Below are positions 1 to 45,657 of a DNA stretch of 45,657 bases, in pieces (positions within the stretch are counted from its first letter, which is position 1; each line of letters opens with the position of its first letter). The DNA comes from Lentimicrobiaceae bacterium (lineage in GTDB: Bacteria > Bacteroidota > Bacteroidia > Bacteroidales > F082): positions 1 to 45,657 of the forward strand of contig SUWU01000020.1 of the NCBI GenBank assembly GCA_015061295.1, read 5' to 3'. Both the position numbers and the translations under genes were made by a program. The notes under the pieces are model-generated. The model saw nothing but the letters and a program-made list of their open reading frames with translations. It was not told the origin of the DNA and did no database searches.

Positions 1-530
1 CGGCTTTCATATTAGCTTGGGTATTAAATAAAATAATGCCAGGCAGTTTTGAAGCATCCTCGATTTCAAATAATATTCAAGAGAAATTAACATTTGCGAT
101 AATGCTAAAAGACTGGTTCTTCAGGACATTGAAGAATGTAGTTATCATGGCAGTCTTAGTTTATCTTCTTTCTGTCTTACAGAAGATCTTAACGGAATAC
201 GGCATCATAGAATATATCTCGCGATTTTTAAAACCTGTGATGATATTCTTCGGATTATCGCCAAAGACAGCATTCTTGTGGTTGGTCTCCAATACCTTAG
301 GATTGGCTTACGGAGCAGGTATCATGATAGAAGAAGCCGAGAAAGGCATCACTACGAAAGAAGAAAACGACCTCTTAAATCATCATATAGGAATCTCGCA
401 CAGTAACTTAGAAGACCTGCTATTATTTACAGCCGTCGGTGGCTCCTTCTTATGGATGCTACTCTCTCGCTGGGCGATGTCGTTTTTGTTGGTTTGGGAG
501 AGGAGGGTTTTTAAGTCACTGAGATACTGA
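1..530 (+). CDS. Nucleoside-recognition (Gate) domain membrane protein, 3' end only
   Basis: The reading frame is open to the left edge of the window and hydrophobic there (AFILAWVLNKI before the first ATG at 36), so the gene starts upstream and the ATG at 36 is internal. The visible 170 or so residues hold several membrane segments (for example VVIMAVLVYLLSVL and the LGLAYGAGIMI helix). This pattern is typical of the second half of Bacteroidota nucleoside-recognition (Gate, spore-maturation-like) proteins, which are thought to be transporters or channels of unknown substrate. The GAGIMIEEAEKG and SHSNLEDLLLF segments fit that family. The last codons (SLRY, stop) are already part of the 8-bp repeat array that follows, so the native C-terminus may have been altered by repeat growth. 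The substrate cannot be told from sequence. Confidence 0.75.
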   Translation, partial: AFILAWVLNKIMPGSFEASSISNNIQEKLTFAIMLKDWFFRTLKNVVIMAVLVYLLSVLQKILTEYGIIEYISRFLKPVMIFFGLSPKTAFLWLVSNTLGLAYGAGIMIEEAEKGITTKEENDLLNHHIGISHSNLEDLLLFTAVGGSFLWMLLSRWAMSFLLVWERRVFKSLRY

Positions 531-565
531 GATGCTGAGTGTGCTAAGTTACTAAGTATACTAAG
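516..565 (+). repeat. 8-9 bp tandem array, NNNCTRAG units
   Basis: Six degenerate units of the form NNNCTGAG or NNNCTAAG run head to tail, two of them with one extra base. The array begins in the last codons of the upstream gene and stops just before the four-helix-bundle gene. It is the reverse complement type of the CTYAGCAT array at 975-1030, so the two arrays bracket that gene in opposite orientation. Confidence 0.85.
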
Positions 566-611
566 TTTTTGAGTGATTAATAAATTTATGTTTAACTTAA
601 AATCAATGATT

Positions 612-962
612 ATGAAACCTATTGAAGAAATGTATATCTGGAGGGAGTCCAGAGTTTTAGTCAATATCATTTATGATATGATGAAAATGTGTAATGACTA
701 TAGTTTTAAAAATCAAATTCAGCGAGCTGCAATAAGTATAATGAATAATATTGCTGAAGGTGCGGAATCAGGTAGTAATGCCAAATACGTTAATTTTTTG
801 AATATTGCCAAAGGAAGTTGTTCTGAAGTCCATTCTATGCTTTATTTGTGCGAAGATTTCAAATATTGCTCTTTTGATGAAAGGGAACGTGTTCAAAGTA
901 AGATAAAACAGATCTCAGTCGGAATAGCACGACTAATAAATTATCTATCAAAAACTAAATAA
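612..962 (+). CDS. Four-helix bundle protein (S23 / 23S rRNA IVS-type family)
   Basis: A 116-residue, helix-rich protein. The string QIQRAAISIMNNIAEGAESG and the later FLNIAKGSCSEVHSML match the conserved core of the free-standing four-helix-bundle family related to proteins encoded in 23S rRNA intervening sequences and, more distantly, to the Avd accessory protein of diversity-generating retroelements. The frame opens at a GTG at 573, with ATGs at 588, 606 and 612. I chose 612 because family members usually begin a few residues before the xxxWxxSxxLV motif, here MYIWRESRVLV. No Shine-Dalgarno sequence decides the start. It is a lone gene between two oppositely oriented 8-bp repeat arrays, with no rRNA and no reverse transcriptase nearby. 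The molecular role of this family is unknown; nucleic-acid binding has been proposed. Confidence 0.85.
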   Translation: MKPIEEMYIWRESRVLVNIIYDMMKMCNDYSFKNQIQRAAISIMNNIAEGAESGSNAKYVNFLNIAKGSCSEVHSMLYLCEDFKYCSFDERERVQSKIKQISVGIARLINYLSKTK

Positions 963-974
963 AAAATTTAAAAT

Positions 975-1030
975 CTCAGCATCTTAGCATCTTAGCATCT
1001 CAGCATCTTAGCATCTCAGCATCTTAGCAT
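975..1030 (-). repeat. 8-bp tandem array, seven CTYAGCAT units
   Basis: Seven perfect-length 8-bp units alternate between CTCAGCAT and CTTAGCAT. The array overlaps the 3' end of radA, whose last residues and stop codon are read from it. Its units are the reverse complement of the CTRAG units at 516-565. Confidence 0.95.
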
Positions 1031-2377
1031 CTCATTAATCGTTGAAATCGCTACTATCTCCACATTGTATTTCGACTTATCAATTCCTCTGAGGTTATAT
1101 TTTGATATGAAGATTTTCTCCATTCCGAGTTTATCGGCTTCTGCTATGCGGGCTTCTATTCTGTTGACGGCTCGCACCTCGCCCGAGAGTCCTACCTCTG
1201 CCGCGAAGGCGTATCTGTTGCTGATGGCGACATCATCGTTCGACGATAATATAGCTGCCACCACAGCAAGGTCCATGGCAGGGTCATCAACGCGTAGGCC
1301 ACCTGCGATATTGAGAAAGACATCCTTCGATGACAGACGGAATCCAGCTCTTTTCTCCAATACTGCGAGCAACATATTTAGTCGTCGGGTGTCGAAGCCG
1401 GTACAGCTACGTTGGGGCGTGCCGTATGCCGCAGTGCTGACGAGAGCCTGAGTCTCTATCATCATAGGACGTAGCCCTTCGAGGGTAGCAGCGATGCTGA
1501 TGCCGCTGACATCTTCCTCTCTCTGTGATAACAGTATCTCACTTGGGTTAGAGACCTCGCGCAATCCGTTGGCGTTCATCTCAAAGATGCCGAGTTCGGC
1601 TGAAGAGCCAAATCTGTTTTTTACTGTTCGTAAGACACGAAAACCATAATGACGGTCACCCTCAAATTGAATGACGGTGTCGACGATATGTTCTAAGATT
1701 TTAGGTCCAGCAATGGTGCCGTCTTTGGTGATATGACCGATGAGGAATGTAGGTATATGAAGCGACTTTGCGACCTTGTTCATCTCGGCGGCAGTCTCGC
1801 GGATCTGACTTATACTACCGGCTGTTGAATCGACTGCCGCCGACTCCAACGTCTGTATTGAGTCGATGATGAGGATGTCGGGTAATGTCTCTTCTACATG
1901 TTTTATGATGTCGGTGGTGTTGGTCTCTGTCAATATCAGACAATTATCATTGTTGATACCGATGCGTTCGGCACGCATCTTTATTTGCTGAGCGCTCTCT
2001 TCACCTGATACATAAAGTACTTTCTTATCTCTGAGATTAAGAGCCACTTGCAACAGCAGTGTCGATTTGCCAATACCAGGTTCACCGCCGAGCAAGACGA
2101 GAGAACCTGATACAAGACCGCCACCTAAAACTCTGTTTAACTCGTTATAACATAAGTCGAGACGAGCTTCCTTGACGTTACTTACCTCTCTGACAGGAAT
2201 AGGCTTCGACTTCGTCTCACCAGTGATAGATTTCTTGACAGATTTATTGTCTTTACCGACAACAACGCTTTCTTCCACATAACTATTCCACGCACCACAA
2301 CCAGGGCAATGACCAATCCATTTAGGCGATTCATTACCACATTCTTTACAATAAAATACAGTCTTGACTTTTGCCAT
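1016..2377 (-). CDS. radA: DNA repair protein RadA (Sms)
   Basis: RadA is a RecA-like ATPase that drives branch migration during recombinational repair. The 453-residue protein has the full family layout: an N-terminal C4 zinc motif (CKECG at 10-14 and CPGCG at 24-28), a Walker A P-loop (GGEPGIGKST, about 97-106), a Walker B region (DILIIDSIQT), the RadA-specific KNRFG motif near residue 255, and a C-terminal Lon-like domain. The length is normal for the family. The gene is divergent from the SusC gene and has its own promoter-like TAnnTTTG box 23 bp upstream. The last residues (NEMLRC) and the TGA stop are encoded by the 8-bp CTYAGCAT array, so the native C-terminus seems to have been replaced or extended by repeat sequence. 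The catalytic parts are intact. Confidence 0.97.
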   Translation of the reverse strand: MAKVKTVFYCKECGNESPKWIGHCPGCGAWNSYVEESVVVGKDNKSVKKSITGETKSKPIPVREVSNVKEARLDLCYNELNRVLGGGLVSGSLVLLGGEPGIGKSTLLLQVALNLRDKKVLYVSGEESAQQIKMRAERIGINNDNCLILTETNTTDIIKHVEETLPDILIIDSIQTLESAAVDSTAGSISQIRETAAEMNKVAKSLHIPTFLIGHITKDGTIAGPKILEHIVDTVIQFEGDRHYGFRVLRTVKNRFGSSAELGIFEMNANGLREVSNPSEILLSQREEDVSGISIAATLEGLRPMMIETQALVSTAAYGTPQRSCTGFDTRRLNMLLAVLEKRAGFRLSSKDVFLNIAGGLRVDDPAMDLAVVAAILSSNDDVAISNRYAFAAEVGLSGEVRAVNRIEARIAEADKLGMEKIFISKYNLRGIDKSKYNVEIVAISTINEMLRC

Positions 2378-2400
2378 AATTTTTTTTTGAAAAACTTTTA

Positions 2401-2408
2401 CAAAAGTA
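2401..2408 (-). promoter_or_regulatory. -7 box of radA promoter
   Basis: On the minus strand this reads TACTTTTG, a perfect match to the Bacteroidota -7 consensus TAnnTTTG. It lies 23 bp before the radA start codon. Confidence 0.6.
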
Positions 2409-2420
2409 TAAATATTTAAA

Positions 2421-2451
2421 TTGATTTGTATGATAAAAAATCATATTTTTG
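2421..2451 (+). promoter_or_regulatory. Promoter of the SusC-SusD-PNGase operon
   Basis: A -33 TTG at 2421-2423 is followed after 20 bp by a perfect -7 box, TATTTTTG, at 2444-2451. This matches the Bacteroidota housekeeping promoter layout. The box ends 34 bp before the ATG at 2486. It excludes the upstream in-frame ATG at 2426, which would lie inside the promoter. Confidence 0.65.
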
Positions 2452-2485
2452 CGTAGTTTTATTTTCGAAATTAAAATTATCAGAT

Positions 2486-5400
2486 ATGAGGAAGGTTTAC
2501 TTTTTCTTAATCCTTTCTTTCGGGTTTATTTTTACCTTGAAAGCTCAGGATTTCAATGTATCCGGTATAGTTACATCTTCTGAAGATGGATATGGATTAC
2601 CAGGTGTTACAATTTTAGTTAAGGGAACTACCAATGGTACTATTACCGGCATCGACGGTGATTATACCATTAAGGTGAACACTAACGACACATTATCTTT
2701 CTCCTATGTTGGCTATCAGACACAACATATTGCAGTCAAAGGTAAGACTAAGATAGATGTCGTCATGAGTACTGATGCTAAGATGCTTGATAATGTCGTT
2801 GTCACAGCGTTAGGTATCAAGCGTCAGAAAAGAGAGTTGGGTTACGCTACTGAGGACATCAGCGGTGCTGACTTGACACGTTCGGGAAGTGATAATGTTA
2901 TAAACTCGTTGAGTGGTCGTGCTGCTGGTGTGCAGATTATCACAAGCGACGGTGTGTCTGGTGGCTCGTCACGTATCGTTATCCGTGGTAATAACAGTAT
3001 CTTCGGTGATAACCAGCCGCTCATCGTCGTTGATGGTGTGCCGATGACTAACGAAGGTGGTGTTACCGGTTGGGACGGAGGACAAGACTGGGGAACAGCT
3101 CTTAACAATATCAACCAAGAAGATATTGAAGACCTCAACATCTTGAAAGGACCTACTGCTGCTGCTCTCTACGGTTCACGCGGTGGTAACGGTGTCGTTC
3201 TCATCACAACGAAAAAAGGTAAGAAACAAAAAGGTCTCGGTATCAATTTCTCATCAACATATAAGTTGACAACACCTTATGGCTATCGTGATGTTCAGAA
3301 TAAGTACGGCGCTGGAGGTCCGGTCTCTTTTATGACACCGACTTTGACACAAGATGAGAATGGTAACTACATATATAGTGGTAACTATAACACTGATAAC
3401 GGTCCTGAAGGTGAGCCTACTAACACTACTTTCGGTTACTATGGTGGCGCAGTCTCGTGGGGTCCTGTCATGGATGGAACACATATGTTATGGTGGGATA
3501 GCACTATGAGATATTATTCTCCTCAACCAGACAACCTCAGCATGTTATATAAGAACTCTCACTCGTTCACAAATAATATCTCATTCCAAAATGCAGGAGA
3601 CTTCGGTTCTATCAGAGTGTCTGTCACCGATGACCGCTCAGATGCTATCATAGATAACTGTAACCTCAGACAAACGACATTCAACGTAGGTTCCTTGTTG
3701 AATATCTCTGAAAAGATCAAAGCTGATGTCTCTTTCACTTACTTAGATTATCATCGTCTTAACTCACCTGTTCTCGGTGAGTCATATAGTAACTTCAACA
3801 AAGGCCTTCTTTATAGCTGGCCAAGAAGCTGGCAAGGTATAGAGTCGTCATTATACGAAAATCCTGATGGCTCCATGATAGAGTGGGGTAACTATCCATT
3901 CCAATATATCAATTATAATACTTTCTGGACATTCTATAATAATAACACTACTCTCGACCGCGATAAGGCTTACGGTTCTTTACGTCTCACCTACGACATT
4001 ACCGATTGGTTGACATTGGCTGGTAAAGCAGCTCTTGATTTCTCCTTAGACCAATTTGAGACAAAGAACAAACCTACAGCTCCTGATGGCATGACAGGTG
4101 GTTACTACAAACAAAATCTCTCAAGAGATTATACCTTAGATGCCGACTTCCTTTTGACAGCTCATAAAGATTATATCTTCGGTTCTAATTTCAACGTGCG
4201 TTTCTCATTAGGTGGTGAACGTTATTACAGAAATATGTACGGTTTATGGGCAGGTACAGGACAATGGGCTTACGCTGGATTATATACCTTCAAAAATTAT
4301 CTCAGCGGTGCAGCTAATCCTCTCACTACTAATATGCTCCCTGATGAATCGAGATATGAGAAACAAGTCAACTCGTTGTATGGCTTCTTGAATGTGTCAT
4401 ACAGAAATTGGCTCTTCATGGACTTCACAGGAAGAAACGACTGGTCATCGACATTGCCTATGAATAACAACAGCTACTTCTATCCATCAGCTACAGTGAG
4501 TTTCATAGCTACTGAGGCTTTGAAAATCAACTGGGGCTTTATCAGCTTCTTGAAGTTAAGAGGTTCTGCTGCTATGACAGCAAGTGACGACAATCCATAT
4601 CAGTTAGACTTCACATATAACACAGGATCTTTCGGTGGTCAGTTGACAGCCACTCTGCCAACACAGGTGCCACCTATACAACTGAAGCCTCAACGTCAAC
4701 GTGCCTTTGAAGTAGGTATCGACATCGGATTATGGGATAAATTTAACATGGATGTCACATATTACGACATCTATTCTTGGGATCAGATCCTTGCTTCTCC
4801 TATGGCAGTGTCGTCAGGTGCATCAAGTGCTCGTATCAACACAGGTATTGTAACCAACAAAGGTATAGAGGCTATCATGAACTATAACGTGTTCCAAAAG
4901 TCAGATAGCTATCTCCAAATAGGATTGAACCTCGCTAGAAATACTAACCGCATCGTTGATTTAGGCGGCGCAGATATGTATATACTCTCTGAAGTGTGGG
5001 GCTCCAACGGTCCAGCTATCGCTGTTAAAGAAGGCGAAGAATATGGTACCATCTACGGCTGGGACTATGTCTATAGCATGGATGTTAACGGACAGACTGT
5101 AGGTCCATTCTATGACGAAAATGGTAACCCAATTCCACTTATCAATGAAGAAGGAACAGAATATCTTAAGACAAATCAACGTGTGCCTGTTGGCAACTGC
5201 GCTCCTTTAGTGACTGGCGGTGTCAACTTTAAATATAGTTATAAGAACTTCTCGTTATATGCCTTGATAGATGCTAAGTTAGGAGGTGAAATCTATTGTG
5301 GATCATACGTTATCGCAATGCAGACAGGACAAAGCAATGAGACATTGTATGAACGAGAAGGTAATGGACTTCCTCTCTATGACGCAGAAGGTAACTTCTT

Positions 5401-5800
5401 AGGCAACTACGGTGTTGTCCTCCCTGGAGTCTATGTCAACCCTGAGACTGGCGAGGCTACAACTAACGAAGAAGTGGTGCACTACTATTATAATTATATG
5501 CCTAACTTCGGCGGATGGGGCAACTACATCTCAACACCAGGTATCTTGAACAACACATGGATCAAAATGCGTGAGTTAACACTCAGTTACAACTTCCCTG
5601 AAAAGATATTAAAGAAACTTAAAGTGTTCCAAAACGCTTCTATCTCTATAACAGGTCGCGACTTGTTCTACTTCTATAAGTCATTGCCAGATAATATCAA
5701 CCCAGAAGGAACCTTAGGAACAGGTAATGCTCAAGGTCTCGAATACGGTTCATTCCCAATGACACGCTCATTTATATTCTCATTAAGATTTGGTATATAA
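2486..5800 (+). CDS. SusC/RagA family TonB-linked outer membrane transporter
   Basis: The 22-stranded outer-membrane channel of a SusCD pair, which takes up large oligosaccharides or peptides using TonB energy. The 1104-residue product starts with a signal peptide (cleavage after LKA, residue 20). It continues with a carboxypeptidase-D-like regulatory domain (FNVSGIVTSSEDGYGLPGVT onward), the SusC hallmark VVVTALGIKRQKRELGYA, and a plug domain with LIVVDGVPM and the GPTAAALYGSRGGNGVVLITT motif. A long beta-barrel follows, ending in the aromatic-rich SFIFSLRFGI. I start it at 2486 because the signal peptide begins there. The SusD gene starts 25 bp after its stop, and a PNGase F-like gene follows. 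No ECF sigma, anti-sigma or hybrid two-component regulator is next to it. The cargo is inferred from the PNGase neighbour only. Confidence 0.95.
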   Translation: MRKVYFFLILSFGFIFTLKAQDFNVSGIVTSSEDGYGLPGVTILVKGTTNGTITGIDGDYTIKVNTNDTLSFSYVGYQTQHIAVKGKTKIDVVMSTDAKMLDNVVVTALGIKRQKRELGYATEDISGADLTRSGSDNVINSLSGRAAGVQIITSDGVSGGSSRIVIRGNNSIFGDNQPLIVVDGVPMTNEGGVTGWDGGQDWGTALNNINQEDIEDLNILKGPTAAALYGSRGGNGVVLITTKKGKKQKGLGINFSSTYKLTTPYGYRDVQNKYGAGGPVSFMTPTLTQDENGNYIYSGNYNTDNGPEGEPTNTTFGYYGGAVSWGPVMDGTHMLWWDSTMRYYSPQPDNLSMLYKNSHSFTNNISFQNAGDFGSIRVSVTDDRSDAIIDNCNLRQTTFNVGSLLNISEKIKADVSFTYLDYHRLNSPVLGESYSNFNKGLLYSWPRSWQGIESSLYENPDGSMIEWGNYPFQYINYNTFWTFYNNNTTLDRDKAYGSLRLTYDITDWLTLAGKAALDFSLDQFETKNKPTAPDGMTGGYYKQNLSRDYTLDADFLLTAHKDYIFGSNFNVRFSLGGERYYRNMYGLWAGTGQWAYAGLYTFKNYLSGAANPLTTNMLPDESRYEKQVNSLYGFLNVSYRNWLFMDFTGRNDWSSTLPMNNNSYFYPSATVSFIATEALKINWGFISFLKLRGSAAMTASDDNPYQLDFTYNTGSFGGQLTATLPTQVPPIQLKPQRQRAFEVGIDIGLWDKFNMDVTYYDIYSWDQILASPMAVSSGASSARINTGIVTNKGIEAIMNYNVFQKSDSYLQIGLNLARNTNRIVDLGGADMYILSEVWGSNGPAIAVKEGEEYGTIYGWDYVYSMDVNGQTVGPFYDENGNPIPLINEEGTEYLKTNQRVPVGNCAPLVTGGVNFKYSYKNFSLYALIDAKLGGEIYCGSYVIAMQTGQSNETLYEREGNGLPLYDAEGNFLGNYGVVLPGVYVNPETGEATTNEEVVHYYYNYMPNFGGWGNYISTPGILNNTWIKMRELTLSYNFPEKILKKLKVFQNASISITGRDLFYFYKSLPDNINPEGTLGTGNAQGLEYGSFPMTRSFIFSLRFGI

Positions 5801-5812
5801 TAAAATGATGAT

Positions 5813-5817
5813 GGAGG
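5813..5817 (+). promoter_or_regulatory. Shine-Dalgarno-like GGAGG deciding the SusD start
   Basis: GGAGG lies 8 bp before the ATG at 5826. Strong Shine-Dalgarno sequences are uncommon in Bacteroidota. This one picks the lipoprotein start at 5826 over the in-frame ATGs at 5790 and 5805-5811. Confidence 0.5.
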
Positions 5818-5825
5818 AAATAATT

Positions 5826-7526
5826 ATGAAAAAGAATAATATTAAATATGCTCCCGTAACGTTAGCCATTATCGTATCATTGATGTTGGCTTCATGTACT
5901 AAAGGCTTCGAAGAAATGAATAAAAATCCGATGAGCCCTACAGGTACAGACATAGGACCTCTGTTCAACGGTGTAGTGAGTAGCCTCGTATGGACATGGG
6001 ACGAACAGTTCTATCTCAATAACGAGATATTTTATCCTGAGTCGGAACTCGGAGCCCTTATCTCAGAGGCTTGGGGTAACTATAGCATCGGTGTCGATGC
6101 AGTGTGGAATAACTACTATTCAGCTCTCGCCAATATTCACGACATCGACAAACGTTTAGATGAAATGTGTACAACAACAGGTGACAATGAAATAGATGAT
6201 AAAGTTAGAGCTCAACTTATAGTGATAGAAGCTTTTAAGACTTTCAAAGTTACCGATATGTTCGGCGATATACCTTATTCCGAAGCTGGTTATATCTGGT
6301 ATAACACCGAGAGCAACAGAAAACCTAAATACGATTCTCAAGAGTCGATATATAAGACATTGTTGAATGAATTGGTGTGGGCAAGAAATGTCTTAAATAA
6401 CAACGCAGCCAGAACATCGTTAGGTAATATGTATTATTCATTGGAATCTTATGATGTGATGTATCATAATGATTACGGCAAATGGGCTAAGATAGCTAAC
6501 TCCTTGATATTACGTCACGCCTTGAGAATGTATGACAAAGATCCTGAATTTGCAGGAGCGTTGTTACAAGAGGCATATGATAGACCTGTCATCGATGATT
6601 ATTATTATGGCGGTAATGGTGGCTTCGCTCTATGGCCTCAATATTTAGGAACAACAATTGGCGATGAAGGATGGTCGTTTAGAGAACATAGAAACCTTAG
6701 AATGGGAGAGACTGTCTTTGCACAGATGTCGAAACCTACAGATAATGATGAGAATGAGATATTCGACCCAAGAGTGTATGTGTTCTTCGATACAAGTCAT
6801 AAAGACTCATTACATCCTGAAGGAGCATGGAGAGCTTATCCTCAGATTAAGGATCTCACAACACCTACAGAAGGTGGAACACCTTACTCCTCATCGAGAG
6901 ATAAAAATTATACTTTCAAAGGTCCTCAATGTCTCTATTCTCCATTTAACTTCTATCTCATCAGAGACAATGTCTTCGTACCTCAGATAATGATGAGCCC
7001 AGCTGAAGTGTGTTTCATCAAAGCAGAACTCGTATTGAGAGGCATAGTGAATGGCTCTGACTTCGACATCACCAACTATATAAGCAAAGGTGTGGAAAAC
7101 TCATTGTCTTTGTGGATGCAACTGCCATATAACGGAACCGACGTCACCTACAAGTATATATACAATGACTTGGCAAACCTCATGCAAGATAAAGATATAT
7201 ACTCATTCGCTTATTCTCATTCGGCTAATATCTTGAATGAACAAGCATTCAATAATCCTGACTTCGGTTTCACCCCTGATGAATATCTTGAGATAGTATA
7301 TCAACAACGTTGGCTCGACTTGTTCCGTCAACCTAATGAAGCATGGAACCTCGCACGTCGCACGTTTAAAACTCCTACTACAACAGATCATCAGAAACTC
7401 GTCTCATATAGATTGCCATATCCACAGTCGGAAGTGACATATAACTATGACAACTACAACGAGCAAGTTAAGAAGATGAGTCATGGCGATACACGACAGA
7501 CTAAGGTGTGGTGGATGGAAGATTAA
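5826..7526 (+). CDS. SusD/RagB-like surface nutrient-binding lipoprotein
   Basis: The lid and binding protein that pairs with SusC on the cell surface. The start at 5826 gives a lipoprotein signal (LMLASC, lipidated Cys24) and a 566-residue product. KNPMSPTGTDIGPLFNGVV and the TPR-like helices (for example YWLD-type stretch YQQRWLDLFRQPNEAW near the C-terminus) point to the SusD-like_2 / SusD-RagB superfamily. The gene overlaps no other real gene. It lies 25 bp after SusC and 19 bp before the PNGase gene, so the three are almost certainly co-transcribed. Glycan or peptide specificity cannot be read from sequence. Confidence 0.93.
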   Translation: MKKNNIKYAPVTLAIIVSLMLASCTKGFEEMNKNPMSPTGTDIGPLFNGVVSSLVWTWDEQFYLNNEIFYPESELGALISEAWGNYSIGVDAVWNNYYSALANIHDIDKRLDEMCTTTGDNEIDDKVRAQLIVIEAFKTFKVTDMFGDIPYSEAGYIWYNTESNRKPKYDSQESIYKTLLNELVWARNVLNNNAARTSLGNMYYSLESYDVMYHNDYGKWAKIANSLILRHALRMYDKDPEFAGALLQEAYDRPVIDDYYYGGNGGFALWPQYLGTTIGDEGWSFREHRNLRMGETVFAQMSKPTDNDENEIFDPRVYVFFDTSHKDSLHPEGAWRAYPQIKDLTTPTEGGTPYSSSRDKNYTFKGPQCLYSPFNFYLIRDNVFVPQIMMSPAEVCFIKAELVLRGIVNGSDFDITNYISKGVENSLSLWMQLPYNGTDVTYKYIYNDLANLMQDKDIYSFAYSHSANILNEQAFNNPDFGFTPDEYLEIVYQQRWLDLFRQPNEAWNLARRTFKTPTTTDHQKLVSYRLPYPQSEVTYNYDNYNEQVKKMSHGDTRQTKVWWMED

Positions 7527-7545
7527 TAACTAAATTTTTATCGAT

Positions 7546-10107
7546 ATGAAAAGATTATTTTTAACATTATCACTGATTCTGTGCTTGACAGCTATCAACG
7601 CACAAGTCGAATATGTCGTTAATTTCAATAATTATTCGACAGGAGAAAAATGTCTTGATGGACAAGACAACTGGTCAACACACTATCAAACAGCTGGAAC
7701 CTCGCCTGACTTTGATGTAGATTACACTATAGGTGGTCTCTTGTCGCCAGATGAAAGTATCGCTGTCTTCTATCCTTACGGCGGTCCTGGCGTCGGTAGA
7801 ACTGCAACACGTAAAGCAACAGATAACTTCAACTTCAATTTCCAAGATGGCGGCATCATCGATTTTGAGTTTGATATGTATCCTGCATGGTGGGGAACAT
7901 ATGCTGGTGTCGGTCTTGACGCTGATGGCGATGGTAATATCCTCGTCGGTATGACAGAAGGCGATGGTGGCGTGACATTGAGAGTGGCAGGTAGCGGCAA
8001 CGAGAATCACCCTAATATCACACTCCCTGATGGAACCGACATCTTAGTATCAAACTATAAACAAGAGAACTGGGCAAGATATAAAATGTCTTTCGACTTC
8101 TCCGCTTTCGATGGCGCTGGTTCTTTGACAGTATTCGTGAAAGACTTCAACGGAACAAGCTGGGGCGAATGGATGCAGCTTGCTGAAGTTACAGAAGTCA
8201 ATATGGGTCTAACACCTGGTTCACAAGATTATAAAGACAATCAGATGTGGGATGCTATCTTCTTCCACTGCCAAGGTGGTACTGGTGGTTTCGACAATTT
8301 CTTAGTCCGTCAGATGCCTGAAGGTAATATGCAATATATCACTCTCGCCGACATACCTAAGCAGTTAATCATTAACCCTCCTTATACCTTAGAAGCAACA
8401 ACAACATCAGGACTTCCTGTGTCTTTCGAAATAGTAAGCGGTCCAGCTACAATAGATGGTAACGTTATGACACTCACAGGTGAGGTCGGAACAGTGATAC
8501 TCAAAGCTACTCAAGCTGGCGATGACACATGGCTCCCTGCTCCTGACGTGGTGAAGACCTTCGAAGTGATAGACCCTATGGCTTACTCTCCAGAGATAAA
8601 AGTACGTCGCCCTTATGACGCTACAAACGTTTATCTCCCTAACTTGAAACCTATAATATTAAATGTCAGCCTTCAGATAGAACATGCCGACGCTCTCCTC
8701 TTTGAAGAGGTGAAATGTACTATAGACGGTGAAGAAGTGTTGTTATCAACAGACTTCCCTAACGACCCTGAAAACGGATACTTCTATGCCTATTGGACTC
8801 CTTCTCGTTATGGAGAACATACTATGACAACTTCGATTACTACCTCTGGAGGTAAAGTGACAGAAGCAATAACATCTTTTAATATCACTAATGAATATGA
8901 TAACGTCGATGTGACAGCTTTCAACGGCGACCTTCAATGTACACCAACAATACATTCGGCACAAGGTGAATATGTCTTCCCTACACACGTGGGTGCCTTC
9001 AACGAAATAACAGCTTATTATGACCATAACTGTATCAATGGTGATTGTGACCCTTACGACCGCGTAGGTGGCGTTAAGATAAGAGACTATCGCGGCAATT
9101 GGATGGAACTCTATCGTTATACAACTCCTTTCGGTATTGAATGTGAGGATAATGTCGATGTTACCGACTTCACTTCTTTATTGCAAGGTCTCGTAGAGTT
9201 TGAACTTTATTTCGAGTCATGGGACGGAAGCGGTTATCAGCCAACATTGTCTTTCAATATGGTTAAAGGTACTCCTGAATATTTATACGTCGATGTTGAA
9301 GAAGTATGGTTCAATACTTATGCCTTCGGCGATTATGCCAACTTACAACCTGTTCCAAGGGTAGATTATAGCTTCAACGAACAAACTCTTGCAGCAAGCC
9401 TGAAAATCATAACATCAGGACATAACTGGAGTAGTAACACAAGCCCTAACTATACCATCAACACTGGTAATGCAGCTGAGTTCTACGAAGCTACTCACGG
9501 AGTGAAAATCAATAATGAACATAAGTTTGAACAACATCTGTGGAGAGGCTGTTCTCCTAACCCAGCAGAATGTCAACCACAACCAGGTACATGGTACAAC
9601 ACTCGCTCTGGATGGTGCCCTGGCTCAATAGTGATGGTATGGGACTACGATTTGTCGGAATATATTAAAGACGAAACTATCAATATCTTCTACGAGTTCG
9701 ATCCTACTTATGTTGACTTATGTCACCCTAACCACCCTGACTGCGTGACAGGACAAAATGGATGCCCTAACTGTGAGGCTCCAGATAACCCAGTGTTGAG
9801 AGTGTCAGGTAAAGTGCTATCATACGGTAATGAAGTGGAAGTGTTTGAAAATGAAACATCAATAGAGGAAATACCTTCATATAACGTAGAGTTCTTCCCT
9901 AACCCAGCTCATAATAATGTAAGATTCTCTTCCGATTATGAAGATGGTAAGTTGAGTGTTCTTATCCTTAACGCTAACGGACAAGAAGTGAAGAAGTTCA
10001 CCTTCAGCGGCAGCAAAACCGTTGATGTCTCCGACCTCACAAGCGGAGTATATTTCGTCAAGATATTAGGAAACACTATGACAACAAAGAAACTCGTTAT
10101 CAGATAA
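7546..10107 (+). CDS. Peptide-N-glycosidase F-like protein with T9SS sorting domain
   Basis: Predicted to cleave the bond between Asn and the first GlcNAc of N-glycoproteins. The 853-residue order is: signal peptide (LTAINA, cut near 19-20); a beta-sandwich, LamG-like region to about 265; an Ig-like segment (about 270-345); a second beta domain (about 345-445); a PNGase F module (about 454-740); and a T9SS type A sorting domain (about 776-853, with FFPNPAHNN and GVYFVKIL). The catalytic module aligns with Elizabethkingia PNGase F by motif: DCDPYDR (Asp505, for D60), ELYFESW (Glu557, for E118), NAAEFYEATH (Glu645, for E206), KGTPEY, and GWCPG (689-693). All three key acids are present. The Cys pair flanking E206 in PNGase F is replaced by Ala and Tyr. 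It is the last gene of the SusC-SusD operon, before a strong terminator. The assignment rests on remembered family sequence, not on a search. Confidence 0.9.
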   Translation: MKRLFLTLSLILCLTAINAQVEYVVNFNNYSTGEKCLDGQDNWSTHYQTAGTSPDFDVDYTIGGLLSPDESIAVFYPYGGPGVGRTATRKATDNFNFNFQDGGIIDFEFDMYPAWWGTYAGVGLDADGDGNILVGMTEGDGGVTLRVAGSGNENHPNITLPDGTDILVSNYKQENWARYKMSFDFSAFDGAGSLTVFVKDFNGTSWGEWMQLAEVTEVNMGLTPGSQDYKDNQMWDAIFFHCQGGTGGFDNFLVRQMPEGNMQYITLADIPKQLIINPPYTLEATTTSGLPVSFEIVSGPATIDGNVMTLTGEVGTVILKATQAGDDTWLPAPDVVKTFEVIDPMAYSPEIKVRRPYDATNVYLPNLKPIILNVSLQIEHADALLFEEVKCTIDGEEVLLSTDFPNDPENGYFYAYWTPSRYGEHTMTTSITTSGGKVTEAITSFNITNEYDNVDVTAFNGDLQCTPTIHSAQGEYVFPTHVGAFNEITAYYDHNCINGDCDPYDRVGGVKIRDYRGNWMELYRYTTPFGIECEDNVDVTDFTSLLQGLVEFELYFESWDGSGYQPTLSFNMVKGTPEYLYVDVEEVWFNTYAFGDYANLQPVPRVDYSFNEQTLAASLKIITSGHNWSSNTSPNYTINTGNAAEFYEATHGVKINNEHKFEQHLWRGCSPNPAECQPQPGTWYNTRSGWCPGSIVMVWDYDLSEYIKDETINIFYEFDPTYVDLCHPNHPDCVTGQNGCPNCEAPDNPVLRVSGKVLSYGNEVEVFENETSIEEIPSYNVEFFPNPAHNNVRFSSDYEDGKLSVLILNANGQEVKKFTFSGSKTVDVSDLTSGVYFVKILGNTMTTKKLVIR

Positions 10108-10130
10108 CATTCTCGATAACATATATCACA

Positions 10131-10168
10131 AAAAAGTCGGTTCCTTTCAAAGGAACCGACTTTTTTTT
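10131..10168. terminator. Bidirectional intrinsic terminator
   Basis: GTCGGTTCC and GGAACCGAC form a perfect 9-bp stem around a TTTCAAA loop. The stem is flanked by six A on the left and eight T on the right, so it has a U-tract in either direction. It ends the SusC-SusD-PNGase operon rightward and probably the atp operon leftward. Confidence 0.9.
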
Positions 10169-10175
10169 AGCCATT

Positions 10176-10243
10176 AGCTGTTGGCTTTGCGAGACGTGTC
10201 AATGTGTATTTATTATGCAGGTATCATTGATGCGTCTCTGCTT
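10176..10243 (+). repeat. 68-bp stem-loop repeat, copy A
   Basis: GAGACGTGTCAATG (10191-10204) pairs with CATTGATGCGTCTC (10225-10238) around a 20-nt loop, using two G-U pairs. The whole 68 bp differs from copy B (22254-22321) at only three positions. Both copies are preceded by a 7-bp GCTGTTG-type array. Confidence 0.9.
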
Positions 10244-10260
10244 TGTGTCTCCAAAGAGTC

Positions 10261-11136
10261 TTATCCTTTCAAGGCTTCGGCTCCGCTGACAATCTCTACA
10301 AGCTCGTTGGTGATGGCACTCTGACGAGCTTTGTTGTATGTTAAGTTAAGTTCTTTTAACAACTCAGTGGCGTTGTCGGTGGCTTGTGTCATAGATATCA
10401 TGCGAGCTCCCTGCTCCGAAGTATAGCTGTTTAATAATATCTTATATACTTTCAACTTCAACGACTTAGGTATCATCTCGTCTATAATGTCTTCTCTATT
10501 GGGTTGGAAGATGTAGTCCGACTCTGACTTTTGGGCTGTTGGCTGTTGGCCATTGTCCTGTTGTCTCATAATCGGCAGAAACTGTTCTGTGACTAAGATC
10601 TGTGTCGCGGCATTCTTGAATTGGTTATAGATAAAAACTATTTTATCATATTTCTTATCTTCAAAATCTCTCATCAATTTCTCGGCAAAAGGAATGACAT
10701 TATTATAAGTCAGATTGTCGAGCAGTTCATTCTCATTGCCTATGACAGGATATTTCTTGAATTTCAACGACTCTTCCACCTTAGAGCCTACACATAGAAT
10801 ATCAACCTTGTCGCTATCAAGCAATTCCTTATATTCTTCTTGTAAGTGATTTATTGTAGCGCGAATGACGTTGGCATTAAACACCCCACAAAGTCCTTTG
10901 TTAGATGAAACGGGAATTATCAGAGTTCTGCCACTCGTCTGTGTCTGTGTCAGTGTCTGTGTCTCACTCACTCTCATCATTATCTCCTCCATTTTCTCGG
11001 CGTAAGGCTGAAGTGCAGTGATGGCGTTCTGTGACTTACGTAGCTTCGATGCTGCCACCATCTTCATGGCGCTGGTAATCTGCTTGGTGGAGTTTACCGA
11101 CTCAATCCTCGTTCTGACTTCTTTGAGATTTGCCAT
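10261..11136 (-). CDS. atpG: F-type ATP synthase gamma subunit
   Basis: The central rotor shaft of F1. The 291-residue product begins with the family N-terminal helix (KEVRTRIESVNSTKQITSAM) and ends with the C-terminal helix containing NKARQSAITNELVEIVSGAEAL. It also has the SSNKGLCG motif in the Rossmann-like middle. It is the last gene of the atpB-E-F-H-A-G operon, 2 bp after atpA. Two in-frame repeat-derived segments are unusual. A 6-bp array encodes the TQTLTQTQT stretch (about residues 55-66) just before the GLCG domain. A 7-bp array encodes NGQQPTAQ (about 194-201) in a loop region. Both fall in loops that vary among gamma subunits, so the rotor helices are not interrupted. Confidence 0.97.
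   Translation of the reverse strand: MANLKEVRTRIESVNSTKQITSAMKMVAASKLRKSQNAITALQPYAEKMEEIMMRVSETQTLTQTQTSGRTLIIPVSSNKGLCGVFNANVIRATINHLQEEYKELLDSDKVDILCVGSKVEESLKFKKYPVIGNENELLDNLTYNNVIPFAEKLMRDFEDKKYDKIVFIYNQFKNAATQILVTEQFLPIMRQQDNGQQPTAQKSESDYIFQPNREDIIDEMIPKSLKLKVYKILLNSYTSEQGARMISMTQATDNATELLKELNLTYNKARQSAITNELVEIVSGAEALKG
10535..10555 (-). repeat. 7-bp array inside atpG (GCTGTTG units)
   Basis: Three 7-bp units of the AGCCAAC/GTTGGCT family. Read on the atpG strand they give the peptide QQPTA, the same word as in the RNase H (15647-15702) and FeoAB (30890-30945) arrays. Confidence 0.8.
10937..10972 (-). repeat. 6-bp array inside atpG (GTCTGT units)
   Basis: Six 6-bp units (GTCTGT with variants) are read in frame on the atpG strand as alternating Thr-Gln. 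The 6-bp period keeps the reading frame. Confidence 0.85.
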
Positions 11137-11138
11137 AG

Positions 11139-12722
11139 TTATTTCTTCAAGATGTTAACGACTTCTGATGCTACTTCTTTTAATACTTTTGTGATGTTAT
11201 CATCAAACAAACCCTCTTTGATTTGTTTCATGATGTCTTTATGTCTGTCGTTGAGTTTGAACAGATATTTCTTCTCAAACTCTGCTATCATATTTGTCGG
11301 CAGTTCTTTCATGAGGTTGTTAACTCCGCAGTATATCATCGCTACTTCTTCTTCCACTCTCATTGGCGATGACTGAGGTTGTATGAGCATCTGCACGTTA
11401 CGACGTCCTTTCTCTAATATAGATTGTGTTGCGGCGTCTAAGTCGGATCCGAATTTAGAGAAGGCTTCCAACTCACGAAATTGTGCCTGGTCAATCTTAA
11501 GCGTTCCTGCCACCTTCTTCATCGATTTGATCTGAGCCTTGCCACCTACACGCGACACCGAGATACCTACGTTGATAGCTGGGCGGATGCCTGAGTTGAA
11601 GAGGTTAGTCTCTAAGAATATCTGTCCGTCGGTGATGGATATTACGTTGGTAGGGATGTATGCCGACACGTCGCCAGCTTGTGTCTCAATGATAGGCAAC
11701 GCTGTGAGCGAGCCGCCTCCTTTCACTTTGTCTTTGAGGCATTCTGGGAGGTCGTTCATGTTTCTTGCTATCTTATCTGAGTTGATGATTTTAGCAGCGC
11801 GTTCTAACAATCTTGAGTGAAGATAGAAGACATCGCCAGGATAAGCCTCACGTCCTGGTGGACGACGTAACAGCAACGATACCTCGCGGTATGCTACGGC
11901 TTGTTTAGAGAGGTCATCATAAACTACTAAAGCGGGACGTCCAGTGTCGCGGAAATATTCTCCTATGGCAGCACCAGCGAAAGGAGCGTAGTACTGCATA
12001 GCGGCGGCATCGGATGCTGTGGCAGCAACGACAACGGTATAAGGAAGAGCGCCATTATCTTCTAAAGTCTGAACGATATTAGCGATGGTAGAGCCTTTTT
12101 GCCCGACAGCAACATATATACAATAGACAGGCTCTCCTTTGTCGTAAAACTCTTTCTGATTTAATATGGTGTCGATGGCTATCGTAGTCTTACCTGTCTG
12201 ACGGTCACCGATAATGAGCTCACGTTGTCCTCTTCCGATAGGTATCATCGCATCGATGGCTTTGATACCTGTCTGTAATGGCTCGCTGACAGGCTGACGG
12301 AAGATAACACCAGGAGCCTTACGTTCGAGAGGCATATCATAGGTCTCTCCTGTGATGACACCTTTGCCATCGATAGGGTAGCCGAGAGTGTTGACGACAC
12401 GACCGAGCATACCTTCGCCTACCTTGATAGAAGCGATACGATGAGTACATCTCACCATGTCGCCTTCTTTAATGTCGCCAGCATCATCCAACAAGACGAC
12501 ACCTACATTGTCTTGCTCTAAGTTAAGAGCGATACCCATGATACCCGTCTTCTCAAACTCCACCAACTCACCAGCTTCTACGTCTCTCATACCATAAACA
12601 CGAGCAACGCCATCGCCGATCTGTAACACAGAGCCTTTGGTGTCTAACTCCCCACTTCTGTCAAAATTGGTGAGTTCTTCAAGTAATATAGCTGAAATCT
12701 CAGCTGGTTTGATATTTTCCAT
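11139..12722 (-). CDS. atpA: F-type ATP synthase alpha subunit
   Basis: The non-catalytic nucleotide-binding subunit of the F1 hexamer. The 527-residue protein has the Walker A motif GDRQTGKT, the alpha-type [13 protein letters not shown] and [14 protein letters not shown] motifs, and the [14 protein letters not shown] and [14 protein letters not shown] signatures. The length is normal for Bacteroidota. It lies 21 bp after atpH and 2 bp before atpG, so the three are one transcript. No repeat insertions are visible. Confidence 0.99.
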
Positions 12723-12743
12723 CTTATATTTCTTTAATTATTC

Positions 12744-13307
12744 TTAAAAACCTTTAACAAATAAATTCTCACTGAAGACATCATGCAGACGCTTGATACT
12801 ACCTTTGACACTCGCATCGTAATGAAAGTCTTTGTAATTAACGATGAAACCTCCGATGATGTCTCTGTCGATGACATTATTAATCTTCACGACAAAGTCA
12901 TCTTCAATCTTATGTCTTATGATATTTACCATTCTTTGTTGGGTGACATCGTCTAATGCCACCGCAGATGTTATCGTCACTATCGCTATCTTCTTGTATT
13001 CGAGATATAACTCATAGAACTTGTCGTATATGTCGAGGAGTGCTGTCTCACGATTTTTGTCTATCATAAGTCGCATGAAATTGAGTGTTAACGATGACAC
13101 CTTATCTTTGAAAAGTTTCTCAAATATCTTTATCTTACGAGAGTTTGAGACAAAAGGTTGCGATAGTAATGACGACAACTCTTTGCTACCTTCTATGGTG
13201 TCGTTGACAAATTTCAGCTCTTCAAGAGTTTTATCGACAGTATTATTATCGACAGCAGCATCTAAGAGAGCTTTGGCATAACGCGCGACTATGATGGTGA
13301 ATTTCAT
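12744..13307 (-). CDS. atpH: F-type ATP synthase delta subunit
   Basis: The peripheral-stalk protein that joins the b subunits to the top of F1. The 187-residue, mostly helical protein fits the OSCP/delta family: IVARYAKALLDAAVDNNTVD at the N-terminus and DRDIIGGFIVNYKDFHYDAS, the typical GG(F/I)xxxxxxxxxDxS segment, near the C-terminus. It lies in the standard position between atpF (2 bp upstream) and atpA (21 bp downstream). Confidence 0.95.
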   Translation of the reverse strand: MKFTIIVARYAKALLDAAVDNNTVDKTLEELKFVNDTIEGSKELSSLLSQPFVSNSRKIKIFEKLFKDKVSSLTLNFMRLMIDKNRETALLDIYDKFYELYLEYKKIAIVTITSAVALDDVTQQRMVNIIRHKIEDDFVVKINNVIDRDIIGGFIVNYKDFHYDASVKGSIKRLHDVFSENLFVKGF

Positions 13308-13309
13308 TT

Positions 13310-13813
13310 TTATAAATTATTTTTTCCTTCAATATCTTGAAGAATGTCGTTTATATAGTCGAGTTGTTCTTTATCGGAGTCGAGTTTTTTCTCGAGTATC
13401 TTCTCAGCTATTTTTATTGAGATGTCGGCTATCTGATTTTTAATCTCTGTTGTAGCAGCCATTCTCTCGTGTTCTATACTTTCTTTAGCACTCTTTATGA
13501 TACGTTCTTTCTCTTCATTAGCCTTCACCTTAGCTTCCTCTATGAAGCTATCATATAGTTGACGTGCTTCGTATAGAATTTTCTCGCGTTCTTCTCGAGC
13601 CTGAGCGAGGAGTATCTCGTTGTCAGCTTGTAGCTGTTCCATTTCTTTATGAGTCTTCTCCGCCAATTCAAGGGCTGTGTTTATCTCTTCCTCACGTTTT
13701 TTAAGCATTTTATTTATGACGGGAAAAGCGAATTTAGCCAAGACGAAGAACACTATTCCGAATGCGAGAGTCATCCAGAACAAAAGACCGAAATCGGGGG
13801 TTATGAGCTCCAT
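13310..13813 (-). CDS. atpF: F-type ATP synthase b subunit
   Basis: The membrane-anchored peripheral stalk. The 167-residue product has one N-terminal membrane helix (FGLLFWMTLAFGIVFFVLAKF) and then a long charged, heptad-rich coiled coil (KKREEEINTALELAEKTHKE onward) with almost no glycine or proline. This is the standard b-subunit architecture. It is separated from atpE by about 90 bp holding a 7-bp repeat array and a 15-bp perfect hairpin; spacing elsewhere in the operon is tight. Confidence 0.96.
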   Translation of the reverse strand: MELITPDFGLLFWMTLAFGIVFFVLAKFAFPVINKMLKKREEEINTALELAEKTHKEMEQLQADNEILLAQAREEREKILYEARQLYDSFIEEAKVKANEEKERIIKSAKESIEHERMAATTEIKNQIADISIKIAEKILEKKLDSDKEQLDYINDILQDIEGKNNL

Positions 13814-13823
13814 ATATAAATTT

Positions 13824-13851
13824 ACAATTAACAGTTTATAGTTAACAATTT
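13824..13851 (+). repeat. 7-bp array between atpE and atpF (ACAATTA-type units)
   Basis: Four degenerate 7-bp units (ACAATTA, ACAGTTT, ATAGTTA, ACAATTT). The same family occurs at 18964, 21186, 33401 and 40220. Confidence 0.75.
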
Positions 13852-13855
13852 AGGT

Positions 13856-13890
13856 TTTCGTTGTTGCAGCCAACCGCTGCAACAACGAAA
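13856..13890 (-). promoter_or_regulatory. Perfect 15-bp hairpin just after atpE
   Basis: TTTCGTTGTTGCAGC and its exact reverse complement are separated by a 5-nt loop. The hairpin begins 12 bp after the atpE stop. On the atp strand no U-tract follows, so it is unlikely to be a full terminator. It is better explained as an mRNA-stabilising or processing hairpin that raises the dose of atpE (the c ring needs many copies) relative to the downstream genes. This function is inferred. Confidence 0.6.
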
Positions 13891-13902
13891 TCGTTACACT
13901 TT

Positions 13903-14172
13903 TTAGAGTGCGATAAGCAGGCACACAACCAATGCGAAGAACGACACGCCTTCTATCAAAGCGGCCGAGATAATCATACTTGTTTGTGCGTTACCTGCGA
14001 TCTCAGGCTGACGTGCTGTCGATTCTAACGCTGAGCTACCGATTCTACTGATACCTAAACCAGCACCGATAGTCACGATACTTGCTGCTAAAGCAGCACC
14101 TAATTTTGCCAAAGGAGCTAAGTCAACAGCTGCCTGAACTACATCTTGTAATAATACCAATAATGATGTCAT
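13903..14172 (-). CDS. atpE: F-type ATP synthase c subunit
   Basis: The ring-forming proteolipid of Fo. It is 89 residues with two membrane helices joined by the polar loop SSALESTARQPE. The ion-binding carboxylate is the Glu in AALIEGVSFFALVV of helix 2. Helix 1 carries the Gly-rich GAGLGISRIG. I see no glutamine at the helix-1 position used by Na+-type rings, so H+ coupling is more likely, though this is not proven by sequence. It lies between atpB (80 bp upstream, with a 7-bp repeat array) and a strong hairpin. Confidence 0.98.
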   Translation of the reverse strand: MTSLLVLLQDVVQAAVDLAPLAKLGAALAASIVTIGAGLGISRIGSSALESTARQPEIAGNAQTSMIISAALIEGVSFFALVVCLLIAL

Positions 14173-14227
14173 AACTTATAATTTTTGTTAAAGTTTATTT
14201 CAATTTACAATTAAACCATTCATCCCT

Positions 14228-14255
14228 CATTATACATTGTACATTATACATTTCA
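14228..14255 (+). repeat. 7-bp array between atpB and atpE (CATTATA units)
   Basis: Four 7-bp units (CATTATA, CATTGTA, CATTATA, CATTTCA). The last one contains the atpB stop codon on the minus strand. Confidence 0.75.
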
Positions 14256-15347
14256 ATGTTCTTCCTTCGCTGCCATTCCAAAATATATTGCCGACAACAG
14301 CGTAAACACATATGCTTGGATGTAAGCGACAAGCACTTCCAACACATCGGCGAATACTGCTAACAACAACGATAACACCGACATCGCTCCGCCTGCGGCT
14401 GCGCTCATCTCTCCTAAGATAAATATCATACATATAAACCCAAGTACAACGATATGTCCAGCGGTGATATTAGCAAACAAACGAACAGCCAAGACAAAAG
14501 GCTTGATGAAACAGCCTACGACCTCTATAATAGGCATCAACGGCAACGGCACCTTGAGCCACCACGGCACTCCCGGCGTGTTGAAGATGTCTTTGTAATA
14601 ATGTCTCTTTCCAGTGATGTTAGTGATGAAGAAAGTAAATAAAGCAAGTACGGCAGTGACTGCTATGTTACCTGTGATGTTAGCTCCAAAAGGAAAGAAT
14701 GGTATCAATCCTAAGAGGTTGTTAAAAAATATAAAGAAAAACACCGTCAAGAGATACGGAAGGTATTTCTCATAATCTTTGCCTATGTTGGTCTTTGCTA
14801 TATCGTCGCGCACAAATATGATAAGAGGTTCGAGGAGAGCTTGAATGCCTTTTGGTGCTTTCTCTTCTCTTTGACGGTAGCCTCTCGCTACAAGAAGGAA
14901 GACTATCACAAGAAGACTGCATGAGATAAATATCCCACAGACAGTCTTGGTGATGGATATGTCGAAAGGTTTGAGCATCGTGCCATCGTCCATCATCCTA
15001 ACAACCTTGCCCTCGTATCTGCCTTCTTCAGCAATGGCAAAACATACATCATTACCTTGTCTGTCTTTAACATGATGATGCCCATGATGAAGATGACGCG
15101 AAGAGAAACAATATAATTCCCCTTCACTGACTACTATTATCGGAAGATATATGGAGATGTGTCTGCCTTTCCATGTACATATATGCCAATCGTATGAGTC
15201 GAGGATGTGATCAAAGATAAGTTCTCCCGCATTAAACTTCTCCTCAACAGTTTCTATCTCTTCCTCTACGACATTAATATCATTACAATAGATATTGTTG
15301 TTAGTCAGTAGAATTGAGAAAATAAAAAACAAAATATATTTCTTCAT
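14253..15347 (-). CDS. atpB: F-type ATP synthase a subunit
   Basis: The Fo stator channel. The 364-residue protein has the long N-terminal extension seen in Bacteroidota atpB: a signal-like segment (MKKYILFFIFSILLTNN), then a soluble His-rich region (HLHHGHHH). The membrane domain follows, with the essential Arg in LAVRLFANITAGHIVV and the YIQAYVFTLLSAIYFGMAAKE C-terminus. It is the first gene of the local operon and is divergent from the RNase H gene across 134 bp. No perfect TAnnTTTG box was found for it; TAAATTTTG, one base too long, is the nearest. atpD and atpC, which precede atpB in many Bacteroidales, are absent here. Confidence 0.97.
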   Translation of the reverse strand: MKKYILFFIFSILLTNNNIYCNDINVVEEEIETVEEKFNAGELIFDHILDSYDWHICTWKGRHISIYLPIIVVSEGELYCFSSRHLHHGHHHVKDRQGNDVCFAIAEEGRYEGKVVRMMDDGTMLKPFDISITKTVCGIFISCSLLVIVFLLVARGYRQREEKAPKGIQALLEPLIIFVRDDIAKTNIGKDYEKYLPYLLTVFFFIFFNNLLGLIPFFPFGANITGNIAVTAVLALFTFFITNITGKRHYYKDIFNTPGVPWWLKVPLPLMPIIEVVGCFIKPFVLAVRLFANITAGHIVVLGFICMIFILGEMSAAAGGAMSVLSLLLAVFADVLEVLVAYIQAYVFTLLSAIYFGMAAKEEH

Positions 15348-15469
15348 GTCGTATCAGCACATAATTAAAAAAGATATGCAATTCTACAAAATTTATCAAC
15401 ATAATTGCAAATGAAATATTAATTTTTTCAAAAAAAATAATCTTGCTGATAATGATTTAAAATCTTTAT

Positions 15470-15477
15470 TACTTTTG
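15470..15477 (+). promoter_or_regulatory. -7 box of the RNase H gene
   Basis: TACTTTTG matches the TAnnTTTG consensus and ends only 4 bp before the ATG at 15482. Transcription would therefore start at or next to the start codon, suggesting a leaderless mRNA. Confidence 0.6.
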
Positions 15478-15481
15478 CATC

Positions 15482-16102
15482 ATGGCAAAAGGTAAATTTT
15501 ACGTAGTTTGGAATGGCCGAAATGTCGGTGTTTACAGCGATTGGGACTCTTGCAAGATGCAGATAGAAGGTTTCAAAGGGGCTCAATATAAATCGTTTCC
15601 CGACAGGGCAAGCGCAGAAGATGCTTTTAGAAATGGATATGAAGCAAGCCAAAAGCCAATAGCTAACAGCCAACAGCCAACAGCCAATAGCCAACAGCCA
15701 ATAGGTCAGAGTATCGCTGTTGATGCAGCCTGTTCTGGTAATCCTGGCAAGGTGGAATATCAAGGTGTTTTTGTTGAGACAAAGACACATCTTTTTAAGA
15801 GCCCTGTCTTTGAAGGAGGCACCAACAACATAGGTGAGTTCCTTGCCATTGTTCATTGTCTTGCATGGCAACAAAAGAAGAAAATCTCTTTTCCAATATA
15901 TTCCGACTCTCTTAATGCGCAGAAGTGGGTTAGGGAAGGAGTGTGTAAGACGAAATTGGTGGAGAATGAGAAGAACAAATATCTCTTTGAGGTTATACGA
16001 CGTGCTGAGAAGTGGCTTAAAGAGAATAGCTTCAGAGTGCCGATATACAAATGGAGGACAGATATATGGGGAGAGATCCCCGCTGACTTCGGAAGAAAAT
16101 AA
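15482..16102 (+). CDS. Ribonuclease H with N-terminal viroplasmin-like domain
   Basis: Degrades RNA in RNA-DNA hybrids. Residues 1-48 are a caulimovirus viroplasmin / RNase H N-terminal domain (MAKGKFYVVWNGRNVGVYSD), which binds hybrids. A linker (about 56-75) is made from a 7-bp DNA repeat. The RNase H domain (about 77-206) carries the acidic residues of the DEDD site: AVDAACSGNPG, NNIGEFLA, YSDS and the C-terminal TDIWGEIPADFG. The Asp-Glu-Asp core is visible, so it is likely active. The start at 15482 fits the family N-terminus exactly and sits 4 bp after a -7 box. The next gene follows after 9 bp. Confidence 0.95.
   Translation: MAKGKFYVVWNGRNVGVYSDWDSCKMQIEGFKGAQYKSFPDRASAEDAFRNGYEASQKPIANSQQPTANSQQPIGQSIAVDAACSGNPGKVEYQGVFVETKTHLFKSPVFEGGTNNIGEFLAIVHCLAWQQKKKISFPIYSDSLNAQKWVREGVCKTKLVENEKNKYLFEVIRRAEKWLKENSFRVPIYKWRTDIWGEIPADFGRK
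15647..15702 (+). repeat. 7-bp array in the RNase H linker (AGCCAAC units)
   Basis: Eight consecutive 7-bp units of AGCCAAC and near variants. Because 7 is not a multiple of 3, three units encode one seven-residue word, read here as SQQPTAN repeated. The unit has no stop codon in any of the six frames. Confidence 0.95.
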
Positions 16103-16111
16103 TATAATGTC

Positions 16112-16870
16112 ATGATAAAATTCGATACTTTCTATATACAATGTCCACGATGTCACTCTTGGATGGAAGGACATCTCCTCATATCATCGATGGTTAATCA
16201 GTCGATATTATATTCTGATGGTAAGATACTTAATGATGGTTATATCACTGAGAATCAGAAGATGATAATATGTCCTGCCTGTAATCATTGGTCGTGGATT
16301 GAAGAATATAAGGAGCCTATCATAACAAGAGAGAAGCCAGAAGAGACATATTACACTTGGAACAGCTGGCGTTTTTATGGGATACATTTTGAAAGCAACG
16401 AAGGTCGTTTAGCTCTCGTCAATCATTATAAACATTTTCTTCAGAAATCGGATTATGGCATCGACCAAGAGATATATTTTCGCCGTATGATTTGGTGGGC
16501 TTACAACGATTTGATAAGAAATAAATACTTGGCAGATATTCACTATTACATCTCTAAGGAGATGAGTTTCAAAGTATGGAAGAGAAATAGGGAGAAATTG
16601 ATGAAGGGATTGACGTTGTTCACTATGTATCATCATGATTTTATGGAGAACCTCTATCGTTTGGTGTTCCTCTTAGAACGTCGTTATACTCCCGATGATG
16701 AGGAGTATGAAAGCACAAGTCTCGATATTATAGAGATCTATCGTCAACTTGGCGACTTCGGTAAAGCAAAAGAGTTGTTAGATAATACCACGCGTAGGAC
16801 TTTCTTCATCTCTGCGATAGAGAAGAAAGTCAATGCTAAAGATGACTACGTCTTCTTAGTCACGGGCTAA
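16112..16870 (+). CDS. Uncharacterised protein with N-terminal zinc ribbon (CpXC-like)
   Basis: I do not recognise a named family for the whole protein. The 252 residues begin with a probable zinc ribbon: CPRC at about 11-14 and CPAC at about 61-64, with the beta-rich segment between them resembling CpXC-type ribbons. The rest is helical and rich in Trp, Tyr and charged residues (for example RRMIWWAYNDLIRNKYL). It ends with a TPR-like stretch (IIEIYRQLGDFGKAKELLDN). There is no signal peptide or membrane helix, so it is probably cytoplasmic. It follows the RNase H gene by 9 bp, probably in the same transcript, and its 3' end overlaps the convergent tcdA gene by 15 bp. A DNA, RNA or protein-binding adaptor role is possible but not shown. 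Confidence 0.8.
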   Translation: MIKFDTFYIQCPRCHSWMEGHLLISSMVNQSILYSDGKILNDGYITENQKMIICPACNHWSWIEEYKEPIITREKPEETYYTWNSWRFYGIHFESNEGRLALVNHYKHFLQKSDYGIDQEIYFRRMIWWAYNDLIRNKYLADIHYYISKEMSFKVWKRNREKLMKGLTLFTMYHHDFMENLYRLVFLLERRYTPDDEEYESTSLDIIEIYRQLGDFGKAKELLDNTTRRTFFISAIEKKVNAKDDYVFLVTG

Positions 16871-17575
16871 TATGCTGTTGATGACATGGGAGGCGCAGAA
16901 GCAACCGAATATAGCAGGCATATATGATATTGTTCCAACAGTAGCTACTTTGTTGTCGGTCTGTTCTTCTTCCACTGTCACAGCCTTGTCGGCCACTTTC
17001 TCAGGTGAGAAGACAACAGTGATGCCTTCGCGTACTCCAAGACGATGAAGTCTTTTTCTTATATAAAAAGCCAATCTACAGTTATACGACTTCGAAATGT
17101 CGGCGATCTGTATCATTTCTGGGTTGAACTTACCTCCTGCTCCCATGCAGCTGACAATATTTTGTTTGTTCTGAACAGCATAATATAAAAGGAAGACTTT
17201 AGGTGCTAAGGTGTCGATGGCATCGACAACGAAGTCGAAAGGTTGTTCCATAAGATCTATGATAGGCTGATCTTTAAGATACTGATTTATGGCGACGACT
17301 TCCACATCGGGGTTTATGTCGCGGATACGTTCTGCCATGACATCTACTTTCGCTCTTCCAATGGTGCTGTCGAGTGCAAGAAGTTGTCTGTTCTTGTTGG
17401 TGATATTGACAGTGTCGCTGTCGATGATAGTCATTTTGCCTATACCAGCACGTGCCAGCTGCTCAGCAGCATAAGCTCCAACACCTCCTAATCCCACCAC
17501 GAGAACATGTGAGTTTCTTAACTTGTTGACACCTTCTTCTCCAACTAACAATTGTGTCCTTGAATACCATTCCAT
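16856..17575 (-). CDS. tcdA: tRNA threonylcarbamoyladenosine dehydratase (TcdA/CsdL), ThiF superfamily
   Basis: An E1-like enzyme that uses ATP to cyclise t6A37 of ANN-decoding tRNAs to ct6A. The 239-residue protein shows the family start (YSRTQLLVGEEGVNKLRNSH), the nucleotide-binding GLGGVG loop (28-33), the NRQLLAL segment that follows a conserved Asp, and VVDAIDTLAPK. The C-terminal SYMPAIFGCFCASHVIN agrees with the family. It is the last gene of a leftward operon. Its start lies 31 bp inside the 3' end of the TatD-type gene, in another frame, which suggests translational coupling. Confidence 0.92.
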   Translation of the reverse strand: MEWYSRTQLLVGEEGVNKLRNSHVLVVGLGGVGAYAAEQLARAGIGKMTIIDSDTVNITNKNRQLLALDSTIGRAKVDVMAERIRDINPDVEVVAINQYLKDQPIIDLMEQPFDFVVDAIDTLAPKVFLLYYAVQNKQNIVSCMGAGGKFNPEMIQIADISKSYNCRLAFYIRKRLHRLGVREGITVVFSPEKVADKAVTVEEEQTDNKVATVGTISYMPAIFGCFCASHVINSILARD

Positions 17576-18243
17576 ATATCACCAAAAACTTTTATGAAAT
17601 TATTAAAAATAATAGTCTTTAACTCATCAATATCAACGGATATCAATGAAGTAGTTTTATCATACATTTCTATAATGTCTGTCTTGCTGTCGTCTGTCTC
17701 AAGAAAGAGTCGTTCCTTCGGTATTATGTTAAGGAGTCTCTTTGTCTTGTCGGGATTTTTAAATAAGACATCGCCGAGAGAGAAGTAGATTTCATGACGA
17801 AGCAGTTGTTCCACAGATTGTTCATTACCTTGAAATCCATGTATTATCCATGGCATTGTAGCCTTTGTTTCTTTCCTCGTCGCTATGATGTCGGGATATG
17901 TTCTTACAGCATGTATTATCAATGGCTTGCGATATTGTTCCGACATCTCTATATGTTTTATGAAGATTCTTTTTTGTCTTTCAAAGTCGGTGGAGATAGC
18001 TCTATCCAATCCGCATTCTCCTAATGCGAGGAGTTTTTTATCGTTGATGTTTCTTTTTATAAATTCTTGATATTCTTCAAGATTATGTGCCTCTATATCC
18101 CATGGATGCATCCCGATGCTATAAAAAGAAGAAACATCAATATTGACGTAGTTGTCAACATTGATGTTTCTTATCTCAATGAAACCTTCGTTATCAATAT
18201 TGTTGATGTGATGTGTGTGAATATTGACGAAAGGTGTTTTCAT
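17545..18243 (-). CDS. TatD family metal-dependent hydrolase
   Basis: A TIM-barrel hydrolase of the amidohydrolase superfamily; members act as 3'-5' DNA exonucleases or related nucleases. The 232-residue protein is shorter than E. coli TatD (about 260). Visible motifs are HTHH at 9-12 (metal ligands), GECGLDR, PLIIHAVR, WIIHGFQGN and FLETDDS (catalytic Asp region). The start ATG shares one base with the stop of the upstream phosphatase (TAATG). Short TatD-like proteins of this kind are common in Bacteroidota, and the exact substrate is unknown. Confidence 0.88.
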   Translation of the reverse strand: MKTPFVNIHTHHINNIDNEGFIEIRNINVDNYVNIDVSSFYSIGMHPWDIEAHNLEEYQEFIKRNINDKKLLALGECGLDRAISTDFERQKRIFIKHIEMSEQYRKPLIIHAVRTYPDIIATRKETKATMPWIIHGFQGNEQSVEQLLRHEIYFSLGDVLFKNPDKTKRLLNIIPKERLFLETDDSKTDIIEMYDKTTSLISVDIDELKTIIFNNFIKVFGDIWNGIQGHNC

Positions 18244-18950
18244 TAAAATTCCAAATCTATGTTATATTGGATAGCTATTTCTTTGGTGTCGAGGTTATAA
18301 GCCAACAGGTTACCGAATCCGTCTTTGTTCTTATAATATATCCCGTTGTCGAGAGCCAAGAAGTTATATCCTTCCGACTGTACAAAGAGATCTATGAGCG
18401 ACATCTCGACGGGGACATGGCCATGTATCACCTTTTTACCTCCTACTTTGTTAGGATCGACTTTAAAGTTTCTTATCCACATCATGCTTGAGGTGTCTTC
18501 AAAGGGATTACTGATGTTAAAGTTCATGCCAGCATGTACCAAGATACAATCATCTAACTCGATATAATATTCGGTCTTTTTAATCCAATTGATATATTTC
18601 TCATCTATATCACGAGGACGCTTGACGCCGAAACTGTCGAGAGTGCTTGAAGCACCATTTTTTCTCCAGTCCTTCTCAATGTTGCTGCGAAACATAAAAC
18701 GTTTCTTGTCAGCTTCCCATGCTCTCAGACAATAGTCTTCGTGGTTGCCTCTGAGACAATGTATCTCATAACCTGCATTCTGCAGACTCATGATATAATC
18801 GATGACACCTTTGCTGTCGGGACCTCTGTCGATATAGTCGCCTAAGAAATATATGGCATCCGACTTAGATAAGTTGATGCGATTTTCTATCAATGACTTT
18901 AAAGTGTTCAAGCATCCATGTATGTCTGGTACTACCCAACGATTTCCCAT
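18243..18950 (-). CDS. Metallophosphoesterase, PPP-type serine/threonine phosphatase-like
   Basis: A 235-residue calcineurin-like phosphoesterase. The dimetal motifs are complete: PDIHG (8-12), GDYIDRG (37-43), RGNHED (67-72), VHAGM, and IHGHVPV near the C-terminus. This matches bacterial PPP-family phosphatases, such as the lambda phosphatase / PrpA type. I start it at the ATG at 18950 rather than the in-frame TTG at 18956. It follows gpmA after 39 bp that hold a 7-bp repeat array, and it is coupled to the TatD-type gene by a TAATG overlap. The substrate (phosphoprotein, or Ap4A as in ApaH-like enzymes) is not determined. Confidence 0.92.
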   Translation of the reverse strand: MGNRWVVPDIHGCLNTLKSLIENRINLSKSDAIYFLGDYIDRGPDSKGVIDYIMSLQNAGYEIHCLRGNHEDYCLRAWEADKKRFMFRSNIEKDWRKNGASSTLDSFGVKRPRDIDEKYINWIKKTEYYIELDDCILVHAGMNFNISNPFEDTSSMMWIRNFKVDPNKVGGKKVIHGHVPVEMSLIDLFVQSEGYNFLALDNGIYYKNKDGFGNLLAYNLDTKEIAIQYNIDLEF

Positions 18951-18963
18951 TGTCAATAAATTC

Positions 18964-18991
18964 TTAACTATTAACTATCAACTATTAACTT
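18964..18991 (+). repeat. 7-bp array between gpmA and the phosphatase gene (TTAACTA units)
   Basis: Four 7-bp units (TTAACTA, TTAACTA, TCAACTA, TTAACTT). The array reaches into the gpmA stop codon. Confidence 0.8.
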
Positions 18992-19736
18992 ACTTAGCTT
19001 TTCCTTGATTAGCAACGCTTTCCATCTTACGTTTTATCTCTTCTTGATCACCAAGGAAGAAATGATTTTGTAAATTCATATTGTCGTCAAATTCAAATAC
19101 ATAAGGAACTGCTGTTGGGATGTTGAATTTGATTATCTCCTCGTTTGTCATGCCACGCAATTCTTTCACTATGCCTCTCAATGAATTACCATGAGCTACA
19201 ACCATAACTTGATCGTGGTTTTCAAAAGCTTTGAGGATAACGTCGTTGTAATAAGGCATGAGACGTTCTATGGTGTCTTTCAACGACTCTGTCAAAGGAA
19301 TCTGTTCGTCGGTGAGCTCTGCATAACGAGGATCCATTCTTGGGCTCTTAGGGTCGTTCATCTCTAATGCAGGTGGCTGAACGTCGAAAGAACGACGCCA
19401 TACTAACACTTGCTCGTCGCCATATTTAGCAGCGGTGTCGGCTTTGTTCAATCCTTGGATAGCACCGTAGCTCTTCTCATTCAATCTCCAGCTCTTTTGT
19501 ACAGGAAGCCAATCCATGTTCATAGCATCAAGAACGTTGTTCAAAGTCTTGACAGCTCTCTTGAGATATGATGTGAAACATAACTCTGGCTTGTAGTTTT
19601 CTTGTTTCAAAAGCTTGCCAGCTTCGTATGCTTCTTCCAAACCTTTAGGACTTAAATCAACATCTGTCCAACCTGTAAAGAGGTTTAATTTATTCCATTC
19701 ACTTTCACCGTGACGAATTAAAATAAGTTTCTTCAT
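18990..19736 (-). CDS. gpmA: 2,3-bisphosphoglycerate-dependent phosphoglycerate mutase
   Basis: Interconverts 3- and 2-phosphoglycerate in glycolysis and gluconeogenesis. The 248-residue protein begins with the catalytic LIRHGESEWN (His9 becomes phosphorylated). It carries FTGWTDVDLSPKG, the RRSFDVQPP loop and the second active-site His182 in VVAHGNSLRGIV. The length and all motifs match the dPGM family. It leads a leftward operon with the phosphatase, TatD-type and tcdA genes, from a promoter-like TAnnTTTG box 29 bp upstream. Confidence 0.98.
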   Translation of the reverse strand: MKKLILIRHGESEWNKLNLFTGWTDVDLSPKGLEEAYEAGKLLKQENYKPELCFTSYLKRAVKTLNNVLDAMNMDWLPVQKSWRLNEKSYGAIQGLNKADTAAKYGDEQVLVWRRSFDVQPPALEMNDPKSPRMDPRYAELTDEQIPLTESLKDTIERLMPYYNDVILKAFENHDQVMVVAHGNSLRGIVKELRGMTNEEIIKFNIPTAVPYVFEFDDNMNLQNHFFLGDQEEIKRKMESVANQGKAK

Positions 19737-19765
19737 GATAAATATTTTTATAAAATTTTGAGATG

Positions 19766-19773
19766 CAAAGGTA
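19766..19773 (-). promoter_or_regulatory. -7 box of the gpmA operon
   Basis: TACCTTTG on the minus strand, 29 bp upstream of the gpmA start codon, is a perfect TAnnTTTG match. Confidence 0.6.
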
Positions 19774-19797
19774 ATTATTTTTAATGAAAAATTTATG

Positions 19798-19805
19798 TAT
19801 TTTTG
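19798..19805 (+). promoter_or_regulatory. -7 box of the polysaccharide deacetylase gene
   Basis: TATTTTTG ends 8 bp before the ATG at 19814. This argues against the in-frame ATG at 19784, which would lie upstream of the transcription start. Confidence 0.55.
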
Positions 19806-19813
19806 CTTTTATT

Positions 19814-20425
19814 ATGAGACTCTTTACAACTCCATATTTAGTGAGAATTTTTTACCCTTCTCTTCTCTGGAAAATGCCTGAGGGTGAGAAGAAAATATAT
19901 CTCACCTTCGACGACGGTCCTCACCCGACAATAACGCCTCAGGTCTTGGAACTGTTAAATAAATTTAACGCTAAGGCTACATTCTTTTGCGTAGGTAATA
20001 ATGTGAAAAAATATAAAGATACTTTCAGAATGATTGTAGATGAAGGTCATTCAGTTGGAAATCATACTTATAATCATGAGAAAGGTTGGAACACAAAAAC
20101 ACGTGATTATATAACTTCTGTTGATAAAGCTGATGAATTAATCAAATCGCCACTGATGCGTCCACCGCATGGAAGAATAAAAACTTCTCAGATAAGGGTG
20201 TTAAAAAAACATTATAAACTCGTCGCTTGGAGCGTCATAGCATATGATTGGGATAAGTCGTTGTCTCCAGAAGAGTGCTACAAAAATGTGATAAGAAGAA
20301 CCAAAGACGGAAGTATCATAGTCTTGCACGACAGCGAGAAAGCTGAGAAAAACATGATACCTGTTTTAGAAAAATTACTTGAATACTATCATAATAGAGG
20401 ATTTACTTTTGAGAAATTACAATAA
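19814..20425 (+). CDS. Polysaccharide deacetylase (NodB homology domain, CE4)
   Basis: A metal-dependent deacetylase that removes acetyl groups from GlcNAc-type sugars, probably of peptidoglycan or another cell-surface glycan. The 203-residue protein is essentially one NodB domain: motif 1 TFDDGPHP (Asp33, Asp34), motif 2 GNHTYNHE (His84, His88), motif 3 RPPHGR, and the HD of IVLHDSEK. There is no clear signal peptide, but the N-terminus (TTPYLVRIFYPSLLW) is hydrophobic and could associate with the membrane, as in similar Bacteroidota proteins. The start follows from the promoter position and the missing homology before it. Confidence 0.93.
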   Translation: MRLFTTPYLVRIFYPSLLWKMPEGEKKIYLTFDDGPHPTITPQVLELLNKFNAKATFFCVGNNVKKYKDTFRMIVDEGHSVGNHTYNHEKGWNTKTRDYITSVDKADELIKSPLMRPPHGRIKTSQIRVLKKHYKLVAWSVIAYDWDKSLSPEECYKNVIRRTKDGSIIVLHDSEKAEKNMIPVLEKLLEYYHNRGFTFEKLQ

Positions 20426-20429
20426 CTCC

Positions 20430-20461
20430 TTGTCTCGTTGACTTGTTGTCTCGTTGACTTT
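20430..20461 (+). repeat. 8-bp array upstream of the Ig-like lipoprotein gene
   Basis: Four 8-bp units alternate TTGTCTCG and TTGACTTG/T. The TTG of the third unit (20446-20448) lies 19 bp before the -7 box at 20468, so the array appears to supply the -33 element of that promoter. Confidence 0.8.
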
Positions 20462-20467
20462 TTTTTC

Positions 20468-20475
20468 TATCTTTG
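20468..20475 (+). promoter_or_regulatory. -7 box of the Ig-like lipoprotein gene
   Basis: TATCTTTG ends 4 bp before the ATG at 20480, again implying a leaderless or nearly leaderless mRNA. A TTG 19 bp upstream comes from an 8-bp repeat array. Confidence 0.6.
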
Positions 20476-20479
20476 CATT

Positions 20480-22225
20480 ATGAAGAAACTTTCACGATAT
20501 ATATTTAACTTACTCGCATTCATATTGATGCTGAGCTTCACCCGATGCGCTAATGTCGTTTCTCCTTCGGGAGGTGACAAAGACATAGTGCCACCCATCG
20601 TCTTGCAGTCGTCACCTGCCAATCAATCAACTGATTTCTATAGCAAAGAGATACATATCACTTTCGATGAGTATGTCACACTTAACAATCCGAATAATAA
20701 CATTCTCATATCACCTCCTCTCGAAAAAACTCCCGACTATAAACTCAGTGGTAAGTCGTTGATAATAAAATTCAAAGAGCCGTTAAAAACAGAGACAACA
20801 TATTCTATCAACTTCGGCGAAGCTATAAAAGACCTTCATGAAGGCAACGTGTTTAAAGATTATTCCTTCGTCTTTTCAACAGGTGAAAATATCGACACTT
20901 TGATGTTGGAAGGAAAACTGCTTCAAGCCATCGACCATAAACCTTCTGCCGATTTCTTCGTGATGCTTTATTCTGATGATAATGACACGATAAGTTTAGA
21001 CTCTCTTCCTTTCCTCGTGAGACCTAACTATGTGACAAAAAGTGATAAAGATGGTAAGTTTAAATTCTCTGGTCTTAAAGATGATGATTATCTGATATTT
21101 GCTTTGAAAGATGGGAACTCTAACCTCAGATTCGACTTGCCTAATGAAGACATCGCTTTCCTCGATAGCCTAGTGAAACCTTTTGCAATTAACAATTTAC
21201 AGTTAACAGCTAACAATGATTCTATCGTCAATGATTCGATTTTAAATGATACTGCAAGACAAGAAGTTAAGGATAATATCTCATATACTTTATATTCATT
21301 TCTCGAAGAAGACTCTATTCAGCGATTGCTTAAGAAAGAAATAGTTGAAGATGGTATGATGCGCTTCGCTTTCAGTTATCCAGCTCAGGATGTTAAAATT
21401 GAAGTCCTTGAGTCTTTGCCAGACACCTTTGCAATATATCCTACTCATTCAATAAATTACGATACTATTCTTTGGTATTTTACGCCTAACAAAGATAGCC
21501 TGTTTTTAACAATTAAATACGACACATTAATCCACGATACTTCTACGATGAGTCTTAAACCTCGTAAGGTGGATAGTCGCAGAAGAAAGAAAGAAGTTGA
21601 GGTTAAATCGTTGAATATCACGACAAACATCAATGGAGGTAAGCTGAAACCTGAACAAAATCTGATATTGTCGTTTAAAGAGCCTGTTGTGGATATTAGG
21701 ATGCGTGACACTTCTTGGTATATCGTGGGTAAAGATACTACAATCAACGATTTGCATTTTAGCAAGATTGATTCTTTCGGGTTGAAGTATAAACTTGACA
21801 AGACATTCGAGCCAGAACAATCCTATAAAATCGTTATACCTGACTCGGTCTTTTACAGTTTCAAAGGTATGACGAACGACACCACAGAGCTCTCATTTAA
21901 AGTGCCTGCTCTCTCCGAATATGGAAATATCTTTGTCACAGTAGAAAAGCCAAACAACGTTCCTCAAGTTATAGTAGAACTCTTAGATGAGAAAGATAAG
22001 ATGCTTGAGCGACAGATAATTAAAGAAACAACGAAAGTGGCCTTTAAGTATCTCACTCCAAAGAAATATAAGCTGAAAGCTACTTTAGATAACGATGCTA
22101 ATGGTCGTTGGTCGCCAGGCGATTACGGAAAGAAACAACTTCCGGAAGCCGTTTATTACCACAAAGACGTCTTCGATGTCAAAGCAAATTGGGACATCGA
22201 CTTAGAAGAGACCTGGAGGTTTTGA
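20480..22225 (+). CDS. Ig-like (Big_5/SbsA) domain lipoprotein
   Basis: A 581-residue envelope protein found across Bacteroidota, function unknown. The signal peptide ends in a lipobox-like LSFTRC (Cys about 19). The characteristic SPSGGDKDIVPPIV follows, leading into an Ig-like SbsA domain (SSPANQSTDFYSKEIHITFD, then the ISPPLEKTPDYKLSGKSL region). Later parts include a carboxypeptidase-like segment (KDGKFKFSGLKDDDYLIFAL) and a second Ig-like stretch. The stretch NNLQLTANN (about 236-245) is encoded by a 7-bp repeat array and probably forms a linker. The start at 20480 gives the signal peptide; an ATG at 20438 is upstream of the promoter. Confidence 0.88.
   Translation: MKKLSRYIFNLLAFILMLSFTRCANVVSPSGGDKDIVPPIVLQSSPANQSTDFYSKEIHITFDEYVTLNNPNNNILISPPLEKTPDYKLSGKSLIIKFKEPLKTETTYSINFGEAIKDLHEGNVFKDYSFVFSTGENIDTLMLEGKLLQAIDHKPSADFFVMLYSDDNDTISLDSLPFLVRPNYVTKSDKDGKFKFSGLKDDDYLIFALKDGNSNLRFDLPNEDIAFLDSLVKPFAINNLQLTANNDSIVNDSILNDTARQEVKDNISYTLYSFLEEDSIQRLLKKEIVEDGMMRFAFSYPAQDVKIEVLESLPDTFAIYPTHSINYDTILWYFTPNKDSLFLTIKYDTLIHDTSTMSLKPRKVDSRRRKKEVEVKSLNITTNINGGKLKPEQNLILSFKEPVVDIRMRDTSWYIVGKDTTINDLHFSKIDSFGLKYKLDKTFEPEQSYKIVIPDSVFYSFKGMTNDTTELSFKVPALSEYGNIFVTVEKPNNVPQVIVELLDEKDKMLERQIIKETTKVAFKYLTPKKYKLKATLDNDANGRWSPGDYGKKQLPEAVYYHKDVFDVKANWDIDLEETWRF
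21186..21213 (+). repeat. 7-bp array inside the Ig-like lipoprotein gene (CAATTAA units)
   Basis: Four 7-bp units (CAATTAA, CAATTTA, CAGTTAA, CAGCTAA) read in frame as INNLQLTAN. The same family is otherwise intergenic. It is tolerated here because the frame used avoids its TAA. Confidence 0.75.
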
Positions 22226-22226
22226 G

Positions 22227-22261
22227 GCTGTTAGCCATTAGCCTTTAGCTATCAGCTGTTG
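22227..22261 (+). repeat. 7-bp array next to stem-loop copy B (GCTGTTA units)
   Basis: Five 7-bp units (GCTGTTA, GCCATTA, GCCTTTA, GCTATCA, GCTGTTG) run directly into the 68-bp stem-loop element. A shorter version of the same array precedes copy A. Confidence 0.8.
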
Positions 22262-22321
22262 GTTTTGCGAGACGTATCAATGTGTATTTATTATGCAGGT
22301 ATCATTGATGCGTCTCTACTT
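22254..22321 (+). repeat. 68-bp stem-loop repeat, copy B
   Basis: GAGACGTATCAATG (22269-22282) and CATTGATGCGTCTC (22303-22316) pair around a 20-nt loop that is identical to that of copy A. Only three of 68 bases differ between the copies. One changed stem base still pairs (A-T here, G-U in copy A). Confidence 0.9.
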
Positions 22322-22349
22322 GGGGACTTGGGGACTTGGAGACTCGGTG
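22318..22349 (+). repeat. 8-bp array (ACTTGGGG units)
   Basis: Four 8-bp units (ACTTGGGG, ACTTGGGG, ACTTGGAG, ACTCGGTG) between stem-loop copy B and the adenine deaminase stop. The family recurs at 33458-33496. Confidence 0.8.
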
Positions 22350-22351
22350 TC

Positions 22352-24004
22352 TTATCGAAACAACGGGATAAGTTCAAATTTCTCGCAGTCGAAGAGTCCT
22401 TTGTCGCTGAGTTTAAGTTTGGGTATCACCAACAACGCCATAAACTCCATCGTCATGAATGGATCGCTGAGCGGCGAGCCGAGACTCTTTGCCAAGTCTC
22501 TGATTTCTAAGTAATCGTTAGCGACTTTAAAAGCATCGTCATTTGTCATGATGCCAGCCACGGGAAGGGGCAGACATTTTTTTATTTCATCGGAACAAAC
22601 AGCAAAGCCTCCTTTATTTTCTATTATCATGTTAGCAGCCTTTGCCATCGACTCGTCGTCGCATCCTATCACGATGATATTATGGCTGTCGTGAGCCACA
22701 CTCGAAGCAAGAGCGCCTCTCTTCAGCCCAATGCCTTTGATGAAAGCAACAGCAGGCTTCTTCTTCTCGTAACGATTGATGACCGCAATCTTCAAGATGT
22801 CATTCTCAATATCGCTGACTAAATTAAACGAAGAACTTTGAACTTTGTGACTCTGTGTCTTAGCAATGATCTTCTCCGTAAGAAGCTCTCCGTTGATGAC
22901 GCCTATTATATTTATGTCTTTACCTTCATCAATGACTTTGAAATCATCTGCAGTCACTTTTTCTGCAACGAAATTATTTATAGCATCGACTGTAACATCT
23001 GGCAACAAAGACTTTCCATTTTCTGCGACTAACTCTCCATTGATATAAGTCTTTAAGATATTGAAATCATTGAAGTTATCTATGACAACAAAGTCGGCTG
23101 GATCGTTCTTTTGAAGAAGACCCACTTCGAGATTATAATGTCTGACAGGATTAAGAGTAGCGGCTTTTATCACATCTAAAGGATTATATCCTAAATAGAT
23201 AGCTCTCTTTATCAATCCGTTGATATGCGATTTTATCAGTTCATGAGGGTGAGCGTCATCGGTGCAGAACATCACGCTGTCAGGATAATCTTTTATTATG
23301 GAGATGAGGTTGTCGAAGTTATTTGCAGCGCTACCTTCACGAATCTGTATCTTCATTCCGAGAGAGATTTTCTCCATTGCTTCTTCTACAGAAGAACATT
23401 CATGGTCGGTAGAAATGCCTGATGCACAATATTTCTTGAGATCATCGCCGCTGAGAAGAGGAGCGTGACCATCGATAGGTTTGTTGTGATGATGAGCAGA
23501 CTCTATCTTCTTCATGACTTCATCATCGTTAAATATAACGCCAGGATAATTCATCATCTCACCGAGATATTTTATGTCGGCAGATGACATAAGTTCTTCT
23601 ATGTCATTGGAGTTTAATGTCGCACCAGAAGTCTCGAAACAAGTAGCAGGCACGCAACTTGGAGCGCCGAAGTAAAACTTGAAAGGCGATTTCTTTCCTA
23701 CCTCAATCATATATCTCACGCCATCAATGCCAAGAACATTAGCAATCTCATGAGGGTCGCTGACGGAAGCGACGCTGCCATGAGCCACAGCGAGACGAGC
23801 AAACTCAGTGGGAACCAACAACGAACTCTCTATATGAACATGAGAGTCAACAAATCCAGGTAGTATGATCTGACTTTGACATTGACTCGGACATTGACAC
23901 TGACTTTCTTCGATGATATTTAATATTTTACCATTTTCAATTTCTATTGTTCCGTTGAAGATGCGTGAGTTGACTACATCTACTATCTGTCCGCTGATTC
24001 TCAT
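22352..24004 (-). CDS. ade: Adenine deaminase
   Basis: Converts adenine to hypoxanthine in purine salvage. The 550-residue protein belongs to the metal-dependent Ade family (COG1001) of the amidohydrolase superfamily: LPGFVDSHVHIESS (metal-binding HxH), HGSVASVSDPHEIANVLG, IDGHAPLLSG, STDHECSS, CTDDAHPHEL, and the C-terminal SSVAHDSHNIIVIGCDD. It is somewhat shorter than the E. coli enzyme. Residues about 34-45 (ESQCQCPSQCQSQ) come from a 6-bp DNA repeat and sit in the small N-terminal beta domain before the metal site, where they probably form an extended hairpin loop. The promoter-like box is 23 bp upstream. The gene is divergent from the glutathione peroxidase gene. Confidence 0.95.
   Translation of the reverse strand: MRISGQIVDVVNSRIFNGTIEIENGKILNIIEESQCQCPSQCQSQIILPGFVDSHVHIESSLLVPTEFARLAVAHGSVASVSDPHEIANVLGIDGVRYMIEVGKKSPFKFYFGAPSCVPATCFETSGATLNSNDIEELMSSADIKYLGEMMNYPGVIFNDDEVMKKIESAHHHNKPIDGHAPLLSGDDLKKYCASGISTDHECSSVEEAMEKISLGMKIQIREGSAANNFDNLISIIKDYPDSVMFCTDDAHPHELIKSHINGLIKRAIYLGYNPLDVIKAATLNPVRHYNLEVGLLQKNDPADFVVIDNFNDFNILKTYINGELVAENGKSLLPDVTVDAINNFVAEKVTADDFKVIDEGKDINIIGVINGELLTEKIIAKTQSHKVQSSSFNLVSDIENDILKIAVINRYEKKKPAVAFIKGIGLKRGALASSVAHDSHNIIVIGCDDESMAKAANMIIENKGGFAVCSDEIKKCLPLPVAGIMTNDDAFKVANDYLEIRDLAKSLGSPLSDPFMTMEFMALLVIPKLKLSDKGLFDCEKFELIPLFR
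23870..23905 (-). repeat. 6-bp array inside ade (TTGACA/CTGACT units)
   Basis: Six 6-bp units are read on the ade strand as a Ser/Gln/Cys-rich stretch. The unit length keeps the frame. It inserts several cysteines near the N-terminus. Confidence 0.8.
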
Positions 24005-24027
24005 ATGTAATAATTTTTAGTGTCGTA

Positions 24028-24035
24028 CAAAAATA
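24028..24035 (-). promoter_or_regulatory. -7 box of ade
   Basis: TATTTTTG on the minus strand, 23 bp upstream of the ade start codon. Confidence 0.55.
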
Positions 24036-24112
24036 ATAAAATAAGCATGAACAATTTATCAACTTATTTTTTTATTTATCAAAAAAAACATCAAGTAAAA
24101 AATATAAATATT

Positions 24113-24604
24113 ATGACTACGATTTATGACTTCAAGGCTTTGACTTCTGATGGTAAGGAGTTAGATTTCAAGCAATTTAAAGGTAAGGTTTTGCTGATTG
24201 TCAACACTGCGAGCAAATGCGGTTTCACTCCACAATTTGCTGGTCTCGAAGAACTGAACCAAAAGTATAAGGACAAAGGTCTTGTCATCTTAGGTTTTCC
24301 TTGTAATCAGTTTGCGAGTCAAGATCCAGGCAGCGATGAGGAGATAAGTAATTTCTGCCAAGTCAACTATGGTGTCACATTTCAGATGATGAAGAAGATA
24401 GATGTCAACGGCAAGAATGCTTCGCCTATATATCAATTTCTGAAGGAGAAGACGAAGAATATCTTAGGTGAAGATATTAAATGGAATTTCACGAAGTTTC
24501 TCATCTCTTCTGATGGCGATAAGATAAAACGTTATGCACCAACTGTCAAGCCAAGTAGAATGGAGAAAGACATTGAAGAAATGCTGATGGTAGAAGCGGT
24601 TTGA
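24113..24604 (+). CDS. Glutathione peroxidase family protein (Cys type)
   Basis: A thiol peroxidase that reduces hydroperoxides, in bacteria usually with thioredoxin. I start it at 24113, where the family N-terminus MTTIYDFKALTSDGKEL begins; upstream in-frame ATGs lack homology. The 163-residue protein has NTASKCGFTPQF (peroxidatic Cys36, not selenocysteine), the FPCNQFASQDPGS loop with the second conserved Cys and Gln, and WNFTKFLI (the Trp and Asn of the catalytic tetrad). No signal peptide is visible, so it is probably cytoplasmic. I could not identify a promoter for it. Confidence 0.95.
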   Translation: MTTIYDFKALTSDGKELDFKQFKGKVLLIVNTASKCGFTPQFAGLEELNQKYKDKGLVILGFPCNQFASQDPGSDEEISNFCQVNYGVTFQMMKKIDVNGKNASPIYQFLKEKTKNILGEDIKWNFTKFLISSDGDKIKRYAPTVKPSRMEKDIEEMLMVEAV

Positions 24605-24605
24605 T

Positions 24606-24647
24606 GGGAACGGGGACGGGGACGGGTTTTAGGGTTTTAGGGTTTGC
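24606..24647 (+). repeat. 6-bp GGGGAC array joined to an 8-bp GGGTTTTA array
   Basis: Three G-rich 6-bp units are followed by GGGTTTTA, GGGTTTTA and GGGTTTGC. The second part encodes the last residues and stop of the patatin gene on the minus strand. It looks like telomeric sequence but is too short and too internal to be one. Confidence 0.75.
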
Positions 24648-25465
24648 GATGCTACTTCATATCCTTCTTCATACAACGCCAGAAGTTTTTTACTGTCGCG
24701 TTCCATTCTATCTACTTCGATAGGTTTCAGAGGACGAATGACGATAATCTCGCCTCGTTCTTCCATAGCTTCTATCATGGAAATCTGCTCGTTATACATC
24801 TTATTACGATTTCTGATGGCTTCCTGCATCGCTGGATATTCTTTATAAAACAGAGAAACATATTTCATGTCTTTCTCTGTTTTTCTGTAGCCTTTGTTGC
24901 GAGTGAGTACCACCACATTGTTGTCGTAGCCTAATTCTCTCGCTCTCATAATAGGAATGGAATCTGCTATGCCGCCATCTAACATGGGCTCTCCATCGAC
25001 ATATGCAATCGGGCAGACGAAAGGCAAGCTGCTCGATGCCTTCACAATATCAATGACCCTCTCTGGATTTTTTGTCTCTTCGTAATAACATGCCTTTCCA
25101 GTCTTACAACTTGTTGTCACCATCTCGAAACGCTGCTCTGTCTTAGCTAACATCTCATAATCGTAAGGTATTATCTCATTAGGAAATTTATGAAACAGCA
25201 GGTCGAAATCCATGATGTTACCTTTTTTCAAGAGATGTTTTATCCCTATGTAATGATATTTGTCGAGAAGGTCGATGTTGCTGAACTTAGCTCTTCCTCT
25301 CTGTCGTGAGATGTATGACAAGCCATTACAAGCGCCAGCGCTGACGCCTATGGTATAAGGGAACCTGATGCCTCTGTCCATGAGACAATCTAAGACTCCA
25401 GAGGTGAAGACACCCCTCATGCCTCCACCTTCGAGTATCAATCCAGAATTTGATGTTATGGTCAT
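24629..25465 (-). CDS. Patatin-like phospholipase
   Basis: A serine lipase or acyl hydrolase with a Ser-Asp dyad. The 278-residue protein has the oxyanion-hole motif EGGGMRG (12-18), the nucleophile elbow GVSAG (Ser42) and LDGG (Asp163), all in the usual order for the YjjU/RssA-like bacterial patatins. There is no signal peptide, so it probably acts on the cytoplasmic side of the membrane. The final residues (TLKP) and stop are read from a GGGTTTTA-type repeat, so the original end may differ. Upstream it is separated from nothing but an 8-bp repeat array; its own promoter was not identified. Confidence 0.93.
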   Translation of the reverse strand: MTITSNSGLILEGGGMRGVFTSGVLDCLMDRGIRFPYTIGVSAGACNGLSYISRQRGRAKFSNIDLLDKYHYIGIKHLLKKGNIMDFDLLFHKFPNEIIPYDYEMLAKTEQRFEMVTTSCKTGKACYYEETKNPERVIDIVKASSSLPFVCPIAYVDGEPMLDGGIADSIPIMRARELGYDNNVVVLTRNKGYRKTEKDMKYVSLFYKEYPAMQEAIRNRNKMYNEQISMIEAMEERGEIIVIRPLKPIEVDRMERDSKKLLALYEEGYEVASQTLKP

Positions 25466-25475
25466 TTTTTTTAAG

Positions 25476-25591
25476 TTGTTGAGTTGCTAAGTTACTGAGT
25501 TACTGAGTTACTGAGTTGCTAAGTTACTGAGTTGCTAAGTTACTGAGTTACTATGTATTCTTAGTATCTTAGCATCTTAGTATCTTACTAT
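25476..25591. repeat. Inverted pair of 8-bp arrays (TTRCTRAG and CTTAGYAT)
   Basis: Ten consecutive 8-bp units of TTGCTAAG/TTACTGAG type (25476-25555) are followed after 4 bp by four units of the opposite orientation, CTTAGTAT/CTTAGCAT (25560-25591). The right arm reaches the stop codon of the prolyl oligopeptidase gene. The layout equals that around the four-helix-bundle gene at 612-962, but with no gene between the arms. Confidence 0.9.
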
Positions 25592-27711
25592 CTCACATTG
25601 TACATTATAAACGAATAGACGTCGGCTTGTTCTTCGATGACTTTAGATATTGGTTTCCCTGCGCCGTGTCCTGCCTTGCTGTCTATTCTGATGATCTTAG
25701 GATTGTCGCCTGTCTGAGCCGCCTGTAATGCTGCTGCATATTTGAAAGAGTGTGCTGGAACAACGCGGTCGTCGTGGTCTGCTGTCGTCACCATGATAGC
25801 GGGATAATTCACATCATTTTGAATGTTATGTAATGGCGAATATGCGTAAAGCGCTTCAAACATCTCCTTGTTATCTTCGCTTGTTCCGTAGTCGCTCGCC
25901 CAGTTCCAACCAATTGTAAATAAATGATAACGCAACATATCCATCACGCCGACCTGAGGTACTGCCGCTGCAAATAAGTCAGGACGTTGATTTACGACAG
26001 CTCCTACCAACAAGCCGCCATTGGATCCTCCTTGTAACGCCAAGTTTTCTGGCGAGCTATATCCGTTGTCGATGAGATATTCCGCGCAGGCTATACAGTC
26101 GTCGAAGACATTTTGTTTCTGCAACTTCGTTCCTGCTATGTGCCATTCTTCGCCGTATTCGTTACCGCCGCGAAGGTTCATCTGTGCATAGATGCCACCG
26201 CTCTCAATGAAAGGAAGTCGCGAGGTGGAGAAGCTCGGATTTAAGGTGATGTTGAAACCTCCGTAACCGTAAAGCAAAGTTGGATTGCTGCCGTCTTTCT
26301 TCAGACCGTTCTTGTAAGTCAAGAACATAGGAACCTTAGTGCCGTCTTTTGATGTCACGAAGACTTGTTCCGTAGTATAATCTTCCGATTTAAAGTCTAT
26401 CGCTGGAGCGCGGAAGACCTCCGAAGTATTGTCGTCGATATTATATTTATAAATCGTTGTAGGGAAAGCGAAAGATGTGAAGGCGTAGAAAATCTCCTCG
26501 TCTTTGTAGTCGCTGCTGAAAGCTACGGCGCCGTATGTCGGCAGAGCAATCTCGTGTAACATCTTGCCGTCCATAGTATAGACGTAAGCATGATGCGAGG
26601 CGTCTTGGTCGTAGGTGACGATCATCTTGCCATCGGCCAAGCTGATGCCAGCGATAACGTTGTCGCTCTCAGGAATGACCTCAACCCAATTCTCCATCTG
26701 AGGCTTGTTCACATCGACTTTGCAGATCTTACCCTTTGGAGCATTATAATTGGTGAATATATATAAGGTGCCGTCGATGACTTCAATCGGGCTGTATTGA
26801 TAATTCATGTCGAAGCCAATCTGTACAAAGTCAGTGTCAAAGTCATTGTCAGCGCCCATCTCTTTAATCCATAGTGTGCTTCCTGCACCTTGACCGCTTT
26901 CATAAAGGAACATATATTTCTCGTCTTCTGTTACACCGACAGTGTGGAAATAACGAGGCTGACTTGGGTTCTCGTAGAACAAGACATCTTCTTCTTGAGA
27001 GGTGCCGAGTTTATGATAATATATTTTATGGTTTTCGTTTATGTTGCTGAACTCCTTACCTTCTTCTGGGCGGTCGTATGCTCCGTAGAAGAAGCCATCC
27101 TTATACCAGGAAGCGCCTGTGAATTTAGCCCATTCGATGTGGTCGGGGAGCAGCTGACGAGTCGCGATGTCCATGACATAAATCTCTACCCAGTCGGAGC
27201 CGCTACGTTGAATGGTGTAGGCGAGATATTTGCCGTCGTTAGATTGCGAAGTGCCCGATAAAGCGACAGTGCCATCGTCAGATAAAGTGTTAGGATCTAA
27301 AAGGACAGAAGGCTCCTCGTCTAACGAATTTTGGATGTAGATGACGTTCTGGTTCTGGAGTCCGTCGTTTTTAGAATACAGATAACGGTTGAAACGTTTT
27401 GAAGGAAGGCTGTAACGCTCGTAATTAACGAGTTCTGTCATACGTTTTTTTATGTTCTCACGGAAAGGAATCTGTGAGAGATAATCTTCTGTCACTGCAC
27501 GTTGAGCCTCGACCCATTGAGCTGTCTCTGCAGTGGTGTCGTTCTCCAACCAACGATAAGGGTCGGCGACTTCAGTGCCAAAATAATTGTCAACAACAGT
27601 AAGGTCTTTTTTTGTCTCAGGATATTCTTTGACAGAATGTTTTGCAGACTCGCTGCAACCGAATAATGTAATCATGGGAAGCATGATAATGATTTTTGAT
27701 TTTATGTTCAT
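25588..27711 (-). CDS. Prolyl oligopeptidase (S9A), lipoprotein
   Basis: A serine peptidase that cuts short peptides after proline. I start it at 27711, giving a lipoprotein signal (MLPMITLFGC, lipidated Cys) and a 707-residue product; the longer frame to 27735 runs into the promoter. An N-terminal seven-bladed propeller is followed by the alpha/beta-hydrolase domain. The catalytic triad is visible: GGSNGG (Ser563), DHDDRV (Asp647/648) and GHGAGK (His682). It probably sits in the periplasm or on the outer membrane and feeds peptide catabolism. The last codons (NVR, stop) run into an 8-bp repeat array. The -7 box is 21 bp upstream. Confidence 0.95.
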   Translation of the reverse strand: MNIKSKIIIMLPMITLFGCSESAKHSVKEYPETKKDLTVVDNYFGTEVADPYRWLENDTTAETAQWVEAQRAVTEDYLSQIPFRENIKKRMTELVNYERYSLPSKRFNRYLYSKNDGLQNQNVIYIQNSLDEEPSVLLDPNTLSDDGTVALSGTSQSNDGKYLAYTIQRSGSDWVEIYVMDIATRQLLPDHIEWAKFTGASWYKDGFFYGAYDRPEEGKEFSNINENHKIYYHKLGTSQEEDVLFYENPSQPRYFHTVGVTEDEKYMFLYESGQGAGSTLWIKEMGADNDFDTDFVQIGFDMNYQYSPIEVIDGTLYIFTNYNAPKGKICKVDVNKPQMENWVEVIPESDNVIAGISLADGKMIVTYDQDASHHAYVYTMDGKMLHEIALPTYGAVAFSSDYKDEEIFYAFTSFAFPTTIYKYNIDDNTSEVFRAPAIDFKSEDYTTEQVFVTSKDGTKVPMFLTYKNGLKKDGSNPTLLYGYGGFNITLNPSFSTSRLPFIESGGIYAQMNLRGGNEYGEEWHIAGTKLQKQNVFDDCIACAEYLIDNGYSSPENLALQGGSNGGLLVGAVVNQRPDLFAAAVPQVGVMDMLRYHLFTIGWNWASDYGTSEDNKEMFEALYAYSPLHNIQNDVNYPAIMVTTADHDDRVVPAHSFKYAAALQAAQTGDNPKIIRIDSKAGHGAGKPISKVIEEQADVYSFIMYNVR

Positions 27712-27732
27712 AGTGTTATGTTTTTCTTTCTG

Positions 27733-27740
27733 CAAAGGTA
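27733..27740 (-). promoter_or_regulatory. -7 box of the prolyl oligopeptidase gene
   Basis: TACCTTTG on the minus strand, 21 bp before the start codon at 27711. It supports that start over 27735. Confidence 0.6.
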
Positions 27741-27791
27741 TTGTTTTTTGGCAATATAATCACTACTTTGCGAAGTTTAAATTACTATGAG

Positions 27792-28166
27792 ATGAATAAA
27801 CTATTATTATTTATCATTGTTTTTACTTTGTTTTCGTGCGATAGTAAAAATATTGAACAGAATAGAGAATATAATTATCCTGCCTCAAAAGTATGGAAAC
27901 ATGGTGTGTATTCCAAGTATGAAGCCCGTGACTTAGAAGGAGTTTTCGATGGACTTGAAGTTGATGTCATTTATTCTCCAGAGAAAAACGATATTTATGT
28001 TAGAAGAGTAGTTGCTGATACTTCCAAAAATCTTCCACTCGACGAGTGGCTGGCAATGTTGAAAGTACCAAGTAAAATGTCTTATTGGGTAGATTTTAAA
28101 AATTTGTCAAAAGCTAATGCCAAACAAGCAATGTCGATTATGATAAACCTATTGACTATTGATTAA
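27792..28166 (+). CDS. Small uncharacterised lipoprotein
   Basis: I do not recognise the family. The 124-residue product starts at the ATG at 27792 with a clear lipoprotein signal (LLLFIIVFTLFSC, Cys about 16). A short charged linker and a compact domain follow with YSKYEARDLEGVFDGLEVDV and KNDIYVRRVVADTSKNLPLD, ending in an amphipathic helix (NAKQAMSIMINLLTI). It lies between two leftward genes and is transcribed on its own. An imperfect promoter box (TACTTTG, one base short) is 30 bp or so upstream. The protein is shorter than most annotated lipoproteins, and no partner is evident. Confidence 0.7.
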   Translation: MNKLLLFIIVFTLFSCDSKNIEQNREYNYPASKVWKHGVYSKYEARDLEGVFDGLEVDVIYSPEKNDIYVRRVVADTSKNLPLDEWLAMLKVPSKMSYWVDFKNLSKANAKQAMSIMINLLTID

Positions 28167-28200
28167 GATATTGTATATATCTATTTGTCATCGGTCAGAC

Positions 28201-28241
28201 AAAAAAAATAAAGGGACAAAGTCACAAGACTCCGTCCCTTT
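28201..28241 (-). terminator. Intrinsic terminator of the TonB receptor gene
   Basis: AAAGGGAC and GTCCCTTT are the outer arms of a 14-bp stem (two G-U pairs) closing on a 4-nt loop. On the minus strand a run of T follows at once (28201-28209). It lies 33 bp past the receptor stop codon. Confidence 0.9.
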
Positions 28242-28273
28242 AACTCTTCTATTATACTTTAAATTTTTTATCC

Positions 28274-30583
28274 TCAAATTCCCAATTTCAATCCTACGAA
28301 GAATGTTCTTGGCAAAGATGGTCCATAGATATATCCTGCATCGCGGTCGGCACCTTTATCCAAGTCTTTTTGGTATGCGTTAAAGATATTCTTCACTCCA
28401 GCGTTGAACTGCATTGTACTATTATTAGATAATTTCATATCATAAGCCACTTTTATTCCCATATCGAAGAAGTCAGGTGTCGTCACCTCTTCATCTTCTG
28501 CTACATATCCAGCGAAATGTTGAACGAGCATACTACCTGTGTAAGTTCCTGATAAAGCGATATTCAAGGCATCGAAGATAGTGTAATCCATTGTCAAGAA
28601 ACCATAATGATCTGGTGTTCTGAACATACGTTTCTGTGGTTTTATGTTTGGATTTTCTGACCACACCTCTGGCTCATGGTAGCGACTTTGTTGGAAGGTA
28701 TATCCTAACTGCATGTTAAAGTCGCGTATTGGAGTATAAGTCGCTTCTACGTTCACACCAGCAACGTATGCTCCTGAACCGTTGGTACGTTCCATCAAGA
28801 TGTTACCTTGTGCGTCGGTACCGTTTTCTTTCAAGATGAAGACGTCGTTTAATGTGGTGTAAAATCCTTCAGCTAAGATGTTGAACTCGCCACCCTTGAT
28901 TCTTGATGACCAATTCAAGGAGCCGCTGAAGCTGTTAGAATACTCAGGTCTTAAATCGGGACTAAGTTCTATGATAGCAACTTCACCACCGACAGCCATG
29001 ATATGCAAGTCTTCATCGAAAGCTTGTGGTGCACGATAACCTGATGAATAACTGAGACGTGCTGTCAATTCCTCGAAAAAGACATAACGGAAGTTGGCAC
29101 GCGGACTGACAACGACATCATCGATGAGGTTATGTTTATCAACTCTTGCTCCGATGAGGAGACCCATCTTGGAGTTCTTCCATTCGTTCTGAGCGAAGAC
29201 ACTCGCAATATTGATATTCTGCACTAATTTCCTATCATATGCAAGTTGTATATCTTCAAGATTGTTGATAGAATATTCTACACCAGCCACAAATTCCGAT
29301 GGCATAAAAAGAAGTTTGTCGAAAGATTGATTAAATTGTCCGCCAGTCACCCAGCTAAAGTCGTTAGATGTTCCATATGCGTTGATGTCATATTGTGTTC
29401 CATAATAAGTGTTACGATCTACTTTCTGTAATGATGTAAAGAGAGAGAAGCGAGTCTTGAGGTTTTTTGCTATGTAGTCGTAGGTGAGTCCACCACCGTG
29501 TATATAATGTTCTGCTTGTTCTGCTACTGTCACCTGATGAGGCATCATATGTATGCTGTCGCCTCCCCTGCGGAACTCGTGCATGGCATGATATTCTGCT
29601 GTAAGTTTAGCTTGATTAGAGAATCTGTAATATGCGCGCATTCCCAACGACGTTCCTTTTAGCATTCCGAGTTCTGTGTAGCCGTCACCATCATGGTCGT
29701 AACCTTGTCTGCTACGACTCATTCCGAAGATGGTAGCACCAGCCTTACGGTTAGAGCTGACGAGAGCAGCATTCATAGAGGTGATATTGTCCCACGACTT
29801 ACCGCCGATGAGTTGTGTGGTATTGCTGATGTCTAACGAATTACGAATAGGCTCGCGTGTGATGATATTGACAACGCCGCCGATGGCACTTGAGCCGAAT
29901 ATGGCTGAGCCGCCGCCTCTGATAACTTCTACCCTGTCAATCATAGAGACAGGTATCTGCTCCAATCCATAGACACCTGCCAACGAACTGAAGATAGGGC
30001 GACTGTCGATGAGAATCTGAGAATATTTACCTTCTAAGCCGTTGATACGTACTGCGTTTACACCACAATTTTGACATGTGTTCTCGACACGTAATCCAGG
30101 TTGATAGTTAAGACCTTCTGCAAGATTTACAGAGTTAGTATTGATAAATGTTCTTGGAGTAAGGACATTGACGACAGTAGCTGCTTCTTTTCTATCCACC
30201 TCATGACGATTGGCAGAGACAACAACGTCTTTCGTCATTATGCTATTTTCCTCAAGCATGAAATTTATCTCAACAGAGTTGTTTGCTTTGAGAAACACTT
30301 CTTGTTCTATAGTCTTATAACCTACGAAGGAGACTATGACGATATGTTTTCCTACTGGTAAATGCTCCAAGAAATAGTGACCGTTGCCGTTGGTAGAGGT
30401 GCCTATCGTCGTTCCTTTTATAGATATGTTGACAAATGGGATGTGTTCGTGACTATTTGCGTCTAAGACATGACCATAGATGTTGGCTTCGCTTTCTTTT
30501 TGAGCATATAAAGTGAAATTTGAAGAGAAAAGGAAGATGCCAAGAAACAGCATCATCGTGAAGGTAAAATTATTCTTTATCAT
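28274..30583 (-). CDS. TonB-dependent outer membrane receptor with CxxC plug motif
   Basis: A 769-residue gated outer-membrane transporter for a scarce ligand, probably an iron or other metal complex, or cobalamin. The order is: signal peptide (ending FTLYAQ), a carboxypeptidase-D-like domain (about 30-115), the TonB-box-like DVVVSAN, a plug with LIDSRPIFSSLAGVYGLEQI and the GGGSAIFGSSAIGGVVNI motif, and a beta-barrel ending SLPRTFFVGLKLGI. The plug has CQNCG (Cys170, Cys173), a potential metal- or redox-sensitive pair. It is divergent from the FeoAB gene and close to a Cu/Zn-type permease, which favours a metal ligand. Promoter box 29 bp upstream, terminator downstream, so it is a single-gene transcript. 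Confidence 0.9.
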   Translation of the reverse strand: MIKNNFTFTMMLFLGIFLFSSNFTLYAQKESEANIYGHVLDANSHEHIPFVNISIKGTTIGTSTNGNGHYFLEHLPVGKHIVIVSFVGYKTIEQEVFLKANNSVEINFMLEENSIMTKDVVVSANRHEVDRKEAATVVNVLTPRTFINTNSVNLAEGLNYQPGLRVENTCQNCGVNAVRINGLEGKYSQILIDSRPIFSSLAGVYGLEQIPVSMIDRVEVIRGGGSAIFGSSAIGGVVNIITREPIRNSLDISNTTQLIGGKSWDNITSMNAALVSSNRKAGATIFGMSRSRQGYDHDGDGYTELGMLKGTSLGMRAYYRFSNQAKLTAEYHAMHEFRRGGDSIHMMPHQVTVAEQAEHYIHGGGLTYDYIAKNLKTRFSLFTSLQKVDRNTYYGTQYDINAYGTSNDFSWVTGGQFNQSFDKLLFMPSEFVAGVEYSINNLEDIQLAYDRKLVQNINIASVFAQNEWKNSKMGLLIGARVDKHNLIDDVVVSPRANFRYVFFEELTARLSYSSGYRAPQAFDEDLHIMAVGGEVAIIELSPDLRPEYSNSFSGSLNWSSRIKGGEFNILAEGFYTTLNDVFILKENGTDAQGNILMERTNGSGAYVAGVNVEATYTPIRDFNMQLGYTFQQSRYHEPEVWSENPNIKPQKRMFRTPDHYGFLTMDYTIFDALNIALSGTYTGSMLVQHFAGYVAEDEEVTTPDFFDMGIKVAYDMKLSNNSTMQFNAGVKNIFNAYQKDLDKGADRDAGYIYGPSLPRTFFVGLKLGI

Positions 30584-30612
30584 TATTAGAAATTGTTATT
30601 TGTTTTGCGATG

Positions 30613-30620
30613 CAAAATTA
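30613..30620 (-). promoter_or_regulatory. -7 box of the TonB receptor gene
   Basis: TAATTTTG on the minus strand, 29 bp before the start codon. The 294-bp region from 30584 to 30877 otherwise holds the FeoAB promoter and one decayed stem-loop. I saw no clear Fur box. Confidence 0.5.
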
Positions 30621-30712
30621 TTGTTAAAACTAATATCATACATCACATAGTTTTGGTAAATATTGAGAAAGTTATTAACTATAAATGATGAGGATGTTAG
30701 AGTCAATGAGTA

Positions 30713-30765
30713 GAGACGTAACATATTACACCGATGAAAATAAAAGAGATGTAATTGGTGCGTCT
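30713..30765 (+). repeat. Decayed stem-loop repeat, copy C
   Basis: GAGACGTAACATATTACACC and GAGATGTAATTGGTGCGTCT are imperfect inverted arms with one gap. They share the GAGACG...CGTCT ends of copies A and B but not their loop. It may be an older or different member of the same family. Confidence 0.5.
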
Positions 30766-30848
30766 GAATGAGATATTCATTATTAATAGGTATCGTTTTT
30801 CTTTCCTTATCACTAATAATAATGATGTTAATTTATTTTTAGAATAAT

Positions 30849-30856
30849 TAATTTTG
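30849..30856 (+). promoter_or_regulatory. -7 box of the FeoAB gene
   Basis: TAATTTTG ends 21 bp before the ATG at 30878. It overlaps the in-frame TTG at 30854 and so rules that start out. Confidence 0.55.
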
Positions 30857-30877
30857 TATCTTGTAAAAAAATATAAA

Positions 30878-33397
30878 ATGGAAAATAATATCCAACAGCC
30901 AACAGCTAACAGCCAAGAGCTAACAGCCAACATCCAACAGTCATTAGCAGAAATGCCTACTGGCACTAAATGTGTCATCGTGAAGATCAATGGTCACGGT
31001 GGACTGCGACACAGACTTATGGAACTTGGCTTTGTGAAGGGAGAGACTGTCACTGTCATCAAGAACGCTCCTCTTATGGATCCTGTGGAATATCAGATTA
31101 TGCAGGCTCATATCTCTCTTCGTCGCAGCGAGGCTAATAAGGTAGAAGTGGTGGCCTTAGACGATGTGAAGACTAACATAACAGATTTTAATGGAACCAT
31201 AACCGACGATGTCATAGCCAATGTCATCAAAGAGAAGTCTAATAATATCACTGTGGCTTTAGTCGGTAATCCTAATGCTGGCAAGACTTCTTTCTTCAAC
31301 CATGCCACAGGACTACGCGAGAAAGTGGGTAACTACGGCGGTGTTACCGTCGATTTGAAAGAAGGAACTTTCTATCATAAAGGATACACTATCAATCTCA
31401 TCGACTTACCTGGCACTTATTCTATAACAGAGTTTTCCCCCGAAGAACGTTATGTAAGAGATTATCTCACCAAGAATAATCCTGATGTGGTTCTTAATAT
31501 TATCGATGCTTCTAACTTAGAGCGTAACCTCTTCCTTACTACGCAGCTCGTCGATATGAACGTGCGTATCGTCATGGCTCTCAATATGTATGATGAGATG
31601 AAAGCCAAGGGCGACTCCTTAGATTATGAGGCTCTCGGTAAGATGATGGGATTTCCAATAGTGCCTACGACGGCTGTCAAAGGTATAGGTATCTCCAACG
31701 TGCTTGAGACTATAGTTGATGTATATGAGGAGAAGAAAAACCTTAATAAACATATACATATCAACTACGGTCGTGACATTGAAGAGGCGATAGTTCCTAT
31801 CAAGAAACAGATAGAACTCAACAAAGACATCATAAATGTTTATCCCGCCCGTTACATCGCTATCAACGTTCTTGAAAATACTAAATCTACTGTTGAAGAA
31901 ATATCTAATCTTCCTAACGGAAAAGAGATTATCGCCGAGGCTACAAGTAAACGTATTGAGTTAGAACGCGATTACGATGAAGATGTCTATACGCTTCTCA
32001 CCAATGCGCGTTATGCTTTTATCAGAGGCGCCTTGAAAGAGACATTTCGTAAAAATGAGAAGAAGATAAAAAATCACGCATATAAAGCTGATGATATTTT
32101 GACAAACAAATGGTTAGGTTTCCCTATCTTGATGTTTTTCATGTGGCTGATGTTTCAAGCTACTTTTACTCTTGGTGCTTATCCGCAGGCATGGATAGAG
32201 ACTGCTGTAGAATGGTTCGGTAATCATGTCTCATTATGGATGAATGAAGGTATCTTACGTGATTTGATAGTTGATGGAATCATTGCTGGTGTTGGAGGCG
32301 TCTTGGTTTTCCTACCTAACATTTTGATATTGTTTTTATTTATCTCAATATTGGAAGACACAGGCTATATGGCGCGTGCTGCTTTCATCATGGATAAACT
32401 GATGCATAAGATAGGACTTCATGGAAAGTCGTTTATCCCTTTCTTGATAGGATTCGGCTGCTCGGTGCCTGCTATCATGGCGACACGAACCTTAGAAAAT
32501 CGTAAAGACAGAATTGTGACAGTCTTGGTGACTCCTTTTATGTCGTGTTCGGCGCGACTTCCTGTATATCTACTTTTTGTGGCAGCATTCTTTCATAAGA
32601 ATCAAGGACTTATATTGTTGAGCGTATATCTCATAGGAGCTATAATAGCGATATTGACAGCCTTGCTTCTCAACAAGACGGCTTTCAAAGGATTGTCGGA
32701 GCAGTTTGTGATGGAGCTTCCTCCTTATCGTATCCCTACAGCTCGTAACACGATAATACACATGTGGGATAAGAGCGTACAATATCTTCAGAAGATGGCT
32801 ACTGTCATCTTAGTGGCTTCTATCATAATATGGGCTTTAGAATATTTTCCGAGAAACTCGAAGGAGAGTGAACTCATTGCACAAGAGATAGAACTCGTTG
32901 AGAATGATAACAATATCTCTGAGGAAGAAAAAACTGCTATGATAACATCGCTCGAGTTACGACAAGATGCTGTTCAAAGTGAGAACTCTTATATGGGTCG
33001 TCTCGGACATCTCATTGAGCCTGTCGTTCGTCCTTGTGGCTTCGACTGGAGGATGGGCGTCAGCCTCGCTACCGGCATCGCTGCTAAAGAAGTAGTCGTC
33101 TCCACGCTCGGCGTCTTGTTGCAAGCCTCCGATGAAGGCGACAACACAACATCGTTGGTGGAAAAGGTGAAAACTCAGAAATGGACATCAGGACCTAATG
33201 AGGGTGAACCGCTGTTTACGCCATTGGTGGCTTACGGATTTATGTTATTCGTATTAATATCAACACCTTGCTTCGCTACCATAGCAGCAGTACGACGTGA
33301 AGCCGGCTGGAAAGCAGTCCTGTTCACACTCTTCTACAACACTGGAATAGCCTGGATAGTATCTTTCTTGATATATCAGATAGGAAACTTGATTTAA
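30878..33397 (+). CDS. feoB: Ferrous iron transporter, FeoA-FeoB fusion
   Basis: Imports Fe2+ across the inner membrane. The 839-residue protein fuses an SH3-like FeoA domain (about 25-95, with RHRLMELGFVKGE) to FeoB. The G domain has G1 GNPNAGKT (130-137), G3 DLPGTYS and G4 NMYD. The membrane part has the two Gate regions (GFGCSVPAIMATR and the CFATIAAVRREAGW helix). FeoA-FeoB fusions are usual in Bacteroidota. The first 23 residues (QQPTANSQELTANIQQ) are encoded by a 7-bp repeat array placed directly after the start codon, which pushes the FeoA domain inward. A FeoB-associated Cys-rich peptide follows after 100 bp of repeats. Confidence 0.97.
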   Translation: MENNIQQPTANSQELTANIQQSLAEMPTGTKCVIVKINGHGGLRHRLMELGFVKGETVTVIKNAPLMDPVEYQIMQAHISLRRSEANKVEVVALDDVKTNITDFNGTITDDVIANVIKEKSNNITVALVGNPNAGKTSFFNHATGLREKVGNYGGVTVDLKEGTFYHKGYTINLIDLPGTYSITEFSPEERYVRDYLTKNNPDVVLNIIDASNLERNLFLTTQLVDMNVRIVMALNMYDEMKAKGDSLDYEALGKMMGFPIVPTTAVKGIGISNVLETIVDVYEEKKNLNKHIHINYGRDIEEAIVPIKKQIELNKDIINVYPARYIAINVLENTKSTVEEISNLPNGKEIIAEATSKRIELERDYDEDVYTLLTNARYAFIRGALKETFRKNEKKIKNHAYKADDILTNKWLGFPILMFFMWLMFQATFTLGAYPQAWIETAVEWFGNHVSLWMNEGILRDLIVDGIIAGVGGVLVFLPNILILFLFISILEDTGYMARAAFIMDKLMHKIGLHGKSFIPFLIGFGCSVPAIMATRTLENRKDRIVTVLVTPFMSCSARLPVYLLFVAAFFHKNQGLILLSVYLIGAIIAILTALLLNKTAFKGLSEQFVMELPPYRIPTARNTIIHMWDKSVQYLQKMATVILVASIIIWALEYFPRNSKESELIAQEIELVENDNNISEEEKTAMITSLELRQDAVQSENSYMGRLGHLIEPVVRPCGFDWRMGVSLATGIAAKEVVVSTLGVLLQASDEGDNTTSLVEKVKTQKWTSGPNEGEPLFTPLVAYGFMLFVLISTPCFATIAAVRREAGWKAVLFTLFYNTGIAWIVSFLIYQIGNLI
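30890..30945 (+). repeat. 7-bp array at the FeoAB N-terminus (AGCCAAC units)
   Basis: Eight 7-bp units related to AGCCAAC begin 12 bp after the start codon and encode QQPTANS-like words. It has the same unit, length and peptide as the RNase H array at 15647-15702. Confidence 0.9.
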
Positions 33398-33400
33398 TTA

Positions 33401-33449
33401 ACAATGTACAATGAACAATGAACAATTAACAATGAGTAATGTATAATGT
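33401..33449 (+). repeat. 7-bp array after FeoAB (ACAATGA units)
   Basis: Seven 7-bp units (ACAATGT, ACAATGA twice, ACAATTA, ACAATGA, GTAATGT, ATAATGT) begin 4 bp after the FeoAB stop codon. Confidence 0.85.
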
Positions 33450-33457
33450 ATCATATT

Positions 33458-33496
33458 GACTCATGACTTGGTGACTTGGTGACTCAGAGACTTAAA
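33458..33496 (+). repeat. 8-bp array before the Cys-rich peptide gene (GACTTGGT units)
   Basis: Five units of GACTTGGT type, the first 7 bp and the rest 8 bp, end one base before the start codon at 33498. Confidence 0.8.
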
Positions 33497-33497
33497 A

Positions 33498-33707
33498 ATG
33501 CAAACAATAATAGCATATACAATAATAGGTGTAGCGGTGGGATATACTATCTATTCCATCGTGAGGGCATTGTCACATGTTGACACTGACGCTGACACTA
33601 ACATTAAATGTGGTGCTTCATGTGGCAGTTGTCCAATGAAAAATATTAAGAAATGTTCGAAGAACTATTATAAATATAACTTACGAAGTCATACGAATGA
33701 GTCTTAA
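33498..33707 (+). CDS. FeoB-associated Cys-rich membrane protein
   Basis: A 69-residue protein of the type often found after feoB in Bacteroidota and other anaerobes. It has one N-terminal membrane helix (IIAYTIIGVAVGYTIYSIV), then a Cys-rich tail with CGASCGSCPM and KKCSK. It is thought to assist FeoB, like FeoC, possibly by holding Fe or an Fe-S cluster at the membrane, but this is not proven. The linker DTDADTN is encoded by a 6-bp repeat array. The start codon directly follows an 8-bp repeat array, so its ribosome binding region is repeat-derived. Confidence 0.88.
   Translation: MQTIIAYTIIGVAVGYTIYSIVRALSHVDTDADTNIKCGASCGSCPMKNIKKCSKNYYKYNLRSHTNES
33579..33602 (+). repeat. 6-bp array in the Cys-rich peptide gene (GCTGAC units)
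   Basis: Four 6-bp units (GTTGAC, ACTGAC, GCTGAC, ACTAAC) are read in frame as an Asp/Thr/Ala stretch between the membrane helix and the Cys-rich tail. Confidence 0.7.
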
Positions 33708-33755
33708 AGATGCTAAGATACTCAGTACACTCAGCATCTTAGAGACTCGGTGACT
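33707..33755 (+). repeat. 8-bp array with internal palindrome before the permease gene
   Basis: AAGATGCTAAG (33707-33717) and CTCAGCATCTT (33730-33740) form an 11-bp stem with one mismatch and a 12-nt loop. The array continues in 8-bp steps to 33755. The unit matches the ATGCTRAG arrays near 516, 975 and 25476. Confidence 0.75.
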
Positions 33756-33771
33756 TTAAAAAATATGAAAT

Positions 33772-35022
33772 ATGAATTATGAATTAACCAACGTTTTAAT
33801 AACATTTGCAAATATGTTGTTTCAGATGGCGCCGTATCTGCTTCTTGGTTTCATGATGGCGGGTGTGCTTCATGTCTTTGTGCCGTCTAATTTCTTTGAG
33901 AGATATTTGGCTAAGGAAAACTTCCGTTCTGTCTTATTAGCTGGATTGATAGGTATTCCGTTGCCATTATGTTCATGTGGCGTCATACCGACAGCTATAT
34001 CTCTGAGAAAAGATGGAGCGTCGCGCGGTGCTACTGTTGCTTTTATGATTTCCACTCCGCAGATAGGCGTCGATTCCATCATCGCCACTTATTCCATGAT
34101 GGGATTGCCTTTCGCGATAGTAAGACCTTTAGTAGCCTTGCTGACTTCAATAGCTGGAGGTGCCGTAACGACATGGTTTTCAAAAGATGAGATTGTCGTA
34201 AGACAGAATTGTAGCTGCGATGTTGAGAAGAAAAGTGGAAATAAATTCGTTGAATTTCTAAAATATAGTTTCATCGAATTGGTACAAAATATCGGTAAGT
34301 GGTTAGTCATCGGCTTGATAATAGGAACCTTGATAACGGTCTTGGTGCCAGACTCTTTCTTCACGAATTTAAATCTCCCTTCAATAGTGACGATGTTGAT
34401 AGTCCTGGCGGTTGCTGTCCCGATGTATGTCTGTTCCACTGGTAGCATCCCTATTGCAGCAGCCTTGATAATGAAGGGCTTGTCGCCAGGAGCCGCATTA
34501 GTTCTGTTGATAGCAGGACCTGGAGTAAGCATCGCATCATTGTTAGTGGTAGGAAAATCATTAGGAAAGAAACAACTTCTCTTTTATCTAGGCTCTATCA
34601 TCTTTGGCTCGATAATAGGTGGCTTGATTGTGGATTATTTCTTGCCAAGAGAATGGTTTACAATAACATCATTATGTGAAGCTGGAGGACACTGCGCCAT
34701 AGAAGGTAGCGCCTTGACAGCATCATGGTTCGAGATAATATCAGGAATTATTTTAGTTTTACTTTTAATAAATGCTTTTATGTTAAAATTTTTTAAGAAA
34801 GATAATACTGTCGTAGAAGGACAAGTCATCTATCGCATTGATGGAATGTCGTGCAATCATTGTAAAAACTCTGTGGAGAAAGCTCTCAAAGGATTAGATA
34901 ATGTTGAGAATGTAGAAGTTAATTTAGGAAAGAAAGAAGCTGTCGTGACAGGAAAACCTGACGACAATATCGTGAGACAAACTGTTGAGGAATTAGGATT
35001 TGAGTTTAAAGGAAGAAAGTGA
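33772..35022 (+). CDS. SO_0444-type Cu/Zn efflux permease with HMA domain
   Basis: A 416-residue inner-membrane permease (DUF318/ArsP-like fold) thought to export Cu or Zn. The first membrane half carries LPLCSCGVIPTAISLR (Cys67, Cys69) and FMISTPQIGVDSI. The second half repeats the pattern with VCSTGSIPIAAALIMKG and AGPGVSI. The C-terminus (about 350-416) is a heavy-metal-associated domain with GMSCNHC (Cys361, Cys364), which would pick up the cytosolic metal. It follows the FeoB-associated peptide by 64 bp, so import of Fe2+ and export of a competing metal are side by side. It ends one base before the convergent dehydrogenase gene, with no spacer. Confidence 0.92.
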   Translation: MNYELTNVLITFANMLFQMAPYLLLGFMMAGVLHVFVPSNFFERYLAKENFRSVLLAGLIGIPLPLCSCGVIPTAISLRKDGASRGATVAFMISTPQIGVDSIIATYSMMGLPFAIVRPLVALLTSIAGGAVTTWFSKDEIVVRQNCSCDVEKKSGNKFVEFLKYSFIELVQNIGKWLVIGLIIGTLITVLVPDSFFTNLNLPSIVTMLIVLAVAVPMYVCSTGSIPIAAALIMKGLSPGAALVLLIAGPGVSIASLLVVGKSLGKKQLLFYLGSIIFGSIIGGLIVDYFLPREWFTITSLCEAGGHCAIEGSALTASWFEIISGIILVLLLINAFMLKFFKKDNTVVEGQVIYRIDGMSCNHCKNSVEKALKGLDNVENVEVNLGKKEAVVTGKPDDNIVRQTVEELGFEFKGRK

Positions 35023-36294
35023 TTACAATCTTCCATCGATAATGTCTCTATCTAAAAATCCTTTAACATCATAGATAACGCTGTTCTCTTTCACTAAAGA
35101 TTTGATATTTATATCTAAGAATTTTTCGTGGGCGACAGCGAGAATCACAGCATCAAAACATTCTTTTTCATGAAGATGATTTGTGATGTTGATGCTATAT
35201 TCTTTTCTAACCAAGTCGACATCAGCCCAAGGATCGTAGATAGTGATATTATCGGTAAACTCATTCAAAGTATGATAAATATCAACGACTTTGGTATTAC
35301 GGATATCAGGACAATTCTCTTTGAAAGTGATTCCGAGGATAAGAATTTTAGCATCTTTTACCAAGACGCCTTTCTTATTCATAAGTTTAATTGTCTGATT
35401 TGCAACATATTCACCCATGCCGTCATTGAGATGACGAGCTGTCGACATGATTCGAGGCAGCACTCCATAAACCTGAGCTTTCTGAATAAGATAATAAGGA
35501 TCGACACCGATACAATGACCTCCAACTAATCCAGGATTAAGTTTAATAAAGTTCCACTTCGAGGAGGCAGCCTCTATAACATCCTGAGTGTCAATATTCA
35601 TAGCATTAAAAATCTTAGCGAGCTCGTTCATGAAAGCGATATTGACATCACGTTGCGAGTTCTCGATAATCTTAGATGCCTCAGCGACTTTTATTGAAGG
35701 CGCTTTGTGTGTGCCGTTGATTAAAACAGAATTATAAACATCATCAACTATATCTGCAATCTCTGGCGTAGAACCTGAAGTCACCTTCTTGATTTTCTCT
35801 ACAGTATGTAATTTATCACCTGGATTTATTCTTTCTGGAGAATAACCTGCAAAGAAATCTACATTGAATTTCAAGCCGGAAATTTTTTCTACCACAGGAA
35901 TACATTCCTCTTCCGTGACGCCAGGATAAACCGTCGATTCATAAACTACAATATCGTTTTTGGAAATAACCTTACCAATGGTCTCGCTCGCCTTTATCAA
36001 TGGTGTTAAATCAGGACGATTATTCTCATCAACAGGCGTTGGAACAGCCACGACATAAAAGTTAAAATCTTTTAACTCATCAATATTTGTTGTACATCTA
36101 AAACCATGATTATTAATAGCATCTTGTAACAACTCGTCATCGACTTCCATCGTAGAATCATGACCATTATTTAATTCTTCGACACGAGATTTGTTGAGGT
36201 CAAAACCTATAGTCTCGAACTTTGTAGAGAAAAGTCTCGCCAACGGAAGTCCCACATAACCAAGACCAACGACTGCTATTTTTATGTTTTTCAT
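35023..36294 (-). CDS. Nucleotide-sugar dehydrogenase (TviB/WbpA-type)
   Basis: Oxidises a UDP-HexNAc (UDP-GlcNAc or UDP-GalNAc) at C6 to a uronic acid for surface polysaccharide. The start at 36294 begins with the NAD-binding MKNIKIAVVGLGYVGLPLAR (GLGYVG, 10-15), giving 423 residues. The catalytic Cys261 is in VGGHCIGVDPYY, and the FAGYSPERINPGD and GITFKENCPDIRNTK motifs are present. They resemble the Vi-antigen enzyme TviB more than UDP-glucose dehydrogenase, but the exact substrate is open. It stands at the edge of a glycan gene set and is divergent from the methyltransferase gene. Confidence 0.92.
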   Translation of the reverse strand: MKNIKIAVVGLGYVGLPLARLFSTKFETIGFDLNKSRVEELNNGHDSTMEVDDELLQDAINNHGFRCTTNIDELKDFNFYVVAVPTPVDENNRPDLTPLIKASETIGKVISKNDIVVYESTVYPGVTEEECIPVVEKISGLKFNVDFFAGYSPERINPGDKLHTVEKIKKVTSGSTPEIADIVDDVYNSVLINGTHKAPSIKVAEASKIIENSQRDVNIAFMNELAKIFNAMNIDTQDVIEAASSKWNFIKLNPGLVGGHCIGVDPYYLIQKAQVYGVLPRIMSTARHLNDGMGEYVANQTIKLMNKKGVLVKDAKILILGITFKENCPDIRNTKVVDIYHTLNEFTDNITIYDPWADVDLVRKEYSINITNHLHEKECFDAVILAVAHEKFLDINIKSLVKENSVIYDVKGFLDRDIIDGRL

Positions 36295-36314
36295 TAGATG
36301 ATAATTAAGATATG

Positions 36315-36322
36315 CAAAGATA
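36315..36322 (-). promoter_or_regulatory. -7 box of the nucleotide-sugar dehydrogenase gene
   Basis: TATCTTTG on the minus strand, 20 bp before the start codon at 36294. The in-frame ATG at 36348 lies upstream of this box. Confidence 0.6.
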
Positions 36323-36333
36323 ATATTTTTTAT

Positions 36334-36341
36334 TATTTTTG
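36334..36341 (+). promoter_or_regulatory. -7 box of the methyltransferase-LicD operon
   Basis: TATTTTTG ends 17 bp before the ATG at 36359. It lies only 11 bp from the oppositely directed box at 36315, so the two promoters nearly overlap. Confidence 0.6.
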
Positions 36342-36358
36342 CATTCAAACTTTCACAG

Positions 36359-36985
36359 ATGGATAATAATTATTGGGAAAATTTCTATTCAAAACAAAAT
36401 GCTGAGCTAAAGCCTTCGCTGTTTGCAGTGTATGTTAATGATATTCTCAAAGGTAATAAATATAATATCATAGAGTTAGGTTGTGGCAATGGAAGAGATT
36501 CTATTTTTTTTGCTAATAATCAGCATGATGTTTTGGCGATAGATCAATGTAAAAGTGAGATTTCCTTCCTTCAAAATCAATATAAACAAATAGATAATCT
36601 TACATTCAGATGTGCTGACTTCACTTCCCTAAGTCATGATAATAAATATGATATGATTTATTCTCGTTTCACTCTTCATTCTGTCAATAAAGAGGAAGAG
36701 CAGCGCGTTTTGAGGTGGGCATATGAGAACTTAAATGAAGCTGGCATGTTTTGTATCGAAGTGCGTGGAAAAAAGAATGAAATTTATAAATTGGGGGAAG
36801 CCGTTGAGAATGAGATTGATGCCTTCATTTATAACGATCATTATCGTCGTTTCTTGGATTTTGATGTTCTTTGTAACGACTTGAAGGAATTAGGCTTTGA
36901 TTTGATATTCTCTGCTGAAGATAAAGACTTTGCTCCTTTTAACGGTGAGAATGAGACATATATCAGAGTGATTGCTAAGAAATAA
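36359..36985 (+). CDS. Class I SAM-dependent methyltransferase
   Basis: A 208-residue methyltransferase of the Rossmann type, with the SAM-binding motif I IIELGCGNGRDS (37-48), the Asp of VLAIDQCKSE and the motif-IV-like YDMIYSRFTLH. It lacks a membrane segment. It is followed after 3 bp by a LicD gene and sits next to the nucleotide-sugar dehydrogenase, so it probably modifies a surface glycan or its precursor. Similar small methyltransferases (TehB/UbiE-like) act on many substrates and the target cannot be read here. Confidence 0.88.
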   Translation: MDNNYWENFYSKQNAELKPSLFAVYVNDILKGNKYNIIELGCGNGRDSIFFANNQHDVLAIDQCKSEISFLQNQYKQIDNLTFRCADFTSLSHDNKYDMIYSRFTLHSVNKEEEQRVLRWAYENLNEAGMFCIEVRGKKNEIYKLGEAVENEIDAFIYNDHYRRFLDFDVLCNDLKELGFDLIFSAEDKDFAPFNGENETYIRVIAKK

Positions 36986-36988
36986 GAG

Positions 36989-37783
36989 ATGGAAGATTAT
37001 TCAAGATATAATGGGGAAGGTACTGTATTACGTAAGGCTCAAATACGTGAAGTAGAGATACTTATAGAAGTTGATAAGATATGCCGTAAGCATAATATAA
37101 AATATTGGATCGACTTTGGCACCTTGCTCGGAGCAGTACGTCATAAAGGCTTCATTCCTTGGGACGATGATCTTGACATCTGTATGCTTAGCGAAGATTA
37201 TAACAGATTCTTAGAAGTGGCACCTAATGAGCTGCCCACATGGCTCTTCATACAAAATAAAAATACCGACCCTTCATATAAGCGTACTATCTGTAAAATC
37301 AGAGACTTAAACTCGTTCTTCGTGGAACAATACGACGACTTCTCTGCTCCTTATAAGAAAGGTATCTTCATCGACATCTTTGAGATGATAGATTATCCTA
37401 AGGTGTCTAAAAAATCATTAAGATTCCTGTCGAAATGGTCGAAAAAGACAGATCAATTTTTTAATGTAAAACAATATATCAACTTCAAAAATATCCTTGC
37501 CGGAATGACATTCCCATTTATCAAGATTTTCTTAAAAATATTCTGGAAATGTCTATATATAAGAAAATCAAATAATATTGGATGTCATCTGATTCATAAT
37601 CCTTACAACTCTTGTATCGACAAGGATTATATCTTCCCACTCTCGGAGATAGAATTTGAAGGAAAGATGTTTTTAGCTCCAAACAATCCTGATGCTTGTC
37701 TTAAAGCTCTTTACAAGGATTATATGAAGATTCCAAAAGAAGAAGATCGCTGGATTCACTCCAAGTTTATATCAGTAGATTGA
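36989..37783 (+). CDS. LicD family phosphotransferase
   Basis: LicD proteins attach phosphocholine or a similar phospho-group to cell-surface glycans. The 264-residue protein has the hallmark nucleotidyltransferase-like motif: DFGTLLGAVRHKGFIPWDDD (42-61), then LDICM. The following KTICKIRD-type strand (KRTICKIRDLNSFF) and the HSKFISVD C-terminus also agree with the family. It follows the methyltransferase by 3 bp in one operon and ends 2 bp before the convergent glycosyltransferase. Whether the donor is choline, ethanolamine or another group is unknown; no choline kinase or cytidylyltransferase gene is in the window. Confidence 0.93.
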   Translation: MEDYSRYNGEGTVLRKAQIREVEILIEVDKICRKHNIKYWIDFGTLLGAVRHKGFIPWDDDLDICMLSEDYNRFLEVAPNELPTWLFIQNKNTDPSYKRTICKIRDLNSFFVEQYDDFSAPYKKGIFIDIFEMIDYPKVSKKSLRFLSKWSKKTDQFFNVKQYINFKNILAGMTFPFIKIFLKIFWKCLYIRKSNNIGCHLIHNPYNSCIDKDYIFPLSEIEFEGKMFLAPNNPDACLKALYKDYMKIPKEEDRWIHSKFISVD

Positions 37784-37785
37784 TA

Positions 37786-38916
37786 TTATTTCTCAACCAC
37801 TTTATAGTATTGTTCAACAATTTGTTCTGCAATATTTTCTGATGAGAATTTGTTGTAACATTCTTCGCTTATTTTCTTACTGTCAAAGTTATCGATATTT
37901 AATCGCATGTCTATCAATGCTTTTGACAAAGCCTCGATGTCGTCTGTTGGAATTAAAATACCATTTGTATCATTGACAAAATCTTCAGGACCACCGCAAC
38001 GAGTTGCAATGACAGGCAAACCGCAAACCATAGCTTCTATATAAACCACACCGAAAGTCTCAATCTTAGATGCCAAAACAAAAGCATCGCCTTTTCTCAT
38101 TAACTCAAAAAGTTCAGTTCTTGTCTTTTGCCCTAAAAGTCGCACTCTGTCGGAGATATTACATTCATTTATAATGTTTTGAAGATGTATTCTTTCCTCA
38201 CCTTCGCCGATAATATTAAGACAGACTTTGCTATCATCGGCAAATGCTTTTTTGAATGCCTTTATCAAAATGTCAAAACCTTTACGAGAGATAAGATTAC
38301 CTACAGAGATGAAAGTAAAACTCTCATTATCATTCTTTTTACTATAGTTAGAATGTTCTAAGTCTATCATATTATGGATGATATGACTTTCAAAACCGAA
38401 GTTGTCCTTGATGTTGCTTGATAGAGTTTTTGAAACAGATATGATGGCGTCGGCTTGAGAGTAAGCCTTCATTGTCAGTGACTTGTCTATATTGCTTATA
38501 TGAGCAGCCGCTTTGTTCAGTTTGCTGCTATGTTCTGTGACAATGAAAGGCACATTGTCTTTCTTCTTGATGAAAGAGGCTATTGCAGCTATCGAATAAA
38601 AGTGTGCATGGACGACATCAGGTCTACCGACAATCTTTATTGTTTTCTTATAAAGCAGATATAGAAGTCGTTGCAGCAATGGCAGTGCTCTTCGATACAT
38701 CCCCAATGGTAAAGAAAGTTCAAATATTTTAACGTTATCTTTCTCGTATGATAAGAATCCGTATTTTCTTTTATAAGCAAGTGAGCGAAAGTCAATTACA
38801 AGCATAGATGTATCAATGCCGTTTTTTGCTAAAGCCTTAGCTTGGTCATATTCAAAGATGCCATAAAGCGGATAATCTTTTGAAGGAATACCTCTTGAAA
38901 TAATAAAAGTCTTCAT
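37786..38916 (-). CDS. Glycosyltransferase, GT4 family
   Basis: A retaining, GT-B-fold sugar transferase of 376 residues. The C-terminal donor-binding half has the typical FISVGNLISRKGFDILIKAF, IIGEGEE, RVRLLGQ and the E-x7-E motif ETFGVVYIE followed by AMVCGLPVIATRCGGPEDFV. The N-terminal half begins TFIISRGIPSKDYPLYGIFE, consistent with acceptor binding. Its start shares a base with the stop of the next glycosyltransferase (TAATG), so the two are translationally coupled. Likely builds the surface polysaccharide of this cluster; the sugar is unknown. Confidence 0.92.
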   Translation of the reverse strand: MKTFIISRGIPSKDYPLYGIFEYDQAKALAKNGIDTSMLVIDFRSLAYKRKYGFLSYEKDNVKIFELSLPLGMYRRALPLLQRLLYLLYKKTIKIVGRPDVVHAHFYSIAAIASFIKKKDNVPFIVTEHSSKLNKAAAHISNIDKSLTMKAYSQADAIISVSKTLSSNIKDNFGFESHIIHNMIDLEHSNYSKKNDNESFTFISVGNLISRKGFDILIKAFKKAFADDSKVCLNIIGEGEERIHLQNIINECNISDRVRLLGQKTRTELFELMRKGDAFVLASKIETFGVVYIEAMVCGLPVIATRCGGPEDFVNDTNGILIPTDDIEALSKALIDMRLNIDNFDSKKISEECYNKFSSENIAEQIVEQYYKVVEK

Positions 38917-40217
38917 TATAATGAGTTTAACAGTTTTACATATTCAATGCTGAGATTTCTTCTTGAAAACTTCTCTACAGAGTCTTTATATGATGTAGTC
39001 AATTCATTATCAAGATATTTGTTATATAACGACAATAACTCGCTTTTCATCATTTCTTTATCGTCAAAATCTACATTGATACCTGTTTTAGTATCATATA
39101 ATATAGCAGCAGTATCGCCATCGGAAGGTCCTATAGAAAGAATTGGGCGACCAGAAGCCATGTACTCGAAAAGTTTTCCTGTAAGAACACTCTTAGAATT
39201 AGGAGTATTGTTAATAAATAGTAACAGAACCTGCGACTCTTTCTGTTTATCAATGACTTCTGAATGTGGGATATATGGAATTATCTCAACATAATTCTCA
39301 ATATTGTTTGTCTTTATTAAATCGACGACGCTTTGATCTATTTGTCCTATAAGTCTAATATCCAAGTCGTTGGCAAAGTCTTTGTTTTCTCTCACAAGTT
39401 CACTGACAGCCTCCCAGAAGACGATAGGATTTCTGTTAGCTCCGATAATTCCAATATGAGAGAGAGTAAATTTCTCAGTCTGCTTAACATCTGATTCTGT
39501 TTGATTTATATCAAAATCATAGCCGTTGGTGATTACATTTATATCTCTGCCACAGATTTTTCTAAGACCTTCAGCACAGCTATGTCCCACTGTAACAATA
39601 GCGTTTGCACTATCCAACACAGATTTTTCTAAACGATGATGTTTTTTATCAGCTAATTTGGTGAGACGTAAGTCGTTATAGAAATCGATGTCGGTCCAAG
39701 GATCGCGGAAGTCGGCAATCCAAGGAATGTTAAATTTTTTATGCAGTTCTTTAGCGATAAGATGCATTGAATGTGGCGGTCCTGTAGAAATTATCGCATC
39801 GACGGGATTGCTCTCTAAATATTTTTTAAGAAATCTCACAGAAGGTCTTATCCACCAACAACGAGCATCAGGAATAAATAAATTACCTCTTAACCAAACA
39901 CTTATATTCTCTTTCCACGAAGATTTCTTCTTTCCTTCATTGATAAAACCAGCTTTTATCTTCTCATCTTTCTTGATTCCGAGGAATTTCTTATAGAAAG
40001 AATAAGGCTCAACTATTTTACGTCTTAATATCTCGGCTTCAGGAGCGACATCTTTTTCCAACGACAAATCCTCTACAGGATATTCAGCTCCATCGGCGGT
40101 GTAAACGACAGGTTGCCAACCATTTTCTGGAAGATATTTCGACATCTTCAGCCAACGTTGTACGCCAGAACCACCCGATGGAGGCCAATAATATGTTATG
40201 ATTAAGACACGGTTCAT
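38916..40217 (-). CDS. Glycosyltransferase, GT4-like
   Basis: A 433-residue GT-B glycosyltransferase. I start it at 40217 because the family N-terminus MNRVLIITYYWPPSGGSGVQ begins there; the longer frame to 40250 adds residues encoded by a 7-bp repeat array. Other features are WIADFRDPWTDIDFY, the IVTVGHSCAEGL acceptor side, HIGIIGANRNP and the donor-side LFEYMASGRPILSIGP. This N-terminal pattern is frequent in Bacteroidota capsule and exopolysaccharide clusters. It lies between yfhO-type and GT4 genes in a leftward operon. Confidence 0.9.
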   Translation of the reverse strand: MNRVLIITYYWPPSGGSGVQRWLKMSKYLPENGWQPVVYTADGAEYPVEDLSLEKDVAPEAEILRRKIVEPYSFYKKFLGIKKDEKIKAGFINEGKKKSSWKENISVWLRGNLFIPDARCWWIRPSVRFLKKYLESNPVDAIISTGPPHSMHLIAKELHKKFNIPWIADFRDPWTDIDFYNDLRLTKLADKKHHRLEKSVLDSANAIVTVGHSCAEGLRKICGRDINVITNGYDFDINQTESDVKQTEKFTLSHIGIIGANRNPIVFWEAVSELVRENKDFANDLDIRLIGQIDQSVVDLIKTNNIENYVEIIPYIPHSEVIDKQKESQVLLLFINNTPNSKSVLTGKLFEYMASGRPILSIGPSDGDTAAILYDTKTGINVDFDDKEMMKSELLSLYNKYLDNELTTSYKDSVEKFSRRNLSIEYVKLLNSL

Positions 40218-40219
40218 TT

Positions 40220-40254
40220 CAATTGACAATTGACAATTTACAATTAACAATTAT
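40220..40254 (+). repeat. 7-bp array between the YfhO and glycosyltransferase genes (CAATTGA units)
   Basis: Five 7-bp units (CAATTGA twice, CAATTTA, CAATTAA, CAATTAT). It encodes the last residues of the YfhO protein and fills the gap to the next gene. Confidence 0.85.
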
Positions 40255-42703
40255 TATTTGTACAGTTTGATTTTCTGTATGTTACAACGATTGCGGTTAT
40301 TAAACCTAAAATTAATATCAATGATGAAATGAATTGTATTGTGTTGCCTACTTTCCATATCTTAGGTTCGTAGCGCATCATAATTTCATGATTACCAGCA
40401 GGGATGACAGCGGCTCTTAAGATATAGTCGGCTCTAATCAATGGAGATTCTTTTCCGTCGATCCACAATGTCCAGCCTTTGCTTGTCCATATCTCAGAGA
40501 AAATGACTAATTCATCTTTTGAAGAATTGAAGCTGTAAATCAATTCATTAGGTTTATATGAATCTAATCTTATCGTTCCAAGACTATTTGATGGTTTGAA
40601 CTCATTGATAACATTTTTAAACTCATCATTGATTATTGCAGTCTTTTTAACATCAGTATTTTCTATTGCTGCAATCTCTTCATTTGGTGTTGCAACCCAT
40701 TTAATATCAGATACAATCCAAGCATTTCCGAAAGCATCAGGATTTATGTTAGCGGCAGGCTTATTACCTTGAGGATATATCAGATATTTAGTATTCAACA
40801 TATTAAGCACATTCCAGAATCCGTTGCTTCCAACTTTATTGCCTCCGAGATAATGGTCTATAACATCCTGATAACGACGAAGTTTCGCACCATGATAACC
40901 ACCTATCGACTTATGGAAATATGATGTACTTGCATCATTAAAAGTATTCTTCGTCAAGTCCATCACTCTGTAATTCAACTCTTTATCTTGAAGAATCTGT
41001 TTGTCAATATCAGACATCACAAAAGGTTTCTCAGCACGACGTTTGTCGATGAAATTGTCGTTGTTGAGATAACGTTTGTTAATCGGGAACATATCAAATA
41101 TCACTAATGCAGCGAGTATTGCAAATGCAGCATTATTTTTCAATTTGCCGTTAATATTTATTAACAAGATGATAGCTGCGATGGTGATAAACAAGAAACT
41201 TCTTATTGCATCTTTTTGGAATATTGCCATACGGACCTTTTCCAATTCTGTTGCAAGAGCCTGATAAATAGCACCATCTTTTCCTGTACTTAATTGAGCA
41301 AATTGAGCAGCTTCGCCTTGACTGAGGAAATTGAAGAAAACGTCTGGAATGATGTAGAATAGGAGGCATAAACCTGCTGTTAATCCGAATGAGATGTACA
41401 GATAAATCTTATTTTTCTTTAAGCATTCTGGATTTCTGATTATTTCCGCGAGAGCGAGGAATGCCAATATCGGCATACATACTTCAGCTATAACGAGCGT
41501 CATTGAGACGGCTCTGAACTTATTATACATCGGGAAATAGTCGAGGAAGAAGTCGGTGAAGCCCATGAAGTTTTTGCCCCAACTCAATAATATTGAGAGG
41601 ATTGTAGCGATGAGTAGCACCCATTTTATTTTTCCTTTAACCACGAAGAGTCCGAGTACGAAGAGGAAGCACACTATTGCGCCTACATAAACAGGTCCAC
41701 TTGTGCCAGGTTGGTCGCCCCAGTAAGCGTTGTTTTGAGCTATTGTAGAGCGGAAGCGAGGACTTGCTTTTTCTAAGGCTGGATTATCGTTGCCTATGTA
41801 AGCTGAAGCGCCGCCTTTTGCATTGGGAATCATCAAGCTCCATGTCTCGCCAATACCGTAGCTCCACTGAGTTACGTAATCTCGGTCTAAGCCACGAGTC
41901 TGATTGCCAGTGTTTTCTGTAAGGACAGGCTTGCCGCGCATCGTTTCTTTTCCGAACTCATAGTTTGCATAAAGCGGAATAGTACTCGTAAGTACAGCTA
42001 AGATCGCAGCTACAGCGAGGAAGCTGCTCGCTTTAAAGAAAACATTAAATCTCTTATTACGAACAGCGTCAATGAGTTCTACTATGATGTAGATTAATAC
42101 TATGATAAATAGATAGTAGGTGATCTGAATGTGACCAGCCCTGATCTCCAAGGCGAGAGCTATTGCTGTTAATACCGCACCCCAAAGATATTTACCTTTG
42201 TAAGTCATTATGATACCTGCTATTACCGGTGCCATATAAGCCATCGCGACGGCTTTGGAGTTGTGACCAGCACCTATCACTATGAAAAGATAAGAAGTGA
42301 AGCCATAAGCGAGAGCGCCGATGAAACTAATCCAGATTTTGCAATCTAAGACGAGCAGTAAGATAAAAAATCCTAACATGCTAATAAACACAGAACCAAT
42401 AGGATGAGGAAATCCCAAATTGAGGATTTTATTGATATGATTCATCAGGTTAGAATTCTGTTTCACGCCGATATTCCATGTAGGCATTCCGCCGAACATT
42501 GAGTTTGTCCACAATGACTGTTCGCCTGTCTCTTCTCTAAATTGGTTGATTTCTTGAGACATACCTTTGAACATCTCAATATCGTGTTGTTTTATTCTTT
42601 TACCTTCAAGAATAGGAGAGAAGTAGATTAAAGTTATTGCAGCAAATGCAATGATGACGAATAATATTCCGAGAAATTGTTTGTTTTTAAAGATGTTGTT
42701 CAT
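40244..42703 (-). CDS. YfhO family membrane protein
   Basis: An 819-residue polytopic inner-membrane protein with about a dozen hydrophobic helices in the first two thirds and a large extracytoplasmic C-terminal domain. In Bacillus and Listeria, YfhO-type proteins belong to the GT-C-like enzymes that glycosylate lipoteichoic acid; in Bacteroidota their substrate is unknown. Visible features are the N-terminal helix IVIAFAAITLIYFSPILEGK followed by QHDIEMFKGM, the SMFGGMPTWNIG motif and the C-terminal WIDGKESPLIRADYILRAAV. The last few residues (NNNC) are encoded by a 7-bp repeat. It lies in the leftward operon between the beta-helix protein and two GT4 genes, suggesting lipid-linked glycan transfer at the envelope. 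Confidence 0.9.
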   Translation of the reverse strand: MNNIFKNKQFLGILFVIIAFAAITLIYFSPILEGKRIKQHDIEMFKGMSQEINQFREETGEQSLWTNSMFGGMPTWNIGVKQNSNLMNHINKILNLGFPHPIGSVFISMLGFFILLLVLDCKIWISFIGALAYGFTSYLFIVIGAGHNSKAVAMAYMAPVIAGIIMTYKGKYLWGAVLTAIALALEIRAGHIQITYYLFIIVLIYIIVELIDAVRNKRFNVFFKASSFLAVAAILAVLTSTIPLYANYEFGKETMRGKPVLTENTGNQTRGLDRDYVTQWSYGIGETWSLMIPNAKGGASAYIGNDNPALEKASPRFRSTIAQNNAYWGDQPGTSGPVYVGAIVCFLFVLGLFVVKGKIKWVLLIATILSILLSWGKNFMGFTDFFLDYFPMYNKFRAVSMTLVIAEVCMPILAFLALAEIIRNPECLKKNKIYLYISFGLTAGLCLLFYIIPDVFFNFLSQGEAAQFAQLSTGKDGAIYQALATELEKVRMAIFQKDAIRSFLFITIAAIILLININGKLKNNAAFAILAALVIFDMFPINKRYLNNDNFIDKRRAEKPFVMSDIDKQILQDKELNYRVMDLTKNTFNDASTSYFHKSIGGYHGAKLRRYQDVIDHYLGGNKVGSNGFWNVLNMLNTKYLIYPQGNKPAANINPDAFGNAWIVSDIKWVATPNEEIAAIENTDVKKTAIINDEFKNVINEFKPSNSLGTIRLDSYKPNELIYSFNSSKDELVIFSEIWTSKGWTLWIDGKESPLIRADYILRAAVIPAGNHEIMMRYEPKIWKVGNTIQFISSLILILGLITAIVVTYRKSNCTNNNC

Positions 42704-42728
42704 AATACAATTAACAATTTATATTTTT

Positions 42729-44321
42729 TTAATGAATAAATTTTACGTTTAATGTTTCTTTTTCTGTTTCAATGACTAAGAAATAAATATTATTATCTTT
42801 TTGTATTGATTTTATAAAATCCTTTAATGAAATCTCATTCATCCCAGAAGGCATCATTCCGTAATGTTTGCTGTACATCAACGAGCCTTTTTGATTATAT
42901 ATTTTTGCGTTGACATTTGATTTGTTTTTTAGGATAAACTCGCAGATAGAGTTTGAGTTTATAGGATTAGGATAGATGTTAATATTTTTGATATCAGTGT
43001 TAATTTCTTTTAAGGAAGTGGCGTCAGATTCATAGCAGCCCATATCTATTCTATCTCCTATAACTCGTGGATTTCCAGCGAGATCTGTTGGAGGTATTAT
43101 AAGACCTGTGGTATCGGCTGTTCCGCTGTTGATAGCAGGACTCTCATATGACAGTTGGAAGTTACGGTTAGCAGTGTCGATAAACAAAGGATCATCTTCT
43201 ATCATGGTTGCTTTGTCATATATAGTGATATTGCTATATCCATGAATTACTTTATATCCTCCTTCCAATACCGAGTGGTAAAACTCTGGTTCACAGTCGC
43301 TACCCCAGATAAAAATCTGCGAACCGTCGGTGACAGAACCGTGTTCACCATACCAATCGTTACCCCATATAATGCAATTCTTGAATATCGGACGAGCCTC
43401 ACTAAGAAACTGCAATGCTCCACCGCCAGCTGCGATACAATAATTGTTCGCCATAGTGACATTCTGTACTAAAGGAGACGATGTTGCCATAGCCATAGCG
43501 CCTCCGTAATGATATGCAATATTATTGTTGAACAAGATATTAGAAATCATAGTACTTAAATGATTGCTGCGTTGTATCCCCATGCCGCCAGCATTGACAG
43601 CATAATTATCCTCAAAAATAGCCTTATTTACATTGACGTTACAACTATCGAAATTGACACCGCCACCATAACACGACTCGCAATAATTATCATGGAAATA
43701 CATATCTTCCATCACCACGTCACATCTGAGAAACTGAAAACCACCACCGTGCATATATTCACCATCTCCGTTGTATCCAAGATTATCGTTGACTTCACAA
43801 TTTTTTATCTTAAAGTTAGAGTTTATTGCATATAAAGCTGCACCTTTCCCACTCGTGAAGTTATTGCTGAAAGTACAGTTGTTTATCTCTACATTATCTG
43901 TGTTAAAAAATCTTAACGCACCTCCATAACGATTGTCGTCAACAGCTTTGCCATAAGAGAAATGACAATATCGTAATCTTACAGTATTCTTAACATCTTG
44001 GAAAGTAATAGCATTCCAGCCTCCTTTGCCTGAGTCCCAGATGTGAAATCCTGTTGTGTCGGATACAGTGAAATAAATGGAATCGTTTGCGTTGCCGGCA
44101 GCCTCAAAAGTCCCTTTTACTAAGATGTTATAATAATCTTCGAAAATAACTTTAGAACCTTCTTTGATTGTCAATGATTTGTCCTCAGGAACAACGACAT
44201 CGCCAACAACAAATATTGTATCATAATTCCATACACCTTCTTGAATGCCAGATACATTAAGATTCTGAGAGCTTAGAATAAAAGGAAATAACAGAGTTAT
44301 AAATACAAATATCTTTCTCAT
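42729..44321 (-). CDS. Right-handed beta-helix protein with T9SS sorting domain
   Basis: A 530-residue secreted or surface-anchored protein. The signal peptide is MRKIFVFITLLFPFILSS, cleaved near QN; I start it at 44321 because the frame upstream to 44366 passes through the promoter. The body (about 40-420) is a parallel beta-helix of the polymorphic-outer-membrane type, with recurring NNCTFSNN, GGGVNFD and GGAMAMA words. A T9SS type A sorting domain is at the end (about 450-530; NINIYPNPINSNS and the final FLVIETEKETLNVKFIH). There are no obvious polysaccharide-lyase catalytic residues, so it may bind or display glycan. It is the first gene of the leftward operon with yfhO and two glycosyltransferases. 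Confidence 0.92.
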   Translation of the reverse strand: MRKIFVFITLLFPFILSSQNLNVSGIQEGVWNYDTIFVVGDVVVPEDKSLTIKEGSKVIFEDYYNILVKGTFEAAGNANDSIYFTVSDTTGFHIWDSGKGGWNAITFQDVKNTVRLRYCHFSYGKAVDDNRYGGALRFFNTDNVEINNCTFSNNFTSGKGAALYAINSNFKIKNCEVNDNLGYNGDGEYMHGGGFQFLRCDVVMEDMYFHDNYCESCYGGGVNFDSCNVNVNKAIFEDNYAVNAGGMGIQRSNHLSTMISNILFNNNIAYHYGGAMAMATSSPLVQNVTMANNYCIAAGGGALQFLSEARPIFKNCIIWGNDWYGEHGSVTDGSQIFIWGSDCEPEFYHSVLEGGYKVIHGYSNITIYDKATMIEDDPLFIDTANRNFQLSYESPAINSGTADTTGLIIPPTDLAGNPRVIGDRIDMGCYESDATSLKEINTDIKNINIYPNPINSNSICEFILKNKSNVNAKIYNQKGSLMYSKHYGMMPSGMNEISLKDFIKSIQKDNNIYFLVIETEKETLNVKFIH

Positions 44322-44343
44322 AAAAAAAATTAAATTGAACTTA

Positions 44344-44351
44344 CAAAGGTA
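44344..44351 (-). promoter_or_regulatory. -7 box of the beta-helix/YfhO/glycosyltransferase operon
   Basis: TACCTTTG on the minus strand, 22 bp upstream of the start codon at 44321. Confidence 0.6.
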
Positions 44352-44423
44352 ATCATTTTTTGGCAATAAAAACTGCCCTCATTATTTATTAGGTATTTTT
44401 GTCTTTGATATTGATTTTTCACT

Positions 44424-44431
44424 TATTTTTG
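44424..44431 (+). promoter_or_regulatory. -7 box of the YfaP-like gene
   Basis: TATTTTTG ends 24 bp before the ATG at 44456. A TTTG at 44404-44407 lies 16 bp upstream, somewhat closer than the usual -33 spacing. Confidence 0.5.
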
Positions 44432-44455
44432 TAGGTAAATTCAATACATAATATT

Positions 44456-45241
44456 ATGAAAAAATTACTTTTATTTTTAATCGTTTCTCTCCCTATGATG
44501 GTTTTTTCTCAGGTGGAAGGAAATATTGAAGACGACTTTAACAATATGTTTCAAGTACTTGAGGATGAGATGACTATCCATGAAGAAGGTGCTTTTACCT
44601 TGCGTTTTGCTGATGCGGAAGACGATAAACCGGTTCAGAATGCAACAATCACTATCAATAATATCGGAACCTTCACTACCAATGCAGAAGGCCTGGTGAG
44701 ATTCCCTGTTCAAGAAGATGGAAAATATCAGTTCTCTTTCAAGAAAGAAGGTTATATCCCTGCCGACATGACTTTTGAGATAGTGGCAGGAATGATTTAT
44801 TTCAACCGTTTTTCTGTCTCTAAAATGATGGACTTAGGTCAGATTCGTATTGTCTTGGATTGGAGTAATAATCCTTCTGACCTCGACCTTCATCTTGAAA
44901 AAGTAGGTCAGTATCACATCGCTTATCATCATAAAAGAGTCGCTGATGACCGTTCGGCGAGATTAGATCGCGACGATGTTGATGGCAACGGACCTGAGAC
45001 AATTACAATCACTGATGTTGATGACAATGCGACATACAATTGTTACGTCCATGACTTCTCTAATCGCAACAATCCAGATTCTAAGAAACTTTCGAAGTCA
45101 AAGGCAAGAATATCGGTATATCATAACAACAGATTAGAGTTTTACCTCGACGTCCCGACAAACAAAGAAGAAGGAACACGCTGGGACGCTTTCCAATTAG
45201 ACAAGAGCCTTTTCAAAAAACTTAATAGAATTGCGAATTAA
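44456..45241 (+). CDS. Secreted YfaP-like (DUF2135) protein with carboxypeptidase-like domain
   Basis: A 261-residue exported protein. The signal peptide (KLLLFLIVSLPMMVFSQ) is cleaved near residue 18. An acidic stretch is followed by a carboxypeptidase regulatory-like beta sandwich (about 43-115; KPVQNATITINNIGTFTTNA and the YQFSFKKEGYIPADM strand). The second half resembles DUF2135/YfaP: IRIVLDWSNNPSDLDLHLEK, then a histidine pair and DRDDVDGNGPETITI, which may bind Ca2+ through its Asp-rich loop. No lipobox and no T9SS sorting domain are visible, so it is probably periplasmic. It precedes the mutA gene by 43 bp, but the link may be chance. The function is unknown. Confidence 0.8.
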   Translation: MKKLLLFLIVSLPMMVFSQVEGNIEDDFNNMFQVLEDEMTIHEEGAFTLRFADAEDDKPVQNATITINNIGTFTTNAEGLVRFPVQEDGKYQFSFKKEGYIPADMTFEIVAGMIYFNRFSVSKMMDLGQIRIVLDWSNNPSDLDLHLEKVGQYHIAYHHKRVADDRSARLDRDDVDGNGPETITITDVDDNATYNCYVHDFSNRNNPDSKKLSKSKARISVYHNNRLEFYLDVPTNKEEGTRWDAFQLDKSLFKKLNRIAN

Positions 45242-45284
45242 TTAGTAATTGAAAGAATAATCAATAATTTTTAACATAAAAGAT

Positions 45285-45657
45285 ATGAGTAACAACAAAA
45301 AACTTTTTGAGGAATTTCCACAGGTGACAACCGAACAATGGGAAGCCGTCATTCAAAAAGATCTCAAAGGTGCTGACTACAACAAGAAACTTGTTTGGAA
45401 GACAGCTGAAGGTTTCTCGGTAAGACCTTACTATCGTGCTGAAGACCTTAATTCAATTACATGGAACAACGTGGAACCTAACCAGTTTCCATACGTTCGC
45501 GGTAACAAAACCAAAGGCAATGAATGGCTCATCTGCCAAGACATCAACGTCAAAGATTGCAAAGCCGCTAACGAAAAAGCATTAGACGCTATCAAGAGAG
45601 GCGCTAACGCTATCACTTTCCGCTTGGAATACGACAAACTCTACACCGACTTAGAAC
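45285..45657 (+). CDS. mutA: Methylmalonyl-CoA mutase small subunit, 5' end only
   Basis: The first 124 residues of the non-catalytic beta subunit of the B12-dependent mutase that interconverts succinyl-CoA and methylmalonyl-CoA, used by Bacteroidota to make propionate. The start MSNNKKLFEEFPQVTTEQWE, the KDLKGADYNKKLVWKTAEGF segment and VRPYYRAEDL are typical of the family. The gene runs off the right edge. No TAnnTTTG box was seen in the 43 bp between it and the YfaP-like gene, so read-through from upstream is possible. Confidence 0.93.
   Translation, partial: MSNNKKLFEEFPQVTTEQWEAVIQKDLKGADYNKKLVWKTAEGFSVRPYYRAEDLNSITWNNVEPNQFPYVRGNKTKGNEWLICQDINVKDCKAANEKALDAIKRGANAITFRLEYDKLYTDLE

What the first reader, a model, noticed from the sequence alone, without database searches (positions are those of the whole stretch)
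2421..10168. SusC-SusD-PNGase F operon: a minimal N-glycan release and uptake locus
Three tightly spaced genes share one promoter and one terminator: a TonB transporter, its binding lipoprotein, and a T9SS-exported protein keeping all three catalytic acids of PNGase F (Asp505, Glu557, Glu645). Most N-glycan utilisation loci use endoglycosidases and many exo-enzymes. Here only an amidase is present, so the imported product may be whole N-glycans or the deglycosylated peptide. The link between PNGase and SusCD import is inferred from gene order.
Basis: partly seen in the sequence, partly recalled or inferred. Interest (0 to 1): 0.78.

Follow-up and report, generated by a model that had tools for sequence, protein, structure and literature searches.

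The report
Sugar-stripping enzyme with its own importer
A gut bacterium carries a three-gene unit that probably cuts sugar chains off proteins at the cell surface and pulls a product in; the unit is kept together in many related bacteria and supplies the only importer of its kind found in this genome, so it is an unusual form of a known kind of feeding system.

The parts
2421..2451 (+). promoter-like site TTG-N20-TAnnTTTG, about 35 bases before the SusC start codon
   Evidence: chance expectation 0.81 per window, so support is mainly positional. Consensus recalled.
2486..5800 (+). SusC-type TonB-dependent transporter (1104 aa)
   Evidence: TIGR04056 565.7 bits, TIGR04057, PF13715, PF07715, PF00593; only SusC over cut-off in the genome
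5826..7526 (+). SusD-type lipoprotein (566 aa; lipobox LASC read by eye)
7546..10107 (+). T9SS-tailed PNGase F-like amidase (853 aa) with N-terminal lectin-like domain
7600..8328 (+). residues 19-261: concanavalin A / L-type lectin-like beta-sandwich
8329..8898 (+). residues 262-451: beta-strand stretch, probably Ig-like modules
   Evidence: Secondary structure of the model only; not searched by itself
8899..9867 (+). residues 452-774: PNGase F catalytic double beta-sandwich
9058..9060 (+). D505, aligned with catalytic D60 of PNGase F
   Evidence: D in 129 of 129 relatives
9214..9216 (+). E557, aligned with E118 of PNGase F
   Evidence: not invariant in relatives
9478..9480 (+). E645, aligned with E206 of PNGase F
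   Evidence: E in 129 of 129 relatives
9895..10104 (+). type A T9SS C-terminal sorting domain
   Evidence: TIGR04183 50.3 bits, PF18962 51.3 bits
10130..10166 (+). intrinsic terminator hairpin with T tract, between convergent genes (atpG ends on the other strand at 10261)
   Evidence: -22.9 kcal/mol, z -7.4; sequence

Best explanation
A three-gene cassette for capturing and using N-linked glycans of glycoproteins. The PNGase crosses the outer membrane through the type IX system and stays on the surface (inferred from its sorting tail and from GldL in the genome). Its lectin-like N-terminal domain holds the glycoprotein sugar (inferred from fold). Its PNGase F domain hydrolyses the GlcNAc-Asn bond (inferred from homology and conserved active-site residues). 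The released oligosaccharide is bound by SusD and drawn through SusC (inferred from operon logic). Exo-enzymes encoded elsewhere (GH92, GH20, GH2; lipoprotein-like N termini, read by eye, for GH92 and two GH20) trim it. It works like Capnocytophaga Gpd with an amidase in place of the endoglycosidase. Shown here: operon anatomy, homology, folds in models, conserved synteny, co-occurrence. Not shown: activity, location, cargo.
For: Catalytic homology by sequence and model fold; D505, H626, E645 invariant in 129 of 129 relatives. T9SS tail, 67 tailed reading frames over cut-off and GldL in the genome. Lectin-like N-terminal fold. 41 distinct C-D-P loci with varied flanks, in both large PNGase clades and in two other families of the order. 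One SusC over cut-off in the genome. Co-occurrence in 36 genus genomes: 26 both, 9 neither, 1 PNGase only, 0 SusC only (Fisher). GH92 in 39 of 40, GH20 in 39 of 40, GH18 in 0 of 40 genus genomes. A free glycan is the PNGase product that can be imported without further proteolysis (inference). Parallel: Gpd.
Against: The SusC matches Bt2264 (251.7 bits), whose structure holds oligopeptide, better than any other solved SusC (next 142.1 and 133.4). T9SS cargo includes three C25, one S8 and one M28 peptidase, and no glycosidase catalytic domain appeared among the 29 scanned, mostly as C-terminal parts. GH92, GH20 and a PNGF-II-type PNGase are also present in genomes without SusC, so they do not track the cassette. 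Two of 28 SusC-positive genomes have another gene after SusD. The co-occurrence may reflect one event in related genomes.
Confidence: 0.52

Rival explanations
1. The SusCD imports peptides, RagAB-like. The surface PNGase removes sugar shields so that surface proteases (gingipain-like C25, S8, M28) can cut glycoproteins, and SusCD takes up the peptides. Sugars are a side product.
For: Closest solved SusC is Bt2264, 251.7 bits, against 142.1 for 8aa4_A, 133.4 for 5t3r_D (recalled as the levan importer Bt1763) and 118.0 for RagA; the Bt2261-64 structure holds oligopeptide (PMC7782687, passages). Three tandem C25 peptidases, an S8 and an M28 with T9SS tails; the C18 PNGase paralogue sits beside the M28 enzyme. 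Glycosidases do not track the cassette.
Confidence: 0.3
2. SusCD imports glycopeptides; the surface PNGase acts on part of them and the PNGF-II-like enzyme without a T9SS tail finishes the work in the periplasm.
For: PNGF-II-like protein with ordinary signal peptide (read by eye) and no T9SS tail in the genome; PMC9522356 suggests periplasmic PNGases acting on imported glycopeptides (passage).
Against: PNGF-II-type enzymes are present in 9 genomes without a SusC over cut-off, so they do not depend on this importer.
Confidence: 0.1
3. The PNGase F-like domain has a different substrate or activity, and the name overstates it.
For: 28% identity to PNGase F over the aligned core; the loop 627-642 before E645 has pLDDT under 50; R506 is H in 36 of 129 and position 557 varies.
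Against: The aromatic-Asp-basic motif, His and Glu that PMC12381499 describes as broadly conserved in PNGases are present.
Confidence: 0.06
4. PNGase and SusCD are neighbours by chance or by shared ancestry only.
For: Genus genomes are related; SusC-less genomes may be one clade, so co-occurrence could be one event.
Against: 41 distinct loci with different flanks, two PNGase clades, three families of the order; PNGase paralogues far from SusCD are absent too in the 9 genomes without SusC and this PNGase type.
Confidence: 0.02

Closest known systems
Gpd operon (PUL5) of Capnocytophaga canimorsus: gpdC-gpdD-gpdG-gpdE-gpdF (PMC3128124; abstract and one section read)
   Same: SusC-SusD followed by the enzyme that frees N-glycans; a concanavalin A-like module; later degradation by periplasmic exoglycosidases.
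   Different: Gpd releases with an endo-beta-N-acetylglucosaminidase on a surface lipoprotein; here an amidase with a T9SS tail, with the lectin-like module fused to it and no GpdE/GpdF-like genes.
[quoted passage not shown]
   Same: PNGase with only a SusC/D pair as neighbours.
   Different: The two Bacteroides PNGases tested there were predicted to have type I signal peptides and to be periplasmic (the authors leave surface location open), and most group 2 enzymes have an NBL domain; here a T9SS tail and a lectin-like domain. The sartorii locus was not pursued as a conserved unit in the passages seen; its supplement was not read.
PNGaseDo of Draconibacterium orientale and PNGaseL of Flavobacterium akiainvivens (PMC12381499, parts 1-3 of 5 read)
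   Same: PNGase F superfamily with T9SS tail; PNGaseDo also has three extra beta-sheet modules.
   Different: Most of the six genes there were orphans; no SusCD link is described for these two. Sequences not compared here.
RagAB of Porphyromonas gingivalis and Bt2261-64
   Same: SusCD pair; Bt2264 is the closest solved SusC; RagAB serves a proteolytic species (PMC11817032, abstract).
   Different: No PNGase gene is described beside them in what was read; RagA is more distant (118.0 bits).
PNGF-II (4R4X, 4R4Z)
   Same: Same superfamily; the genome's C44 PNGase is close to it (E 6.2e-131).
   Different: The window protein shows no PF22252 (PNGF-II N domain) match and is closer to type I PNGase F.

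Membership tests
PNGase F superfamily | two side-by-side eight-stranded beta-sandwich domains | tested here: met
   [not shown]
PNGase F superfamily | active-site acids D60, E118, E206 | tested here: met
   D505, E557, E645 by sequence alignment; in relatives only 505 and 645 are invariant
PNGase F superfamily | release of N-glycans from Asn | not testable with these tools
   needs an assay
SusC/RagA family | TIGR04056 over curated cut-off; CarboxypepD, plug and barrel domains | tested here: met
   565.7 against 368.25 bits; PF13715, PF07715, PF00593
SusD family | SusD profile, lipobox, adjacent SusC | tested here: met
   lipobox by eye
T9SS type A cargo | C-terminal sorting domain plus secretion machinery in genome | tested here: met
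   TIGR04183 50.3 bits; GldL over cut-off, the only machinery part searched
T9SS type A cargo | actual export to the surface | not testable with these tools
   needs fractionation
L-type lectin | legume-lectin-like beta-sandwich | tested here: met
   [not shown]
L-type lectin | sugar- and calcium-binding residues | not tested
   no residue-level structural alignment was available; D125 and D129 of a DxDxD-like loop are invariant in A2, no more
Polysaccharide utilisation locus | SusC/D pair with at least one co-encoded glycan-acting enzyme | tested here: met
   the enzyme's action is inferred
Polysaccharide utilisation locus | surface glycan-binding protein and sensor-regulator usual in Bacteroides PULs | tested here: not met
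   None between or beside the three genes in the window; neighbours are RadA-like (by eye) and ATP synthase. A minimal locus, not a typical PUL; a regulator elsewhere was not sought.
Gpd-type N-glycan locus | endo-beta-N-acetylglucosaminidase in the operon | tested here: not met
   None in the operon; no GH18 match in the genome or in 40 of 40 genus genomes; GH85 catalytic profile not searched. Works like Gpd, is not Gpd.
RagAB-type peptide importer | peptide cargo | not testable with these tools
   Sequence affinity is suggestive only

The most novel reading that the evidence does not exclude
In this genus the single SusCD is a dedicated glycoprotein-feeding port: lectin-PNGases on the surface strip sugars so that gingipain-like proteases and SusCD can harvest the peptide (or glycopeptide). 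This would be a RagAB-like economy coupled to N-deglycosylation, with PNGase paralogues and tandem arrays (up to four) that diversify at positions 506 and 557 to cover different core-fucose types.
Probability: 0.25. Interest if true: 0.68.

Novelty: new variant of a known kind. Interest (0 to 1): 0.5.

Why it matters
SusCD systems are usually numerous in gut Bacteroidota (recalled) and their cargo is hard to assign. A genus in which 28 of 40 genomes show one SusC over the family cut-off, in at least 23 of them directly before a PNGase, is a clean test case for what a SusCD imports and whether PNGase action is for sugar or for protein. It also offers many natural variants of a T9SS-tailed PNGase fused to a lectin-like domain, useful for glycoprotein analysis, and points to use of host or feed glycoproteins by uncultured herbivore-gut Bacteroidales.

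Tried and rejected
GH85 in the genome: one T9SS cargo hit PF21910 (GH85_C); scanning members singly showed it lies inside a fibronectin-type stretch of L153, so it is taken as a chance match. The GH85 catalytic profile itself was not searched.

E557 as a hallmark of activity: rejected, since 557 varies while D505, H626 and E645 do not. The variation is not evenly spread: SusCD-linked copies are E in 52 of 56 (2 V, 1 Q, 1 T), copies called unlinked are E in 37 of 70 (27 Q, 5 D, 1 V), contig-edge copies E in 3 of 3. This was counted on 129 full-length copies out of 172 found; 3 were shorter than 780 residues and 40 were identical to another over the last 600 residues. The labels come from a simple reading-frame caller: in L095 an antisense frame hides SusD, so its two PNGases count as unlinked, and in L185 it hides the PNGase itself, which is therefore not among the 172.

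Sigma-70 scan for the promoter gave 30 sites against 22.9 in shuffles: not informative. The same scan did not list the 10130-10166 hairpin; it was found by reading and folding.

Literature searches for a T9SS PNGase beside SusCD: and 83 for the lectin domain. Only PMC9522356 and PMC12381499 bore on it. 'susc' also matches 'susceptible', so one search is mostly noise. The library is open-access only and no supplementary files were read, so absence from print is not claimed.

Full report
What is there. On the + strand the window holds SusC 2486-5800, SusD 5826-7526 and a PNGase F-like protein 7546-10107, with gaps of 25 and 19 bases. A Bacteroidota-type promoter-like site lies at 2421-2451 (two in the window, 0.81 expected by chance, consensus recalled). 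A hairpin with a T tract at 10130-10166 folds at -22.9 kcal/mol, z -7.4. Upstream, on the other strand, is a RadA-like gene (named from its sequence by eye, not scanned); downstream, convergent, is the ATP synthase operon. Nothing else in the window seems to belong to the unit.

Active-site variation. In 129 full-length copies from the fetched loci, D505, H626 and E645 are 129 of 129; R506 is R in 93 and H in 36; 557 is E in 92, Q in 28, D in 5, V in 3, T in 1. PMC12381499 (parts 1-3 of 5 read) describes an aromatic-Asp-basic/aromatic motif, a His (Trp in PNGase F) and a Glu as broadly conserved among ten PNGases compared, and the surroundings of C3 of the core GlcNAc as variable; PMC9522356 describes E118 of PNGase F as what blocks core alpha1,3-fucose (passages). 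The invariant residues here fit that description.

A conserved cassette. Gene order was read in 136 stretches, some covering the same contig twice. There are 41 distinct SusC-SusD-PNGase loci, with one to four PNGases in a row; upstream neighbours fall into a RadA-like group of 10, a group of 12 and smaller sets, downstream neighbours into groups of 9 (a class II aminoacyl-tRNA synthetase, checked in L049), 8, and many singletons. Flanks thus change while the unit stays; most flanking genes were not scanned for domains. In a FastTree tree of the 129 copies both large clades (56 and 71 copies, support 0.997 and 0.851) contain SusCD-linked members (25 and 30), and the most distant copy, from another family of the order (L058), is linked as well. 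Named relatives are mostly MAGs from rumen, horse and other herbivore guts, some called Candidatus Limimorpha.

One SusC. In the window's genome, 93.7% complete, only the window's SusC passes the TIGR04056 cut-off; the other 11 matches are at most 82.1 bits (all 14 candidates scored). Among 40 genus genomes 28 show one over the cut-off and 12 none; in many genomes only the 15 best candidates were scored, so a second copy is not strictly excluded. Of the 28, PNGase follows SusD directly in 23 (G019's copy cut by the contig end), lies 3.4 kb on with two genes between in one (G007), the contig ends within SusD in two (G003, G010), and another gene follows in two (G002, G012). Of the 36 genomes covered by both searches have both, 9 neither, 1 PNGase only (G014, 460 contigs), 0 SusC only; Fisher p 1.1e-7. 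That p ignores kinship: eight of the SusC-less genomes have PNGF-II copies of nearly equal identity (67-68%) to ours, as one clade would. Among 24 genomes from other families of the order, one has full-length matches (G038), one a match over residues 236-852 (G055) and one a fragment (G040); the first two carry the SusC-SusD-PNGase order (L027, L058).

The rest of the genome. The genome also has a 53% identical PNGase beside a T9SS-tailed M28 peptidase on C18, and a PNGF-II-like enzyme without T9SS tail on C44 (E 6.2e-131). GH92 matches once, GH20 three times (one full, two partial), GH2 once; GH92 and two GH20 have lipoprotein-like N termini by eye and no T9SS tail. GH18 was found in 0 of 40 genus genomes, while the control rings in 6 of 14. 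GH92 and GH20 are each found in 39 of 40 genomes and a PNGF-II-type enzyme at E below 1e-100 in 30 of 40, nine of them without SusC over cut-off: these do not track the cassette. Of 67 T9SS-tailed frames over cut-off, 30 came as short loci; 29 (all but the window's own) were scanned, mostly as C-terminal parts of about 570 residues: C25, S8 and M28 peptidases and adhesin domains, no glycosidase catalytic domain. Eight read at full length included three tandem C25 peptidases.

Glycan or peptide. For glycan: PNGase makes a free glycan directly; the lectin-like domain; exo-enzymes in the genome; the Gpd precedent, where SusC, SusD, an endoglycosidase and a concanavalin-like protein share an operon and exoglycosidases act later (PMC3128124, abstract and one section). 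For peptide: the SusC is nearest to Bt2264 (251.7 bits), and the Bt2261-64 structure holds oligopeptide (PMC7782687, passages); the organism's T9SS-tailed peptidases; RagAB is described as serving a proteolytic species (PMC11817032, abstract). SusD evidence is neutral. I put glycan at about 0.52, peptide at 0.3, glycopeptide at 0.1.

Novelty. The kind is known: SusCD loci for N-glycans, T9SS PNGases, and one SusC/D-only PNGase neighbourhood in B. sartorii. What I did not meet in the searched open-access library is this variant: an amidase-only cassette with a T9SS-tailed lectin-PNGase, conserved as a unit, and supplying the one SusC of the genome.

Noticed in passing
L019:7761-11909 (G000:C18): A second T9SS PNGase (53% identical, Q at position 557) directly follows a T9SS-tailed M28 peptidase and a LUD-domain protein; a PNGase with a T9SS-tailed gene before it recurs in L022, L106, L107, L113-L116 (those neighbours not scanned).
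   Followed up: partly
L002:8838-10586 and 14701-16995 (G000:C44): PNGF-II-like PNGase without T9SS tail about 4 kb from a GH20 lipoprotein-like protein; a Fic-domain gene directly before it and an S9 peptidase about 1.2 kb before it on the other strand.
   Followed up: partly
L028:6478-17018; L098: Four PNGase genes in a row behind one SusCD pair; in L028 the three later ones have D-H instead of D-R at 505-506.
   Followed up: partly
L203:850-10723 (G000:C20): Three tandem gingipain-like C25 peptidases with T9SS tails.
   Followed up: partly
L027 (G038, another family): Two SusC-SusD pairs in tandem before one PNGase.
   Followed up: no
L185:7253-10106 (G007): An AAA/DUF4143 gene and a 251-aa unknown lie between SusD and PNGase, perhaps an insertion; a similar-looking N terminus precedes the PNGase of L193 (G012), not scanned.
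   Followed up: partly
window 28274-30583: A protein with a weak SusC-profile match (82.1 bits to TIGR04056, below cut-off), probably another TonB-type receptor; no SusD was noticed next to it.
   Followed up: no
[not shown]
   Followed up: no
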